64,000 nucleotides of DNA from Cellulosimicrobium marinum (lineage in GTDB: Bacteria; Actinomycetota; Actinomycetes; Actinomycetales; Cellulomonadaceae): positions 186,001-250,000 of the forward strand of contig NZ_JAJBZH010000005.1 in assembly GCF_020551945.1 (NCBI RefSeq). The letters run 5' to 3'. The notes under the pieces are model-generated. The model was not told the DNA's origin and made no database searches. It saw only the letters and a list, made by a program, of their open reading frames with translations. Positions within the stretch are counted from its first letter, which is position 1. Each line of letters begins with the position of its first letter. Below, in pieces: positions 1 through 64,000 of the stretch. Both the position numbers and the translations under genes were made by a program.

Positions 1-28
1 TGTCGGAGGGCGGTCGTACCATCGTGCG

Positions 29-3001
<2,973 letters not shown>

Positions 3002-3007
<6 letters not shown>

Positions 3008-3025
3008 CGGCGCGCCCCGTCAGGC
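3002..3025. terminator. Bidirectional hairpin containing both stop codons
   Basis: A perfect 9-bp stem (3002-3010 with 3017-3025, GCCTGACGG / CCGTCAGGC) closes a 6-base loop. The uvrA stop (TGA 3005-3007) is in the left arm and the stop of the convergent OsmC-like gene (TCA 3020-3022 on plus) is in the right arm. No T-tract follows. It is the only sequence between the genes and is read as a shared terminator. Confidence 0.6.
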
Positions 3026-3511
3026 GTCCGGCGTGCGCCGTCGCGCGGGCGCGGGCTCGACGAGCACGCGGAAGTTCACGGAGCGCGCGAGGAAGCAGTG
3101 GTCGTGGGCGCGACGGTGCAGGAGGGCCAGGGACGCGTCGTCGGTCCCGGTGCCGTCGTCCACGACGACGCGCGGGTGCAGCGTCACGTCCGTGAACTGG
3201 CCCTCGCCGCCTGACTCGACGCGCATCGTGCCGGTGACCGCGTCCTCGTACTCGCGCACGACGACGCCCGCCGCGGCGGCCAGGTGCAGGAACCAGAGCA
3301 TGTGGCACTGCGAGAGGCTCACGACGAAGAGCTCCTCCGGGCTGTAGCGCGCGGGGTCGCCGCGGAACGCGGGGTCCGCCGACCCGGGGAGCGGCGGGCG
3401 GCCGTCGAGCAGCACGTCGTGGTCGCGCCCGTACGCCGTGTAGGAGGTGGTGCCGGTGCGTCCCGCACCGGTCCACCGGACCGTCGCGGAGTAGCCGTGG
3501 TGAGCGCCCAT
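3020..3511 (-). CDS. OsmC family protein
   Basis: This is a 163-residue OsmC/Ohr-superfamily protein; members reduce organic hydroperoxides with a cysteine pair or are uncharacterised. Seen here: N-terminal ATVRWTGAGRTGTTSY, then the helix PEELFVVSLSQCHMLWFLHLAAAAG with the conserved cysteine, and ALLHRRAHDHCFLARSVNF with the second. The ATG at 3511 is chosen because the fold begins just after it; a GTG 18 bases upstream is also in frame. Such CHMLWFLHLA-type members are often annotated only as OsmC family, so Ohr activity should not be assumed. It converges on uvrA with only 12 bases between stop codons and shows no functional link to its neighbours. Confidence 0.88.
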   Translation of the reverse strand: MGAHHGYSATVRWTGAGRTGTTSYTAYGRDHDVLLDGRPPLPGSADPAFRGDPARYSPEELFVVSLSQCHMLWFLHLAAAAGVVVREYEDAVTGTMRVESGGEGQFTDVTLHPRVVVDDGTGTDDASLALLHRRAHDHCFLARSVNFRVLVEPAPARRRTPDA

Positions 3512-3582
3512 GCCGGTCACCCTAGCCACGGGTGGCCCACGTCACAGCCCGAGGCGGCGGTCCGGGTGTCGGTGCGCTGACC

Positions 3583-3588
3583 TAGGGT
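3583..3588 (+). promoter_or_regulatory. Leaderless-type -10 box for uvrC
   Basis: TAGGGT fits the TAnnnT -10 pattern and lies exactly 7 bases before the uvrC ATG (3596). That spacing puts the transcription start on or next to the start codon. No Shine-Dalgarno sequence precedes the ATG, which agrees with a leaderless mRNA. Confidence 0.55.
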
Positions 3589-3595
3589 GGGAACC

Positions 3596-5740
3596 ATGGC
3601 CGACCCCGCGACGTACCGTCCTGCGCCGGGGGAGATCCCGACCTCGCCCGGCGTGTACCGCTTCCGGGACGAGCACGGCCGCGTCGTCTACGTGGGCAAG
3701 GCGAAGAACCTCCGGGCGCGCCTGTCGAGCTACTTCCAGGACGTCGCCAACCTGCACCACCGCACGCAGACGATGGTCACCACGGCCGCGTCCGTCGAGT
3801 GGACGGTCGTCGGCACGGAGGTCGAGGCGCTCGCGCTCGAGTACACGTGGATCAAAGAGTTCGACCCGCGCTTCAACGTCAAGTACCGCGACGACAAGTC
3901 CTACCCCTACCTCGCGGTGACGATGTCCGACGAGTTCCCGCGCGCCCAGGTCATGCGCGGGGCCAAGCGGCCGGGGACGCGGTACTTCGGGCCCTACGGG
4001 CACGCCTGGGCGATCCGCGAGACCCTCGACCTGCTGCTGCGCGTGTTCCCGGTCCGCACGTGCTCCGCGGGCGTCTTCAAGCGTGCGCACCAGACCGGTC
4101 GGCCGTGCCTGCTCGGGTACATCGACAAGTGCTCCGCGCCGTGCGTCGGGCGGATCACCCCGGAGGACCACACGGCGCTCGCCGAGGACTTCTGCGACTT
4201 CATGGCGGGGGACACCCAGCGGTTCGTGCGCCGCCTGGAGCGCAAGATGCGCGAGGCGTCCGCGGCGATGGAGTACGAGGCCGCCGCCCGCCTGCGCGAC
4301 GACATCGCCGCGCTGCAGCGCGCGACCGAGAAGAACGCCGTCGTCCTCGGCGACGGGACGGACGCCGACGTCTTCGCGCTCGTCGGGGACGAGCTCGAGG
4401 CCGCCGTCCAGGTGTTCCACGTGCGGGGCGGGCGCATCCGCGGCCAGCGCGGCTGGATCGTCGAGAAGGTCGAGGACGTCACCGACGGCGAGCTCGTGGA
4501 GCACCTGCTCCAGCAGGTGTACGGCGCCGCCGAGGACGCGGCGGCCGTGGACGCGCGCACCGGCGCCGGCGCGCGCGGGGGCGCCCGCGACGTCGTCCCC
4601 CGCGAGGTGCTCGTCCCCGTGCTGCCGCCCGACCAGGAGCAGGTGACGACCTGGCTCACCGGTCTCCGGGGCGCGCGGGTCGACGTGCGCGTGCCCCAGC
4701 GCGGCGACAAGAAGGAGCTGGCCGCGACCGTGCGGGCCAACGCCGAGCACGCGCTGGCGCTCCACCGCACCCGCCGGGCGGGCGACCTCACGACCCGCAG
4801 CCAGGCGCTGCGGGAGATCCAGGAGGCCCTCGACCTCGACACGGCCCCCCTGCGCATCGAGTGCTACGACGTCTCGCACAACCAGGGCACCTTCCAGGTC
4901 GCGTCGATGGTCGTGTTCGAGGACGGGCTGGCGCGCAAGAGCGAGTACCGCCACTTCACGGTGCGCGGCCCGGACGGCGACGGCGCGCGCGACGACACCG
5001 CGGCGATGCACGAGGTGATCACGCGCCGGTTCTCCCGCTACCTCGCCGACCGCGAACGGCTCGGCGGGCTCGAGGTCGACCTCGACGCGGACACCTCGGA
5101 CGCGACGGGTGACGCACGCGCCGACGCGCAGGCGGCGGGGTACGTCCCCCGCAGCGGCGAGGTCGACCCCGAGGCGGCGCCCGAGCGGCGCGGACGGTTC
5201 GCCTACCCGCCGAACCTCGTCGTGGTCGACGGCGGCCCGCCCCAGGTCGCGGCCGCCGCGCGAGCGCTCGCGGAGCTCGGGATCGACGACGTCGCGCTCT
5301 GCGGCCTCGCGAAGCGTCTTGAGGAGGTGTGGGTGCCCGACGACGACCACCCGGTGATCCTGCAGCGCTCGTCCGAGGGGCTCTACCTCCTGCAGCGTGT
5401 GCGGGACGAGGCGCACCGGTTCGCGATCGCGCACCACCGCAAGCGGCGGAGCAAGGGGATGACGTCCTCGGCGCTGGACGACGTCCCGGGGCTCGGGCCG
5501 GCCCGCCGGACCGCGCTGCTCAAGCACTTCGGCTCGGTCCGGCGCCTGCGCGCCGCCACGGCCGAGGAGATCGCGCAGGTGCCCGGGATGGGGCTGCGCA
5601 CGGCCCGGAACGTCGTCGCGGCGCTCGCCCCGGCGCCGTCGGACACCGGCACGCCCGCCGCACCCGGCGACGCGTCGGGCGGGTCGACGGGCCCGGCCCG
5701 TCCGGACAACACTCCGGAGCCGGACCCGGCGGCGCGGTGA
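3596..5740 (+). CDS. uvrC: Excinuclease ABC subunit C (UvrC)
   Basis: UvrC makes both incisions around the lesion in the UvrB-DNA complex. The 714-residue product has the full family layout: N-terminal GIY-YIG nuclease ([20 protein letters not shown], about residues 15-95), a UVR motif that binds UvrB ([15 protein letters not shown], about 220-255), an RNase H-like 5' nuclease domain ([20 protein letters not shown] and [15 protein letters not shown]), and tandem C-terminal helix-hairpin-helices ([30 protein letters not shown]). The ATG at 3596 is preferred over an in-frame GTG at 3587 because a -10 box sits 7 bases before it. A Gly/Pro/Ala tail of about 30 residues follows. It heads the conserved uvrC-rapZ-yvcK-whiA cluster. 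Confidence 0.97.
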
Positions 5741-5760
5741 GCGGCTGGCATGCTGGGGGC

Positions 5761-6699
5761 ATGAGCACGGACCCTTCCCCGACCACGGTCCCCCACGGGA
5801 TCCCCGCGATCGAGGCGGCGACCCACGCGCCGGAGCGCCGCGAGGCGGAGGTGCTCGTCATCACGGGGATGTCGGGGGCGGGGCGCTCGCGTGCGGCCGC
5901 CGTCCTGGAGGACCTCGACTGGTACGTCGTCGACAACCTGCCGCCCCGCATGATCGTGCCGCTCGTCGACCTCATGACCCGGTCCGGCTCCACGCTGGAG
6001 CGCATCGGGGCGGTCGTCGACGTCCGGGGGCGCGAGTTCTTCACCGACCTCGTCGAGGTGCTCGACCACCTCCGCCAGAGCGGGGTCTTCTACCGCATCC
6101 TCTACCTCGACGCGTCCGACGAGGTGCTCGTCCGCCGGTACGAGCAGGTGCGCCGTCCCCATCCGCTGCAGGGCGAGGGGCGCATCCTCGAAGGGCTCGC
6201 GGAGGAACGGCGCCTGCTCGCGAGCCTCCAGGAACGCGCCGACGTCGTCATCGACACGTCCGAGCTCACCGTGCACGACCTCGCGCGCGAGGTCCGGTCC
6301 GCCGTCGCGGACGGGACGCCGGACACGCTGCGGATCAACGTGGTGTCGTTCGGGTTCAAGTACGGGCTCCCGCTCGACGCGGACCACGTGGTCGACGTGC
6401 GCTTCCTCGCCAACCCCTACTGGATAACCGAGCTGCGCCACCTCACGGGCCGCGACGCCCCGGTGCGCGACTACGTGCTGGGCCGGCCGGGCGCGGCCGA
6501 GTTCGTGGACCGGTACGCCGCCGCGCTCGAGCCCGTCCTCGCGGGCTATCTGGGCGAGGAGAAGCGGTACGTGACGATCGCCGTGGGGTGCACCGGCGGC
6601 AAGCACCGGTCGGTCGCGATCAGCGAGGCGCTCGCCGTCCGGCTGCGCGCCCAGGGCCAGCGCGTCACCGTCACGGCCCGCGACCTGGGCAAGGAGTGA
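5761..6699 (+). CDS. rapZ: RapZ/YvcJ family nucleotide-binding protein
   Basis: RapZ-family protein of 312 residues. In E. coli RapZ is an adapter for RNase E acting on GlmZ; in Gram-positives the role is less clear, although the protein binds and hydrolyses nucleotides. Seen: P-loop VITGMSGAGRSRAAAVLEDL (Arg in place of the usual Lys of Walker A, as is common in actinobacteria), DNLPPRMI, the long central domain FGFKYGLPLDADHVVDVRFL and the C-terminal IAVGCTGGKHRSV motif that binds a phosphosugar ligand in E. coli. The start is ATG 5761, 20 bases after uvrC. Its stop overlaps the yvcK GTG by 4 bases, so the two are probably translationally coupled. Confidence 0.95.
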   Translation: MSTDPSPTTVPHGIPAIEAATHAPERREAEVLVITGMSGAGRSRAAAVLEDLDWYVVDNLPPRMIVPLVDLMTRSGSTLERIGAVVDVRGREFFTDLVEVLDHLRQSGVFYRILYLDASDEVLVRRYEQVRRPHPLQGEGRILEGLAEERRLLASLQERADVVIDTSELTVHDLAREVRSAVADGTPDTLRINVVSFGFKYGLPLDADHVVDVRFLANPYWITELRHLTGRDAPVRDYVLGRPGAAEFVDRYAAALEPVLAGYLGEEKRYVTIAVGCTGGKHRSVAISEALAVRLRAQGQRVTVTARDLGKE

Positions 6700-7676
6700 C
6701 GCCGGCCGTGGTCGCGCGCAGGACCTCGCCCGCCGTCGTCGCCCTGGGTGGCGGCCACGGTCTGTCCGCGAGCCTGTCGGCGCTGCGCCTCATGTCGGAC
6801 CGCCTCACCGCCGTCGTGACGGTCGCCGACGACGGCGGGTCGTCGGGCCGGCTGCGCGACGAGCTGGGCGTCCTCCCGCCGGGGGACCTGCGCATGGCGC
6901 TCGCGGCCCTGTGCGACGACTCCGAGTGGGGCCGCACGTGGAGCTCGCTGCTGCAGCACCGGTTCACCTCCGAGGGCGACCTCGACAACCACGCCGTCGG
7001 CAACCTGCTCATCGTGGCGCTGTGGGAGCTCCTCGACGACCCGGTCGCCGGCCTCGACTGGGTAGGCCGTCTGCTCGGGGCGCGCGGACGGGTGCTGCCG
7101 ATGGCGTCCGTCCCGCTCGGCATCGAGGCCGACGTGCGCACGGGCGACGAGCTCGAGACGGTCGCGGGGCAGAGCCGCGTCGCCGTGACCCACGGGCGCA
7201 TCGAGCAGCTGCGTCTCCTCCCGCCGGACCCGCCGGCGTGCCCCGAGGCGGTCGCCGCCGTCCGGGAGGCGGACTGGGTGGTCCTCGGGCCCGGGTCGTG
7301 GTTCTCGTCGGTCATGCCGCACCTGCTCGTCCCGGAGCTCGCGCGGGCGCTGCACGAGACGCGCGCGCGGCGCTGCGTGACCCTCAACCTGTCGAGCGAG
7401 GCGGGGGAGACGTACGGCCTCACCGCGACGGACCACCTCGAGGCGCTGCACAAGCACGCACCCGGCCTGCGGATCGACGCGGTCGTCGCCGACCCGACGG
7501 CCGTGGAGGACACCGAGCAGCTGGTGGAGACGGCGCACCGGATGGGCGCGCGCCTGCTGCTGCGCCAGGTCGCGCTCGGCGACGGCACGGCCCGGCACGA
7601 CGCGCTGCGGCTCGCGGCCGCCTACCGCGACGTGTTCGACGACGTCCTCGGGGACGTCGGCACCCGCAGCCGGTAG
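6696..7676 (+). CDS. yvcK: Gluconeogenesis factor YvcK / CofD-like
   Basis: YvcK-family protein of 326 residues. It is related to CofD (LPPG transferase) but in firmicutes and actinobacteria it controls growth on gluconeogenic carbon sources and cell-wall precursor flow, and binds UDP-sugars. Seen: [18 protein letters not shown] at the N-terminus, [18 protein letters not shown], and [21 protein letters not shown]. The GTG at 6696 overlaps the rapZ stop (GTGA) and puts the conserved GGGHG at residues 14-18; there is no better start. It lies between rapZ and whiA, its usual place in Gram-positive genomes. Confidence 0.93.
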
Positions 7677-7713
7677 GCCCGCCCGGCCCCGGGATCGGTG
7701 GCAGGATGGCGCC

Positions 7714-8694
7714 ATGGCGCTCACGGCACAGGTGAAGGACGAGCTGGCACGACTGCGGGTGGACAAGACCTCGTGCCGCAAGGCCGAGGTCTCGGCGATG
7801 CTGCGGTTCTCGGGCGGCCTGCACCTCATCTCCGGCCGGATCGTCATCGAGGCGGAGCTCGACACCGCGATCGCCGCACGTCGTCTGCGCGAGACCATCA
7901 CGGACGTGTACGGCCACACGAGCGAGCTGATCGTGGTCTCCGCCGGGGGGCTGCGCAAGAGCAGCCGGTACGTCGTGCGGGTGGTGCGCGACGGCGAGTC
8001 GCTCGCCCGGCAGACCGGCCTCCTCGACCAGCGTGGTCGGCCCGTGCGGGGTCTGCCGCCGCAGGTGGTGTCCGGCGGGGTGGAGGAGGCCGAGGCAGCG
8101 TGGCGCGGCGCGTTCCTCGCCCACGGCTCCCTCACGGAGCCGGGCCGGTCCTCCGCGCTGGAGGTCACGTGCCCCGGGCCGGAGGCCGCGCTCGCGCTCG
8201 TCGGCGCCGCGCGGCGCCTGGGGGTGTCGGCGAAGTCGCGCGAGGTGCGCGGGGTCGATCGTGTGGTGATCCGCGACGGCGACGCGATCAGCGCACTGCT
8301 CGCACGTCTCGGCGCGCACGAGGCGGTGCAGGTGTGGGAGGAGCGGCGTTCGCGCCGCGAGGTGCGCGGCACGGCGAACCGCCTCGCGAACTTCGACGAC
8401 GCGAACCTGCGCCGGTCGGCGCGGGCGGCGGTCGCGGCCGGCGCGCGGGTCGAGCGGGCGTTCGAGATCCTGGGGCCGGACCTGCCCGAGCACCTGCGCG
8501 AGGCGGGCGAGCTGCGTCTCGCCCACAAGCAGGCGTCCCTCGAGGAGCTCGGCCAGCTCGCGGACCCGCCCCTCACGAAGGACGCCGTGGCCGGCCGGAT
8601 CCGCCGCCTGCTCTCCACCGCCGACAAGCGTGCCGCCGAGCTCGGCATCCCCGACACGGAGGCGGGCCTGAGCCCCGAGCTGCTCGACCTGTGA
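7714..8694 (+). CDS. whiA: DNA-binding protein WhiA
   Basis: WhiA regulates sporulation and septation genes in Streptomyces and is conserved in non-sporulating Gram-positives. The 326-residue product has the N-terminal LAGLIDADG-derived fold ([31 protein letters not shown], then [10 protein letters not shown]) without obvious endonuclease acidic residues, and the C-terminal helix-turn-helix ([30 protein letters not shown]). The start is ATG 7714, 37 bases after yvcK. It ends the uvrC-rapZ-yvcK-whiA cluster and is followed by the gap leader region. Confidence 0.97.
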
Positions 8695-8767
8695 GGCCCG
8701 CAGCGCGGCCGGGCCCGCGCGGACGACACGCAGGCACGGGACCATGGTCCCGAAGCGTGGGATCCAG
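8695..8767. promoter_or_regulatory. whiA-gap spacer with a perfect 16-bp palindrome
   Basis: Two symmetric elements lie here. A GC hairpin at 8703-8720 (GCGCGG / CCGCGC, 6-base loop) may end whiA transcription. A perfect 16-bp palindrome, CGGGACCATGGTCCCG, at 8737-8752 lies about 40 bases upstream of the likely gap -10 box. It has no T-tract, so a regulator-binding site is as plausible as a terminator. Confidence 0.45.
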
Positions 8768-8798
8768 GTCACACGATGGAGAGGGGTTGGTATAGGCT
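8768..8798 (+). promoter_or_regulatory. gap: Putative gap promoter
   Basis: The string TATAGGCT at 8791-8798 contains good -10 matches (TATAGG or TAGGCT). A weak -35 (GGTCAC, 8768-8773) stands 17 bases upstream of TATAGG. Transcription from here would give a 5' leader of about 210 bases before the gap GTG. Confidence 0.5.
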
Positions 8799-8810
8799 CG
8801 GGTACGTCAG

Positions 8811-10021
<1,211 letters not shown>

Positions 10022-10180
10022 CCCTGCCGCTCCAGCAGCGCCAGACCTGAGCATCATCATGCGTCCGCGTGCGTGTCGTCGGCCACGGCCGGCGACGCGC
10101 ACGCGGGCGTTCCCATGTGCGGGCGGTCCCGGGCCGGGGACGGCGCGCCGCACGACGGCGACGGAACCGGAGGAGACCTC

Positions 10181-11380
10181 ATGAAGACGATCGACGACCT
10201 GGGTGACCTGCGCGGCAAGCGCGTGCTGGTCCGCTCGGACTTCAACGTCCCGCTCGACGGGACGACCATCACGGACGACGGGCGCATCCGCGCCGCGCTC
10301 CCGACGCTGAAGAAGCTCACGGACGCGGGCGCGAAGGTCGTCGTCACCGCGCACCTCGGCCGCCCCAAGGGCGAGCCGGACCCGACGTTCTCCCTCGCGC
10401 CCGTGGCCGCACGCCTCGGCGAGCTGCTCGGGGTGCCCGTGCACCTCGCGCAGGACACCGTCGGCGCGTCCGCCCAGGAGACCGTCGCGGCCCTCGGCGA
10501 GGGCGAGGTGGCGCTGCTCGAGAACATCCGCTTCGACGCCCGCGAGACGTCCAAGGACGAGGCGGAGCGCGCGTCGCTCGCGAACGACCTCGCGGGCCTC
10601 GCCGACGCGTTCGTCTCGGACGGCTTCGGCGTCGTGCACCGCAAGCAGGCGTCCGTCTACGACGTCGCGAAGGTGCTCCCCGCCGCGGTCGGCGAGCTCG
10701 TCCTCAAGGAGGTCGACTCGCTGCGCAAGGCCACCGAGGACCCCGAGCGCCCGTACGCGGTCGTGCTCGGCGGCTCGAAGGTCTCCGACAAGCTCGGCGT
10801 CATCGCGAACCTGCTCACCAAGGCGGACCGCCTGCTCATCGGCGGCGGCATGGTGTTCACGTTCCTCGCCGCGAAGGGCTACGGCGTCGGCAAGTCCCTC
10901 CTCGAGGAGGACCAGATCGACACCGTCAAGGGCTACCTCGCGGACGCGGAGAAGAACGGCGTCGAGATCGTCCTGCCGACGGACATCGTCGCGGCGGACG
11001 CGTTCGCGGCGGACTCGCCGCACGAGGTCGTGGCCGCGGACGCGATCCCCGCCGACAAGATCGGGCTCGACATCGGCCCGGCCTCGGCGGAGCTCTTCGC
11101 GAGCAAGATCGTCGACGCGCGGACCGTCGTCTGGAACGGTCCGGCGGGCGTGTTCGAGTTCGACGCGTTCTCCGGCGGCACCCGCGCAGTGGCGCAGGCA
11201 CTCGTGGACGCGACGGGGAACGGCGCCTTCACGATCGTCGGTGGCGGCGACTCCGCAGCGGCGGTGCGCATCCTCGGGTTCGACGAGGCGGGCTTCAGCC
11301 ACATCTCCACCGGTGGCGGCGCCAGCCTCGAGTTCCTCGAGGGCAAGGACCTCCCGGGCATCTCGGTCCTCGAGGCCTGA
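10181..11380 (+). CDS. pgk: Phosphoglycerate kinase
   Basis: Pgk transfers the acyl phosphate of 1,3-bisphosphoglycerate to ADP. It has 399 residues, with the N-terminal substrate-binding lobe ([27 protein letters not shown]) and the C-terminal nucleotide lobe ([48 protein letters not shown]). The ATG at 10181 is preceded by GGAGGA with suitable spacing. The 159 bases after gap have no obvious terminator hairpin, so read-through from gap is likely. Confidence 0.98.
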
Positions 11381-11402
11381 CCACTTCGTAGCACACCCGA
11401 CG

Positions 11403-11428
11403 CGCGGCCCCGGGGGACCGGGGCCGCG
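11403..11428. terminator. Strong GC hairpin between pgk and tpiA
   Basis: An 11-bp perfect stem (11403-11413 with 11418-11428) closes a GGGA tetraloop. No T-run follows and tpiA starts 26 bases later. It could be a factor-dependent terminator, but an RNA-processing or 3'-end-protecting element inside the operon fits equally well. Confidence 0.5.
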
Positions 11429-11454
11429 GTCATGACGAGAGAAGACGACACACC

Positions 11455-12246
11455 GTGGCGAACCGCACCCCGCTCATGGCGGGCAACTGGAAGATGAACC
11501 TGGACCACCACGAGGCGACGCACACCGTGCAGAAGCTCGCGTGGTCCCTCAAGGACGCCAAGCACGACTTCTCGGCCGTCGAGGTCGCCGTGCTGCCTCC
11601 CTTCACGGACCTGCGGTCCGTGCAGACCCTCGTCGACGCGGACAAGCTCGAGCTGAAGTACGGCGCGCAGGACGTCTCCGCGCACGCGTCGGGCGCCTAC
11701 ACGGGCGAGATCGCGGCGTCGATGCTCGCGAAGCTCGGCGTCACGTACGTCGCGATCGGCCACTCCGAGCGCCGGCAGTACCACGCGGAGTCGGACGAGC
11801 TGGTGAACGCCAAGATCGTCGCGGCCGTGGGCCAGGGCCTCGCGCCGATCCTGTGCGTCGGCGAGGGCCTCGACGTCCGCAAGGCGGGCGAGCAGATCGC
11901 GTACACGCTCGCGCAGGTCGAGGGAGCGCTCGCGGGCCTCCCCGCGGCGCAGCTCGCCGACCTCGTCATCGCCTACGAGCCCGTCTGGGCCATCGGCACC
12001 GGCGAGGTCGCGACGCCCGAGGACGCGCAGGAGGTCTGCGGGGCCATCCGCGGCGCCCTGGGCGACCTGTACGACGGCGACGTCGCGGCCGCCACGCGCG
12101 TGCTCTACGGCGGTTCGGTGAAGTCGTCGAACGTCGCGGCGATCATGGCGCAGCCGGACGTCGACGGTGTGCTCGTCGGCGGCGCGAGCCTCGACCCCGA
12201 GGAGTTCGCGAAGATCGCGCGCTACCAGGCGCACACCACCGCGTGA
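11455..12246 (+). CDS. tpiA: Triose-phosphate isomerase
   Basis: TpiA interconverts dihydroxyacetone phosphate and glyceraldehyde 3-phosphate. It has 263 residues and a TIM-barrel fold: AGNWKMNLD at the N-terminus (catalytic Lys), [10 protein letters not shown] (catalytic His), [11 protein letters not shown] (catalytic Glu) and the phosphate-binding [10 protein letters not shown] and GVLVGGASL. The start is GTG 11455, 74 bases after pgk. Third gene of the glycolytic run. Confidence 0.98.
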
Positions 12247-12462
12247 CCTCCCGCCCGCGGCCGGCATCCTCCGGCCGCGGGCTCCCGCGCGCCGGCATCA
12301 CGCCGTGCGCAGGGTCGCTCGACCGGGCGCGGACGGGGTTGGCCCCCGGGTGCCCGTGTCACCTACTCTTGTCCCCTGTGCTGCGGACCACGTCCGCGGC
12401 ACGACAACCGTGCGGTCGTCCTCGACGTGGTCGAGCCGACCCTGAGCCTCAAGGACGTACTC

Positions 12463-12705
12463 GTGGACGTGCTGCGCATCATCCTGCAGATCCTCCTGCT
12501 GCTGACCAGCGGCTTCCTCACCCTGCTCGTGCTCATGCACAAGGGCAAGGGCGGCGGCCTGTCCGACATGTTCGGCGGCGGGATGTCGACCTCGGTGGGC
12601 AGCTCCGGCGTCGCCGAGCGCAACCTCAACCGCATCACGGTGACCTTCGCGATCGTCTGGACGGTCGTCATCGTCCTGCTGGGCCTGATCCAGAAGGTGA
12701 GCTGA
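12463..12705 (+). CDS. secG: Preprotein translocase subunit SecG
   Basis: SecG is the small auxiliary subunit of the SecYEG protein-export channel. It has two membrane helices (about residues 3-22 and 55-75) joined by a loop with the actinobacterial signature HKGKGGGLSDMFGGG and SSGVAERNLNRIT. The GTG at 12463 is chosen because AAGGA (12451-12455) precedes it by 7 bases and the 80-residue product matches the family; an in-frame start at 12427 would add 12 residues. It follows tpiA, as usual in actinobacteria. Confidence 0.93.
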   Translation: MDVLRIILQILLLLTSGFLTLLVLMHKGKGGGLSDMFGGGMSTSVGSSGVAERNLNRITVTFAIVWTVVIVLLGLIQKVS

Positions 12706-12794
12706 GCCCCGCGCCCTGACGGGCGCGGGAGGCGGCGCGGGACGGCGTCGCCGGGGACGGTGCCGATGGCGGCACGCAGGACGGGGGAGTGCAC

Positions 12795-13142
12795 GTGGCA
12801 GGTGGTAACGCGATCCGCGGGTCGCGCGTCGGAGCGGGGCCGCTCGGCGAGTCCGAGCGGGGCGAGGTCGCCCCCCGGTTCCGGGTGTCGTACTGGTGCG
12901 CGAACGGTCACGAGACGCAGCCGAGCTTCTCCTCGGAGGCGGCCATCGAGGCGCCGGAGACCTGGGACTGCCCGCGGTGCGGGTTCCCCGCGGGACAGGA
13001 CCGGGAGAACCCTCCGACGCCCCTGCGCAACGAGCCGTACAAGACGCATCTCGCGTACGTGAAGGAGCGCCGTTCCGACGAGGACGGCGTCGCGATCCTC
13101 GACGAGGCGCTCGCCGCGCTGCGCGCGCGCCGAGGCCGGTGA
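12795..13142 (+). CDS. rbpA: RNA polymerase-binding protein RbpA
   Basis: RbpA is an actinobacterial transcription factor that binds RNA polymerase and group 1/2 sigma factors and stabilises the open complex. The 115-residue product has the N-terminal tail with the NAIRGSRVGAGP motif, the zinc-binding core (YWCANGH, WDCPRCGFPAG) and the C-terminal sigma-interaction region (LAYVKERRSDEDGVAILDEALAALR). The GTG at 12795 is chosen because GGGGGAG (12783-12789) sits 5 bases upstream; a GTG at 12789 is in frame but inside that ribosome-binding site. Confidence 0.95.
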   Translation: MAGGNAIRGSRVGAGPLGESERGEVAPRFRVSYWCANGHETQPSFSSEAAIEAPETWDCPRCGFPAGQDRENPPTPLRNEPYKTHLAYVKERRSDEDGVAILDEALAALRARRGR

Positions 13143-13235
13143 CGTCAGGCCCGTAACGTCAGGCCAGGTGACGTCGGCCCGATGACGTCGGGGCGCTGAC
13201 GCCCCGACGCCCTCTCTCCTCGAGACCGAGGTCGA

Positions 13236-14033
13236 CTACGTGTCGGTGTGGCCCGCTGCGGCGGCGTCGACCAACCACAGCGTGCGCTCCGTGCCCGCGA
13301 CCGCGGCCGCGGGGGTCCGGTGCGCGGGTGCAGCGGACAGCGCCGAGGCCACCGCCTCCGCCTTCTCCGCGCCGGCGGCCACGACCCAGACCTGGTGCGC
13401 GGCGGCGATCGCCTCGAACGTCAGCGTGACGCGCTCCGGCGGCGGCTTCGGAGAGCCGTGCACGCCGGCCGCGGCGACCCCGGTAACGTCGAGGCCGGGG
13501 TGCTGGGGGAAGAGCGACGCGACGTGCCCGTCGGGCCCCATGCCGAGGAGCAGGACGTCGAACTCCGGGACCGCGGCGCCGTCCGCGGCGTGCTCGGCCA
13601 GCTCGGCGCGGTACCGGTCGGCCGCCTCCTCGGGGGTGGCGACCTCGTCGGCCGGGGGCATCGGGTGCACGTTCCCGGCCGGGAGCTGGGGCAGGTGGTC
13701 GAGCAGCGCGGAGCGCGCCTGCGTCTCGTTGCGGTCCGCGTCGCCGGACGGGAGGAAGCGCTCGTCCCCCCACCACAGGTGCACGCCCGACCAGTCGACC
13801 GCGTCCCGGACGGGGTGGCGCGCGAGCGCCGCGAGGCTCGCGATGCCGACGGTGCCCCCGGTGAGCACGACGTGCACGGGCCGGGCGACCGACTGGAGGT
13901 CGAGGAGCCGCGTGACGAGCCGCGACGCGACCGCCTCGGCGAGGACGCCCGCGTCGGGGTGGACGACGACGAGCCGCCGGTGCGGGTGCGGCGTCGTCAC
14001 GGGTCCGAGCCCCTGGGCCGGCGTCGCGCTCAT
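13236..14033 (-). CDS. pgl: 6-Phosphogluconolactonase
   Basis: Pgl hydrolyses 6-phosphogluconolactone in the oxidative pentose phosphate pathway. Product 265 residues, DevB/SOL type: VLTGGTVGIASLAAL (phosphate loop), DWSGVHLWWGDERFLPSGDADRNE (active-site signature) and LLLGMGPDGHVASLFP. The ATG at 14033 overlaps the opcA stop by 4 bases (ATGA). It is the last gene of the tkt-tal-zwf-opcA-pgl run and converges on rbpA, with 93 bases between. Confidence 0.96.
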   Translation of the reverse strand: MSATPAQGLGPVTTPHPHRRLVVVHPDAGVLAEAVASRLVTRLLDLQSVARPVHVVLTGGTVGIASLAALARHPVRDAVDWSGVHLWWGDERFLPSGDADRNETQARSALLDHLPQLPAGNVHPMPPADEVATPEEAADRYRAELAEHAADGAAVPEFDVLLLGMGPDGHVASLFPQHPGLDVTGVAAAGVHGSPKPPPERVTLTFEAIAAAHQVWVVAAGAEKAEAVASALSAAPAHRTPAAAVAGTERTLWLVDAAAAGHTDT

Positions 14034-14944
14034 GCGCCGACCTTCCGCAGGCCCTTGGTGAGGACCTCGCCGTAGACCTCGTCGGGGTCCAGGCGGCGCA
14101 GCTCCTCGATGAGCGCCTCGCTGAGCTTGCGGATCGGCAGCGCGACCCTGCGGTCCGGCTTGCCGGGCTGGCTGATCGTCACGATGCGCCCGTCGGGCCG
14201 GTCGAGGACGATCGGCCCGCTCCTGCGCTCGAGCGTGACGCGCGTGATCGCCTCGGCACCGGGCGTGCGGCGGATCGTCGTGGGGCAGTGCAGCTTCTGG
14301 CCGAGCCACGCGGCGAGCAGGTCGATCGACGTGTGCCGGTCCTCGCCCTCCACGACGACCGAGGTCACCGGGTCGTAGGGCGGCTGGTCGAGGGCCGCCG
14401 CGATGAGTCCGCGCCACAGCGTGACGCGCGCCCATGCGAGGTCGGAGTCGCCGGGACCGTACGTCGCGGCGAGCTGCGTGAGGGTCGCCCCGGGGTCCTC
14501 GGCCGTGACGGAGTCGGTGATGCGGCGCTGCGCCATGGCGCCGACGGGGTCGTCGTCGGGCGACGACGGCGGCTCGCCCGGCCACCAGACGACGATCGGC
14601 GCGTCGGGCAGGAGCAGGGGCATGACGAGCGTGTCCGCGTGGTCGAGGAGCGGTCCCGCGGTGCGCAGCACCACGACCTCGGACGCACCGGCGTCGCCGC
14701 CGACGCGGATCTGCGCGTCCAGCCGGGTGGCGTCGCCCGCGGCGGGAGCCACGACGACCACCCGGCAGGGGTGCTCGCGGCTCGCGTCGTTCGCGGCCTC
14801 GATCGACGTCTCGACCTCGGACTCGCGGGCGATGACGACGAGGGTGAGCACGCGGCCCAGGGCGACGGCGCCGCCCTCGTCCCGCAGGCTGACGAGCCGC
14901 TTGTTCACCGCGTTGGTCGTGGTGTCGGGAAGGTCGATGATCAT
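14030..14944 (-). CDS. opcA: Glucose-6-phosphate dehydrogenase assembly protein OpcA
   Basis: OpcA is needed for assembly and activity of glucose-6-phosphate dehydrogenase in cyanobacteria and actinobacteria, where it also mediates redox control. Product 304 residues. Recognisable stretches are the N-terminal IIDLPDTTTNAVNKRLVSLRDEGG, VVIARESEVETSIEAANDASREHPCRVVVV, and PDAPIVVWWPGEPP. ATG start. Its position between zwf (79 bases upstream) and pgl (4-base overlap) is diagnostic. Confidence 0.95.
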   Translation of the reverse strand: MIIDLPDTTTNAVNKRLVSLRDEGGAVALGRVLTLVVIARESEVETSIEAANDASREHPCRVVVVAPAAGDATRLDAQIRVGGDAGASEVVVLRTAGPLLDHADTLVMPLLLPDAPIVVWWPGEPPSSPDDDPVGAMAQRRITDSVTAEDPGATLTQLAATYGPGDSDLAWARVTLWRGLIAAALDQPPYDPVTSVVVEGEDRHTSIDLLAAWLGQKLHCPTTIRRTPGAEAITRVTLERRSGPIVLDRPDGRIVTISQPGKPDRRVALPIRKLSEALIEELRRLDPDEVYGEVLTKGLRKVGA

Positions 14945-15023
14945 CGCGGGGTCCTCCCCGGTCGCGGGCGGGCGGTGCGGGCGTCGAAGGACGCGGGGCG
15001 GGGCACGAGGTGCCTCGGCGGCG

Positions 15024-16565
15024 TCACGGACGCCGCCAGACGCGGCCGTCGCGCGCGAGCATCTCGTCCGCCGACGTCGGCCCCCATGTGCCGGACCGGT
15101 ACTGCTCGGGCGCGCCCTTCGCCTCCCAGTGCGCGGTGATCGGGTCGAGGATCTTCCACGACAGCTCGACCTCCTCGCGCGTCGGGAAGAGCGGCGGGTC
15201 GCCGAGCAGGACGTCGAGGATGAGCCGCTCGTACGCCTCGGGGGAGGATTCGGTGAACGCGTGGCCGTACCCGAAGTCCATCGTGACGTCGCGGACCTCC
15301 ATCGCGGTGCCCGGCACCTTCGCGCCGAACCGCATGGTCACGCCCTCGTCGGGCTGCACGCGGATGACCAGGGCGTTGTTGCCGAGGTCGGACGCCTGCG
15401 ACGTCTCGAACGGCAGGTGCGGCGCCTTCTTGAAGACGACGGCCACCTCGGTGACGCGCCGCCCGAGCCGCTTGCCGGTGCGCAGGTAGAACGGGACGCC
15501 GGCCCACCGCCGGTTGTCGACGTCGACGCGGATGGCCGCGTACGTCTCGGTGCGGGACTCGGCGGAGATGCCGTCCTCGTCGAGGAAGCCGATGACCTCC
15601 TCGCCGCCCTGCCACCCGGCGGCGTACTGGCCGCGCGCGGTGTGCTTCGACAGGTCGCGGGGCAGCCGCACGGAGGACAGCGCCTTGATCTTCTCGGCGC
15701 GCAGCGAGGGGGCGTCGAACGACACGGGCTCCTCCATCGCGACGAGCGCGAGGAGCTGGAGCAGGTGGTTCTGGATGACGTCGCGCGCGGCGCCGATCCC
15801 GTCGTAGTAGCCCGCGCGCCCGCCGATGCCGATGTCCTCGGCCATGGTGATCTGGACGTGGTCGACGTAGTGGGAGTTCCACAACGGCTCGAACATCTGG
15901 TTCGCGAACCGCAGGGCGAGGAGGTTCTGGACCGTCTCCTTGCCGAGGTAGTGGTCGATGCGGAACACCGAGTCGGGCGGGAAGACCTCGGAGACCACGG
16001 CGTCGAGCTCGCGGGCGCTCTCGAGGTCGTGGCCGAACGGCTTCTCGATGACGACGCGCCGCCACGCGTCGCCCTCGGACCGTGACAGGCCCGACTCGGC
16101 GAGCTGGCGGCACACGACCGGGAAGGCGCTCGGCGGCACCGAGAGGTAAAAGGCGTGGTTGCCGCCCGTGCCCCGCTCCGCGTCGAGGGTCTCGACGGTC
16201 TCGCGCAGGCGCTCGAACGCGGAGTCGTCGTCGAACGAGCCCTGGACGAACCGGATGCCCTCGGAGAGCTGGCGCCAGGTCGCCTCGCGGAACGGGGTGC
16301 GCGCGTGCTCCTTCACGGCGTCGTGCACGACCTGGGCGAAGTCCTGGTCCTCCCAGTCGCGCCGGGCGAAGCCCGTGAGGGCGAAGCCGGGGGGCAGGAG
16401 CCCGCGGTTGGCGAGGTCGTACACCGCGGGCATGAGCTTCTTGCGCGCGAGGTCGCCCGTGACCCCGAAGATGACGAGCCCGCACGGCCCCGCGATGCGG
16501 GGCAGGCGCAGGTCGAGCGGGTCGCGCAGGGGGTTCTGCTCTGCCGTGATCTTGGCCGGTCTCAC
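15024..16565 (-). CDS. zwf: Glucose-6-phosphate 1-dehydrogenase
   Basis: Zwf catalyses the first, NADP-dependent step of the oxidative pentose phosphate pathway. Product 513 residues. Seen: LVIFGVTGDLARKKLMPAVYDL (nucleotide-binding fingerprint), RIDHYLGKETVQNL (active site with the catalytic His region) and FEPLWNSHYVDHVQIT. The GTG at 16565 (V-R-P-A-K) gives the usual family length; an in-frame extension upstream is low-complexity and lacks conservation signs. It lies 107 bases after tal and 79 before opcA. Confidence 0.97.
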   Translation of the reverse strand: MRPAKITAEQNPLRDPLDLRLPRIAGPCGLVIFGVTGDLARKKLMPAVYDLANRGLLPPGFALTGFARRDWEDQDFAQVVHDAVKEHARTPFREATWRQLSEGIRFVQGSFDDDSAFERLRETVETLDAERGTGGNHAFYLSVPPSAFPVVCRQLAESGLSRSEGDAWRRVVIEKPFGHDLESARELDAVVSEVFPPDSVFRIDHYLGKETVQNLLALRFANQMFEPLWNSHYVDHVQITMAEDIGIGGRAGYYDGIGAARDVIQNHLLQLLALVAMEEPVSFDAPSLRAEKIKALSSVRLPRDLSKHTARGQYAAGWQGGEEVIGFLDEDGISAESRTETYAAIRVDVDNRRWAGVPFYLRTGKRLGRRVTEVAVVFKKAPHLPFETSQASDLGNNALVIRVQPDEGVTMRFGAKVPGTAMEVRDVTMDFGYGHAFTESSPEAYERLILDVLLGDPPLFPTREEVELSWKILDPITAHWEAKGAPEQYRSGTWGPTSADEMLARDGRVWRRP

Positions 16566-16672
16566 CTGGTGGCACCGTTCCGTTCGAGGTGGGTCGGGGT
16601 GGGGGGAAGGCGGGTCGATCCTACGAGGACGGTGTGCGCGGCGGCACCCCGCGCCCGCGGACCGGACGGGTG

Positions 16673-17815
16673 TCAACGCTGGTCGGAGGCGCGGCGCAGG
16701 CCGTCCGCGGTCGTCTCGAGGAGCTCGGTCCAGCTGTCCTCGAACTTGCGCACGCCCTCGCGCTCGAGATCACGCGTCACCTCGGTCATCGAGATGCCGA
16801 CCGAGTCGACCGCCTCGAGGGTGCGGCGCGCCGCGTCCACGCCGCCCACGACGGTGTCGCCGGTGACGGTGCCGTGGTCGGCGAAGGCCTGGAGCGTGGC
16901 TTCGGGCATCGTGTTGACGACGCCGTCGGTGACCAGCTCGGTCACGTACATCGTGTCGGGGTAGGCCGGGTTCTTCACGCCCGTCGAGGCCCACAGCGGT
17001 CGTTGCGGCTGCGCGCCCGCGGCCGCGAGGGAGCGCCAACGATCGGTCGCGCGGAACTCCTGGTACGCCTCGAACGCGAGGCGGGCGTTCGCGATCGCGG
17101 CGCGCCCGCGCAGGTCGAGCGCCTGGGGCGTGCCCACCTTCTCCAGCGCCGCGTCCACCGCGGTGTCGACGCGCGAGACGAAGAAGGAGGCGACCGAGCC
17201 CACGGGGGCGAGGTCGACGCCGGCGGTGCGTGCCTGCTCCAGCCCGGTCGCGAACGCGTCCATCACCGCGCGATAGCGCTCGAGGGAGAAGATGAGGGTG
17301 ACGTTCACGCTGATCCCGCGTGCGAGGGTCTGGGTGATGGCGTCGAGCCCCGTGAGCGTGGCCGGGATCTTGATGTAGACGTTGGGCCGGTCGATCGTGC
17401 GCCACAGGCGCTCGGCGACCTCGACGGTGGCCCCGGCATCCTGGTCCGCCAGCCGCGGGTCGACCTCGATGGACACGCGGCCGTCCACGCCGTCCGTCGC
17501 GTCGTACAGCGGCCGGAGCAGGTCCGCGGCCGCACGGACGTCGTCGGTCGTGATCCGTTCGACCGCGGCCTCGACGGCGGCGGCGTCGGTGCCGGCGGGC
17601 GCGAGCTCGGCGAGCTGCGCGTCGTACGCGTCGCCCGTCGACAGCGCGCTCGCGAAGATCGTCGGGTTGGTCGTGACGCCCACGACGCCGCGCGTCGCCA
17701 CGAGGTCGGCGAGGTTCCCGGAGCGCAGCCGCTCCCGCGAGAGGTCGTCGAGCCAGATCGACACCCCCGCCTGCGTGAGCTGGTCGACGGGACCGGGGAC
17801 GGTGGGCTGCGTCAT
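16673..17815 (-). CDS. tal: Transaldolase
   Basis: Transaldolase moves a dihydroxyacetone unit between sugar phosphates in the non-oxidative pentose phosphate pathway. Product 380 residues, the long actinobacterial form. Seen: [65 protein letters not shown] and [20 protein letters not shown] with the Schiff-base lysine. The ATG at 17815 is the only good start. It lies between tkt and zwf. Confidence 0.97.
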
Positions 17816-17890
17816 GGGAAGTCCTCTCGTGGTGCTCGGCGGTGCCTCACGTGCGCGGGTGCTGCGGCCGACGTCGCGCGCCGGGCCGAC

Positions 17891-17969
17891 GCGCGGCGCG
17901 GGGGTGGCGCGCGGCGCGGGGGTGGAGCGGTCCCGAGGTGGGGCGCCGGCGCGCCGGGCCCCACCTCGG
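17891..17969. terminator. tkt-tal spacer: tandem repeat and 12-bp hairpin
   Basis: The stem CCGAGGTGGGGC (17933-17944) pairs perfectly with 17958-17969 around a 13-base GC loop and lies 14 bases beyond the tkt stop on the minus strand, so it is a probable tkt terminator or attenuator ahead of tal. Beside it a 17-base unit, GCGCGGCGCGGGGGTGG, occurs twice (17891-17907, 17909-17925) with an 18-base period. Confidence 0.55.
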
Positions 17970-17982
17970 AATCTACGGTCGG

Positions 17983-20145
<2,163 letters not shown>

Positions 20146-20402
20146 CGAACCTCATTCCCGTCCGGAGCGCGGCCCCGGATCGTCGCGACATTCTCGAAGC
20201 AAACCGTCGAACAATTCCGGTCGGTCCCGACCGCTGCGCCCGGGGGCCCGTGCGGCCGGCCCGGCGCGGTGTCGTGGTTGCGGGAACCAGCCTATACGCG
20301 GGCGCCGTCGCCGCCCGTCGGTGCTCACGTCGTGGATTTCGGTCGGATCTCACACAATGTGCCGCGCCGTCGAGTCGGCTCCCGGGCAGGCGGGGACGTA
20401 CG
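20146..20402. promoter_or_regulatory. Divergent tkt / ctaB intergenic region
   Basis: This 257-base region must hold promoters for both genes. The clearest symmetric element is CGGTCGG-TC-CCGACCG at 20218-20233 (7-bp arms, 2-base spacer). A TATACG at about 20292 and short A/T-richer stretches near 20195-20215 and 20333-20357 are possible -10 regions, but no -35/-10 pair is convincing. No ORF is supported. Confidence 0.4.
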
Positions 20403-21464
20403 ATGAAGCAGGACGGCCGGCGGTCCGTCCCCGCTCGCCCCCCACCTCAGAACGGAACACCGAAGCGCGTGCACACCACGAGCCAGGCCCCGATCGACGG
20501 CACCGGAGTCCCGTCGCGCACCGCGCCCACGACGGGCGCGTCCCCGCAGGCGTCCCGCGGCGCCGCGGTCGCCGCGCGCGGGGTCCGCGAGCGGGTGGGC
20601 GCGTACGTCGCCCTGACGAAGCCGCGCATCATCGAGCTGCTGCTCGTCACGACGGTGCCCACGATGATCCTCGCGGCCGGGGGCTTCCCGGACTTCTGGC
20701 TGGTGGTGGCGACCCTCGTCGGCGGGACCCTCGCCGCGGCGTCGGCCAACGTCTACAACTGCTACCTCGACCGCGACATCGACGCGGTGATGAACCGCAC
20801 CAAGCGGCGCCCGCTCGTCACGGGCGAGATCAGCCCCCGGGCGGCGCTCGTCTTCGCGACGGTCCTCGGGGTCGTGTCGCTCGTGTGGTTCGCGACCCTC
20901 GTCAACGCCCTGTCGGCGTGGCTGACGTTCGCCGCGATCGCGATCTACGTGGTCGGCTACACGATGATCCTCAAGCGCCGCACCCCGCAGAACATCGTGT
21001 GGGGCGGGATCGCGGGGTGCATGCCGGTCTTCATCGGCTGGTCCGCCGTCGCGGACTCCCTGAGCTGGGCCGCTCTCGCCCTGTTCCTCGTGATCTTCTT
21101 CTGGACGCCTCCGCACTACTGGCCGCTGTCGATCAAGTTCCGGCACGACTACGCCACGGCGGAGGTGCCGATGCTCCCCGTCGTCGCCGACGACCGCAAG
21201 GTCGCGCGCGAGATGATCGTGTACGGCCTCGCGATGGTCGCGTCGTCGCTCGCCCTGTGGCCCCTGGCCGGGATGACGTGGGTGTACGGCGTGGTCGCCA
21301 CCGGCCTCGGCGTGTGGTTCATGGCCTCGTGCGTGACGATGCTGCGCCGGGCCCAGGACCCGACGCGCGGCAAGATCGGCGCGATGAAGGTCTTCCACGC
21401 CTCGATCACCTACCTCACGCTGCTCTTCGTCGCGGTCGCGGTCGACGTCTTCCTGCCCTGGTGA
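20403..21464 (+). CDS. ctaB: Protoheme IX farnesyltransferase (heme O synthase)
   Basis: This membrane prenyltransferase converts heme B to heme O for cytochrome oxidases. Product 353 residues from ATG 20403; GTG 20469 is an alternative that removes 22 weakly structured residues. Diagnostic is the first Asp-rich motif [26 protein letters not shown]; the loop [28 protein letters not shown] carries the second conserved site. About nine membrane helices are visible from [19 protein letters not shown] to the C-terminus. It is divergent from tkt, the usual actinobacterial arrangement; no oxidase subunit gene is next to it. Confidence 0.94.
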
Positions 21465-21486
21465 CCCCGGTGTCGGCGAGGCGCGG

Positions 21487-22449
21487 GTGAGCGAGGCCGC
21501 AGGACCGGCGACGAGCGTGCCCGACGCGCTCGACCGGGCCGCGCGCGAGTACCTCGCGCACCTCGCCGTCGAGCGCGGCCTCTCCACGAACACCGTCGCG
21601 GCGTACCGGCGGGACCTCGCCCGCTACGTCGCCTTCCTCGCCGCGCGGGGGAACCACGCGGTGCGCGAGGTCGCACCCGAGGACGTGACGGCCTACGTGG
21701 TCGCGTTGCGCACGGGGGCCGACGGCGGGGCGAGCCTCTCGCCGTCGTCGACCGCCCGGTCCGTGGCCGCCGTGCGCGGGTGGCACCGTTTCTGCACCGC
21801 GGAGGGCCTGGCGGAGTCCGACCCCTCGATCGACGTGCGTCCCCCGGCCCAGGGCAAGCGGCTGCCGAAGGCGATCTCCACGGACGAGGTGGAGCGCATC
21901 CTCGAGGCGGCCGGCAGCGGCGACGGCCCGGGCCCGCTGCGCGACCGTGCGTTGCTCGAGCTCGTGTACTCCACCGGGGCCCGCATCTCCGAGGCGGTGA
22001 ACCTCGACGTCGACGACCTGGACCTGACCTCCGGCGCGGTCCGGCTGCTCGGCAAGGGGGGCAAGGAACGGGTCGTCCCCGTGGGGTCGTTCGCCCGTAG
22101 GGCGCTGGACGCCTACCTCGTGCGCGCCCGGCCCGAGCTCGCGGCGCACGGGCGCGGCACGCCGGCGACGTTCCTCAACACGCGGGGCGCCCGGCTGTCC
22201 CGCCAGAGCGCGTGGGCCGTGCTGCGCACCGCGGCGGAGCGGGCGGGGCTCGCGCACCCGGAGCGGATCTCGCCGCACACCCTGCGGCACTCCTTCGCGA
22301 CGCACCTGCTCGCCGGGGGCGCCGACGTGCGCGTCGTCCAGGAGCTGCTCGGGCACGCGTCGGTGACGACCACGCAGATCTACACCCTCGTCACCCCGGA
22401 CACCCTGCGCGAGGTGTACACCTCGGCGCACCCGCGCGCCCTGGGCTGA
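21487..22449 (+). CDS. xerD: Site-specific tyrosine recombinase XerD
   Basis: XerD resolves chromosome dimers at dif with XerC. Product 320 residues: N-terminal SAM-like DNA-binding domain ([30 protein letters not shown]) and C-terminal catalytic domain with R ([12 protein letters not shown]), HxxR ([14 protein letters not shown]), H ([14 protein letters not shown]) and the nucleophile Tyr in that last motif. GTG start 21487, 22 bases after ctaB. Context (parA-like, scpA, scpB) marks it as the housekeeping XerD, not a phage integrase. Confidence 0.95.
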
Positions 22450-22526
22450 CCCTGGGCCCGACGGCGCGCGGAGGGCAAGTCGCGGCGCGCGGGCGCGTGC
22501 GCGCGAGCCGCGGCGGGGGCCTGCGA

Positions 22527-22532
22527 TACCGT
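22527..22532 (+). promoter_or_regulatory. Leaderless-type -10 box for the parA-like gene
   Basis: TACCGT fits TAnnnT and lies exactly 7 bases before the GTG at 22540, as TAGGGT does before uvrC. It supports GTG 22540 over the GTG at 22531, which would lie inside the -10 box, and marks a probable operon start after xerD. Confidence 0.5.
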
Positions 22533-22539
22533 GGCCGAC

Positions 22540-23538
22540 GTGAGCAGCCAGGCCGAGACCCACGACGAGACCGGGGGCGTGTACGCCGCGCCCGGTGCCG
22601 ACGCCTCTCGGGTCGCGCCGCCCGTGGCACCGGGACCCGCCACCGTGACCGAGGCCCCGACGTCGGGCCCGCCGCCCGGGGAGACGGCGCAGGAGCAGCG
22701 CACCGACGTCGTCGGGCGACCGCTGCCCGACTTCCCGGAGCCGGCACCGCTCGCGACGCACGGGCCGGGCCGCATCATCGCGATGTGCAACCAGAAGGGC
22801 GGCGTCGGCAAGACGACGACCACGATCAACCTCGGTGCCGCGCTCGCCGAGTACGGGCGGCGCGTCCTGCTCGTCGACTTCGACCCGCAGGGCGCGGCGT
22901 CCGTCGGCCTCGGCGTCAACCCGCACGAGCTCGACCGGACCGTCTACAACCTCCTCATGGAGCGCTCGGCCGACGTGCACGACGTGCTCGTCCCCACGGA
23001 GGTCGAGAACCTCGACCTGCTGCCCGCGAACATCGACCTGTCCGCCGCGGAGGTGCAGCTCGTCGGCGAGGTGGCCCGCGAGTCCGTGCTCGCGCGCGTT
23101 CTGCGGCCGGTCGTCGACGACTACGACGTCGTCCTCGTGGACTGCCAGCCCTCGCTCGGGCTCCTCACGGTCAACGCGCTCACGGCCGCGCACGGCGTGC
23201 TCATCCCGCTGGAGTGCGAGTTCTTCGCGCTGCGCGGCGTCGCGCTGCTGGTCGAGACGATCGAGAAGGTGCGCGACCGGCTCAACCCGCGGCTCGACGT
23301 CGACGGCATCCTCGCGACGATGTTCGACTCCCGCACGCTCCACTCGCGCGAGGTCGTCGCGCGCGTGCACGAGGCGTTCGGCGACAAGCTCTTCCAGACG
23401 GTCATCGGTCGCACGGTGAAGTTCCCCGACGCATCCGTCGCCGCCGAGCCCATCACCGCGTACGCGCCCACCCACCCCGGCGCGCAGGCCTACCGGCAGC
23501 TCGCCCGGGAGCTGGTCGCCCGTGGCGACGCCGCCTGA
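22540..23538 (+). CDS. ParA/Soj family ATPase
   Basis: ParA-family P-loop ATPase of 332 residues, probably in chromosome segregation or organisation. After an 80-residue Pro/Ala/Thr-rich tail come the deviant Walker A IAMCNQKGGVGKTTTTINLGAAL, VDFDPQGAASVGLG and VDCQPSLGLLTVNAL, with CEFFALRGVALLVETI. No parB is adjacent, so it is the ParA-like protein that regularly precedes scpAB in actinobacteria and not the oriC-linked ParA. GTG 22540 is chosen because of the -10 box 7 bases upstream. Its 3' end overlaps scpA by 17 bases. Confidence 0.92.
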   Translation: MSSQAETHDETGGVYAAPGADASRVAPPVAPGPATVTEAPTSGPPPGETAQEQRTDVVGRPLPDFPEPAPLATHGPGRIIAMCNQKGGVGKTTTTINLGAALAEYGRRVLLVDFDPQGAASVGLGVNPHELDRTVYNLLMERSADVHDVLVPTEVENLDLLPANIDLSAAEVQLVGEVARESVLARVLRPVVDDYDVVLVDCQPSLGLLTVNALTAAHGVLIPLECEFFALRGVALLVETIEKVRDRLNPRLDVDGILATMFDSRTLHSREVVARVHEAFGDKLFQTVIGRTVKFPDASVAAEPITAYAPTHPGAQAYRQLARELVARGDAA

Positions 23539-24499
23539 CGTCGCACCGGCGAGGCCCGTCGACCCGGCCGAGGTCGCCGAGCCGGGCGGCTTCGAGGTCC
23601 GGCTGGACAACTTCACGGGACCGTTCGACCTGCTGCTGTCGCTCATCACGAAGCACAAGCTCGACATCACGGAGGTCGCGCTCGGTCGCGTGACCGACGA
23701 CTTCGTCGCCTACATCCGCACACAGGAACAGGCCGCGCAGGCCGCGCGCGCCGCGGGGGTGGACCACCCGGGGTGGGACCTCGGGACCGCGAGCGAGTTC
23801 CTCGTGGTCGCGGCGACGCTCCTCGACCTCAAGGCCGCCCGCCTGCTGCCGTCGGGCAGCGTCGACGACGAGGAGGACCTCGCGCTCCTCGAGGCGCGCG
23901 ACCTGCTGTTCGTGCGCCTGCTGCAGTACCGCGCGTACAAGGAGGTCTCCGGGGTGCTCGCCGAGCGCCTCGCGAGCCAGGGGCGCCGGTTCCCCCGGGT
24001 CGTCCAGCTCGAGCCGCACCTGGCCGCCGCCCTGCCCGAGCTCGTGTGGACGCTCGGCCCGGACCGGCTCGCCGCCCTCGCCGCGGGCGCCCTCGCGCCC
24101 AAGCCGCCCCCGCCGGGCGTCGACCTCGCCCACCTGCACGCCCCCGCGGTGAGCGTGCGCGAGCAGGCCGAGCTCGTCGCGGGACGCGTGCGCCGCCAGG
24201 GCGTGGCGACGTTCCGCTCGCTCACGGCGGACGCGGGGGAGACCGTCGTGGTCGTCGCCCGCTTCCTCGCGCTCCTGGAGCTCTTCCGCGAGGGCCTGGT
24301 CGGGTTCGACCAGGTCTCGCCCCTGGGCGAGCTCACCGTCCGGTGGGCCGGGGCCGACGAGACCGACGACGCGGACCTCGACCACGCGGACCCCGACGAC
24401 CCGGAGCCCGACGGCGCGCGGCGCGGCGTCCCGGTGCTCGCGGCCGGGGTGGGCGGCGAGTTCGACGAGCAGGACGAGGCCGAGGAGGCGCTCGCGTGA
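23522..24499 (+). CDS. scpA: Segregation and condensation protein A
   Basis: ScpA is the kleisin subunit of the SMC-ScpAB condensin complex that compacts chromosomes. Product 325 residues. The N-terminal domain that contacts SMC is clear (FEVRLDNFTGPFDLLLSLITKHKLDITEVALGRVTDDFVAYI), followed by the ATLLDLKAARLLP helix region and a C-terminal winged helix (RFLALLELFREGLVGFDQVSPLGELTVRW). An acidic tail of about 50 residues extends past the usual end. The GTG start lies inside parA; the end overlaps scpB by GTGA. Confidence 0.95.
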   Translation: MATPPDVAPARPVDPAEVAEPGGFEVRLDNFTGPFDLLLSLITKHKLDITEVALGRVTDDFVAYIRTQEQAAQAARAAGVDHPGWDLGTASEFLVVAATLLDLKAARLLPSGSVDDEEDLALLEARDLLFVRLLQYRAYKEVSGVLAERLASQGRRFPRVVQLEPHLAAALPELVWTLGPDRLAALAAGALAPKPPPPGVDLAHLHAPAVSVREQAELVAGRVRRQGVATFRSLTADAGETVVVVARFLALLELFREGLVGFDQVSPLGELTVRWAGADETDDADLDHADPDDPEPDGARRGVPVLAAGVGGEFDEQDEAEEALA

Positions 24500-25242
24500 C
24501 GGACACCGACCAACAGGGGGCGGCGCCGACCGACCCCGCGGCCACGGACGGCCTGGACGGCCCGGACGTCCACGACCTGCCGGGCGGCCTGCCGGCCGCC
24601 CTCGAGGCGGTCCTCATGGTCGCCGACGAGCCCGTCCCCGTCGTCGAGCTCGCCGCGGCGCTCGCGGTCGCCACCCCCGAGGTGGAGGCGGCGCTCGTGG
24701 CGCTCGCGGCGGAGTACCGCGGCGAGGACGGGGCACGGCCGCGGGGCTTCGAGCTGCGCGAGGCGGCCGGGGGGTGGCGCGTGTACTCGGCGCCGGCCCA
24801 CGCCGAGGCCGTCGGACGGTTCGTCCAGGGCGGGCAGACGGCCCGTCTCACCCAGGCGGCGTTGGAGACTCTGGCCGTCATCGCGTACCGTCAACCGGTC
24901 AGCCGGGGGCAGGTGTCCGCGGTGCGCGGCGTGAACGTCGACGGCGTGGTGCGCACACTGGCCGCCCGCGGGCTCGTGGCCGAGACCGGTCAGGACCCGC
25001 ACACCGGTGCGAGCCTGTTCGGCACCACGGGGTACTTCCTTGAGCGCATGGGCTTCACCTCGCTCGACGAGCTGCCGCCGCTCGCACCGCACCTGCCCGG
25101 CATGGACGACCTCGAGGGCATCGACGGTCTCGCGGACCTCCGGTCGGCGGGCACCGGGCGCCGCCCCGCAGCACAGGCACCCGGTGACGGCGCGTCGGAC
25201 GACGCACCGCACGACGGGACCACGGACGAAGGACGGGAATGA
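24496..25242 (+). CDS. scpB: Segregation and condensation protein B
   Basis: ScpB binds ScpA as a dimer in the SMC condensin complex. Product 248 residues with two winged helices: LPAALEAVLMVADEPVPVVELAAAL and the hallmark LTQAALETLAVIAYRQPVSRGQVSAVRGVNVDGVVRTLAARGLV, then GTTGYFLERMGFTSLDELPPLAPHLP. N- and C-terminal tails are acidic, Asp/Thr-rich and not conserved. The GTG at 24496 overlaps the scpA stop and the end overlaps rluB (ATGA), so scpA-scpB-rluB are coupled. Confidence 0.95.
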   Translation: MTDTDQQGAAPTDPAATDGLDGPDVHDLPGGLPAALEAVLMVADEPVPVVELAAALAVATPEVEAALVALAAEYRGEDGARPRGFELREAAGGWRVYSAPAHAEAVGRFVQGGQTARLTQAALETLAVIAYRQPVSRGQVSAVRGVNVDGVVRTLAARGLVAETGQDPHTGASLFGTTGYFLERMGFTSLDELPPLAPHLPGMDDLEGIDGLADLRSAGTGRRPAAQAPGDGASDDAPHDGTTDEGRE

Positions 25243-26165
25243 GCACAGCAGACCGACGCCGGGACGGCGGGGCGCCGCGACGCGGTGGGTCGCAGCGGCC
25301 CGGGGCTCAGCGGGGTGGGGCCCAGCGGGGTGGGGCTCAGAGGGGCGGGTCCCAGGGCGGCCGGGGTTCCGGCGCCCGGGACGGCGCCGCGAGCCGCCGC
25401 CCTCGGCCGGCGCCCGAGCCCGTCAAGGACGTGCACGTCGAGGACGGCGTGCGCCTGCAGAAGGTGCTCGCCGCCGCGGGCCTCGGCTCGCGCCGCGCCT
25501 GCGAGGAGCTCATCGCCACGGGCCGCGTGGAGGTCGACGGCGTGCGCGTGCGCGAGCTGGGCGTGCGGGTCGACCCGGCACGCGCCGTCGTCCACGTGGA
25601 CGGCATGCGGCTCCAGCTCGACACGTCGCGCGTCACCCTGGCGCTGAACAAGCCCCGCGGCGTCGTGTCCACGATGCACGACCCCGAGGGCCGTCCCAGC
25701 CTCGCCGAGCTCGTCGCCGACCGCTCGGAGCGCCTGTTCCACGTCGGCCGGCTCGACGCCGACAGCGAGGGCCTCCTGCTCCTGACCAACGACGGCGAGC
25801 TCGCGAACCGCCTCGCGCACCCGTCGCACGAGGTCGCGAAGACGTATCTCGTCACCGTCCAGGGCAAGCTGCCCGGGAACCTCGCGAACCGGTTCCTGCA
25901 CGGCATCGAGCTCGAGGACGGCGTGGTCCGCGCCGACGCCTACCGCGTCGTCGACCAGGTCGCCGACCGGACCATGGTCGAGCTCGTCCTGCACTCCGGG
26001 CGCAACCGGGTCGTGCGCCGCATGTTCGACGAGGTCGGCCACCCCGTGTCGCGGCTGGTGCGCACCCGCATCGGCCCGATCGCGCTCGGCAACCTGCGAC
26101 CCGGCACGACGCGCGTCCTCGGGCGCACGGAGCTCGGCACTCTCATGTCCGCCGTCGCCCTCTGA
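25239..26165 (+). CDS. rluB: RluB/RsuA family rRNA pseudouridine synthase
   Basis: The enzyme isomerises a uridine in 23S (or 16S) rRNA to pseudouridine. Product 308 residues: an S4 RNA-binding domain (VRLQKVLAAAGLGSRRACEELIATGRVEVDG, about 70-130) and the catalytic domain with LNKPRGVVST, FHVGRLDADSEGLLLLTNDGEL (catalytic Asp) and GRNRVVRRMFDEVGHPVSRLVRTRIGP. The first 60 residues are a disordered Arg/Gly/Gln-rich extension with a repeated RGGAQ-type unit. It overlaps the scpB stop. The exact target uridine cannot be told from sequence. Confidence 0.92.
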   Translation: MSTADRRRDGGAPRRGGSQRPGAQRGGAQRGGAQRGGSQGGRGSGARDGAASRRPRPAPEPVKDVHVEDGVRLQKVLAAAGLGSRRACEELIATGRVEVDGVRVRELGVRVDPARAVVHVDGMRLQLDTSRVTLALNKPRGVVSTMHDPEGRPSLAELVADRSERLFHVGRLDADSEGLLLLTNDGELANRLAHPSHEVAKTYLVTVQGKLPGNLANRFLHGIELEDGVVRADAYRVVDQVADRTMVELVLHSGRNRVVRRMFDEVGHPVSRLVRTRIGPIALGNLRPGTTRVLGRTELGTLMSAVAL

Positions 26166-26196
26166 GCCGCGCACCGCGCACGAAGGAGCACCACCC

Positions 26197-26559
26197 ATGC
26201 CGGTCCGGGCCGTCCGGGGCGCCACCCAGCTCGACGTCGACGAGCGCGACCACCTGTTCGCCCGCACGCGCGAGCTCGTGCAGGCCGTCCTCGACGCGAA
26301 CAGCGTCGACACCGCCTCGCTCATCTCCGTGATCTTCACCTGCACCCCCGACCTGGTGTCGGACTTCCCCGCGGCCGCCGCGCGCGAGATGGGCCTGGGC
26401 GACGTCCCGCTCATGTGCGCGACGGAGATCGCGGTGCCCGGGGCGCTGCCCCGCGTCGTGCGGCTCATGGCGCACGCCGAGCTCGACGTCGAGCGTGCCG
26501 ACGTGCAGCACGTGTACCTCCACGGCGCGGTGGCCCTGCGCCGGGACCTGGCCCAGTGA
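26197..26559 (+). CDS. aroH: Chorismate mutase, AroH type
   Basis: Small trimeric chorismate mutase of the Bacillus AroH class, converting chorismate to prephenate for Phe and Tyr synthesis. Product 120 residues, the family length. Seen: the N-terminal PVRAVRGATQLDVDERDHLFARTREL (active-site Arg), SLISVIFTCTPDL, PLMCATEIAVPGALPRVVRLMAH (conserved Cys, Glu, Arg) and VYLHGAVALRRDL. ATG start preceded by GAAGGAG. It lies between rluB and cmk, a frequent actinobacterial order. Confidence 0.92.
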   Translation: MPVRAVRGATQLDVDERDHLFARTRELVQAVLDANSVDTASLISVIFTCTPDLVSDFPAAAAREMGLGDVPLMCATEIAVPGALPRVVRLMAHAELDVERADVQHVYLHGAVALRRDLAQ

Positions 26560-26591
26560 GCGCGCGCGAGGCCGCGCAGGACGGAGACGAG

Positions 26592-27347
26592 ATGACGCAC
26601 GGGACGGCGCACGACGCCGAGGTCGGCACGTCGCTGACGGTCGCGATCGACGGGCCGTCGGGGTCGGGGAAGTCCAGCGTCGCGAAGGGCGTCGCGCGGC
26701 GGCTCGGCCTGGCCTACCTCGACACGGGGGCCATGTACCGGGCCGCCACCTGGTGGTGCCTGCGGCGCGAGGAGGACCTCGGCGACGGGGCCGCGGTCGC
26801 GCGGGCGGTCCGCGTCATGCCGCTCGTCGTCGGCCTCGACCCGGACGCGCCCACGGTCCACGTCGACGGGACGGACGTGGGCGAGGCGATCCGCACCACC
26901 GAGATCTCGACCGCCGTGAGTGCGGTCGCGACGAACCTCGAGGTGCGGGCCGAGCTGCGCCGCCTGCAGCGCGACGTCATCGAGTCCGAGCGGCAGGGCG
27001 GATTCTCCGCGGGCCGCGGCGTCGTCGCCGAGGGGCGCGACATCACGACCGTCGTCGCGCCCGACGCCGACGTGCGCGTCCTGCTCACCGCGAGCGAGGA
27101 GGCGCGCCTCGCCCGACGCTCGCTCGACGTGCACGGCACGGCCGACGCCGCGGCCGTCGAGGCCACCAAGGACCAGGTGCTGCGCCGCGACCGCGACGAC
27201 GCCACGGTCTCCCAGTTCCAGGTCGCCGCCGACGGCGTCGTGACCGTCGACTCCTCCGACCTCGACCTGCCGCAGACGATCGACGCGGTGCTGGAGGTCG
27301 TCGAGCAGGTGACGGGCCGGACGGCGGGTTCGCCCACGCAGCCGTGA
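26592..27347 (+). CDS. cmk: Cytidylate kinase
   Basis: Cmk phosphorylates CMP and dCMP. Product 251 residues: LTVAIDGPSGSGKSSVAKGVARRLGLAYLDTGAMYRA (P-loop and NMP site), EGRDITTVVAPDADVRVLLTASEEARLARRS and VLRRDRDDATVSQFQVA. ATG 26592 is taken, with GGAG nearby. A GTG at 26556 overlaps the aroH stop (GTGA) and would add 12 residues, so it remains possible. Its stop overlaps the next gene by GTGA. Confidence 0.95.
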   Translation: MTHGTAHDAEVGTSLTVAIDGPSGSGKSSVAKGVARRLGLAYLDTGAMYRAATWWCLRREEDLGDGAAVARAVRVMPLVVGLDPDAPTVHVDGTDVGEAIRTTEISTAVSAVATNLEVRAELRRLQRDVIESERQGGFSAGRGVVAEGRDITTVVAPDADVRVLLTASEEARLARRSLDVHGTADAAAVEATKDQVLRRDRDDATVSQFQVAADGVVTVDSSDLDLPQTIDAVLEVVEQVTGRTAGSPTQP

Positions 27348-28039
27348 GCGGCACGCCGCGCGTCCCGTCGCCCGCGGGTCCCGCGTGGTCGCGGTGGGTC
27401 GGACGGTTCCTCGCGCGCGTCGTGTGGGACACCCGCGTCGAGGGGGCGGAGCACGTGCCCGCCGACGGGCCGGTCGTGCTCGCCGCGAACCACACCGGGT
27501 TCGTCGACGGTCCGGTCGTGCTCGGGGTCGCGCCGCGGGCGCTGCACGTGCTCGTCAAGGAGGAGATGTTCGTCGGCCCCGTCGGGTGGGTGCTGCGCGC
27601 CGCCGGGCAGATCCCCGTCGACCGGGCCGGGGGACGGCGCGCCCTCGCCACCGGGCTCGCGGTGCTGCGGCGCGGCGGCGGTGTCGGGGTGTTCCCCGAG
27701 GGCAACCGCGGCCGGGGCGACGCGACGACCGCGCGCGCGGGTGTCGCGTGGCTGGCGCTCCACGGTCAGGCGCCCGTGGTCCCGGTCGCCGTCCTGGGCA
27801 CCCGGCGCACGGGGGAGGGCGTGAACCGTCTGCCGGGCCTGCGCCGACGCCTCGTCGTGCGGTTCGGCGAGCCCGTCGCGGTCGTGCGCGCCCCCGGCAC
27901 GAGCGGCAAGCAGGCGCTCGAGGACGCCAACGAGCGCATCCGGACGGCGCTCGCCGAGCTCGTCGCGGACACGGTCGCGCGGACCGGGATCGCCCTGCCG
28001 ACCGACGACCCGAACCGCGAGCGTGGTGCCGCCCTCTGA
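27344..28039 (+). CDS. 1-acyl-sn-glycerol-3-phosphate acyltransferase family protein
   Basis: PlsC-family acyltransferase of 231 residues, probably making phosphatidic acid from lysophosphatidic acid at the membrane. Seen: acyltransferase block I NHTGFVDG (NHxxxxD), block II region KEEMFVGPVGWVLRAAGQIPVDR, block III FPEGNRGRGD and block IV VVPVAVLGT. No strong membrane helix beyond the N-terminal amphipathic stretch. The start is GTG 27344 in the overlap with cmk. In some actinobacteria it is annotated as lysophospholipid acyltransferase; the exact substrate is not shown by sequence. Confidence 0.9.
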   Translation: MSGTPRVPSPAGPAWSRWVGRFLARVVWDTRVEGAEHVPADGPVVLAANHTGFVDGPVVLGVAPRALHVLVKEEMFVGPVGWVLRAAGQIPVDRAGGRRALATGLAVLRRGGGVGVFPEGNRGRGDATTARAGVAWLALHGQAPVVPVAVLGTRRTGEGVNRLPGLRRRLVVRFGEPVAVVRAPGTSGKQALEDANERIRTALAELVADTVARTGIALPTDDPNRERGAAL

Positions 28040-28123
28040 CGCCGCACACCTCCCCGCGCGCCGGGTCGGCCGGTGCGCGGTAGGTTCGCGCTAGCCGTGC
28101 CGGACCCGGGAGGGGGTGAGCCG

Positions 28124-28489
28124 ATGGCCGGGAAGGCCACCACCGTCGACGAGTACGTCGCCGGGCTCGAGCCGGGTGCGCGCGACGTCGTCGAGCACCT
28201 GCGCGGGGTGGTCCACGACGCGGTGGAGGGCCTCGGCGAGCGCATCAGCTACGGGATCCCGACGTTCACGCTCGACGACCGGTACGTCGTGTACCTCGCG
28301 GGGTGGGCGCACCACGTGTCCCTCTACCCCGTCCCGGACGACGTGGACGACGACCTCGCCCGGCGCCTCGCACGCTACCGCGACGGGAAGGGGACGCTGC
28401 GCTTCCCCCTCGCCGAGCCCGTGCCGGACGACGTCGTGCGCGCGGTCGTCGTGCTCCTCGCGGCGCGTCGCGACGGCACGGCCGGCTGA
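28124..28489 (+). CDS. DUF1801 domain-containing protein
   Basis: Small protein of 121 residues of the DUF1801 (YdhG-like) family, function unknown. Seen: [60 protein letters not shown] and [26 protein letters not shown], the classic family blocks. ATG 28124 follows GGGAGGGGG. A TAGGTT at 28081-28086 could be its own -10 box. It sits between the plsC-like gene and der, so it is either an operon member or an independent insertion into this conserved order. Confidence 0.85.
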
Positions 28490-28572
28490 CGAGGGGGCGG
28501 CGTGCGCGGCGTCACGGCCCGCGGACGGGCGAGCGTTCGGCGTCGGGCTCTGCGCCTGGGAGAATGGACCTC

Positions 28573-30063
28573 ATGACCACACCCGACCAGGCCCAGCCCG
28601 GCGTGCCCACGGACGCCGCGGAGCTCACCGACGACGCGTCGCGGGAGCGCGCCCTGCGCGCGGGCCTCGACGACTACGAGCTGGAGGAGACCGACCTCGC
28701 GCTGCTCGACGCCGACGAGCTCGACCTCGAGGACCACGAGGCGGAGGCGCCGCTGCCGGTGCTCGCCGTCGTCGGTCGTCCCAACGTCGGGAAGTCGACG
28801 CTCGTCAACCGCATCCTCGGGCGTCGCGAGGCGGTCGTCGAGGACAAGCCGGGGGTGACGCGCGACCGTGTCAGCTACCCGGCGGAGTGGGCGGGGCGCC
28901 GGTTCACCCTCGTGGACACGGGCGGCTGGGAGGTCGACGTCGCAGGCATCGAGTCGAAGGTCGCGGAGCAGGCCGAGGTCGCGATCTCGCTCGCCGACGC
29001 GGTGCTGTTCGTCGTCGACGCGACGGTCGGGGCGACCTCGACCGACGAACGCGTCGTGCAGCTCCTGCGCTCCTCGGGCAAGCCGGTGGTCCTGTGCGCC
29101 AACAAGGTCGACGGGCAGTCCGGCGAGGCCGACGCCGCCTCCCTGTGGAGCCTCGGGCTCGGCGAGCCGCACCCGGTGTCCGCGCTGCACGGCCGCGGGA
29201 CCGGCGACCTGCTCGACGCCGCGATGCGGGCGCTGCCGACGGAGTCGGAGCACGGCGAGGTGCGCCCCACGGGCCCGCGTCGCGTCGCCCTGATCGGGCG
29301 CCCGAACGTCGGCAAGTCGTCGCTGCTCAACAAGATCGCCGGGTCGGAGCGGGTCGTCGTCGACGAGCTCGCGGGCACGACGCGCGACCCGGTCGACGAG
29401 CTCGTCGAGATCAAGGGCGTGCCGTACGTGCTCGTCGACACCGCGGGCATCCGCCGTCGCGTGCACCAGACCAAGGGCGCCGACTTCTACGCGTCGCTGC
29501 GCACGCAGGCCGCGATCGAGAAGGCAGAGCTGGCCGTGGTGCTCGTCGACGCGTCCGTGCCGCTCACGGAGCAGGACACGCGCGTCATCTCCCAGGTCGT
29601 CGACGCCGGGCGCGCCCTCGTGATCGCGTACAACAAGTGGGACCTCATGGACGAGGACCGTCGCCCCTTCCTGGAGCGGGAGATCGAGAAGGACCTCGTG
29701 CAGGTGCAGTGGGCGCCGCGCGTCAACGTGTCCGCGCAGACCGGCTGGCACACCGACCGGCTAGTGCCGGCGATGGAGCGCGCGCTCGACGCGTGGGACA
29801 CGCGCATCCCCACCGGGCGGCTCAACGCGTTCCTCGGCGAGCTCGTCGCGGCGCACCCGCACCCGCTGCGCGGCGGCAAGCAGCCCCGCATCCTCTTCGC
29901 GACGCAGGCCTCCACGCGCCCGCCGCGGTTCGTCGTCTTCGCGACCGGGTTCCTCGAGGCGGGGTACCGCCGGTTCATCGAGCGTCGTCTGCGCGAGACG
30001 TTCGGGTTCGAGGGCACGCCCATCGAGATCAGCGTGCGCGTGCGGGAGAAGCGCAAGCGGTGA
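28573..30063 (+). CDS. der: Ribosome biogenesis GTPase Der (EngA)
   Basis: Der is an essential GTPase with two tandem G domains acting in 50S subunit assembly. Product 496 residues: an acidic N-terminal extension of about 55 residues, G domain 1 ([28 protein letters not shown]), G domain 2 ([34 protein letters not shown]) and the C-terminal KH-like domain ([37 protein letters not shown]). ATG 28573 lies 7 bases after GAGAAT, a partial leaderless -10 match; ATG 28564 is in frame. The stop overlaps the next GTG. Confidence 0.96.
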
Positions 30064-31175
30064 CCGACGGCGCGCGCTCGCGCTCCGGGACGGGCGGGGG
30101 CGGTGCGCCCGGCCGGGTGGGGCGCGGGCGCGTGCTGCGCCTCGGCGTCGCCCGGGACACGGCGGCGACGCGCCACCTCGTGACGTTCCTCGTCGTGGCC
30201 GTCGCGACGGTGCTCGTCACGCGCTTCCTCCTCGCGGCGTCGGGGTACCCGCAGGTGGGCGGCGGTGAGCTGCACGTCGCGCACGTGCTGTGGGGCGGGC
30301 TGGGCATGGCGCTCGGCATCGTCGTCCTGCTGTCGTTCGTCGGCCCGACGCTGCGCTCGCTCGGCGCGGTGCTGAGCGGCGTCGGGTTCGGGCTGTTCGT
30401 CGACGAGATCGGCAAGTTCGTCACGGCCGACAACGACTACTTCTACGAGCCGACGGCGGCGCTCGTCTACGCGACGGTGGTCGTGCTCGTCCTCGTCGTC
30501 GAGGCGCTGCACGGGCGCCGGCGTCACCACCCGGCGGAGTACCTCGCCGTGGCGACCGACCGCGCGGTCGCCGGGGTCGCGGGCGGCTTCACCGACGAGG
30601 CGCGCGACGAGGCGCGGGCCCTCGTCGACCTGGGCCGCGGGCAGCCGACGGCCGAGGAGGTCGCGGCGCTCGTCGAGGCCGTGCCGCGCGACGACGCGGA
30701 CGTGCCCGACCCGGTGCGCGCTCTCGTGCGACGGTCGTCCGCCGGGTTCCGATCTGTGCTGGAGCGCCGCTGGGCGGGTGTTGTCGTGGTCGTCGCCGTG
30801 CTCGGCACCGCCGTGGGGTCGCTCGCCGCGGGCGTGCGCGTCCTGGTCGGCGGGATCGACGTCCCGTCGTGGGTCGGGTGGGGGATCGTCGTCGGGGTCG
30901 CGGCGACCACCGCGTGCGTCGTCGTGGGCGTGCTGCGGGCCCGGGGCGGGGGAGCCCGGGGACCGTCGGCCCGGGGCGACGGCTCCGGCGACCGCCGGGC
31001 GGCGGCGGTGTGGGTGCGCCGCGGCGTGCTCGTCTCGCTGCTGCTCACGCAGCTCCTCGTGTTCCGGGCGCTGCAGTGGGTCGGGGTGGCGGGTCTGGTC
31101 GTCGACCTGCTCGTCCTCGCCGCCCTGGGTGCCGCGCTCGGGCGCGACGACGAGCGGCGGCACACGGGGCCGTGA
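30060..31175 (+). CDS. Multi-pass membrane protein, unknown function
   Basis: I do not recognise the family. The 371-residue product has about seven hydrophobic segments: three near the N-terminus ([59 protein letters not shown]), one in [17 protein letters not shown], then a charged cytoplasmic-type stretch of about 120 residues, two more helices and a C-terminal pair. The motif [29 protein letters not shown] is probably the most conserved part. GTG 30060 overlaps the der stop, so it is the last gene of the der unit, ending at a strong hairpin. Confidence 0.8.
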
Positions 31176-31180
31176 CACGC

Positions 31181-31240
31181 GCCGAACCCCGGGTTGCTCG
31201 GCACGTCGGGTCGGACGTGCCGGGCAACCCGGGGTTCGGC
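31181..31240. terminator. 27-bp inverted repeat, bidirectional terminator
   Basis: Arms 31181-31207 and 31214-31240 (GCCGAACCCCGGGTTG… / …CAACCCGGGGTTCGGC) pair over 27 positions with one T-G wobble around a 6-base loop. It fills the gap between the convergent membrane-protein gene and kduI. It has no T-tract, but at this length it should stop or protect transcripts from both sides. Confidence 0.7.
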
Positions 31241-31250
31241 AGCGGGACGG

Positions 31251-32090
31251 TCAGCGCATCGACGTGACGGGGAAGCCGTCCATGTCGTCGAACGACTGGT
31301 TCTCGCCGGCCATGGCCCACACGAACGAGTACGCCGCGGTGCCGACGCCCGAGTGCACCGACCAGCTCGGGGAGATGATCGCCTCGCGGTCGCCCACGAC
31401 GAGGTGCCGGGTCTCGGTCGGCTGCCCGCACAGGTGGATCACGCGCGCCTCGGCCGGGACGTCGAAGTACAGGTAGCACTCGGTGCGCCGGTCGTGCGTG
31501 TGCGCCGGCATGGTGTTCCACATGCTGCCCTCGTGCAGCGACGTGACGCCCATGACGATCTGGCAGGACTGCACGCCGTTCTCGTGGATGTACTGGTTGA
31601 GCGAGCGGCGGTTCGACGTCACCTGGTCGCCGAGCTCGCGCACCGTTCCCTGGCCCGGCAGCGTGAGGACCGTCGGGTAGGCGGTGTGCGCGGGGGCGGA
31701 GAACAGGTAGAACGCCGCGGGACCCTCGTCCCCCGACGCGTCGACGTTCGCGAACACGACCTCGCGCACACCGCGGCCCACGTACAGGCACGCGCCCTTC
31801 GGCAGCTCGTGGACCTCGCCGTCGGTCGTCACGGTGCCCGTGCCGCCGACGTTGACGATCCCGACCTCGCGGTGCTCGAGGAAGTACTCGCTGCGGATCT
31901 CGTCGTAGGTCGGCAGCGGCAGCGGGCCGTCACCGGGGACGGCGCCCCCGAGGACGACGCGGTCGTGGTGGGTGTAGGTGACGTTCACCTCGCCCGGGAC
32001 GAACAGGTCCTGGACGAGGAAGCGGTCGCGCAGCTCCTGCGTCGTCGCTCCGGTGATCTGCTCGGGGCTGGTGGCGTAACGCTGTTCCAC
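31251..32090 (-). CDS. kduI: 5-dehydro-4-deoxy-D-glucuronate isomerase
   Basis: KduI isomerises 5-keto-4-deoxyuronate, released from unsaturated uronic acids, to 2,5-diketo-3-deoxygluconate. Product 279 residues, the usual length. The zinc site of the cupin fold is visible as PAHTHDRRTECYLYF (His, His, Glu) and a later His in SWSVHSGVGT; DMDGFPVTSMR is the typical C-terminus. GTG 32090 is preceded by AGGAGA at 8 bases. Last gene of the minus-strand uronate operon, directly before the 27-bp terminator. Its partner KduD is encoded next. Confidence 0.96.
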   Translation of the reverse strand: MEQRYATSPEQITGATTQELRDRFLVQDLFVPGEVNVTYTHHDRVVLGGAVPGDGPLPLPTYDEIRSEYFLEHREVGIVNVGGTGTVTTDGEVHELPKGACLYVGRGVREVVFANVDASGDEGPAAFYLFSAPAHTAYPTVLTLPGQGTVRELGDQVTSNRRSLNQYIHENGVQSCQIVMGVTSLHEGSMWNTMPAHTHDRRTECYLYFDVPAEARVIHLCGQPTETRHLVVGDREAIISPSWSVHSGVGTAAYSFVWAMAGENQSFDDMDGFPVTSMR

Positions 32091-32158
32091 TGGTCTGCTC
32101 TCCTGGTGTCGCCGACCGGTCGTTCCGGCCGGAGGTCTGGGTGCGGGCGGGCGGCGGG

Positions 32159-32923
32159 TCAGCGCACGAGCCAGCCGCCGTCCACGGGCAGCACGACCCC
32201 GTGGACGTACGCGGCGGCGTCGGACGCGAGGAAGACGAGCGCGCCGGCGAGGTCCTCGGGAAGCCCCCACCGTCCGGCCGGGATGCGGTCGGCGATCGAC
32301 CGCTCGCGCGCCTCGTCGGCGCGGATGGGGGCGGTGTTGTCGGTCGCCATGTAGCCGGGCGCGACCGCGTTGACGTTGACGCCGCGGGCGGCCCACTCGT
32401 TGGCGAGCGCCTTGGTCAGGCCCGCGACCGCGTGCTTCGACGCCGCGTAGCCGGGGACGAGGATGCCGCCCTGGAACGACAGCATCGAGGCGACGTTGAC
32501 GATCTTGCCGCCACCACGCTCGAGCATGCGGCGACCGGCCGCCTGGGACAGGTGGAACACGGCGTCGAGGTTGACCGTCAGGACGGTGTCCCAGTCCTCG
32601 GCGGGATGCTCGGCCGCCGGGGCGCGGCGGATCGTGCCCGCGTTGTTCACGAGCACGTCGACGGCGCCCAGCGTCTCGACGACCTCGGCGACCGCGGCGT
32701 CGAGCTCGGCGGGCGTCGCGGTCGCGAGGTCGCGCTGGACGCTGTGCACGCGCCGGCCGAGCGCCTCGACCCGCGCGACGGTCTCGGTGGGCACGCTGCG
32801 GTCGAGGAGCGCGACGTCGGCGCCCGCCTCGGCGAGCGCGACCGCCGCGCCCTGGCCGAGGCCACGGCTCGTGCCCGTGACGAGGGCGACCTTCCCGTCG
32901 AGGCGGAACTGGTCGAGGATCAT
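32159..32923 (-). CDS. kduD: 2-deoxy-D-gluconate 3-dehydrogenase / KduD
   Basis: KduD reduces 2,5-diketo-3-deoxygluconate to 2-keto-3-deoxygluconate with NADH. It is a 254-residue short-chain dehydrogenase: TGTSRGLGQG (cofactor loop), NNAG, the catalytic VASMLSFQGG…YAASK pattern (Ser, Tyr, Lys) and DNTAPIRADEARERSIADRIPAGRWGLPEDLAG, typical of KduD. The ATG at 32923 overlaps the stop of the FAH gene (ATGA). Together with KduI it completes unsaturated uronate conversion to KDG; KDG kinase and aldolase are not in the window. Confidence 0.94.
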   Translation of the reverse strand: MILDQFRLDGKVALVTGTSRGLGQGAAVALAEAGADVALLDRSVPTETVARVEALGRRVHSVQRDLATATPAELDAAVAEVVETLGAVDVLVNNAGTIRRAPAAEHPAEDWDTVLTVNLDAVFHLSQAAGRRMLERGGGKIVNVASMLSFQGGILVPGYAASKHAVAGLTKALANEWAARGVNVNAVAPGYMATDNTAPIRADEARERSIADRIPAGRWGLPEDLAGALVFLASDAAAYVHGVVLPVDGGWLVR

Positions 32924-33849
32924 GCGGGCGCTCCTTCGGTCGAGGGGGTCGTGGGCGGGGCGACGAAGCGGGTCGTGAGCTCGCCGAGCCCCGCGACGCG
33001 GACCGTCACGGCGTCGCCCGCGACGAGCGGCCGGTGCGTGTCGAGCGCGTCGGGCAGCTTCTGCGGCGTGCCGGTCGAGACGATGTCGCCGGGCTGCAGG
33101 GTCACGACGTGGCTGAGGTAGCTGACGAGCTCCGGCAGGCGGAACACCATCGTCGCGGTGCTCTGCGAGACGGTGACGACGCCGTCGCGCACGACCTCGA
33201 CGGTCAGGTCGTGGAAGTCGGGCACCTCGTCGGCCGTGACCACGGCGGGGCCGAGCTGCCCGAACCCGTCGAAGCACTTGCCCATCGCCCACTGGCTCTG
33301 CCGGCGCTGCCACGCGCGGTCCGAGACGTCGTCGAACAGCGTGTACCCCGCGACGTGGTCCATCGCGTCCTCGACGCGCACGGCGTGGGCGCGGCGGCCG
33401 ATCACGACGGCGATCTCGCCCTCGTAGTCGACGTCGTCCGCGACCGCCGGCACGACGACCGCGTCGGACGGGCCGCTCAGCGTGTTGGGCGTCTTGACGA
33501 AGACGTCGGGGAACTGCGGGTCGTCGGCCGTCGGGTCCTGGCCGTCCGGGACGTGCCCGCGGTAGTTGTACCCGAGGCACAGGATCGTGCCGGGCCGGAC
33601 CGGCGGCGCCAGCCGGGCGTCGTCGGCCCGGGGGAGGGAGCGCCGGGCCTCCACGTCGGCCGTCGCGTGCTCGACGGCGTCGCGCGCCCGCTGCGTCAGG
33701 CGGGCGTCGGCGAGCACGTCGGTGACCGTGACCCCGTCGCCGAGGTGGACCGCGAGGTCGAGGAGGCGCTCGCCGTCGGCGGCGTCCACCAGGGCACCGG
33801 GGTGCTCGGGCCCGCCGGGCCCGTGGGGCAGGTGCGTGACGAGCCTCAC
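32920..33849 (-). CDS. Fumarylacetoacetate hydrolase (FAH) family protein
   Basis: FAH-superfamily enzyme of 309 residues. Members cleave or hydrate 2-keto acids and related metabolites with a Mg/Mn ion. Seen: ILCLGYNYRGHVPDG, VFVKTPNTLSGP, the metal motif VDYEGEIAVVIGR (two Glu), GYTLFDDVSDR, GKCFDGFGQLGP and VSTGTPQKLPDAL. It overlaps both neighbours (GTGA with the GH88 gene, ATGA with kduD), so it belongs to the uronate pathway operon. Inference: it acts on a keto-deoxy sugar acid or a side product. The substrate cannot be assigned from sequence. Confidence 0.88.
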   Translation of the reverse strand: MRLVTHLPHGPGGPEHPGALVDAADGERLLDLAVHLGDGVTVTDVLADARLTQRARDAVEHATADVEARRSLPRADDARLAPPVRPGTILCLGYNYRGHVPDGQDPTADDPQFPDVFVKTPNTLSGPSDAVVVPAVADDVDYEGEIAVVIGRRAHAVRVEDAMDHVAGYTLFDDVSDRAWQRRQSQWAMGKCFDGFGQLGPAVVTADEVPDFHDLTVEVVRDGVVTVSQSTATMVFRLPELVSYLSHVVTLQPGDIVSTGTPQKLPDALDTHRPLVAGDAVTVRVAGLGELTTRFVAPPTTPSTEGAPA

Positions 33850-35021
33850 CAGTACTTCACCCAGCCCGGGCGCGTGTGGCGCACGAGCGCCTCGAGGTAG
33901 AAGTAGTCGCCCCACAGGCTGCCCTCGTCGACGCCGATACTCTTCGGCGCGTCGTAGACCGAGTGGAGGAGGAGGGCGTCGGACTCGACGCCCTCGGCCT
34001 CCGGCGTGTACTCGGCGACGAGCGCGCGCAGCATGTCGAGCGAGGCGGCCGCGTACCGGTCGCGGCGCTCCGGGTCGGCCTCGACCGACGCGAGCTCGTG
34101 CAGCCCGCACGCGGCGATGGCGGCGGACGAGCTGTCGCGCGGCGCGTCGCTGCCGTCGGTGTAGACGAGGTCCCAGTAGGGCACGCCGTCGGACGGCAGG
34201 TGCGCGAGGAAGTAGTCGGCGCACCGGCGCGAGGCGTCGAGCAGGGCCGGGTCGCCGGTCACCTGGTGGTTCATCGCGAACCCGTAGATGCCCCAGGCCT
34301 GGCCGCGCGCCCAGCACGAGTCGTCGCCCGCGCCCTGCTCGGTCCCGCCGCGCAGCGGCTCGCCCGTCACCGGGTCCCAGTAGAACGTGTGGAACGTCGT
34401 GTCGTCGTCGCGGACGATGTGCGTCGCGAGCTGCTTCGTGTGCCGGCGCACGGCGTCGGGGAAGCGCTCGGAGCCCGTCTGCTCGCCGGCCCAGGTGAGC
34501 AGCGGCATGTTCATGAGGCTGTCGACGATGGTCCGGCCTCGCTGCGCCGGGTCGGACAGGTCGCCCCACGCCTGGAGGATGCCCGCCGGCTCGAGGAACC
34601 GGACCATGAGGTGGTCGGCGGCCGACAGGGCGGCACGCCGCGCGGTCTGGTCGCCGAGCAGGCGCCACGGCGCGACGCAGGACAGCGTGTAGAGGAACCC
34701 GAGGTCGTGCGTCTGCAGGTCCTCGCCCTGGTCGACCCGCCGCGCGAAGTCGGCGACATGCCGCTCGCCCGCTGCGCGGAACGCGTCGTCGCCCGTGAGC
34801 TCGAACGCGAGCCACTGCAGGCCCGGCCAGAAGCTCGTCGTCCAGCCGCGGTTCGCGCCCTCGGCGAACTCCGGCGTCGCGGGGCGCGGCGGGTACACGT
34901 TGCCGGAGGTCGTGTCGTCGGGGTAGAGGTCGCCGAACGCGGCGATGTTGCGCCGGACGGTCGCGAGCGCGGCGTCGACGGCGGGAGCGAGCTCGGTGGA
35001 GAGCCCGGGGGCGAGCGTCAT
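33846..35021 (-). CDS. GH88 unsaturated glucuronyl hydrolase
   Basis: This is a cytoplasmic (alpha/alpha)6-barrel enzyme that removes 4,5-unsaturated uronic acid from the non-reducing end of oligosaccharides made by polysaccharide lyases. Product 391 residues without signal peptide. Two catalytic-type Asp residues are visible, in HDLGFLYTL (residue 106) and VDSLMNMPLL (residue 167). Their 61-residue spacing equals that of Asp88/Asp149 of Bacillus UGL. Other family marks are GWTTSFWPGLQWLAFE and DDSCWARGQAWGIYGF. ATG 35021 is preferred because GAAGGA stands 8 bases upstream; ATG 35030 would overlap that site. It supplies the substrate for KduI/KduD. Confidence 0.93.
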   Translation of the reverse strand: MTLAPGLSTELAPAVDAALATVRRNIAAFGDLYPDDTTSGNVYPPRPATPEFAEGANRGWTTSFWPGLQWLAFELTGDDAFRAAGERHVADFARRVDQGEDLQTHDLGFLYTLSCVAPWRLLGDQTARRAALSAADHLMVRFLEPAGILQAWGDLSDPAQRGRTIVDSLMNMPLLTWAGEQTGSERFPDAVRRHTKQLATHIVRDDDTTFHTFYWDPVTGEPLRGGTEQGAGDDSCWARGQAWGIYGFAMNHQVTGDPALLDASRRCADYFLAHLPSDGVPYWDLVYTDGSDAPRDSSSAAIAACGLHELASVEADPERRDRYAAASLDMLRALVAEYTPEAEGVESDALLLHSVYDAPKSIGVDEGSLWGDYFYLEALVRHTRPGWVKYW

Positions 35022-35087
35022 CAGGAACATCCTTCGGGTCGGCGCGCGGAGCGGCCGACGGTCGGTGACGAGGTCAGGAGCAGGCGG

Positions 35088-35795
35088 TCAGCGGGAGGCC
35101 GCGACCGGCGCGGGGACGGTGCCGAGGGTCGAGCGCAGCGCGTAGCGGGCACCGCCCCACGCGACGAAGAGGAGCGGGGCGAGCGCCAGGCCGAGCCCGA
35201 CGGCGGGGCGCGTCGCGATCACGGAGCCGAGCATCGCGAGGACGAGCAGCGACGGGAGCGTGAGGTACCACCGGCGCACGCCCGCGAAGAGCGACGCCCG
35301 GAGCACGTCGCGCAGGCGTGCCGTGGGGTGGTCGGCGAGCGAGGCGGCGGCGACGAGCGCCGTCACGAGGGTCAGCACGACGAGGGTGACGAACACGGGG
35401 ATGGCGACCGCCCCCACGGGGTGGCCCCACACGGCACGCACGTCGACCACGAGCACCACCACCAGAGCGGTGCTCGTGGCCCCGAGCGCGACGGACCGGC
35501 GCCAGTGCTGCCGGTAGGTGCGCCAGAACGTGCGCACCACCTGCGCCGACCCGTCCGCGGTGAACGCCCGGAACACGCCGAACGCGGCGACGAGGGCGGG
35601 CGTGCACAGCGGCGCGAGGAGAGCCAGGGCCGGCCACGACGCCGCGGTGTCCGTCGTCACGGCGAGCACGACGAGCGGCAGGCAGCCCAGCACGACGAGG
35701 AGGTTGGTCGCGAGACCGGTGTAGGCCGTGGTGAAGACGAGCTCGTACGTCTCGTGCGACACGAGGCGTCGGCGGGCCTGCGGCGAGATGGCCAT
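35088..35795 (-). CDS. DUF624 (YesL-like) membrane protein
   Basis: Integral membrane protein of 235 residues with about five to six helices (NLLVVLGCLPLVVLAV, LALLAPLCTPALVAAFGVF, VALGATSTALVVVLVVDVRAVW, VAIPVFVTLVVLTLVTALVA, WYLTLPSLLVLAMLGSVI). It matches the DUF624/YesL pattern; the family is found beside sugar ABC transporters in pectin and other polysaccharide loci, but its function is unknown. The start is ATG 35795, 4 bases after the upstream permease stop. Context suggests a role in uptake or an accessory to the importer. Confidence 0.82.
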   Translation of the reverse strand: MAISPQARRRLVSHETYELVFTTAYTGLATNLLVVLGCLPLVVLAVTTDTAASWPALALLAPLCTPALVAAFGVFRAFTADGSAQVVRTFWRTYRQHWRRSVALGATSTALVVVLVVDVRAVWGHPVGAVAIPVFVTLVVLTLVTALVAAASLADHPTARLRDVLRASLFAGVRRWYLTLPSLLVLAMLGSVIATRPAVGLGLALAPLLFVAWGGARYALRSTLGTVPAPVAASR

Positions 35796-35799
35796 GGGA

Positions 35800-36708
35800 T
35801 CAGCCCTTCAGCCCGGTCGACGCGACGCCCTCGACGAAGTACCGCTGGCCGAGGAGGAAGATGATCGCGATCGGCAGGACGGACAGCACCGACCCCGTCA
35901 TGATCAGGGCGTGCTCGGCGTTGTACTGGCCGATGAAGGACTTGAGCCCGAGCTGCACGGTCCACAGGTCCGGGCTGCGCAGGTAGATGAGCGGTCCGAG
36001 GTAGTCGTTCCACGTGTTGACGAACATGAGCAGCGTGAGGCTCGCGATCGCGGGGACGGACAGCGGCATCATGATGCGGCGCCAGATCCCGTACTCGCTC
36101 AGGCCGTCGAGGCGTGCGGCCTCGCTCAGCTCCTCGGGGATCGTCTCGAAGAACTGCTTCATGAGGAACACGCCGAAGGCGCTGAAGGTCTGCAGCGCGA
36201 TGATCGCCCATAGGGTGTTCGACAGCCCGGCCTCGGACAGCATGATGAACTGCGGGATCATGTACGACTGCCACGGCACGGCGATGGTGCCGATGTAGAG
36301 CAGGAACAGGGCGTCGCGGCCCCGGAAGCGCATCTTGGAGAAGCCGTACGCCGCGAAGCTGCCGGTGAGCACCTGCAGGACCGTGACCGACACGGACAGG
36401 ATGAGCGTGTTCTTGAGCCACGTCGTCATGTCCGAGCGGGACCAGATGTCGAGGTAGTTCTGCCACACGACCGGGTCCGGGAACCACTGGATCGGGACGG
36501 TGAAGACCTGGTTGTTGGTCTTCAGGGAGGAGATGACCATCCAGAAGAACGGGAGCAGGATCGCGGCGGCGGCGACGATCATGATCGTGTAGCCGGCGAC
36601 CTTGCCGAGGACCGGGGTCCCGCGGCGCCGCGGGCGCGGGCGGGGGGCCTTCGCGACGGTCGCGGGGACCGGCGCCGGACCGGGGGTGGGGGTGTCGAGC
36701 GTGGCCAT
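35800..36708 (-). CDS. Carbohydrate ABC transporter permease (MalG-type)
   Basis: Inner-membrane subunit of a CUT1-type sugar importer, 302 residues. Six membrane helices are visible, and the EAA loop that contacts the ATPase is EELSEAARLDGLSEYGIWRRIMMPLSVPAIA. A Pro/Arg-rich cytoplasmic tail precedes helix 1. ATG 36708 shares one base with the stop of the upstream permease (TGATG), so the pair is coupled. No ATPase gene is in the operon; a shared MsmX/MsiK-type ATPase from elsewhere is expected. Confidence 0.95.
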   Translation of the reverse strand: MATLDTPTPGPAPVPATVAKAPRPRPRRRGTPVLGKVAGYTIMIVAAAAILLPFFWMVISSLKTNNQVFTVPIQWFPDPVVWQNYLDIWSRSDMTTWLKNTLILSVSVTVLQVLTGSFAAYGFSKMRFRGRDALFLLYIGTIAVPWQSYMIPQFIMLSEAGLSNTLWAIIALQTFSAFGVFLMKQFFETIPEELSEAARLDGLSEYGIWRRIMMPLSVPAIASLTLLMFVNTWNDYLGPLIYLRSPDLWTVQLGLKSFIGQYNAEHALIMTGSVLSVLPIAIIFLLGQRYFVEGVASTGLKG

Positions 36709-37673
36709 CAGACCTCCCTCCTCTTGTTCACCACGAACTGGAAGATCGTCACGAGGATGCAGATCGCGAACAGGGCGACCGAGACCGCCGACGCGTAGCC
36801 GAACTGGTTCTCGACGAAGCCCTTCTGCCAGATGTACTGGCTGAGGACGAGGGTCGACTGTCCGGGGCCGCCGTTCGTCATGACGAGGATCAGGTCGAAG
36901 ATCTTGAAGCTCTGGATCGTGAGCATGACGGTGACGAAGAACATCGTCGGGCGCAGTCCCGGCAGCGTGACGTTCCAGAACCGCTGCCACGCGTTCGCGC
37001 CGTCCATGCGTGCGGCCTCGTAGAGCTGGGCGGGGACGGTCTGCAGGCCGGCGAGGAGCAGGAGCATGTAGTAGCCCATCTCGCGCCACACGCTCACGAG
37101 GATGACGGCGGGCATCGCCCAGGCGCTGGACGTGGTCCAGCCGGGCGGGTCGTCCACGCCGAGGAGACGCAGGAACTGGTTGATCGGCCCGAACTCGGGG
37201 CTGAACAGCATGTTCCACACGACCGCGATCGCCACGACGGACGTGATGTACGGGAAGAACGCGACCGTGCGGAAGAACGCGACGCCGCGCAGCTTGCGGT
37301 TGAGCAGCAGCGCGAGCCCCAGCGAGGCGGCGAGCGTGAGCGGGATGTGGATCACCGCGTAGTACAGCGTGTTGAGCAGCGCGCGGTGGAAGCTCGCGTC
37401 GCCCACGAGCCGCTGGAAGTTCTCCAGGCCGATCCAGTCGGCGACGCCGAAGACGTTCCAGTTCGTGAACGAGATGTAGAAGAGCGTGATCACCGGGACG
37501 AGCGTGAGCAGCCCGAACCCGAGGAAGTTCGGCAGGATGAAGCTGTACCCGATGAGGGTGTTGCGCAGCCGGAGGCGGCTCCCGGCGCGGCGGCGGTCCG
37601 TCGGGGGCCGGGTCGGCGCGGTCGTGCCGTCCGTCCTGGGCCGCGACTCCTCGTCGGCGGCGATGGTCGACAT
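36708..37673 (-). CDS. Carbohydrate ABC transporter permease (MalF-type)
   Basis: First permease of the CUT1-type importer, 321 residues with six membrane helices after a charged 35-residue N-tail (SFILPNFLGFGLLTLVPVITLFYISFTNW is helix 1). The EAA loop is PAQLYEAARMDGANAWQRFWNVTLPGLRPTM. ATG 37673. It follows the binding-protein gene after a 98-base gap that holds a strong hairpin. Similarity of both permeases to the YtcP/LplB-YteP group typical of uronate-oligosaccharide transport is an impression, not shown. Confidence 0.95.
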   Translation of the reverse strand: MSTIAADEESRPRTDGTTAPTRPPTDRRRAGSRLRLRNTLIGYSFILPNFLGFGLLTLVPVITLFYISFTNWNVFGVADWIGLENFQRLVGDASFHRALLNTLYYAVIHIPLTLAASLGLALLLNRKLRGVAFFRTVAFFPYITSVVAIAVVWNMLFSPEFGPINQFLRLLGVDDPPGWTTSSAWAMPAVILVSVWREMGYYMLLLLAGLQTVPAQLYEAARMDGANAWQRFWNVTLPGLRPTMFFVTVMLTIQSFKIFDLILVMTNGGPGQSTLVLSQYIWQKGFVENQFGYASAVSVALFAICILVTIFQFVVNKRREV

Positions 37674-37714
37674 CGTAGAACTCCTGTGTCTGGGCGGTCG
37701 TGGGCTGCCGCCCC

Positions 37715-37751
37715 CGCCCGGGGCCGCGTCGTCGTGACGCGGTCCCGGGCG
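37715..37751. terminator. Hairpin between binding-protein and permease genes
   Basis: A 16-bp stem (37715-37730 with 37736-37751, one G-T pair) with a 5-base loop lies 21 bases past the binding-protein stop. Such hairpins commonly stabilise the binding-protein mRNA or partly stop transcription, giving more binding protein than permease. That role is inferred from position. Confidence 0.55.
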
Positions 37752-37771
37752 CGGGTCCGGCGCGGAGGGTG

Positions 37772-39088
37772 TCAGCCGATCCCGGCCTCGGACGCGGCAC
37801 GCGTCTGGGCCTCGGCGATCGCGTCGGCGATCGAGGTCGACTCCGACATCACGGCCGTGTGCAGGTCGTTGAGGATGTTCTGCACGGTCGCGGTGCTCGC
37901 GGCGACCGGGTTCTCCGGACGGGTGTCGTGCGTGGAGAACGCGAACCGCGACAGGTCGTCGGTCGGCACGCCGTCCAGACCGAAGAACGTGTCGACGACG
38001 GTGTCGGAGAAGAGTGCGGGGGTGATGCCGATCTCGGCCAGCGCCGAGGCGCCGCCCTCGCCCGCCGCGAACGCCACGAAGTCCTTCGCGGCCTGGACCT
38101 TCTCCTCGTCGATGGCCGGGTTGATGCCGAGACCCGTCGGGTCGCCGAACGTCACCGGCGTCGCGTCCGTGCCCGTGGTCGACTCGTCGACCTGCGGGAT
38201 GGGCGCCATGCCCCACGCGAACTCGTCGGCCTCTCCGTTGTCCTGCTGCGCGATGAGGGTCGCGGCGTACCACGTGCCCATCGGGAGCATCGCGCTCTGC
38301 TGCGTGCCGAACTGCGCCTGGTAGGTGAGGGAGTTCGTCGTCACGGTGCCGAGGCTCGGCTGCGCGCCGGCCGCCTGCAGGTCGAGCGCGCGCTCGTAGA
38401 ACGGCTCGAGGTAGGAGTAGTCGCCGCTGTCGAGCGAGGCGCCCTCGCTCTGGGCGAGCGCGAAGCCCTGGACGGTCGACTGCCACGAGTGCTGGTAGGT
38501 GCCGGTCGCATCGGAGCCCGAGCCCTCGAGCCCCGTGGTGAGGTCCTTCGCCGCCTGGACGTAGTCGTCCCACGTCCACGAGCCGTCGGGCTGCTCGACG
38601 CCGGCCGTGTCGAACATGTCCTGGTTGTAGTAGAGCACCCACGAGTCCTGGCGGTACGGCACCGCGAAGTGCGCGCCGTCGGCCTCGTACGCGTCGAGCC
38701 CGCCCGTGCTCGGGTCGAGCTCGGAGGCGACGTCGGACACGTCGAGCAGCTGCTGGCCCGACTGGTAGGTGTAGAAGTTCTTGAGGTTCTTGATCACGTA
38801 GACGTCCGGCGCCGTGCCGGCGGCGAGGTCGGCCGTCATCTGCGTGTCGTAGTCGTTGCCCGCCGCGTACTCCTGGACCTCGACGGTGACGTCCGGGTTC
38901 TCCTCGTGGAACGCGTCGGCGAGCGTCTGGAACTCCGGCGTCTGGGAGAGGCTCCACCCGGCCAGGGTCAGGGTGACGGGACCCTCCGCGGCGGGGGCGT
39001 CGTCGCCGGAGGTGTCGCCGCCGCAGGCGGTCAGGGTGAGGGCGATCGCGGCGGCCGTACCGATCGCGATCGGGGTCGTGCGCTTCAT
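37772..39088 (-). CDS. Carbohydrate ABC transporter substrate-binding lipoprotein
   Basis: Extracellular sugar-binding protein of 438 residues. The N-terminus is a lipoprotein signal (MKRTTPIAIGTAAAIALTLTACGG) with lipobox LTAC and lipidated Cys22. The rest is a family-1 type binding fold: LTLAGWSLSQTPEFQTLADAFHEENPDVTVEVQEY, TADLAAGTAPDVYVI, VPYRQDSWVLYYNQDMFD and GMAPIPQVDE. AAGGAG precedes the ATG. The many aromatic residues (Trp, Tyr) suggest an oligosaccharide ligand. A small hairpin (39113-39128) lies between it and the upstream DUF2264 gene. Confidence 0.95.
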   Translation of the reverse strand: MKRTTPIAIGTAAAIALTLTACGGDTSGDDAPAAEGPVTLTLAGWSLSQTPEFQTLADAFHEENPDVTVEVQEYAAGNDYDTQMTADLAAGTAPDVYVIKNLKNFYTYQSGQQLLDVSDVASELDPSTGGLDAYEADGAHFAVPYRQDSWVLYYNQDMFDTAGVEQPDGSWTWDDYVQAAKDLTTGLEGSGSDATGTYQHSWQSTVQGFALAQSEGASLDSGDYSYLEPFYERALDLQAAGAQPSLGTVTTNSLTYQAQFGTQQSAMLPMGTWYAATLIAQQDNGEADEFAWGMAPIPQVDESTTGTDATPVTFGDPTGLGINPAIDEEKVQAAKDFVAFAAGEGGASALAEIGITPALFSDTVVDTFFGLDGVPTDDLSRFAFSTHDTRPENPVAASTATVQNILNDLHTAVMSESTSIADAIAEAQTRAASEAGIG

Positions 39089-39160
39089 TCCTTGCTCTCC
39101 TTCGAGTTCGGTGGCCCGGCGTCGGGCCTGGTCCTCGCGCCGGGGCGGCGGTCGGGTGGG

Positions 39161-41113
39161 TCAGGGCAGGTCGGTGAGCGTGCGTTCGCCGTCCGGCCAG
39201 TGCACGGCGACAGCGCGTCCTGCCGTCGTGAGCTCGGGTGCGTCGACCGTGCGGTGCGGTCCCGAGGGGTTCGTGACGCGGGCGTCGCCCGCGAGGGTGA
39301 GGAGCAGGGCGTGCCACCGGCCCGGCTCGACGGGCAGCTCGGCCACGTCGACGACGGAGGCGTCGCCCAGGGGCGAGGCGTCGGTGCGGCGCTCGCGGGC
39401 CACGCGCGCCCCGCCCGCGGCGCCGAGCGGGACGACGCCGGCCGCCGGGCCGGGCTCGACGACGGGCCAGCCGCCGACGTGCAGCCGGATCGACGAGGCG
39501 TCGACGCCCTCGGCGAGCTCGTCGACGCGCACGAGGCGGACCTCCCAGGGGCCGCGCACGAGCGACACGACGGTGATCGTGCCCGCGTCCGTGGCGACGC
39601 CGGGCAGGCCGGACCCGTGGTCGCGCCCGGTCGTGTCGGCGTCGAGCCAGTGCGCCCGCGCGACGGAGCCGGCCACGCCGACGGGCACCTGTCCCGCCGT
39701 CTCGTCGACGCGTGCGGGCAGCGCGCGCCATCCGGTGCGGTGGGTCGCGCGGCCCGCGGCGTCGACGAGCGTGACGCTCTGGTCGACGGGCGAGACGCGG
39801 CTCGCGAGGTCGGACCAGGGGGCGGTCACGGTCGAGTACCCGAGCCGTGCGTAGAGCGGGGAGTCGCCGACGCGGTCGCCCTCGTGGGCGTGGTCGGTGC
39901 CGTGGTTGACGACCCGGACGACGCCGTCGGCGTGCGTGCCGGAGACGAGCCAGCCGGGGGCCGTGACGGCGCGCAGCACGTCGCCGCGCTCGACGGGAAG
40001 GGGCTCCTCGGTCGCGGTCCACGCCGGGTGGTCGGCGGGCAGGGCGAGACCGACGAGGCCCTTGCTCGCCCAGTACGGCGACCCGGGACCGGTGTAGGAC
40101 TGCGAGATCGGCAGCCACTCGTGGTGCCAGCCCTGGGTGAGCAGGCCGCGCTCGTCGGGGGCGCCGCGTCGCACGAAGTGGTCGACGACGCCCGAGGCCG
40201 CACGGCGCAGCGCTCCGGGGGAGTGCGAGGGCACCTCGGCGATCGCCCCGACCCAGAAGGGCGCGGCGGCCGCGAAGCGGTAGGTGAGCGAGCGGCCCTG
40301 CAGCAGCGGCGACCCGTCGGCGCCGACGAGCGCGAGCGCGTCGTCGAGGAAGCGGTCGAGGAGCGCCGTGTCGTGCTCGCGGCGCGGGGCGGCGAGGTCG
40401 TCGGTGCCGCGCATGCGTGCCCAGAGCGTGGGGTAGAGGTGCAGCGCCCAGCCGGCGTAGTGGTCGTAGGAGCGCTCGTCGCCGTCGGCGAGCCAGCCGT
40501 CGGCGCGCACGAACGTGTCGTGGGTCGCGAGGTCCGCGACCATCTCGTCGAGGGAGTGCGGGCCGCCGACCGAGCGCAGGAACGTCTGCACGACGAGGCG
40601 GAACCAGACCCAGTTGATGCGCGGGTACGTGTCGTCCCCGACGGCCTCGGCGAGGTAGTCGACGAGCTGCTCCTGCACGAGCGGGGAGAGCCCGTCCCAG
40701 ATCCACTCGCGCGTGAGGTCGAGCACGAGGGCGAGCGAGGCCGCCTCGACCTTGGCCTGGGCGTGCTCGGACAGGCGCAGCCAGCGGTCGGCGGCGTGCG
40801 GGTCCGAGCCCGTGGCGAGGCCGCGGGCGTACCACTCGGCGTACCCGTGGGGGTCGGCGCCTCGCTCGCCGGCGAGCCGGAAGCCGGCGAGCAGGAAGGT
40901 GCGCGCGAAGCCCTCGAGGCCGTCGACCGCGCGGCCGTAGCCGCCCTCGGGGCCGGGCAGCGTGATGCGGGCGTGGCCGGGGGAGGCGAACGGGACCGCG
41001 GAGGCGAGGAGGTGGTCGCCGAGGGCGGCCCACCGCGCACGGTCCCACCCGGTGAGGGGGCTCGTGGCGAGCAGCGGTGCGGTCGACCGCGACCGCGTGC
41101 TCTCGAACGTCAT
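39161..41113 (-). CDS. DUF2264 domain-containing protein
   Basis: Cytoplasmic protein of 650 residues with the DUF2264 domain over its first ~380 residues (SPLTGWDRARWAALGDHLLASAVPFASPGHARITLPG, DGLEGFARTFLLAGFRLAG, INWVWFRLVVQTFLRSVGG, DGWLADGDERSYDHYAGWALHLYPTLWARM) and a beta-rich C-terminal part. Family function is unknown, but members cluster with uronate and rhamnogalacturonan genes. No signal peptide. GGAGG precedes the ATG at 41113. First gene of the nine-gene minus-strand operon; its promoter shares the divergent region with the heparinase-like gene. Possible role: an intracellular glycosidase or lyase acting before GH88. Confidence 0.88.
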   Translation of the reverse strand: MTFESTRSRSTAPLLATSPLTGWDRARWAALGDHLLASAVPFASPGHARITLPGPEGGYGRAVDGLEGFARTFLLAGFRLAGERGADPHGYAEWYARGLATGSDPHAADRWLRLSEHAQAKVEAASLALVLDLTREWIWDGLSPLVQEQLVDYLAEAVGDDTYPRINWVWFRLVVQTFLRSVGGPHSLDEMVADLATHDTFVRADGWLADGDERSYDHYAGWALHLYPTLWARMRGTDDLAAPRREHDTALLDRFLDDALALVGADGSPLLQGRSLTYRFAAAAPFWVGAIAEVPSHSPGALRRAASGVVDHFVRRGAPDERGLLTQGWHHEWLPISQSYTGPGSPYWASKGLVGLALPADHPAWTATEEPLPVERGDVLRAVTAPGWLVSGTHADGVVRVVNHGTDHAHEGDRVGDSPLYARLGYSTVTAPWSDLASRVSPVDQSVTLVDAAGRATHRTGWRALPARVDETAGQVPVGVAGSVARAHWLDADTTGRDHGSGLPGVATDAGTITVVSLVRGPWEVRLVRVDELAEGVDASSIRLHVGGWPVVEPGPAAGVVPLGAAGGARVARERRTDASPLGDASVVDVAELPVEPGRWHALLLTLAGDARVTNPSGPHRTVDAPELTTAGRAVAVHWPDGERTLTDLP

Positions 41114-41194
41114 GGTTCCTCCGTGCCGTGCGTCGCGCCTCGGTGTGCGACGTCGTCGTGCTCTGTGAACCTGGCGTTCATCGCTCGGTCCCTT

Positions 41195-41280
41195 CGAACA
41201 CGTTCGGAGTCAATCGCTCAGAAACGGACGCTGTCAAGCGCGTACCCATTCTGTTACGATCGCTTCTGATCGTTAGAGTG
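41195..41280. promoter_or_regulatory. Divergent promoter region with 18-bp operator
   Basis: The inverted repeat ACGATC-GCTTCT-GATCGT occupies 41256-41273. On the plus strand it overlaps a -10 box TACGAT (41255-41260), with -35 CTGTCA at 41231-41236 and an 18-base spacer. On the minus strand a perfect TTGACA (plus 41232-41237) could serve the DUF2264 operon. A second small repeat CGAAC-AC-GTTCG lies at 41195-41206. The 18-bp element recurs at 51123-51140 before the GH43 gene. It is probably bound by the regulator encoded at 43363. Confidence 0.65.
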
Positions 41281-41398
41281 CGACCGTGCTCGGGGTCGAG
41301 GGGTGAACGGCACTGCTGCCGTCCCACCCCGCCGACGCGGGCGCGGCCTGGATCCCGCACGACCCGGCACGCCGGGACACGGACCTCGACGGAGAGAG

Positions 41399-43366
41399 AT
41401 GCCCACGCCCTTCACCGGACCGCTCGCCGCGTCCTTCGCGCACGCCGTCGCTACGATGGACGACGCCTCCGGACGTCGCGCGGCGCTCGCCGACCTGCTC
41501 GTCGAGCCGACCCGCGCGCTGCCGCTCGCTCCCGCGACCGACCGCGCCGTGTGGTCGGCCGTGGACGGCCTCGTCGACGCCGCGACCGTCGACGACCTCG
41601 TCGCCCGCGCGGGGAAGGACCTCGGCACGCCGTGGCCGCTGCCGCTCGCGAGCACCACCGCGCGGCTCCACCGCGACGGCAACCGGACCGCGCACGAGGA
41701 GCAGGTGTTCGCCCGCCAGCACCGCCTGTCGCGCGCGGTCGTCGCCGCGGCCGTCACGGGCGAGGACCGGTGGGTCGACGAGGTCGCCGACGGCCTCTGG
41801 GCGCTGTGCGAGCAGTCGTCGTGGTGCTGGCCGGCGCACGACGACGCGTTCGCGACTCGCGGCTGGGTGCTGCCGGACCCGGACCGCCCGTTCCTCGACC
41901 TCGGGGCCGGGGAGGTCGCCGGTCAGCTCGCGTGGACCGACCACCTGCTCGGCGACCTCCTGCGCGTGCGGTACCCGGGCCTGCGCGAACGTGTGCGGGC
42001 GGAGGCGCGACGTCGGGTCGTCGAGCCGTTCGTCGAGCGTCGCGACTGGCACTGGATCGGCCTCGACGGCGACGTGCACAACTGGAACCCGTGGATCCAC
42101 GGCAACGTGCTCGTCGCCGCCCTGCGCCTGCTCGACGACCCGGCCGACGCCGGGCTGCGCGCCCACGTGGTGGACCTCGTGATCGAGGGCCTCGACCGGT
42201 ACGTCGCGGTGCTGCCGGAGGACGGCGCGATCGACGAGGGCTACGAGTACTGGTGGAACGGCGCGTGCCGCGCGCTGGAGGCCCTCGACGTCCTCGCCCA
42301 CGCGACCGGCGGCGCGCTCGACGCGCTCGACCCCGCCCACCCGGTCCCCGCGCTGCGCGCGACGGTCGCGTTCCCGCACCGCATGCACCTGGGCGGTCCG
42401 TGGTACCTCGACCTCGCCGACGGCCGCGCGCGCCCGCCGGTGGAGCAGCCGTGGCACGCGCTGCACCGCGCCGCGCGCCGCGCCGGCGACGAGGACGCGC
42501 GCCGCCACGCGGCGTCGTACCGCGTACCGGGTGCGCCCGTCGCCGACGAGACCGCGGGCCTCGCGCGCCTCCTGCGCGCGCTCACCGACGGCGCGTGGAC
42601 CAGCGCCGCGCCGGAGGGTTCCCCGCTGCCGCGCGACGTGTGGCTCGCCTCGACGCAGGTGCTCCTCGCGCGCGAGGAGGGCGGGAGCCCGCGCGGCCTC
42701 ACCCTCGCCGTCAAGGGCGGGCACAACGGCGAGCACCACAACCACAACGACGTCGGGTCGTTCGTCGTCGCCTCCGACGGCGTGCCCGTGCTCGTCGACG
42801 CGGGCCGACCCACGTACACCGCGCAGACGTTCGGCCCGGACCGGTACGCGATCTGGACGATGCAGAGCTCCTGGCACAACGTGCCCGAGATCGCGGGCAC
42901 GCCGCAGGAGGCGGGCGAGGCGTTCGCGGCGCGCGACGTCGTCGCGCACGACGGCGCGCTCTCGCTCGACCTCGCGGGCGCCTACCCGGTCGACGGCCTC
43001 GCCTCGTGGCGGCGCGTCGCCCGGATCGAGCGCGACGCCTCGCCCTCGCGGGTCGTGGTCGCCGACGCGTGGGACCTCGGCGACGCGGCGCCCGCCGCGG
43101 CCGTGGTGCACCTCCTGCTCGCGGGCGACGTGACGGTCGTCCCCGGCGAGGCACGGGTCGTGCCGCTCGACGGCGCGCCGCCCGTCGTCGTGCGCTGGCC
43201 CGCCGACGTCCCGCACGACGCGACGCGGCGCGCCCTCGACGACCCGATGCTCACCGCCGTGTGGGGAGAGCACCTGACGCGGCTCACGCTCGACGTGACC
43301 GACCGGACCGACCTGACGCTCGTCGTCGTGCAGGACGACGCGAGAGACCTGGAGGGGGCAGCATGA
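41399..43366 (+). CDS. Heparinase II/III-like family protein
   Basis: Protein of 655 residues with the two-part architecture of heparinase II/III-like polysaccharide lyases: an alpha-helical toroid (DWHWIGLDGDVHNWNPWIHGNVLVAALRLL, DEGYEYWWNGACRALEALDVL) and a beta-sandwich with the marker KGGHNGEHHNHNDVGSFVVASDGVPVLVDAG. There is no signal peptide, so imported oligosaccharides are the likely substrate. Beta-elimination by such an enzyme would make the unsaturated uronate ends used by GH88. ATG 41399 is preceded by GGAGAGAG. It overlaps the downstream regulator gene (ATGA). The PL family cannot be fixed by eye. Confidence 0.88.
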   Translation: MPTPFTGPLAASFAHAVATMDDASGRRAALADLLVEPTRALPLAPATDRAVWSAVDGLVDAATVDDLVARAGKDLGTPWPLPLASTTARLHRDGNRTAHEEQVFARQHRLSRAVVAAAVTGEDRWVDEVADGLWALCEQSSWCWPAHDDAFATRGWVLPDPDRPFLDLGAGEVAGQLAWTDHLLGDLLRVRYPGLRERVRAEARRRVVEPFVERRDWHWIGLDGDVHNWNPWIHGNVLVAALRLLDDPADAGLRAHVVDLVIEGLDRYVAVLPEDGAIDEGYEYWWNGACRALEALDVLAHATGGALDALDPAHPVPALRATVAFPHRMHLGGPWYLDLADGRARPPVEQPWHALHRAARRAGDEDARRHAASYRVPGAPVADETAGLARLLRALTDGAWTSAAPEGSPLPRDVWLASTQVLLAREEGGSPRGLTLAVKGGHNGEHHNHNDVGSFVVASDGVPVLVDAGRPTYTAQTFGPDRYAIWTMQSSWHNVPEIAGTPQEAGEAFAARDVVAHDGALSLDLAGAYPVDGLASWRRVARIERDASPSRVVVADAWDLGDAAPAAAVVHLLLAGDVTVVPGEARVVPLDGAPPVVVRWPADVPHDATRRALDDPMLTAVWGEHLTRLTLDVTDRTDLTLVVVQDDARDLEGAA

Positions 43367-44460
43367 CCACCGAGGAGATGCAGCGTGCGCCGCTCGCCGC
43401 CGAGCGGCGGGCGCACCTGCTCGCCTCGCTCAAGCGGGACGGTGTCGTGCGCGTGGCCGACCTCACCGGCGAGCTCGGCGTGACGGCCGTGACGGTGCGT
43501 CGCGACATCGCGCAGCTCGAGCGGGAAGGACTGCTCGCGCGCGTGCACGGTGGTGCCGTGCCCGCCGGCGGCACGGGGGGCGGGACGGAACCGGCCGCGC
43601 GCGCGACCATCGGCGTGCTCGTCCCGTCGCTCGACTACTACTGGCCCGGCGTCGTGCGGGGCATGGAGGCCGAGGCGCGCAAGCACGGGCTGCGGGTCGT
43701 CCTGCGGGGGTCGTCGTACGAGGCGGCGGACGAGCGCCCGGCGCTGGAGCGGCTCGTCGCGACGAGCGACCTGCAGGGGTTGATCCTCGCGCCCCGCACC
43801 GACAGCCCGCAGGCCCAGGAGCTCGCGCAGTGGCTCGCGCGCACCGACGTGCCGTCGGTGCTCGTCGAGCGCGAGGCGGCGCTCGCGCCGCACCGGGAGG
43901 CCCTGGAGTCGGTGGTGTCCGACCACGCGCTGGGCGCCCTCATGGCCGTCCACCACCTCGCGGACCTCGGCCACCGCCGGGTGGGTCTCGTCATCTCGCG
44001 GCAGTCGCCGACGTCGCGCAAGATCGCGGCCGGGTGGCGCGCGGCGTGCGCGGACCTCGGCCTGTCGTCCGAGGAGCACTTCGAGCGACTCGCCCCGGAC
44101 CGGCACCGCCCCGAGTTCGCCAAGGCCATCTCCGAGGTGGTCGACACCGCGGTCGCGTCCGGCACGACCGCGCTGCTCGCCCACTCGGACCCCGAGGCGT
44201 TCGCGATCGTGCAGAACGCGCAGGACCGGGGCATGTCGGTCCCCGGCGACCTGTCCGTCGTCGCGTACGACGACGAGGTCGCGGGTCTGTTCAGCCCGGC
44301 GCTCACGGCGGTGCGCCCGCCGCGCGCCGCGGTGGGGCACGCCGCGGTGGACCTGCTCGCGAAGCGGATCGCGGACCCCTCTCGGCCCGTCCACCGCGTG
44401 GCGATCAGCCCGACGCTCGTCGTGCGCGAGTCGACGGGACGGGTGGCCCGGCGCCCCTGA
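43363..44460 (+). CDS. DeoR-type HTH / LacI-type sensor transcriptional regulator
   Basis: Regulator of 365 residues joining two families. Residues about 10-65 are a DeoR-type winged HTH (RRAHLLASLKRDGVVRVADLTGELGVTAVTVRRDIAQLEREGLLARVHGGAV). After a Gly-rich linker, residues about 82-365 form a periplasmic-binding-protein-like sugar sensor as in LacI/PurR (TIGVLVPSLDYYWPGVVRGMEAEARKHGLRVVL, HHLADLGHRRVGLVI, SVVAYDDEVAGLFSPALTAVRPP). It is co-transcribed with the heparinase-like gene. The repeated 18-bp operator in this locus is its likely target, with a sugar or oligosaccharide as inducer. Confidence 0.92.
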   Translation: MTTEEMQRAPLAAERRAHLLASLKRDGVVRVADLTGELGVTAVTVRRDIAQLEREGLLARVHGGAVPAGGTGGGTEPAARATIGVLVPSLDYYWPGVVRGMEAEARKHGLRVVLRGSSYEAADERPALERLVATSDLQGLILAPRTDSPQAQELAQWLARTDVPSVLVEREAALAPHREALESVVSDHALGALMAVHHLADLGHRRVGLVISRQSPTSRKIAAGWRAACADLGLSSEEHFERLAPDRHRPEFAKAISEVVDTAVASGTTALLAHSDPEAFAIVQNAQDRGMSVPGDLSVVAYDDEVAGLFSPALTAVRPPRAAVGHAAVDLLAKRIADPSRPVHRVAISPTLVVRESTGRVARRP

Positions 44461-44490
44461 GGCGGCGCGTCCTGAGGCGCTCGCCCCGAG

Positions 44491-44571
44491 GGCTCACCCC
44501 CCGTACCGCGGACGGTAGGGGGGGTGAGCCGCGTCGGACTGCCGGACGCCGGGCCCGCGGAGGGGCCCGGC
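44491..44571. terminator. Two hairpins between convergent genes
   Basis: Hairpin 1: 18-bp arms 44491-44508 and 44513-44530 with one mismatch and a 4-base loop. Hairpin 2: perfect 9-bp stem 44548-44556 / 44563-44571 with a 6-base loop. They lie between the regulator (stop 44460, plus) and the GH59-like gene (stop 44579, minus); one probably ends each transcript. Confidence 0.7.
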
Positions 44572-44578
44572 GCCGGGT

Positions 44579-47500
44579 CTAGCAGGTGGGTGCTGCGTGG
44601 GCGATCTCCTCGACGCTCTCGCGCCCCTCCGCGCGCGCGGTCACCGTGACCACGCCCTCGGCCGGGGTGCCGCGCACGACGAACGCCTGGTAGGCGTTCT
44701 TCCCGGGCGCGACGTCCTCGAACGTCTTCGTGCCGTAGGCCGTGGCGACCTCGAGGTCGAGGGCGGCCTCGTCGTCGTTGGTCACGCGGACCGCGAGGTA
44801 CGGCTTGCCGGCGAGGCAGCGCTGCTCGACGACGGCGGTCGTCGCGACGCCCTGCTCCGCCTCGTCGCCCGCGATCGCGACCCACGAGATCACGGGCGCC
44901 TCGGTGCCGCCGTCGTTCGCGACGGTGTACGACACGACGGTCTCCTCGGTGAGCGTGAGCTCGCCCGAGAGGACCTCGGAGCGGCCCGAGCTGCCGTTGG
45001 GGAAGGCGACCTTGCCGACGGGCACGCTGACCGCCTGGCCGTCCGACCCGGTCCACGAGACCGAGGTCTGCAGGTTCCGTGCCCTGCCGTTGCCGACGTT
45101 CCACCACTCGGTGTGCCCGGACGAGACGGTGTACGTGCCCGCCGGGAGGGTGAACCGGTAGACGAGCGGCGTCGAGGCGCCGGCGGTGTACCAGCCGGTC
45201 TCGCGCATCTTGTCGTACGGCGTCTGGTTGAGCAGGCCCTTCGCCGAGTAGCTCGCGGCCCGGCCCCAGCCGGCGGCCTCGGACCACAGGGCGTCGGCCT
45301 GGGCGTTGCGCAGCGTCCCGCCCTGCGCCGCGACGAACGCCTTGACGGCGGGATGCGCGACGGCGGCGGGCGTCGCCGGCGCGTTGGCGTCGACGAAGTA
45401 CTGCACGCCGTCGGGGACGACCTCGACCTGCGCGGTGACGGCGAGCGCCTCGTTGTCCGTGAACGTCCCGGTGAGGGTCGTCGTGGCGTACGGGGTGTCG
45501 AACGCCCCGGCGGGCACGAACCACTCGACGGGGGCGTCGATGGTGGTGCCGGCCTGCGACGTCGCGCGCACCGTGTCGGGCAGCTCCGGCGCCTGTCCCA
45601 CGCTGGTGGCGAGGCGCGCGACCGGCTCGGCCACGGTGACCGGCGTGGTCTCCGGGTCGGTGACCACGGGCGGCGCACCGCCGACGAGGACGTCGACGCC
45701 GTCGAGCGTGAACGTGCCGCTGCGGACCGTCACCGTGACCGTGTGCGGGGTCGACCCGTCGAGACCCCGCTGCCAGTACGACGTCTGGCGGTCGCCGGTC
45801 GAGCCGACGTCCACGGTGCGCACGGGCTGGTCGTTGACCGCGACGTCGATCGTCGCGGCGGCGCTCGCGCCGAACAGGTTGAACCCGGTCCCGTCGACCT
45901 CGAACACGGCGGAGCGGCCCGTCGTCAGGACGTGCTGGGTGCGGTTGAGGTGCGCGTAGCCCGACTGGTTGAAGGAGAAGCCGCCGGGGTAGGAGATGCG
46001 TGCGTCGGCGTCGTCGATCTTCACCGACTCCCAGGCCTGGTCCTCGATCGGGGTGACGGCGAGGTCGTCGTACTGGGTGTTGTAGTAGCCGCTGACGATC
46101 GAGATCCGGCCGGTCATCATGGGGTTGCGGCTCGCGTCGACGTACCGCGTGAGCGGTGCGTCGTCGAGCGTGACCGTGATGACGTTGTCGCGCGCCTCGA
46201 CGGACAGCGCGTGCCACGCGTCGGCGTCGAACCCGGCGACCGTCCCGGAGGACACGACGGTGTTCAGCTTGCGCAGCTGCCACGTGCCGTCCGCGTGGAC
46301 GCGGGCCGTGTACGTGGCGAGGTCCTGGCCGGCGGGCACGTGCTGGCGCACGCCGAGGCCGGCGAAGTTCTCCAGGCTCGCGTCGCGCACCTGCGTGTCC
46401 AGCCGGAAGTCGACCGACGCGGTGTAGTTCGCCCACGCGTGGTCGCCCAGCACGGTGGCCGGGGGAGCGGTGGACACGCGGTCCTGCTCGTGGCTGCCCC
46501 ACACGTCCCACGTGTAGCCGCGGTTGTCCGCGTGGATCTGCTGGACCATGACGTTCCCGCGCTCGCCGTCGCCCTCGACGACCTCGAACGCGCCGTTCTG
46601 GTCGGCGGTGTACCGCGGCGAGCCGCCGCGGCGCTCGACGTAGCCCATCTCGACGCCGTTGATCTCGGTCGTCGGGTAGTCCGCGTACTCGAAGTCGTCC
46701 GTGTACGGCAGCTCGAGCGCGGTGTCCTGCGCCGGGGAGGCGTAGTCGGCGCGGTCGTACGCCTCGGTCGTGCCGTGCACGCCCTGGGGCAGCGTCGACA
46801 GGGTCTGGATCGAGTACGGCGCGATCTCGACCTGGTAGACGGCGTACTCGGTGCCGTCCACGGTCTCCGTGCGCACCGGCTCGACGTACCCGGTCGGCCG
46901 CAGCCAGTTGGCGTCGTACTCCTCGCCGGCGTCCGGGCCGCGCGTCTCCCACACCGTGAGCGGGCGCGGCTCGCCGAGGTTCGCGACCTTGACCTCGAAG
47001 TGGCGCGCGGTGCGCGTGTTGTTGGCGTGCACCTGCGTGACGTCGGGCTCGCCGCCCTCCGCGGCGGGCGTGCGCAGCGTCATGTACGTGCGCGTCGAGG
47101 TGTCGACGTTCGTACCGCCGTCACCCTTCGTGCCGTCGCCGTACGTCGCTCCCTCGACGTACTCCCAGCCGCTCTCGGCGAACTGGTGGAAGTGGCGCAC
47201 CGTCGCGACGCCGACGCCGCCCTCGTAGTAGCCCGACCACGGGTCGGACGCACGGACGAGGTGCTTGGGCGAGTACTGCGTGCCCTCGTACATCGCGCTC
47301 ACCGCGGGCTGGAACAGGAACGACGTCATGTGCGCCGGGTTCGCCCCCGCACCGCTCCACCGGTAGGCGTTGATGAACCGGTCGGCGATGTCGACGGCGC
47401 CCACGGTGCCGCCGATGCCGCCGCGCTCCGGGTCGGCCTCGACGCGGTACTCCGGGTCGATCATCGGGGCGACGCCCTCGGAGTACAGCACCTCCATGCC

Positions 47501-48457
47501 GTACTCCTTGTTGAGGCGCGTGAGGTTCGGCCCGCCCGCGATGTCGTAGTGGTAGCCGATCGCGTCGATCTGCTCCAGCGCGGCGGGGCTCCCGAGGATC
47601 GCGGCCGCGACGGGCTCGACGTTGCGGTACGTGTCGAGCGCGACGATCTTGATGTCGCCGTAGTCGTAGCGCGCGTCGTCGGCCTCGGCGTCCGCCTCGA
47701 GACGCTCCGCGAACTCGACCGTCCACGCCAGCTCGGGCGCGATCGACGCCTGGTGGAAGCTGCCGCCCACCTCGTTCTGCGACGGGGACATGTAGTCGAA
47801 CTCGACGCCGTACGTGTCGTACGCGGCGTCGATCGTCTCCTTGTACCACTGGTAGCGCAGCTCGGGGTCGGTCTGCGTCCACGACGGCTCGCCCCAGCGC
47901 AGCGCCTCGGTCTCGATGTCCGGGTTGATGGACAGCGCGTCCGCGATGAAGTGGAAGCCGGCGCCACGGAGCACGTTCGCCGGCTCGTCGGCGCTGCGCT
48001 TCGTCGCCGGCTCGGTGCCCGACGACGTGTTCGTGTCCGAGCCCATCTCGACCTTGATGTGCTTGAGACCGGCGCCGGTCTCCGGGTCGAAGATGAGGTG
48101 CATGATGCGCCAGTACGCCTCGGGGTTCTCCTCCTTGTAGTCCAGCAGGAGGTTGCCCGTGTTGTTGCACGACACGGACCCGAAGCCGCCGAACACGTTG
48201 TACGGCGTGCCGTCCGCACGCCGCTCGACGTCCTCGCCGTCGACGAGGATCTCCTTCCAGTTGATGGACGGGTCGTCGAAGCGCAGCTCCGGCAGGTCGG
48301 CCGGGAGCGCGGCGGTCGCGCTCGGGGACGCCGGCGCGGGGGCGGACGCGGCGGGCACCGCGGCGGCGAGGCCGGTCACGGTGAGCGCGAGCGCCGTCGT
48401 GACGGCCGTGGCCGTGCGCGCGTGGCGCCTCGTGCCCGGTGGGGCGTGGAGTCTCAT
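44579..48457 (-). CDS. Secreted GH59-like galactosidase, multidomain
   Basis: Secreted enzyme of 1292 residues. A signal peptide (to about residue 40) is followed by a GH59-type (galactocerebrosidase-like) TIM barrel: YNVFGGFGSVSCNNTGNLLLDY, the acid/base motif SPSQNEV (Glu229, preceded by Asn as in clan GH-A) and the nucleophile motif VLYSEGVAP (Glu327). A beta-domain (about 440-560), a LamG/lectin-like region (about 570-790), a carbohydrate-binding-like region, a bacterial Ig-like domain (about 935-1020) and a sugar-binding-like stretch follow. The last 79 residues form a Cys-bounded module (CLAGKPYLAVRVTNDDE…PTC) shared with the GH43 protein. GGAAGG precedes the ATG. Expected to cleave beta-linked galactose. 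Confidence 0.85.
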   Translation of the reverse strand: MRLHAPPGTRRHARTATAVTTALALTVTGLAAAVPAASAPAPASPSATAALPADLPELRFDDPSINWKEILVDGEDVERRADGTPYNVFGGFGSVSCNNTGNLLLDYKEENPEAYWRIMHLIFDPETGAGLKHIKVEMGSDTNTSSGTEPATKRSADEPANVLRGAGFHFIADALSINPDIETEALRWGEPSWTQTDPELRYQWYKETIDAAYDTYGVEFDYMSPSQNEVGGSFHQASIAPELAWTVEFAERLEADAEADDARYDYGDIKIVALDTYRNVEPVAAAILGSPAALEQIDAIGYHYDIAGGPNLTRLNKEYGMEVLYSEGVAPMIDPEYRVEADPERGGIGGTVGAVDIADRFINAYRWSGAGANPAHMTSFLFQPAVSAMYEGTQYSPKHLVRASDPWSGYYEGGVGVATVRHFHQFAESGWEYVEGATYGDGTKGDGGTNVDTSTRTYMTLRTPAAEGGEPDVTQVHANNTRTARHFEVKVANLGEPRPLTVWETRGPDAGEEYDANWLRPTGYVEPVRTETVDGTEYAVYQVEIAPYSIQTLSTLPQGVHGTTEAYDRADYASPAQDTALELPYTDDFEYADYPTTEINGVEMGYVERRGGSPRYTADQNGAFEVVEGDGERGNVMVQQIHADNRGYTWDVWGSHEQDRVSTAPPATVLGDHAWANYTASVDFRLDTQVRDASLENFAGLGVRQHVPAGQDLATYTARVHADGTWQLRKLNTVVSSGTVAGFDADAWHALSVEARDNVITVTLDDAPLTRYVDASRNPMMTGRISIVSGYYNTQYDDLAVTPIEDQAWESVKIDDADARISYPGGFSFNQSGYAHLNRTQHVLTTGRSAVFEVDGTGFNLFGASAAATIDVAVNDQPVRTVDVGSTGDRQTSYWQRGLDGSTPHTVTVTVRSGTFTLDGVDVLVGGAPPVVTDPETTPVTVAEPVARLATSVGQAPELPDTVRATSQAGTTIDAPVEWFVPAGAFDTPYATTTLTGTFTDNEALAVTAQVEVVPDGVQYFVDANAPATPAAVAHPAVKAFVAAQGGTLRNAQADALWSEAAGWGRAASYSAKGLLNQTPYDKMRETGWYTAGASTPLVYRFTLPAGTYTVSSGHTEWWNVGNGRARNLQTSVSWTGSDGQAVSVPVGKVAFPNGSSGRSEVLSGELTLTEETVVSYTVANDGGTEAPVISWVAIAGDEAEQGVATTAVVEQRCLAGKPYLAVRVTNDDEAALDLEVATAYGTKTFEDVAPGKNAYQAFVVRGTPAEGVVTVTARAEGRESVEEIAHAAPTC

Positions 48458-48471
48458 GGGTCTGCCTTCCT

Positions 48472-48524
48472 GCCGCCGTCGTCGGCGGCGTGGGTGGTGG
48501 GGCTCGTGCGGTGGGGCTCGTGCG
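48472..48524. repeat. GH43-GH59 spacer: hairpin and 14-bp tandem repeat
   Basis: A 7-bp stem with TCGT tetraloop (48472-48489, GCCGCCG / CGGCGGC) and two perfect tandem copies of GTGGGGCTCGTGCG (48497-48510, 48511-48524) fill the 85-base gap between the GH43 stop and the GH59 start. The hairpin may attenuate read-through from GH43 into GH59. Confidence 0.6.
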
Positions 48525-48542
48525 GTAGTACGTGCCTAGAGG

Positions 48543-51089
48543 TCAGCCGCAGGACGCGGCGGGGGCGACCAGGTCGTGGAGGTCGGTGACGGTCACGCCG
48601 TCGACGTCGGCGCTCGCCGTCACCGTGACGGCGACCTCGTCCGCGGCGGCGGCGCGCGTGGCGAAGGACTGGTACGCGCTCGCGCCCGGGGCGAGCTGCG
48701 CGACGCTGCGCGACCCGAACGGGGTCGACAGCGTCACCGCGACGGGGACGTCGTCCTCGTTGGTCGCGCGGACGGCGACGTACGCCCGGCCGGCGAGGCA
48801 GCGCACCTGCGCCTCGGAGGCGACCGCGAGCTCCGGGTCGGCGGGTTCCTCACCGGGGACCGAGCCCGCGACGGACAGCTCGCTGATCTTCAGGTACGAG
48901 CCCGGGGTGTCGAACGTGACCCGCACCGCGTCCGTCGTCACCGCGTCGAAGGGGACCGTCGTCATCGACCCGTTCGGGGCGGGCGCGACGGCGCTCGCGG
49001 TCGTGGGCCACCACGTGCCCTCGGCGTCGCGGTGCTCGACCGTGATCCCGGAGATCGTGCCCTCGGTGTTCGTCAGGCGCACGGCGTCGACCGACCAGGC
49101 CTCGGCGGACTGGACCGTGAAGGTCACGCGGTCCTTCTTGCCGGTGCCGCCCGCCCAGGTGGACCACGCGGTCGACGTGTTGCCGTCGCACGCCCACGCG
49201 GCCGGCATGGTGCCGTACTCGGTCTGGTGGAAGGACGCGCTCACCGTGGTGCCGGGCTCGCGGCAGACGTCGACGGGCCCGTCGACCTCGACCGTCGCGG
49301 TGACGTACCGCCCGGCGAGGGGGCCGTCGCCCGCGACGTGCCCGACGAGCGTGTGCGTGCCCCGCGTGGCGAACGCGGCGTCGAGGCTCGCGGTGGACCA
49401 GTCGGCGGTGAGGTCGTCGTACCGCTGCCCGTCGACGGTGACGTCGAACGTGGGGGCGAACTCGTCGCGGTCGTCGACGTGGGCCGTGAAATCGAGCGGT
49501 GTCACGGGCTCGAGCGGGTGGAACAGGGACGTGTTCTCGGGGTCCCACGCGCCGACGTTCTCGACCGTGACGCGGCCGTCGCGCACCTGGATGGGTGCCC
49601 ACACGTAGCGCGAGCGCTCGCCGGCGGAGCCGTTGGACTCGGTGATCCAGCGGTCGCCCATGTAGGCGAACCGGCCCGCCTCCTGGTCGAGCGCGATGAC
49701 GAACGTCGGCTGGGAGTCGAAGCACTCGACGGGGTCGGCGGTCCCGACGCCGGTGCGCGCGGGGTCGCCGACGCACGGGTTGCCCAGGCGCTCCCACTGG
49801 CCGTTCGCCGGGTGCCTGTTGTTGTCGCCGACGACGGCCTCCGTGGGCGTGATCATCGACCGTGACCGGTACGCGACGACGGGCGTCGAGGCCCAGCCGT
49901 CCGTGCCGGACGTGAGCATGTAGTACCAGCCGTCGTGCTTGAAGACGCTCGACGCCTCGCGCGAGTAGTCGGGCAGGACGCGGTTCGAGAAGTCCTCGCC
50001 GAGCGTCGCGTCGCTGCCCGTCTCGAGGGGTCCCGTGTACTCGGCGTTGAGCCGCGACACGTACATCCACGTGTTCATCTCGGAGGAGTAGACGGCGTAC
50101 GCGTCGTCGGCGACGGCGTCGACCGTGTGCTCACCGGCGTCCTGGAAGATCGTCATGTCGCGCGAGTCGCCCTCGCGGCCGGCGTTCGGCACGCCCGGCG
50201 CCCAGTTCATCTTCGTCGTGTTCACGAGCTTGAACGGACCCCACGGGGTGTCGGACGTCGCGAAGCCGATCTCGGCGCGCGAGTACCGCGAGCCGACGTT
50301 CTGGTCCGCCGGGTCGCCGCCGTCGCGCACCCAGCGCACGAGGTCGGCGTTGTCCGCGAGCGGGCCGTCGGCGTGGTAGATGATGACGAACTTCTTCGTC
50401 CGCGCGTTCCAGAGCATCTTGGGACGCTCCATGATGTTGATGTTGCCGTTGAGGCGGTAGGACGCGTTCGCGAGCGCGGCCTCGTCGTACGTCGCGGCGA
50501 CGCCCGCCGCCTCGTCGGCCCACGTCTCGACGTAGGGGGCGACGAACGCCTTCGCGGCGTCGATGTCCTCCTGCGTGGACTGCGCGTCCGGCGCGGTCTT
50601 GTTCGCGACGTCCTGGAGCGCGTCGAGCTTCGCGGGGTCGACCTCGACGGCGTTCCCCGCGCCGTTGACGCGCAGCGTGAAGTGCTGGTGGCTCGGGAGC
50701 ACGCGGCCCATGTCGTGCCACGTCGTGAGGTCGGTCGACCAGTAGCCGCGCACCCCGTCGACCGGGCGCGTGGCATGGGTCTTGTCCTCGCCGTACCAGA
50801 GCCAGACGTCGTCGTCGGTGTCGCCGTCGCCGGTGATGTCGAGCCCCACCTCGGCCTCGTGCACGGTGACGACCGAGCCGCCGTGGGCCTTGATGGGGTT
50901 GCCGTCCACGTCGGTCCAGGCCGTGCCGTCCGGTGCCGGTACGGTGCTCGACGTCGCGGCGGACGCGCCGAGCGTCGCCGCGAGCACGAGCGCGGTCGCG
51001 GCGGCGACCGTCGGGGCGACGGCACGGGCGAGGTGTTGGCGGGATCGTGATCGGGTCGGTCGGGCGGGCGCGGCGGCAGCGTCGGGCAC
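48543..51089 (-). CDS. Secreted GH43 family glycoside hydrolase with CBM32-like domain
   Basis: Secreted 848-residue enzyme. The signal peptide ends near residue 46. The five-bladed propeller runs to about 480 and resembles the exo-beta-1,3-galactanase-type GH43 branch: AHGGSVVTVHEAEVGLDITGDGD, DDVWLWYGEDKT, SRDMTIFQDAGEHTVDAVADDAYAVYSSE and EASSVFKHDGWYYMLTSG. An Ig-like domain, a discoidin/CBM32-like domain (about 590-730, CDGNTSTAWSTWAGG…ISELSVAG) and the Cys-bounded C-terminal module (CLAGRAYVAVRATNEDD…AASCG) follow. The start is GTG 51089 with AGGAG 6 bases upstream. It carries the 18-bp operator in its promoter. The subfamily is judged by eye. Confidence 0.85.
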   Translation of the reverse strand: MPDAAAAPARPTRSRSRQHLARAVAPTVAAATALVLAATLGASAATSSTVPAPDGTAWTDVDGNPIKAHGGSVVTVHEAEVGLDITGDGDTDDDVWLWYGEDKTHATRPVDGVRGYWSTDLTTWHDMGRVLPSHQHFTLRVNGAGNAVEVDPAKLDALQDVANKTAPDAQSTQEDIDAAKAFVAPYVETWADEAAGVAATYDEAALANASYRLNGNINIMERPKMLWNARTKKFVIIYHADGPLADNADLVRWVRDGGDPADQNVGSRYSRAEIGFATSDTPWGPFKLVNTTKMNWAPGVPNAGREGDSRDMTIFQDAGEHTVDAVADDAYAVYSSEMNTWMYVSRLNAEYTGPLETGSDATLGEDFSNRVLPDYSREASSVFKHDGWYYMLTSGTDGWASTPVVAYRSRSMITPTEAVVGDNNRHPANGQWERLGNPCVGDPARTGVGTADPVECFDSQPTFVIALDQEAGRFAYMGDRWITESNGSAGERSRYVWAPIQVRDGRVTVENVGAWDPENTSLFHPLEPVTPLDFTAHVDDRDEFAPTFDVTVDGQRYDDLTADWSTASLDAAFATRGTHTLVGHVAGDGPLAGRYVTATVEVDGPVDVCREPGTTVSASFHQTEYGTMPAAWACDGNTSTAWSTWAGGTGKKDRVTFTVQSAEAWSVDAVRLTNTEGTISGITVEHRDAEGTWWPTTASAVAPAPNGSMTTVPFDAVTTDAVRVTFDTPGSYLKISELSVAGSVPGEEPADPELAVASEAQVRCLAGRAYVAVRATNEDDVPVAVTLSTPFGSRSVAQLAPGASAYQSFATRAAAADEVAVTVTASADVDGVTVTDLHDLVAPAASCG

Positions 51090-51122
51090 GAGGATCTCCT
51101 TCGATCATCCGTTGCCCACGCG

Positions 51123-51163
51123 ACGATCTCCTGTGATCGTTTGTGGTTGTTCGCGTGCTGCAA
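51123..51163 (-). promoter_or_regulatory. GH43 promoter with the second 18-bp operator
   Basis: ACGATC-TCCTGT-GATCGT at 51123-51140 repeats the arms and spacing of the site at 41256-41273. On the minus strand it overlaps a -10-like AACGAT (plus 51136-51141) with -35 TTGCAG (plus 51158-51163) 16 bases upstream. The start codon is 34 bases downstream of the operator. Confidence 0.6.
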
Positions 51164-51280
51164 CGTTCGTTCGTGTCCGAAAGTAGGCGCCGCCTCTCGG
51201 AGAATCAACCGAGGTCAGCAACGTGAAAGGAAACGAACACGGCTCGTCCCGGGCGGTGCCGACGCGGCGGCACGGCGGCA

Positions 51281-51320
51281 CGACGACGGCCGGCCCCCAG
51301 GAGGGGACCGGCCGTCGTCG
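51281..51320. terminator. Terminator hairpin downstream of the amidase gene
   Basis: A perfect 13-bp stem (51281-51293 with 51308-51320), continued by CCCC/GGGG after a bulge, lies about 50 bases past the amidase stop on the minus strand. The rest of the 282-base gap to the GH43 start (51090-51371) holds only the GH43 promoter; no gene is supported. Confidence 0.7.
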
Positions 51321-51371
51321 GGCTGCAGCGCGTGGCGGGGGACCGGCGTCGTGCCGGTGCCGCCCGCCGGG

Positions 51372-53231
51372 TCAGTCGAGCGGGCCGTACAGCGCCGGGC
51401 TGGTGCGCGCGTGGGTGGCCTGCTCGAGCGCGTAGGCGAACCCGAGGAGCGGCCCCTCGTCGAAGTCGCGGCCGAGGAGCTCGAGGTTCACCCCCGCGCC
51501 GGTGATCGTGGCGTCGGCCTCGACGGCCTGACCCATCGGCACGGAGACCGCGGGCATCCCGGTGTTGGGGCTCAGGCGCAGGTTCGTGCCCTGCGTCCCG
51601 TACGGGTTGCCGCTGGGGTAGACGAGCGCGTCGAGCCCCGCGTCGTCGAGCATCGCCGTGACGAGCGTCTTGCCCTCGGCGAGGACGGTCGTGTGCGTGC
51701 CGTCAGGGCCCGCCCACGCCTGGTAGGTCTCCTCGGTGATCGCGCCGCGCGACACGTACGTGCCGCGACGCGACGGGACGAACCGGCCCGTCTCGACGAT
51801 CTCCGCGAGCGTGCGCGCCTCCACGGCGGGGGACAGGTGGTTCGCGACGTACGCGTCGAGGTCGTGCTTGAACTCGTTGGTCGAGCCCGAGCCCTCCGAC
51901 AGGACGCTGCCGAACCCGTTCGGCAGCGCTCCCGTGGGCGCCGTCGGCGGGGTCACCTCGACGACCGTGGCGCCGAGCGACTCGAGCGTCGCCCGCGTCT
52001 CGGCCCACAGGCGGAGCGTCGTGCGGTTGTTCCCGAGCATCGAGGGCACGTACCCGATGCGGGCGCCGTCGAGCGCGTCCGCGTCGAGGTACTGGGTGTA
52101 CGACGCCGGGACCTCGCCCTCCTGGCGCGCCGTCACCGGGTCGGCGGGGTCGGCTCCGACGACCGCGTCGAGCGCGACGGCCGCGTCCGTGACGCTGCGC
52201 GTTATGGGTCCGCCCGTGTCCTGGCTCAGCGCGAGCGGGATGATGCCGTCGCGCGACGCGAGCCCGACCGTGGGTCGCACGCCGACGAGCTGGTTGTACG
52301 ACGACGGGACGCGGATCGACCCGCCCGTGTCCGTGCCGAACCCGATCCCGGCGAGGTTCGCCGCGATGGCCGCGCCCGTGCCTCCGCTCGACCCGCCCGC
52401 GGTGCGGCCCGTCGCGTACGGGCTCGCGACGAGCGTCGACGTGCCGGCCTCCTGGAAGGCGGAGAACTCCGACGCGAAACCGAACGCGAACTCGTCGAGG
52501 CTCGCCTTCGCGAGGATGACGGCACCGTCGGCGCGCAGGCCCGCGACCATCGTCGCGTCGGTCGCGGTCTGGTTGTCGTCCCAGCAGCCGCACCCGCCCG
52601 TCGTCGGCATGTCGAGGGTGTCGTAGTTGTCCTTCACCGCCACCGGGACGCCGAGCAGCATGCTCGTCATGCCCTGATCCTCGCGGGCGGCGTCGGCGGC
52701 CGCGGCGGCGTCGAGCGCCACGTCGCTCGTCGTGATGATCGACGCGAGCGGTCGCCCGCCCTCGGCGGTGTCGACGAGCGTGCGGTCGTACGCCGCGATC
52801 CGGTCGAGGTACTCCTGCGTGATCTCCACCGAGGTGGTCACGCCCGCGTTCATCGCCGCCTGCATGTCGACGACCGTCGCCTCGACGATCTCGAACGGGC
52901 CGTCGTCGTAGACGACGCGCTGCGACACCGCGGCGAGGTCCGCGACGGTGAGCGTCCCGTCGCCGTCGGCGTCGGCGAGCGCCACGTCCTTCCAGCCCTC
53001 GTCCTCGGCGGTCAGCCCGAGGCTCTCGGCGACGACGGCCAGGTCGTCGGCCGTGACCTGCGCGTCGCCCGTGAGGTCGAGCTCGGTGTAGTACGGCGCG
53101 AGGAACGCGGCGGTCTCGGTGGAGGCCTCGGGCGCGCCCGTGGCGGTCGGTGCGGCGGCGAGCGTCACGACGAGACCGGTGAGCGTCAGCGCGGCGACGC
53201 CCCCGGCCGCGCGGCGGTGCGTGTGGGTCAC
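51372..53231 (-). CDS. Secreted amidase with N-terminal dockerin-like module
   Basis: Secreted amidase-signature enzyme of 619 residues. The signal peptide ends near residue 33 (AAAPTATGA). Residues about 50-107 are two EF-hand-like repeats with dockerin-type Asp patterns: DLTGDAQVTADDLAVVAESLG and DADGDGTLTVADLAAVSQRVV. The amidase domain has Lys200 (VPVAVKDNYDT), the cis-Ser in GRTAGGSSGG (Ser282) and nucleophile Ser305 in TDTGGSIRVPSS. GTG 53231 is preceded by AAGGA; an ATG at 53285 in frame overlaps the cohesin-gene stop but would bury the signal peptide. It is the second gene after the cohesin-like gene. The substrate amide is unknown. Confidence 0.9.
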   Translation of the reverse strand: MTHTHRRAAGGVAALTLTGLVVTLAAAPTATGAPEASTETAAFLAPYYTELDLTGDAQVTADDLAVVAESLGLTAEDEGWKDVALADADGDGTLTVADLAAVSQRVVYDDGPFEIVEATVVDMQAAMNAGVTTSVEITQEYLDRIAAYDRTLVDTAEGGRPLASIITTSDVALDAAAAADAAREDQGMTSMLLGVPVAVKDNYDTLDMPTTGGCGCWDDNQTATDATMVAGLRADGAVILAKASLDEFAFGFASEFSAFQEAGTSTLVASPYATGRTAGGSSGGTGAAIAANLAGIGFGTDTGGSIRVPSSYNQLVGVRPTVGLASRDGIIPLALSQDTGGPITRSVTDAAVALDAVVGADPADPVTARQEGEVPASYTQYLDADALDGARIGYVPSMLGNNRTTLRLWAETRATLESLGATVVEVTPPTAPTGALPNGFGSVLSEGSGSTNEFKHDLDAYVANHLSPAVEARTLAEIVETGRFVPSRRGTYVSRGAITEETYQAWAGPDGTHTTVLAEGKTLVTAMLDDAGLDALVYPSGNPYGTQGTNLRLSPNTGMPAVSVPMGQAVEADATITGAGVNLELLGRDFDEGPLLGFAYALEQATHARTSPALYGPLD

Positions 53232-53281
53232 GGGTCGGTCCTTCCGGGGGTGGTGCGTGGAGCCGGGTGCGGGGTGGGTGC

Positions 53282-54064
53282 TCATCGGGACGCCACCGCC
53301 CGTCGGCGTGCGACGAGGACGCCCACGCCCGTCGCGACCGCGAGGAGCGCGGCGACGACGATCGCGGCGACGCTCGCACCGGTCGACGCGAGCGGTCCGC
53401 CCGTCCCGGAGCCCGTGCCTGCCGTCGCGGTCGACGTCGGGTCCGCCGTCGTGTCGTCGTCGGTGACCGGCGCCGTCGTGGCGGGGTCGGTGGGCGCGGC
53501 GGTGTCGGTCGAGGTGTCGGTCGGGGCGGCGGTCGGGGCCGGCGCCGCGGTGATCGCCGTCGTCGCGGTGCCCGCGTCCTGCGCCGTCTGCGTCTCGGAG
53601 TCCGCGCCGACGAAGGTCACGACCGGGACGTCGAACGTCGCGTCGCCCGCGGCCACGGCGGTGAACGTCAGCGTCGCGAGCGTGACGTCGCCCTCCAGGC
53701 CGGGGGACGAGCCGAGGCGCGTGTGCGCGACCGCCACGGTCCCGGTGCCGTCGTCCACGACGTCGGAGAACCCGCCGTCGGGCGTGGTCGCGCCGTCCGC
53801 GACGGGCTCGACGAGGTCCGCGTCGTAGGCGACCGCGAGGTCGACGGCGTACAGGTCGACAGCGCCGGTGACGGCGACGGTCACCTCGACCGTGTCGCCG
53901 ACCTCGACGGACTCCGGCGCGGTGACGGAGAGCTCCGCGACCGACGGCGCGGCGAGCGCCGCAGGGCCGGTGGACACGGCGGTGAGCAGGCCCGCGGCGA
54001 GCGCGAGCCCGCCCGTGAGCGTGGCGCGTCGTCGTGCCCGACGGCGTGTGGGTGCGTGGGTCAT
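53282..54064 (-). CDS. Surface-anchored cohesin-like domain protein
   Basis: Exported 260-residue protein. The signal peptide runs to about residue 39 (AALAA). Residues 41-160 match a cohesin-type beta-sandwich: VTAPESVEVGDTVEVTVAVTGAVDLYAVDLAVAYDADLVEPV, GTVAVAHTRLGSSPGLEGDVTLATLTFTAVAAGDATFDV. A Thr/Ala/Pro/Asp linker (160-222) leads to LASTG (225-229), a 20-residue membrane helix and RRR, the layout of a sortase substrate of the LAxTG (class E) type used in actinobacteria. The ATG at 54064 has GGAAGGA 11 bases upstream. With the adjacent dockerin-like amidase it suggests surface display of that enzyme. Confidence 0.87.
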   Translation of the reverse strand: MTHAPTRRRARRRATLTGGLALAAGLLTAVSTGPAALAAPSVAELSVTAPESVEVGDTVEVTVAVTGAVDLYAVDLAVAYDADLVEPVADGATTPDGGFSDVVDDGTGTVAVAHTRLGSSPGLEGDVTLATLTFTAVAAGDATFDVPVVTFVGADSETQTAQDAGTATTAITAAPAPTAAPTDTSTDTAAPTDPATTAPVTDDDTTADPTSTATAGTGSGTGGPLASTGASVAAIVVAALLAVATGVGVLVARRRAVASR

Positions 54065-54353
54065 GGGGGAGCGGTTCCTTCCTGGCGGGCAGGGGCGGTG
54101 GGTCCCGTCGCCCGCGGGTCATGGCGGAGCCCCCTGCCGCGAGCGATGCTCACAGGACGCTGTTTCCCGGCGGTTTCGCGGGTGTTAGCGAGAACGTGCA
54201 CGGTGGTATCGGTTCTGTCGCGGTGGGTCCGCAGCCCGCGCCGCGCGCGGGATCGCGCCGATCAGGGTGTCGGACGCCAGGTGTAGGGTGACGTCCGTCA
54301 CGCTGCTGCTGCAGCGAGTCGGGACGAGGAGCCGGGTACGAGGAGGCGGTGGC
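54065..54353. promoter_or_regulatory. Divergent region, cohesin gene / 54354 gene
   Basis: This 289-base region lies between divergent genes. On the plus strand TAGGGT at 54284-54289 fits the TAnnnT -10 pattern and would start a transcript near 54297, giving a 57-base leader before GTG 54354. I see no convincing promoter for the minus strand and no further gene. Confidence 0.35.
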
Positions 54354-54770
54354 GTGGTCGAGATCGTGTTCCGGGTGCGCGACTGGCACCTGGTCGACGG
54401 GACGCTCGACAACACCGGCGCGGTCGAGCGCGTCGGCGGCGACGAGGCGCTCGCCGAGGCGGCAGGTCGTCTGCGGGAGGCGGGCTGGGCCGCGGCCGCG
54501 CAGCACCCTCGGGTGCAACCTGGTTGGGGCTGGCCGCCCGAGGACGACGACCTGGCGGTGACGCTCGACCGCGGCGACTGGGCGCTCGTCGTCTCCGAGC
54601 TCCACCGCTGGGCGGACGTCGGCGACCTCCAGGGTGACCGGCAGGGCGACCCTCTGGGCGCGGACGACGCCGCGTCGTCGCGCCGGATCGCCCGCGCGAT
54701 CGAGGCGCGCCTCGCCGACCCGGCCGCGGACGGTACCGCGCCGGGGACGAGCGCCGGCACGGACGCATGA
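54354..54770 (+). CDS. Hypothetical protein
   Basis: Protein of 138 residues, not recognised. It begins VVEIVFRVRDWHLVDGTLDNTGAVERVGGDEALAEAAGRLREAGWAAA and contains GWGWPPEDDDLAVTLDRGDWALVVSELHRWADVGDLQ, so a small mixed alpha/beta domain rich in Trp and Asp is likely. GTG 54354 is chosen because AGGAGG (54341-54346) stands 7 bases upstream. The stop overlaps the next ATG by 4 bases, so it is co-translated with the winged-helix protein. Confidence 0.7.
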   Translation: MVEIVFRVRDWHLVDGTLDNTGAVERVGGDEALAEAAGRLREAGWAAAAQHPRVQPGWGWPPEDDDLAVTLDRGDWALVVSELHRWADVGDLQGDRQGDPLGADDAASSRRIARAIEARLADPAADGTAPGTSAGTDA

Positions 54771-55882
54771 GCGCCCCGCCGCGTGTCTCGTGGCCCCAGG
54801 CGCTCGCGTGGCGGCTGGGGCGGCACCTGCTCGACCCCGTCGGCGACGTCGCCGCGGCCGACGTGGTCCGACGGCTGGGCGCGGTCCCCGCCGCGTCCGA
54901 CGCCGCGCTCGCCGTCCGCAGCCGGCAGAGTCCGACGCGGCGTGACGCCGCCGGGCCCGACGAGATCCCGCGGGCGCTCGCCGACGGCAACCTCCTCGCC
55001 GTGTACGCGTTCCGCGGCGCGACGCACCTCGTGACGCCCGAGGACGGCGGCGCCTACCTCGCGCTGCGCGCGGCCGGGCGCATGTGGGAGCGGTCGTCGT
55101 GGCGCGAGTACTACCGGCTGGAACCCGACGACTGGCCCGCGCTGCGCGCCGCCGTGCGCGACGCGCTCTCGTCCGGTCCGCTGACGCGCGCCGAGCTCGG
55201 TGACGCCGTCGCCCGCGACCCCGCGTACGCGCACCTGCGTGCCGCGTTCGCCGACCCGTCCCACACCTTCCTCAAACCGTTCGGGTGGCAGGGCGACCTG
55301 TCCTTCGGGCCGTCGCGCGGCCAGGAACCCACGTTCCAGCGCCTCGACACCCACCCCCGCTGGCGGCCGTGGCCCGACCTCGACGAGGCCGGTCACCACG
55401 CCCTGCTCCACTACGTCGGCACCTACGGCCCGGTCACCGAGGCGAACGCCCACTACTGGCTCGGCGAAGGGCTCGGGGCCGGTCGCGCCCGGATCCGGCG
55501 CTGGTGGGCCGAGCTCGCCGACCGGTTCGTGGAGGTCGACATCGACGGCGAACCCCGGGTCGTGCTGCACGACGACACCGAGTCCTTGGCGGCGGCCGTG
55601 CCGTCGACCGCAGTCCGGCTCCTGCCCGGGCACGACCAGTGGGTGCTCGGCCCCGGCACCGCCGACCCGCACGTCGTGCCCGCGGCGCACCGCCAGGCCG
55701 TGAGCCGCGGGGCGAACCTCGTCGTCGCCGGAGGCACCGTCGCGGGCACGTGGGCGCTCGCGGGCGACGAGGCCGCGATCACGTGGTTCGGCGACCCCGC
55801 GCCGTCGGACACGGTGTCCGCGGAGGTCGCGCGCCTCGGCGCCGCGCTCGACCGACCGCTGCGCGCCGGGGCGCGCTCGTGA
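54767..55882 (+). CDS. AlkZ-like winged helix DNA-binding domain protein
   Basis: Protein of 371 residues of the HTH_42 / AlkZ-AlkX-like superfamily (three tandem winged helices), whose known members are DNA glycosylases for alkylated or crosslinked bases. Seen: SWPQALAWRLGRHLLDPVG at the N-terminus, SRQSPTRRDAAG, LLAVYAFRGATHLVTPEDGGAYLALRAA, LHYVGTYGPVTEANAHYWLGEG and LLPGHDQWVLGPG near the C-terminus. The catalytic QxQ or QxD signature (as in AlkZ) is not clearly present; the nearest is SRQSPTRRD. Glycosylase activity is therefore uncertain. It overlaps the preceding gene (ATGA). Confidence 0.8.
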   Translation: MSAPPRVSWPQALAWRLGRHLLDPVGDVAAADVVRRLGAVPAASDAALAVRSRQSPTRRDAAGPDEIPRALADGNLLAVYAFRGATHLVTPEDGGAYLALRAAGRMWERSSWREYYRLEPDDWPALRAAVRDALSSGPLTRAELGDAVARDPAYAHLRAAFADPSHTFLKPFGWQGDLSFGPSRGQEPTFQRLDTHPRWRPWPDLDEAGHHALLHYVGTYGPVTEANAHYWLGEGLGAGRARIRRWWAELADRFVEVDIDGEPRVVLHDDTESLAAAVPSTAVRLLPGHDQWVLGPGTADPHVVPAAHRQAVSRGANLVVAGGTVAGTWALAGDEAAITWFGDPAPSDTVSAEVARLGAALDRPLRAGARS

Positions 55883-56000
55883 GGCCGGCGCGCGCCGCTT
55901 CCACGACCTGACTGGTCCGCCCGTGGTCGCGGTGGCCGAGGACCTGCACCCCGCGTCGTCGTGACGACGTCCCCGTCGGTACATCTGGCACGATCGCCCC

Positions 56001-56513
56001 GTGGACCTGACGCTGGACGAGATCCGGGCGGTCGCGGGCTACGCGGCGTGGTGCGCGGAGCGGGTGCTCCCGCTCTTCGAGGACGAGCACCCGGACGACG
56101 TGCGACCGCGCGCGGCGGTCGACGCCGCGCGTGCCTTCGCCGACGGGGAGCGGCGGACGACCGCGCTGCGGACCGCGGCGTTCGCGGCGCTCCGAGCCGC
56201 GTCCGGAGCGCGAACACCCGCAGCGGCCGAGACCGCTCGAGCCGCGGGCCATGCCGCGGGCGCGGCGTTCCTCCACCCGCTCGCGCAGGCCACCCAGGTG
56301 AAGCACGTCGTCGGTTCGGCGGCGTACGCGGCCCGCGCCGTGGAGCTCGTCGAGGGTGGCGACCCGGCCGTCGGTGAACGCTCGGTCCAGTGGGCTCGCC
56401 AGAACGCCCCCGACACGGTCGTGACGGTTCTCCGTCGGTACCCCGCGGCCCCGCCCGGCGGCGGTCGGGTGGGTGAGCTCGTGCGGCTGCTCGACGACCT
56501 GCTGCGCACGTGA
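56001..56513 (+). CDS. Small helical protein, possible immunity-like protein
   Basis: Protein of 170 residues, almost entirely alpha-helical and Ala/Arg-rich: IRAVAGYAAWCAERVLPLFEDEHPDDVRPRAAVDAARAFADGERRTTALRTAAFAALRAA. The YAAWCAERVLPLFE-HPDDxRPRxAVDAARAF pattern resembles proteins annotated as putative (Imm5-like) immunity proteins in actinobacteria. No toxin gene is adjacent, so it is an orphan or has another job. GTG start at 56001 without a clear ribosome-binding site; CACGAT 6 bases upstream may be a leaderless -10 box. Confidence 0.65.
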   Translation: MDLTLDEIRAVAGYAAWCAERVLPLFEDEHPDDVRPRAAVDAARAFADGERRTTALRTAAFAALRAASGARTPAAAETARAAGHAAGAAFLHPLAQATQVKHVVGSAAYAARAVELVEGGDPAVGERSVQWARQNAPDTVVTVLRRYPAAPPGGGRVGELVRLLDDLLRT

Positions 56514-56677
56514 GAACGGTCGAGCGCGCCGTCGACGGCTCACGGCCCGCCGACTGACAGCTTCCGCGAAAGTGTGAGTAAGCGCCGCGCGCAGTGACAC
56601 GTCATCGAGCCGTCGAGAGGGGTGGCGAGGGACACACGTCGGTCGCAGGTGCTCGTGACGAGTGGAGGACGACATGG

Positions 56678-57337
56678 ATGCATCATGTATCTATGCCTCG
56701 AACTACCAGCGGCTCCGCCACGGAGCAGGCCTACCGGCACGTCAAGCGGCTCGTCCTCGAAGGGACGTTGCCCGGTGGCTCGATGACGAGCGAGGGGGAC
56801 GTCGCCGACCAGCTCGGCATGAGCCGCACGCCGGTGCGCGAGGCGTTCCTGCGGCTCGAGACGGAGGGTCTGCTGCGCCTGTACCCGAAGCGCGGGGCGC
56901 TCGTCGTGCCGGTCGCGCCCGGTGAGGCGGACGACGTCCTCGACGCCCGCCTGCTCGTCGAGACGCACGCCGCGCTGAGCGTCGTGCGCCTGCCCGACAC
57001 CGACCTCACCGCCCTCGTGGCACTCCTGCGCGACCTCGTCGTGGCCCAGGAGGCGGCCGTCGCGGACGGCGACGTCGCCGAGTACGCCACGCTCGACGCG
57101 CGCTTCCACGCCGAGATCGTCGCCGCGGGCGGCAACGCCCTGCTCACCACCTTCCACGCGACCCTGCGCGAGCGCCAGCAGCGCATGGTCGCCCACAGCG
57201 TCCGGTGGGACGCGGGCCGCGCCGCGACGTTCGTCGCCGGGCACCGCGGCCTCGTCGACGCGCTCGAGGCGCGCGACACCCGCACCTACAAGCGCCGCGT
57301 CCAGCGCCACCTCGACGACGCGCGGGCCGGGCTGTGA
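56678..57337 (+). CDS. GntR family transcriptional regulator (FCD type)
   Basis: GntR/FadR-type regulator of 219 residues. An N-terminal winged HTH (ATEQAYRHVKRLVLEGTLPGGSMTSEGDVADQLGMSRTPVREAFLRLETEGLLRLYPKRGALV) is followed by a helical FCD effector domain (ARLLVETHAALSVVRL, LDARFHAEIVAAGGNALL, HRGLVDALEARD) with the His/Asp residues that usually bind a metal and a small acid. ATG 56678 is chosen because GGAGG (56664-56668) lies 9 bases upstream; ATG 56693 is the alternative. The imperfect palindrome ATGCAT-C-ATGTAT (56678-56690) covers the start and may be an autoregulatory site. It is coupled to the MFS gene by GTGA. Confidence 0.92.
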   Translation: MHHVSMPRTTSGSATEQAYRHVKRLVLEGTLPGGSMTSEGDVADQLGMSRTPVREAFLRLETEGLLRLYPKRGALVVPVAPGEADDVLDARLLVETHAALSVVRLPDTDLTALVALLRDLVVAQEAAVADGDVAEYATLDARFHAEIVAAGGNALLTTFHATLRERQQRMVAHSVRWDAGRAATFVAGHRGLVDALEARDTRTYKRRVQRHLDDARAGL

Positions 57338-58707
57338 GGCGCCCGACCGCCGCCGGGACCGAGGCGAGCGAGGAGGCGAGCGAGGAGACCGGGCGGGGTT
57401 CGCGCGTCGGGCACCGGGCCTGGCTGCCCGTCGCCCTGACGATGTTCGCCGTCGCGTGGGGCGGGAACGAGTTCACGCCCCTGCTCGTCATGTACCGCGA
57501 GGTGGGGCACTTCTCGGCCGTCACGGTCGACGCCCTGCTCGCCGCGTACGTGCTCGGCATCGTCCCGGCGCTGCTGCTCGGCGGGCCGCTGTCCGACCGG
57601 TACGGACGCCGCCCCCTGCTCCTGCCCGCGGCACCCGTCGCGCTCGCTGGGTCGCTCGTGCTCGCGGCGGGGGAGTCGTCGGCCGCGCTCCTCGCCGTCG
57701 GGCGCGTGCTGTGCGGGGTGGCGATCGGGCTCGTCATGGCCGTCGGGACCACCTGGGTCAAGGAGCTCGGCGACGCCACCGCGCGCGCGACCGGCGTTCC
57801 CGACGGCGGCTCCGCCCCCCGGCGCGCGGGCCTCGCCCTCACGCTGGGGTTCCTCGTCGGCGCCGGCGTCGCCGCCGTGCTCGCGCAGTGGGCGCACTGG
57901 CCCACGCACCTCGCCTACGTGCTGCACGCGGCGCTCGCGGCCGTCGCGGGGGTGTGGGTGCTGCGCGTCCCCGAGACCCGGTTCCCCATGGTGCCCGACG
58001 GCGCCCGGCCGGCCCGGCTGCTCGACGACCTCCGCGTCCCCGCGGTCGCACACCGGCGGTTCCTGCGCGTCGTCGTCCCCGTCGCGCCGTGGGTGTTCGG
58101 GTGCGCGGGCAGCGCCTATGCCGTGCTCCCCGGACTTGTCGCCGACACCGCCGACGGCGCACCCATCGCCTTCTCCGGGCTCATGACCGTCCTGGGGCTC
58201 GGGTGCGGCGTCGGGATCCAGGTGCTCGGCCGGCTCATCGACACCCGGCGCAGCGCGCGGGCATCCGTCGTGGCGATGGTGATCGTCGTCCTCGGCATGG
58301 GACTCGGCGCCCTCGCGAGCGCACGCCTCGACCTCCCGACCGCGCTCGCCGCGGCCGCCGTCCTCGGCGCCGGGTACGGGCTCGCGCTCGTCGCCGGGCT
58401 CAGCGAGGTCCAGCGCATCGCCACACCCGACGACCTCGCCGGCCTCACCGCCGTGTACTACTCGCTCACCTACCTCGGGTTCTTCGTGCCCGTGGCGCTC
58501 GCCGCGCTCTCCGTGCGGTGGGCCTACACGCAGATGTTCCTCGGCGGGCTGGTCGTCGCCGCGCTGTGCCTGGTGGTCGTCGCCTGCGCGTGGCGCGCGC
58601 ACCTGCCGACGGGGGAGACCGACGTCGCGGTCGATGCCGCCGAGGAGACGGACCGCACAGCCCCGACCGGGGCAAACGGTGCGCTCGACGAGGCGCGGAT
58701 GGGGTAG
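57334..58707 (+). CDS. MFS transporter
   Basis: Major facilitator superfamily permease of 457 residues with about 12 membrane helices. The family loop between helices 2 and 3 is GGPLSDRYGRRPLLL; helix 1 is ALTMFAVAWGGNEFTPLLVMYR. A soluble N-tail of about 25 residues contains a duplicated EASEEASEE segment from a direct repeat. GTG 57334 overlaps the GntR stop. Likely controlled by that regulator; the GNEFTPLL start is seen in many actinobacterial MFS efflux-type proteins, but the substrate is unknown. Confidence 0.92.
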   Translation: MRRPTAAGTEASEEASEETGRGSRVGHRAWLPVALTMFAVAWGGNEFTPLLVMYREVGHFSAVTVDALLAAYVLGIVPALLLGGPLSDRYGRRPLLLPAAPVALAGSLVLAAGESSAALLAVGRVLCGVAIGLVMAVGTTWVKELGDATARATGVPDGGSAPRRAGLALTLGFLVGAGVAAVLAQWAHWPTHLAYVLHAALAAVAGVWVLRVPETRFPMVPDGARPARLLDDLRVPAVAHRRFLRVVVPVAPWVFGCAGSAYAVLPGLVADTADGAPIAFSGLMTVLGLGCGVGIQVLGRLIDTRRSARASVVAMVIVVLGMGLGALASARLDLPTALAAAAVLGAGYGLALVAGLSEVQRIATPDDLAGLTAVYYSLTYLGFFVPVALAALSVRWAYTQMFLGGLVVAALCLVVVACAWRAHLPTGETDVAVDAAEETDRTAPTGANGALDEARMG

Positions 58708-58710
58708 AGT
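58705..58710 (+). promoter_or_regulatory. -10 box for tRNA-Pro
   Basis: TAGAGT fits TAnnnT, overlaps the stop of the MFS gene and lies 54 bases before the mature tRNA 5' end. A -35 element is not clear. Confidence 0.35.
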
Positions 58711-58764
58711 ATCCGAGGCTTCACGGGGTCCGGACCGCTCGGTTCCGGCCCGGTGATCCAGCCA

Positions 58765-58838
58765 CGGGCTGTGGCGCAGCTTGGTAGCGCACCTGACTGG
58801 GGGTCAGGGGGTCGCAGGTTCAAATCCTGTCAGCCCGA
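58765..58838 (+). tRNA. tRNA-Pro (anticodon GGG)
   Basis: A complete 74-base cloverleaf: acceptor stem CGGGCTG (58765-58771) pairs with CAGCCCG (58831-58837), discriminator A. The anticodon arm is CCTGA-CTGGGGG-TCAGG, giving anticodon GGG (reads CCC). The T arm contains GGTTCAAATCC. CCA is not encoded. The gene marks the left edge of a lower-GC island carrying two reverse transcriptases. Confidence 0.97.
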
Positions 58839-58842
58839 CAAG

Positions 58843-58879
58843 CAACTCGATGAGCGTGAGCTCGTCGAGTTGTTGTTTT
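58843..58879 (+). terminator. Intrinsic terminator of tRNA-Pro
   Basis: A 13-bp stem (58843-58855 with 58860-58872, one T-G pair) closes a GTGA loop and is followed by TTGTTTT. It is the only classical stem-plus-T-tract terminator in the window and stops tRNA transcription before the defence genes. Confidence 0.85.
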
Positions 58880-58916
58880 CTGGGACGATTTCGCAGTTTC
58901 TGGGACGATTTCGCAG
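58877..58916. repeat. Perfect 20-bp tandem duplication
   Basis: TTTCTGGGACGATTTCGCAG occurs twice head-to-tail (58877-58896, 58897-58916), between the tRNA terminator and drt3a. It could be a duplication scar at the island edge, a recombination site or part of the drt3a regulatory region. No third copy was noticed at the right end of the island. Confidence 0.85.
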
Positions 58917-58954
58917 ATTGAAAGATCCTCATTGTAATGACGCTAGGGGATGCG

Positions 58955-60295
58955 ATGGAGCAGGGGTTCTCGCCGTCAGGCCTGCGACGTTTGTGGGACC
59001 TTGAGACGCGAAAGGGAAAGGACCTCCTTCCGCTGTTCCCAGTGGTCGAGAAAGAGCAGGCGATCGTACGGGATCTTCGTGCTCAACTCCGCGAGGCCCA
59101 GTCTGGCAAACTCGCGCGACCGATACCATTAAGCGTGGAACAGTTGGAAGCCTCTCTCCACGGCGCGAGAGAGGCGGCCGAAAACACTCTTGTCGGAGCG
59201 CTCGATGGTACTAGTATAAGCCTGCTAGGAATGCTGGAGAATGGCGCGTTCCCATGGGGCATAGCCCAAAACGGCCACGCAAATGGGCGATCCATATTCA
59301 GATACGGTCAATCGGCAGAAGTCTACTTTGCTGATAAGCACCTGCAACGCGTAATCCGCGCTGCCACCGAGTCTCGATCGGTTTCGCGCCACCAATCAAC
59401 CTCGGGGCTGCTCAGGACGCTTGACAATCGCTTGCCAAAAACGGTCGTCAGATTCGACGTTTCCGCATTCTACGAAAGCGTCGATCACGACGTACTTCGG
59501 GCACAACTTGGTCGCACGGCTATGAATGCGACGCCGCGTCGACTAATCGATGGGTTCCTCGATGAATCCGCGGCATTGCTCGGCGTGCCCGTCGGACTTC
59601 CCGCAGGTATCGGCATGAGCGCCGCGCTAGGCGACCTTCTGCTAAGCGTCGTGGACACGCGCTTCCGGTCTCTGCCGAACATTCTGTACTATGCGCGATA
59701 TGTCGATGATGTCGTCATGGTGCTCGCAGACGGCATTCGCGGCTCCTTGAGCGATGATGCTATTCGAGACATGATCGCAAGCGAACTTGGCGCCATAAGA
59801 CTGAGGTCCCACCCAAAGAAGGAAGCAATCTTGCACCCGTCGCGCGGCGCCGGTGCTACGCAGTTCAATTTTCTCGGCTATGAGATTTCGATGAAGGACA
59901 AACTCAGCGTTGACATCACGCATGAGCGCGGACAGCGGCTCCGCAAGCGGATCGACCGCACCTTCGCCGCATGGAGTAATGCTAACTCGTCGAACCATGG
60001 GAAGCGCCGACTACTTCTAGACCGATGCCGAATGCTCACGGGAAACGTTCGCCTGACAAACAACAAGCGCAATGCGATGGCCGGCGTGTATTTCACAAAT
60101 CCCCTGATCACAAGCTTGAAGAAGTACCGCGGTCTCGACAATTACCTCGCGCACAAGGTGTCGCAGGCCAGTCTTCCGGCTGAACTCATGAAAGTGCTCG
60201 AGAGCCTCTCCTTCGTTGACGGCTTCCAACATAGAACAGTGTACGTCTTCGAGCCCCGCCACTTAAGTCGAATCAAAGGTGTCTGGAATGGCTAA
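58955..60295 (+). CDS. drt3a: Drt3a-type (UG3) antiphage reverse transcriptase
   Basis: Reverse transcriptase of 446 residues. Motif A is RFDVSAFYESVDHDVL (catalytic Asp168), motif B region GLPAGIGMSAALGDLLLS, motif C YARYVDDVVMV (YVDD at 249-252) and a thumb-start FNFLGYE (305-311). It has no maturase, endonuclease or protease domain, so it is not a group II intron or retron-only RT. Size, motifs and pairing with a second, larger RT fit UG3/Drt3a of DRT type 3. ATG 58955 has AGGGGA 4-5 bases upstream and starts MEQGFSP; ATG 58937 is in frame. Composition is clearly less GC-rich than its neighbours, a sign of transfer. Confidence 0.85.
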   Translation: MEQGFSPSGLRRLWDLETRKGKDLLPLFPVVEKEQAIVRDLRAQLREAQSGKLARPIPLSVEQLEASLHGAREAAENTLVGALDGTSISLLGMLENGAFPWGIAQNGHANGRSIFRYGQSAEVYFADKHLQRVIRAATESRSVSRHQSTSGLLRTLDNRLPKTVVRFDVSAFYESVDHDVLRAQLGRTAMNATPRRLIDGFLDESAALLGVPVGLPAGIGMSAALGDLLLSVVDTRFRSLPNILYYARYVDDVVMVLADGIRGSLSDDAIRDMIASELGAIRLRSHPKKEAILHPSRGAGATQFNFLGYEISMKDKLSVDITHERGQRLRKRIDRTFAAWSNANSSNHGKRRLLLDRCRMLTGNVRLTNNKRNAMAGVYFTNPLITSLKKYRGLDNYLAHKVSQASLPAELMKVLESLSFVDGFQHRTVYVFEPRHLSRIKGVWNG

Positions 60296-62327
60296 GGCGC
60301 GGCGCAATATCCGTAAACGTGACGCGCGCGTGCTGCTTAGCGAAGTTCTGCCGTACGAGATCCCTCCGAGTTTCTCTAATCGAGGGCTGTACGACTTCTT
60401 GAACGCAACCCAGCTGTCCGTCTCGCAAGGCGTGGCAGAGGCGCGTATGGTCGGGGCCGGGACCGAACTGCTGCTGCGGGTAATCATGGGATGGAAGGAT
60501 GGCCCGAAGCTAGCGAAAGGCCAGGGGACTTCCGGCAAGCAGCGCTTTCTGGGAAACCCGCACCCATTCACGGTGCCGTTCCAGTTCACAATACGGCACA
60601 ATCGGAACGACTATCGAACCCTCACGGTGCCGCATCCCGCAGCACAATTGGAGATATCTGCATTCTACGCACGTTATGCCGATCTGATCCTCTATCATAC
60701 GTCGCGTAGCAATTTTTCCCTTCGTCGACCGGCTCGCGTCGCACGTTATAGCGTGGTGCGTGATCGTGTGTTCGAGTCAAAAAGGGGTGGTCTCGATCCT
60801 GTAGAGGAGGATCACCGGGAGTACGATTGGATTCGCTCCTATTTCACGTACGAGAAGTATTCAAGTATCTTCAAGTTCTACGATTCGCGGGAGTATCGCG
60901 AGCGCGAACGCAGGTACGGCTATCTGGTCCGTGCGGACGTTGCCAAGTGCTTTGACAGCATATACACGCACTCAGTTGCTTGGGCGGTCCACGGACATGA
61001 CCTCGTCAAGTCCAATCTCAATCGATTGGAGGGCACCTTCGGTGACGATTTCGACCGCCTAATGCAGCGGCTGAATCATCGCGAGACTAGCGGGATCACC
61101 ATAGGTTCTGAGTTGTCCCGGATCTTCGCTGAGATAGTCCTTCAAGCGGTCGACGTCGACGTCGAAAGAGAACTTGACTCCCACGGGTTACGATTCGGCG
61201 TCGACTATGATGTCCTTCGATATGTAGATGACTACTTTATTTTCCTGGCGGATGAACACAACAAGAGCCGCGTGCTCGATACACTCGCGCGGCATCTCCG
61301 GCGCTACAAGTTGCACTTGAATGCTGCGAAACAAGAGGGTGAGTACACTCCTTGGCTTTCGCCACTGACGGTGGCAAAGCAACGAGTTGCAAAGCTAGTA
61401 CGTAAGTCGGTAAAGAGGGGTCGGGGTTCCGCGGGGAAAGACGCTCTTGCGCGTCCTCGCGCCGACGTGGAACGCCTTAGCATTGGCTACAAGGCTGTGC
61501 TCATCGACACTGGAGTCGGGCACCACGAGCTCGCGAATTATACTCTTGCGCAGGTCGAGTGGGCGGTGGAGCGGCTTATCAGATTCTCTCAGAGTGAGGT
61601 CGAGCGTGCGGCCGGAATGTCGCCCACTGAGCGAGTGGAGCATGTAGGCGCAGTCGTGGATGCGCTCCTTGGAGTGATGGAGTTCGCGTTCTTCGCATAC
61701 TCGGGTGCTCCTCGTATGAGCCCAACCGTCAAGATCGCGCGGATCATGAGTTCAATTGTTCGCTTCGGCCGTGAAGGGTTTGTTCTTTCGCACGACCGCG
61801 AGCGCATCGAAGCGGCTGCGGGTTCCGAGGTGGTGGCGCAGATGAGGCGCCTGGCTGGTTCGGATCCCGACGCCGTAACTGCAACGTTATTGGATTGCGT
61901 GTCGTTTCTCGGGTCGGAGCACGTTCTGGACGAGGTAACGATGATCCAACTCCTCGGCTTCAGGGAGGCCGGGACGAGGCTAGAGCCGCCCGGGAGTATG
62001 AACGCCTTTCTGCTTTTCAGTATACTGATGCACACTCAAGGCGCTCAGTCATATTCATCGATTGTCGAGTCGTCGCTGCGTTGGGCGACCGGGCTTCTGG
62101 AGAGAGAGCCGAATGACGCAGAGCGCGCTATCGTGAGCCTGAACTTGCTCTCGTGCCCTTTCGTGGACGACGAGTTGAAGCAGCGGGTCGCAGGAGCTTA
62201 CGGGGTGTCGTCGTCCTCGGTGTCGGTAAGCCGCTTCGGAAGCGATGGCCCTCTAGGTAACGTCAGCTGGACGGGGTTTGATCTTTATGATGCGTTGCAG
62301 CGGAAGCGTCTGTACGAGGTATACTGA
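60288..62327 (+). CDS. drt3b: Drt3b-type (UG8) antiphage reverse transcriptase
   Basis: Second reverse transcriptase, 679 residues. Motif A is LVRADVAKCFDSIYTHSVAWA (Asp217), motif B region TSGITIGSELSRIFAEIVL, motif C LRYVDDYFIFLAD (YVDD at 312-315), then LNAAKQE. An N-terminal domain of about 190 residues precedes the palm, and about 350 mostly helical residues follow it with no recognised domain. The SIYTHS form of motif A is shared by several defence RT groups. ATG 60288 lies 8 bases after AAAGG and 8 bases inside drt3a, so the two are translated together. Expected to form a complex with Drt3a and an RNA for phage defence. Confidence 0.85.
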   Translation: MAKARRNIRKRDARVLLSEVLPYEIPPSFSNRGLYDFLNATQLSVSQGVAEARMVGAGTELLLRVIMGWKDGPKLAKGQGTSGKQRFLGNPHPFTVPFQFTIRHNRNDYRTLTVPHPAAQLEISAFYARYADLILYHTSRSNFSLRRPARVARYSVVRDRVFESKRGGLDPVEEDHREYDWIRSYFTYEKYSSIFKFYDSREYRERERRYGYLVRADVAKCFDSIYTHSVAWAVHGHDLVKSNLNRLEGTFGDDFDRLMQRLNHRETSGITIGSELSRIFAEIVLQAVDVDVERELDSHGLRFGVDYDVLRYVDDYFIFLADEHNKSRVLDTLARHLRRYKLHLNAAKQEGEYTPWLSPLTVAKQRVAKLVRKSVKRGRGSAGKDALARPRADVERLSIGYKAVLIDTGVGHHELANYTLAQVEWAVERLIRFSQSEVERAAGMSPTERVEHVGAVVDALLGVMEFAFFAYSGAPRMSPTVKIARIMSSIVRFGREGFVLSHDRERIEAAAGSEVVAQMRRLAGSDPDAVTATLLDCVSFLGSEHVLDEVTMIQLLGFREAGTRLEPPGSMNAFLLFSILMHTQGAQSYSSIVESSLRWATGLLEREPNDAERAIVSLNLLSCPFVDDELKQRVAGAYGVSSSSVSVSRFGSDGPLGNVSWTGFDLYDALQRKRLYEVY

Positions 62328-62329
62328 CC

Positions 62330-62470
62330 AAGCGTCCGGGCAACTGTTTCGGCAGACCACACACCAGCGCGGAGCGCGAGGCCCGGTTTAGCGCTCAGTC
62401 TCGATGGGGCGTGGCAACACGTCCCATCGAGATCGCGCATTGCCTTCTCGCTCGGTGCTGTTTCGGTTCT
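62330..62470 (+). ncRNA. Candidate DRT3-associated structured RNA
   Basis: Directly after drt3b lies a 15-bp stem (62399-62413 with 62418-62432, one G-U pair) capped by the GNRA tetraloop GCAA. Upstream, CCGGGC (62336-62341) can pair with GCCCGG (62381-62386), enclosing a region with the tract ACACAC (62359-62364) and a small GCGC-GGA-GCGC hairpin. GAGCGC (62372-62377) could instead pair with GCGCTC (62391-62396), giving a pseudoknot. There is no coding frame with support. I infer an RNA partner of the reverse transcriptases; the limits are approximate and the strand is assumed from the operon. Confidence 0.55.
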
Positions 62471-62649
62471 GATGAGATGTTGTGCGCGTCGGGCTCGGCT
62501 CACCGGTAGCCCGGTCGAGTGGACCGCGTTGCGTTCGGCTGCTTCGAACGTACGGACGTCGCGCAACGTGCGGAGCTTCACCCGCGAGGGCGATCGGCCT
62601 TCCCGGACGGGTAGCAAAGAGTGGGAGTCGTCCCCCGCACCGGAGACGC
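62471..62649. other. Non-coding stretch right of the RNA candidate
   Basis: About 180 bases without a supported gene. Short open frames exist on both strands but have no start signal, domain or codon pattern. The string CTGTTTCGG just before it (62458-62466) repeats 62344-62352 inside the RNA candidate. It probably contains the right edge of the island, but no copy of the tRNA-Pro 3' end was found. Confidence 0.3.
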
Positions 62650-63387
62650 GCTGGGCGCGGCGTCGCACCGCGACGACGGGCACCATGGCCGACACGTAGT
62701 ACTTCACCTTGTTGGTGCTGATGGCCAGCGCGTCGGCGATCTCGCGGTTGGTCCGCCTTGCGCGATGAGGGTGCGGATCTGGTTCTGCTGGCGTTCAGTT
62801 CTGCGCCGATGCTGTCCTTAGCGATCGCCGCCGGGTCGGCGGCGTCGAGCGGGGATCGCAGGTGCAGGTGGCCGCCCCCCGGGGGTCGCCCGACCCTCCA
62901 GTCGCCTTGGAGCTGCTCGACCCGTTGCGCGATGGGCCGGAAGCGGTCGTCCTCGCGGCTGGCGCTGCGGTGACGGTTGTCGTGGACGTCGACCAGGAGG
63001 TTCGTCCCGTCGCAGCCCCATCTGCCCGAGGAGCGCCACGCGGACGCACGAGCGCGCGCTCTCCGCGATGGAGGTCGGCACGGCGCGCCCGTTGGCGGGC
63101 GGCAGCACGAAGCGAATCGTCAGAGAGCCTTAGCGCGTCAGCGTCCGTAGTTCGGAGCGCAGGCGCTCGAACGCCTCGATCGCCGGTTCGAGGGCGCGGG
63201 CCCTCCTGAGCGCCGCCCGTCGGGTGTGTTCAGCGCGTCGACGGTGACCTGCTCGGCCCTCATCCGGGCCGAGCGGTCGGTGAGATCGCCCGACCGCAGC
63301 ACCGCGAGGACCGACCGCAGCGCCACCTCGGCATGCTCGACGTCGCCGCTCTCGTCGATCCTTGGCCCACGCATCCGCAAACCCCAT
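62650..63387 (-). pseudogene. Decayed sensor-kinase-like / LuxR HTH gene
   Basis: Pieces of one protein can be read on the minus strand in changing frames. In order they are: helices EHAEVALRSVLAVLRSGDLTDRSARMRAE, then RRAALRRARALEPAIEAFERLRSELRTLTR ending in a stop, then VLPPANGRAVPTSIAESARSCVRVAL, then a histidine-kinase ATPase end (RPIAQRVEQLQGDWRVGRPPGGGHLHLRSPL), then ERQQNQIRTLIAQGG and, after another shift, a LuxR-type HTH (TNREIADALAISTNKVKYYVSAM). At least three frameshifts and one in-frame stop show it is broken. The intact ancestor was probably an ATP-binding sensor protein with a LuxR output domain. Confidence 0.6.
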
Positions 63388-63543
63388 CCAGCGAGCCGGG
63401 CAACGAACCGAGCCGTCGCGAGGTCGCGAGAGGACGGCTGGAGGGATCGTCGCCGGTCGGGCGCGCGGCGTCGGACTCGATGCCGTGGGGCGGGCGGCCT
63501 AGGCTGAGGTGGAGCAGTCGGTGCCTACCTCGCGGAGGCCTTC

Positions 63544-64000
63544 ATGCCCGGCTCCAGCATCACCGCGTGCCCGCTCCGTGGGCAGGTCGATCCGCGGCTC
63601 CTGCGATTCAGCGCTGGGGCGACTACCGGCGTTCTTGCCGTCGCGCTGCTCGTCCTCGACGTCGTTCGGCCGTTGAGCATCGGCCTGCTGGCCTCTCAAG
63701 TCGCGGTGTTCGCGTTCACCGCGTCCGTCAGCTTCCAGTGGACGCTGTGGGCACAGATCTACGCCCGCATTATCTGGCCGCGGATGGGACTGCCGGCCAG
63801 ATTGGAGGACGCTCGGCCGCCGAGGTTCGCTCAGTTCGTCGGCTTCGTGCTCACCGCTGTCGCGCTGTTCCTCTTCATCACCGGCTTCGACGTCGCCGGC
63901 CACATCCTGACGCTGGTCGCTCTCGGCGTCTCGGCGATCAACGCGGCCACAAGCGTGTGCCTGGGCTGCAAGGCCTATTTGCTGTTCCGCCGCTCACGAC
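63544..64000 (+). CDS. DUF4395 family membrane protein (3' end outside window)
   Basis: A frame open to the window end codes for at least 152 residues. The family pattern of DUF4395 is clear: DPRLLRFSAGATTGVLAVALLVLD (helix 1), QIYARIIWPRMGLPARLEDARPPRFAQFVGFVLTAVALFLFITGF, and VALGVSAINAATSVCLGCKAYLL with a CxxC motif in the last helix. Four membrane helices. GGAGG (63534-63538) lies 5 bases before ATG 63544. Such genes are often next to thioredoxin or rhodanese genes, so a thiol or sulfur role is possible. Only a few codons should be missing. Confidence 0.85.
   Translation, partial: MPGSSITACPLRGQVDPRLLRFSAGATTGVLAVALLVLDVVRPLSIGLLASQVAVFAFTASVSFQWTLWAQIYARIIWPRMGLPARLEDARPPRFAQFVGFVLTAVALFLFITGFDVAGHILTLVALGVSAINAATSVCLGCKAYLLFRRSR

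Follow-up and report, generated by a model that had tools for sequence, protein, structure and literature searches.

DRT3 is the system reported to couple DNA synthesis templated by amino acids with synthesis of the complementary strand on an RNA template. In Drt3b, residues E22, R71 and R241 are reported to dictate poly(dCdA) and Y666 is the priming tyrosine, and the preprint describes the C-terminal part of the protein as an alpha-Rep solenoid with a C-terminal tail (PMC13174585). A report on DRT10 (PMC12632851) associates that system with a SLATT protein and, unlike DRT3, not with a second reverse transcriptase. The locus described here lies in a 64,000-nucleotide stretch of the Cellulosimicrobium marinum genome (“the window”). 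With EcoDRT3 (PMC13174585; PDB 26cz) and the complex 9z6y it shares the gene pair and its order, a predicted downstream ncRNA with ACACAC, YVDD in both reverse transcriptases, the E22/R71/R241 gates, a putative C-terminal priming tyrosine, and Drt3b homology through the C-terminus. We take it to be an anti-phage DRT3 system, intact and with the compact type of RNA, a reading from sequence to which we assign a probability of about 0.88.

The gene pair and its slot beside tRNA-Pro

Coordinates are given in Table 1. Two adjacent, overlapping reverse transcriptase genes of about 450 and 680 residues, with intact YVDD and motif A Asp, had been described in an earlier note on this DNA, and this is what the translations contain: both frames are intact, lie on the same strand and overlap by 17 nt, and the YVDD of Drt3b occupies residues 315-318. 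Assignment of the pair to DRT3 is supported by best matches in two independent libraries, PADLOC (Drt3a, 1.1e-77; Drt3b, 7.1e-164) and NCBIfam (NF041747 for Drt3a, 239 bits with a cut-off of 200; NF041748 for Drt3b, 517 bits with a cut-off of 350), in agreement with the UG3 plus UG8 organization proposed in that note. Pfam searches with E up to 1 returned RVT_1 alone for each protein and, as had been claimed, no maturase, endonuclease or integrase domain.

Table 1. Features of the DRT3 locus in window coordinates
Feature	Coordinates	Strand	Basis or remark
tRNA-Pro(GGG)	58765..58839	+	ARAGORN; its 3' end bounds the variable slot on the left
Variable slot	58840..63493		DRT3 and ~1 kb of further sequence, up to resumed synteny
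Two perfect 20-nt tandem copies (TTTCTGGGACGATTTCGCAG)	58877..58916	+	Shortly upstream of drt3a; L127 3878-3917
drt3a, class 2 (UG3) reverse transcriptase, predicted RNA-template copier	58937..60295	+	452 aa; PADLOC, NCBIfam
drt3b, class 1 (UG8) reverse transcriptase, C-terminal alpha-Rep region	60279..62327	+	682 aa; PADLOC, NCBIfam; predicted protein-templated and protein-primed
Candidate ncRNA region	62328..62440	+	Downstream of drt3b; fold energy, relatives
P1 5' strand GCGU	62332..62335	+	Partner 62366-62370; comparison by eye
P0 5' strand CCGGGC, tentative pseudoknot crossing P1	62336..62341	+	Partner 62381-62386
P2 hairpin CUGU-UUCG-GCAG	62344..62355	+	Immediately 5' of template; template-boundary candidate; also P2 in compact relatives
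ACACAC template	62359..62364	+	Unpaired in minimum-energy fold
P1 3' strand AGCGC	62366..62370	+	Comparison by eye
P0 3' strand GCCCGG (tentative)	62381..62386	+	Pairs with 62336-62341
Long terminal hairpin, P4 position, loop GCAA	62400..62431	+	Sequence and fold

It is extremely improbable that the pair consists of ordinary group II intron, retron or diversity-generating reverse transcriptases that are adjacent by chance. Both proteins contain RVT_1 and score weakly on a group II intron model, but the scores of 57 and 43 bits fall short of its cut-off (300), no maturase domain was found, and the Rfam matches in 58700-63000, taken up to E 1, include no intron RNA. On the St85 retron model, the one used for retrons, the scores are 22 and 21 bits, with the cut-off at 235. 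Since both proteins also exceed the curated Drt3a and Drt3b cut-offs, these model scores rule out the group II intron, St85-type retron and chance-adjacency readings; best matches to group II intron or retron enzymes, the outcome that the earlier note had set against DRT3, were not obtained.

To place the key residues, a 35-sequence Drt3b profile was aligned to the solved chains; for chain 26cz, E22, R241 and Y666 of PMC13174585 are all recovered with one constant offset, 108. The equivalents in the window are E27 (E22), R113 (R71), R281 (R241) and Y682 (Y666), the last being the final residue of the protein. The profile aligns through the C-terminus, reaching the last residue (650) of 9z6y_H and chain residue 774 of 26cz_A; the long C-terminal region of the second enzyme, previously considered to have no recognized domain, therefore has counterparts in solved Drt3b chains. 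Among 110 full-length Drt3b proteins (plus-strand frames of at least 600 aa and at least 190 bits), the E22 position is E in 106 and D in four, the R241 position is R in all, and the Y666 position is Tyr in 107. Of the 124 loci in which a Drt3b-type frame occurs, 14 were excluded from this survey: L001, which is the same as the window, and L004, L107, L108, L112, L114, L117-L123 and L124, in which the Drt3b frame is split, short or low-scoring.

The locus occupies a variable slot at the 3' end of the one tRNA found by ARAGORN, and in related species this slot holds other defence genes (Drt8, Lamassu and PDC-M02B; the hotspot scan of relatives took 35 of 82 script-called frames). Synteny with all 14 relatives that could be read across the slot stops at 58839-58842. 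To the right, collinear synteny restarts at 63494 in the comparison with G112, the closest relative, and at 64068-64091 in those with the other 13. The three 1-kb bins between 59 and 62 kb have a GC content of 0.555-0.576, compared with 0.65-0.79 in the preceding 58 bins, so that the low-GC patch beside a tRNA gene noted earlier is borne out. This low GC, together with a single carrier among 221 genomes of the family, suggests recent arrival, and the system might be decaying or silent here, without expression or assembly. The ~1 kb alongside, to the right of the RNA, contains three small frames with no Pfam match, and drt3b of an E. coli relative (L004) is annotated as two frames. Both window frames are nevertheless open from end to end, no key residue is missing and the template is present, and we consider decay or silence unlikely.

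A candidate template RNA downstream of drt3b

The third DRT3 component, a small RNA bearing the template, is located as a predicted RNA downstream of drt3b. The candidate region is unusually stable (z -4.57; none of 200 shuffles was equally stable), and its ACACAC starts 31 nt past the drt3b stop. Rfam searches of 58700-63000 up to E 1 gave no matching RNA except the tRNA; a match to scr4677, at 17 bits with a gathering threshold of 41, was discarded as noise. The P0 strands are complementary, with differing sequences, in the window and in Herbiconiux (L011), Microbacterium (L012), Glycomyces (L013) and Curtobacterium (L014), L011 and L012 being counted together. This comparison was made by eye because MAFFT, run on the five actinobacterial RNAs, aligned the P0 strands of L011 and L012 wrongly. 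Across 11 actinobacterial loci, 45 to 860 of 1000 shuffles gave a P0 duplex energy as good (73 in the window), which is not significant. For the P2 hairpin of the window, 277 of 500 shuffles were as good; the hairpin 5' of the template is strong in L179, L180 and L182 (0, 7 and 2 of 500, respectively). On these figures, we claim significance in the window neither for P0 nor for the P2 hairpin.

RNA layouts and distribution of DRT3

An AC hexamer (ACACAC or CACACA) occurs within 350 nt after drt3b in all 107 non-divergent loci, where shuffles predict 11.8; ten other dinucleotide hexamers in the same survey were each found in 3-16 loci (expected 4.0-14.5). Two RNA layouts, “long” and “compact”, were distinguished, and the majority of sampled loci, including the window, are compact. 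Both systems with a solved Drt3b have the long layout: L105 (26cz) and L100 (9z6y), each identified by 100% identity over the compared 280-283-residue fragment, carry the template 128 and 124 nt from the drt3b stop, farther than in the window. L105 falls in the long clade of the Drt3b tree, as does L095, a close relative of L100, which is one of seven near copies omitted from that tree (L018, L053, L064, L093, L097, L100 and L110). The two solved Drt3b systems found thus both lie outside the class to which the window belongs.

The compact RNA of 63 relatives is predicted to form a kissing-loop pseudoknot with strong covariation; the alignment used 63 of 86 compact loci, excluding five actinobacterial loci and 18 with other spacing. 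Compact systems of Pseudomonadota and Bacteroidota (e.g., L015 and L048) share with the window the compact RNA position and the order of P1, P2 and template, whereas their Drt3b proteins are 28-35% identical to that of the window (best segment; among the best 80 of 495 relatives). The pseudoknot partner lies within the P4 loop in those systems and, tentatively, directly after P1 in actinobacteria. A model built from the 63 relatives reports neither the window, L013 nor L014 up to E 10, and gives E 0.53 for L012 and 3.8 for L011. The predicted actinobacterial RNA is divergent from this model, and because the model misses the window, the proposed fold draws on few actinobacterial relatives.

DRT3 is rare in actinobacteria, but the present case is not the only one. 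The system exceeds the NCBI cut-off in one of 221 genomes of its own family, that of C. marinum itself, and six further genomes of the same order have long matches, four of them above the cut-off. L011-L014 have Drt3b proteins 42-52% identical to that of the window (among the best 80 of 495 relatives) and form one clade with it in both gene trees (SH-aLRT 100). The expectation that an actinobacterial example would widen the known range should therefore be put more cautiously.

The pair could be DRT3-like and make another product, with an RNA or gates that act differently in actinobacteria. The silence of the compact model on the window, L013 and L014 would fit this, as would a deeper two-reverse-transcriptase lineage (L113, L115 and L116) with no AC hexamer within 350 nt downstream. 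Against it, the window and L011-L014 retain template, gates and terminal Tyr, and all six further order-level loci retain the E and R241 motifs and end in Tyr, five with ACACAC and the sixth (L183) with CACACA. We regard a different product as very unlikely.

We moderately favour a view in which the RNA scaffolds of DRT3 fall into two or more classes that track the protein tree. In the compact one, a pseudoknotted RNA would hold the AC template: in Pseudomonadota and Bacteroidota the loop of the terminal hairpin would take part in a kissing helix, and in actinobacteria this pairing would be rewired into a helix that crosses the closing stem. Template and gates would not drift apart in the surveyed loci. 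Two independent templates would thereby stay locked to complementary AC/GT strands.

Proposed mechanism and implications

For DRT3 in the window the mechanism is likely the published one, by analogy. The operon would yield Drt3a, Drt3b and a short RNA starting right past the drt3b stop. Drt3a would copy the unpaired ACACAC, held between hairpin and closing stem, over and over into poly(dTdG). Without a nucleic-acid template, Drt3b would alternate dC and dA, with E27 and R281 as gates, to give poly(dCdA) primed on its last residue, Y682. The two strands would then pair to give double-stranded repeat DNA. Host RecBCD would hold its level down until a phage upsets the balance, with abortive infection as the outcome. 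The genes, key residues and template motif can be read directly in the window, and the RecBCD locus in the host genome. We had expected a host without RecBCD, and hence a nuclease difference. This was wrong: RecC and RecD score above cut-off and have a RecB-like neighbour, which at 498 bits is below its curated cut-off of 696. Note that activity, products, priming, trigger and outcome are carried over from the studied E. coli systems and may apply here by analogy.

The 107 non-divergent loci examined all have E or D and R at two gates in addition to the downstream AC hexamer; judged from these sequences, RNA template and protein gates are co-constrained, a prediction from the survey of relatives that can be tested. 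The compact class may offer a smaller scaffold for study and suggests that the RNA can be rebuilt with the product code unchanged, and the L113/L115/L116 lineage would be the place to look for a different code.

Gene pair and catalytic residues

The two reverse transcriptase (RT) genes described in an earlier note on this DNA are real, intact and correctly placed, and overlap by 17 nt. The lower-GC patch that it reported beside a tRNA was also recovered (GC 0.555-0.576 in the 59-62 kb bins vs 0.65-0.79 in the preceding bins).

Features of the DRT3 locus (coordinates within the window)
Feature	Position	Length	Remarks
tRNA-Pro(GGG)	58765-58839		low-GC patch starts directly after
Perfect tandem repeat	58877-58916	20-nt repeat	immediately upstream of drt3a
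First RT gene (drt3a)	58937-60295	452 aa	intact
Second RT gene (drt3b)	60279-62327	682 aa	intact
ACACAC	62359-62364		after drt3b; unpaired in minimum-energy fold

The encoded proteins matched the PADLOC profiles for Drt3a (1.1e-77) and Drt3b (7.1e-164), and both exceeded NCBIfam cut-offs (NF041747, 239 bits, cut-off 200; NF041748, 517 bits, cut-off 350), which upholds the proposed assignment to UG3 + UG8 (DRT3). RVT_1 was the sole Pfam domain in each protein at E up to 1, in agreement with the claim that maturase, endonuclease and integrase domains are lacking. Readings as group II intron RTs (57 and 43 bits vs a cut-off of 300) or St85 retron RTs (22 and 21 bits vs 235) were rejected using NCBIfam. 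Solved Drt3a and Drt3b chains (9z6y, 26cz) were matched using phmmer. A 35-sequence Drt3b profile aligned with 9z6y_H and 26cz_A up to the terminal tyrosine; the C-terminal part of the second RT, previously described as having no recognised domain, is therefore the known Drt3b alpha-Rep region plus tail.

As reported in PMC13174585, Drt3a makes poly(dTdG) from an ACACAC RNA template, and Drt3b synthesises poly(dCdA) without a nucleic-acid template via E22 and R241 (with R71), Y666 being the priming residue. Alignments place the E, R and Y of that paper at positions 130, 349 and 774 of chain 26cz (constant offset 108), and the equivalents in the window Drt3b are E27 (E22), R113 (R71), R281 (R241) and Y682 (Y666). 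Among 110 full-length Drt3b proteins, from a survey drawing on the best 80 of 495 relatives, the E22 column held E in 106 and D in 4 (L006, L102, L109 and L111, all of which retain ACACAC), R241 was R in 110/110, and R71 was R in all but L005 (109/110), where it was N. The priming tyrosine was present in 107/110, and tyrosine was the final residue in 97. The three proteins that lack a Tyr in this C-terminal column come from divergent two-RT pairs on viral contigs (L113:1624-5234, L115:3396-6980 and L116:3431-6812), which scored 120-124 bits for Drt3a and 390-404 bits for Drt3b in PADLOC; ACACAC was not found within 350 nt downstream of them. These pairs are possibly a sister system with another template.

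Template and RNA layout

Template counts covered the 107 non-divergent loci to 350 nt past the drt3b stop. ACACAC was present in 105 (7.1 expected from dinucleotide shuffles) and ACACAC or CACACA in all 107 (11.8 expected), vs 3-16 loci for each of ten other dinucleotide hexamers (4.0-14.5 expected). In two Orbaceae loci (L078:7056-7140 and L086:7056-7140) CACACA replaces ACACAC, ∼77 nt past the stop. An adjacent drt3a was found by script in 100 of the 103 loci having room upstream. The misses were L042, an artefact of the distance limit (overlapping open frames), and L019 and L054, where a drt3a-type frame lies ∼1.2-1.3 kb distant. For the window, the minimum-energy fold, computed on 153 nt, has -74.9 kcal/mol (z -4.57).

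Two layouts were distinguished: compact, with the template 24-82 nt past the stop (86 loci, including the window at 31), and long, at 101-221 nt (21 loci). The ratio is no census, because the survey is biased: its query had the window at the head, and of 495 relatives the best 80 were kept. Layout needs two changes on the Drt3b tree (103 rows, 100 with layout) and likewise two on the Drt3a tree (97 rows). The Drt3b branch joining actinobacterial and other compact rows has modest support (82), in a tree with several long branches. Parapedobacter L081:7172-7320 has the long layout (template 140 nt past the stop) though grouped with compact relatives. At 100% over the compared fragments, the solved Drt3b chains are matched to L105 and L100, both long, with templates at 128 and 124 nt.

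The compact fold was derived from a MAFFT alignment (A3) of 63 RNAs with the compact layout from outside the actinobacteria, which supports helices P1 to P4 and one more. Paired cells amounted to 97% in helix P1 (outermost pair 84%), 94% in P2, 71% in P3, 99% in P4 and 97.4% in the additional helix, which joins the P4 loop to the segment following the 5′ strand of P1; these percentages are biased towards structure because the structure was read from the same sequences. All six pairs of the P4-loop helix show changes on both sides (vs 4.8 in shuffles, the weakest control, equalled by 25/500). Its covariation score was 0.714 vs 0.310 in shuffles (0/500 as high) and ≤0.204 when slid, and two-sided changes numbered 81 cells vs 23 (0/500). 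These changes are stronger evidence for the helix than the paired-cell share. A covariance model built from the nested part of the fold was run on 17 further compact non-actinobacterial loci and recovered 11 of them at E below 0.001. Among the 21 long loci and the three divergent ones it detected no RNA site, the sole long-locus match being on the minus strand at E 1.1. For its ncRNA model, PMC13174585 took EcoDRT3 and the subgroup around it as the seed, and the word “pseudoknot” is absent from its main text. No description of the pseudoknotted compact form was recognised in the literature searched, which includes few subscription papers.

An E. coli plasmid (L004:1659-5400) bears a DRT3 of the compact type whose drt3b is annotated as two frames. 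Its RNA likewise has an AC template, and complementary strands for a kissing helix can be made out by eye. This stretch was matched in 9/5426 E. coli genomes (seven at 99% or more, two at 90-95%).

The actinobacterial subtype

Relatives at 42-52% were found, among the best 80 of 495, in Herbiconiux (L011), Microbacterium (L012), Glycomyces (L013) and Curtobacterium (L014), which group with the window in a single clade (SH-aLRT 100 on the Drt3a and Drt3b trees alike). Counting the window's own genome, matches above cut-off occurred in 1/221 genomes of the family, 5/396 of the order (with two more long matches below cut-off) and 1/396 of the phylum sample. In all six further order-level loci the E and R241 motifs are present and Tyr is the last residue; ACACAC occurs in five and CACACA in L183.

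The compact covariance model gave no match in the window, L013 or L014, and gave E 0.53 for L012 and 3.8 for L011. On visual comparison, P1 (GCGY with RGCGY) and a hairpin ahead of the template are kept in all five actinobacterial RNAs; a hairpin in that position fits the rule stated for DRT10 in PMC12632851. A candidate helix P0, which would cross P1, pairs CCGGGC/GCCCGG in the window, CCAGGC/GCCTGG in L011 and L012, CCGAGC/GCTCGG in L013 and CTCTCGGG/CCCGAGAG in L014 (by eye). Letters altered yet complementary suggest selection on P0. Note that P0 is graded tentative because energy shuffles of single sequences gave it no support and MAFFT left its strands unaligned.

Genomic slot and host

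DNA left of the locus and a block to the right are common to all 17 genus genomes searched. Synteny ends at 58839-58842 in the 14 relatives read across the slot. It restarts at 64068-64091 in 13 of them; in G112, the closest relative, it restarts at 63494, and an extra match there, at 63437-63492, lacks collinearity. The computed gap from tRNA to right block ranges from ∼2 kb to ∼63 kb. The insert of G116 carries, close to its distal end, 44 nt identical to the tRNA 3′ end, a copy that integration at the tRNA would be expected to leave. PADLOC, run on 35 of 82 frames from related genomes' slots, identified Drt8 (G124, 438 bits), Lamassu LmuB (G125, 482 bits) and PDC-M02B (G112, 365 bits), with further LmuA, LmuC, ShosA and methyltransferase matches among these frames; eight of ten singly scanned frames had no PADLOC match at 1e-15. 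Taken with the corresponding slot of 14 related genomes, the region at the tRNA-Pro 3′ end (58840-63493) reads as a defence hotspot of the genus. In the ∼1 kb right of the RNA (62470-63490), three small frames were scanned, none with a Pfam match, and one minus-strand stretch resembles, by eye, a decayed helix-turn-helix.

RecBCD keeps the DRT3 product in check in E. coli (PMC13174585). In the host genome, RecC (742 bits) and RecD (468 bits) pass their cut-offs and adjoin a RecB-like frame (498 bits vs a cut-off of 696), so by analogy this restraint could also operate here.

The window proteins are ordinary DRT3 members, and the RNA sets the locus apart as a variant: it is a new DRT3 of the compact RNA type, actinobacterial subtype, with a mechanism largely predictable from published work.
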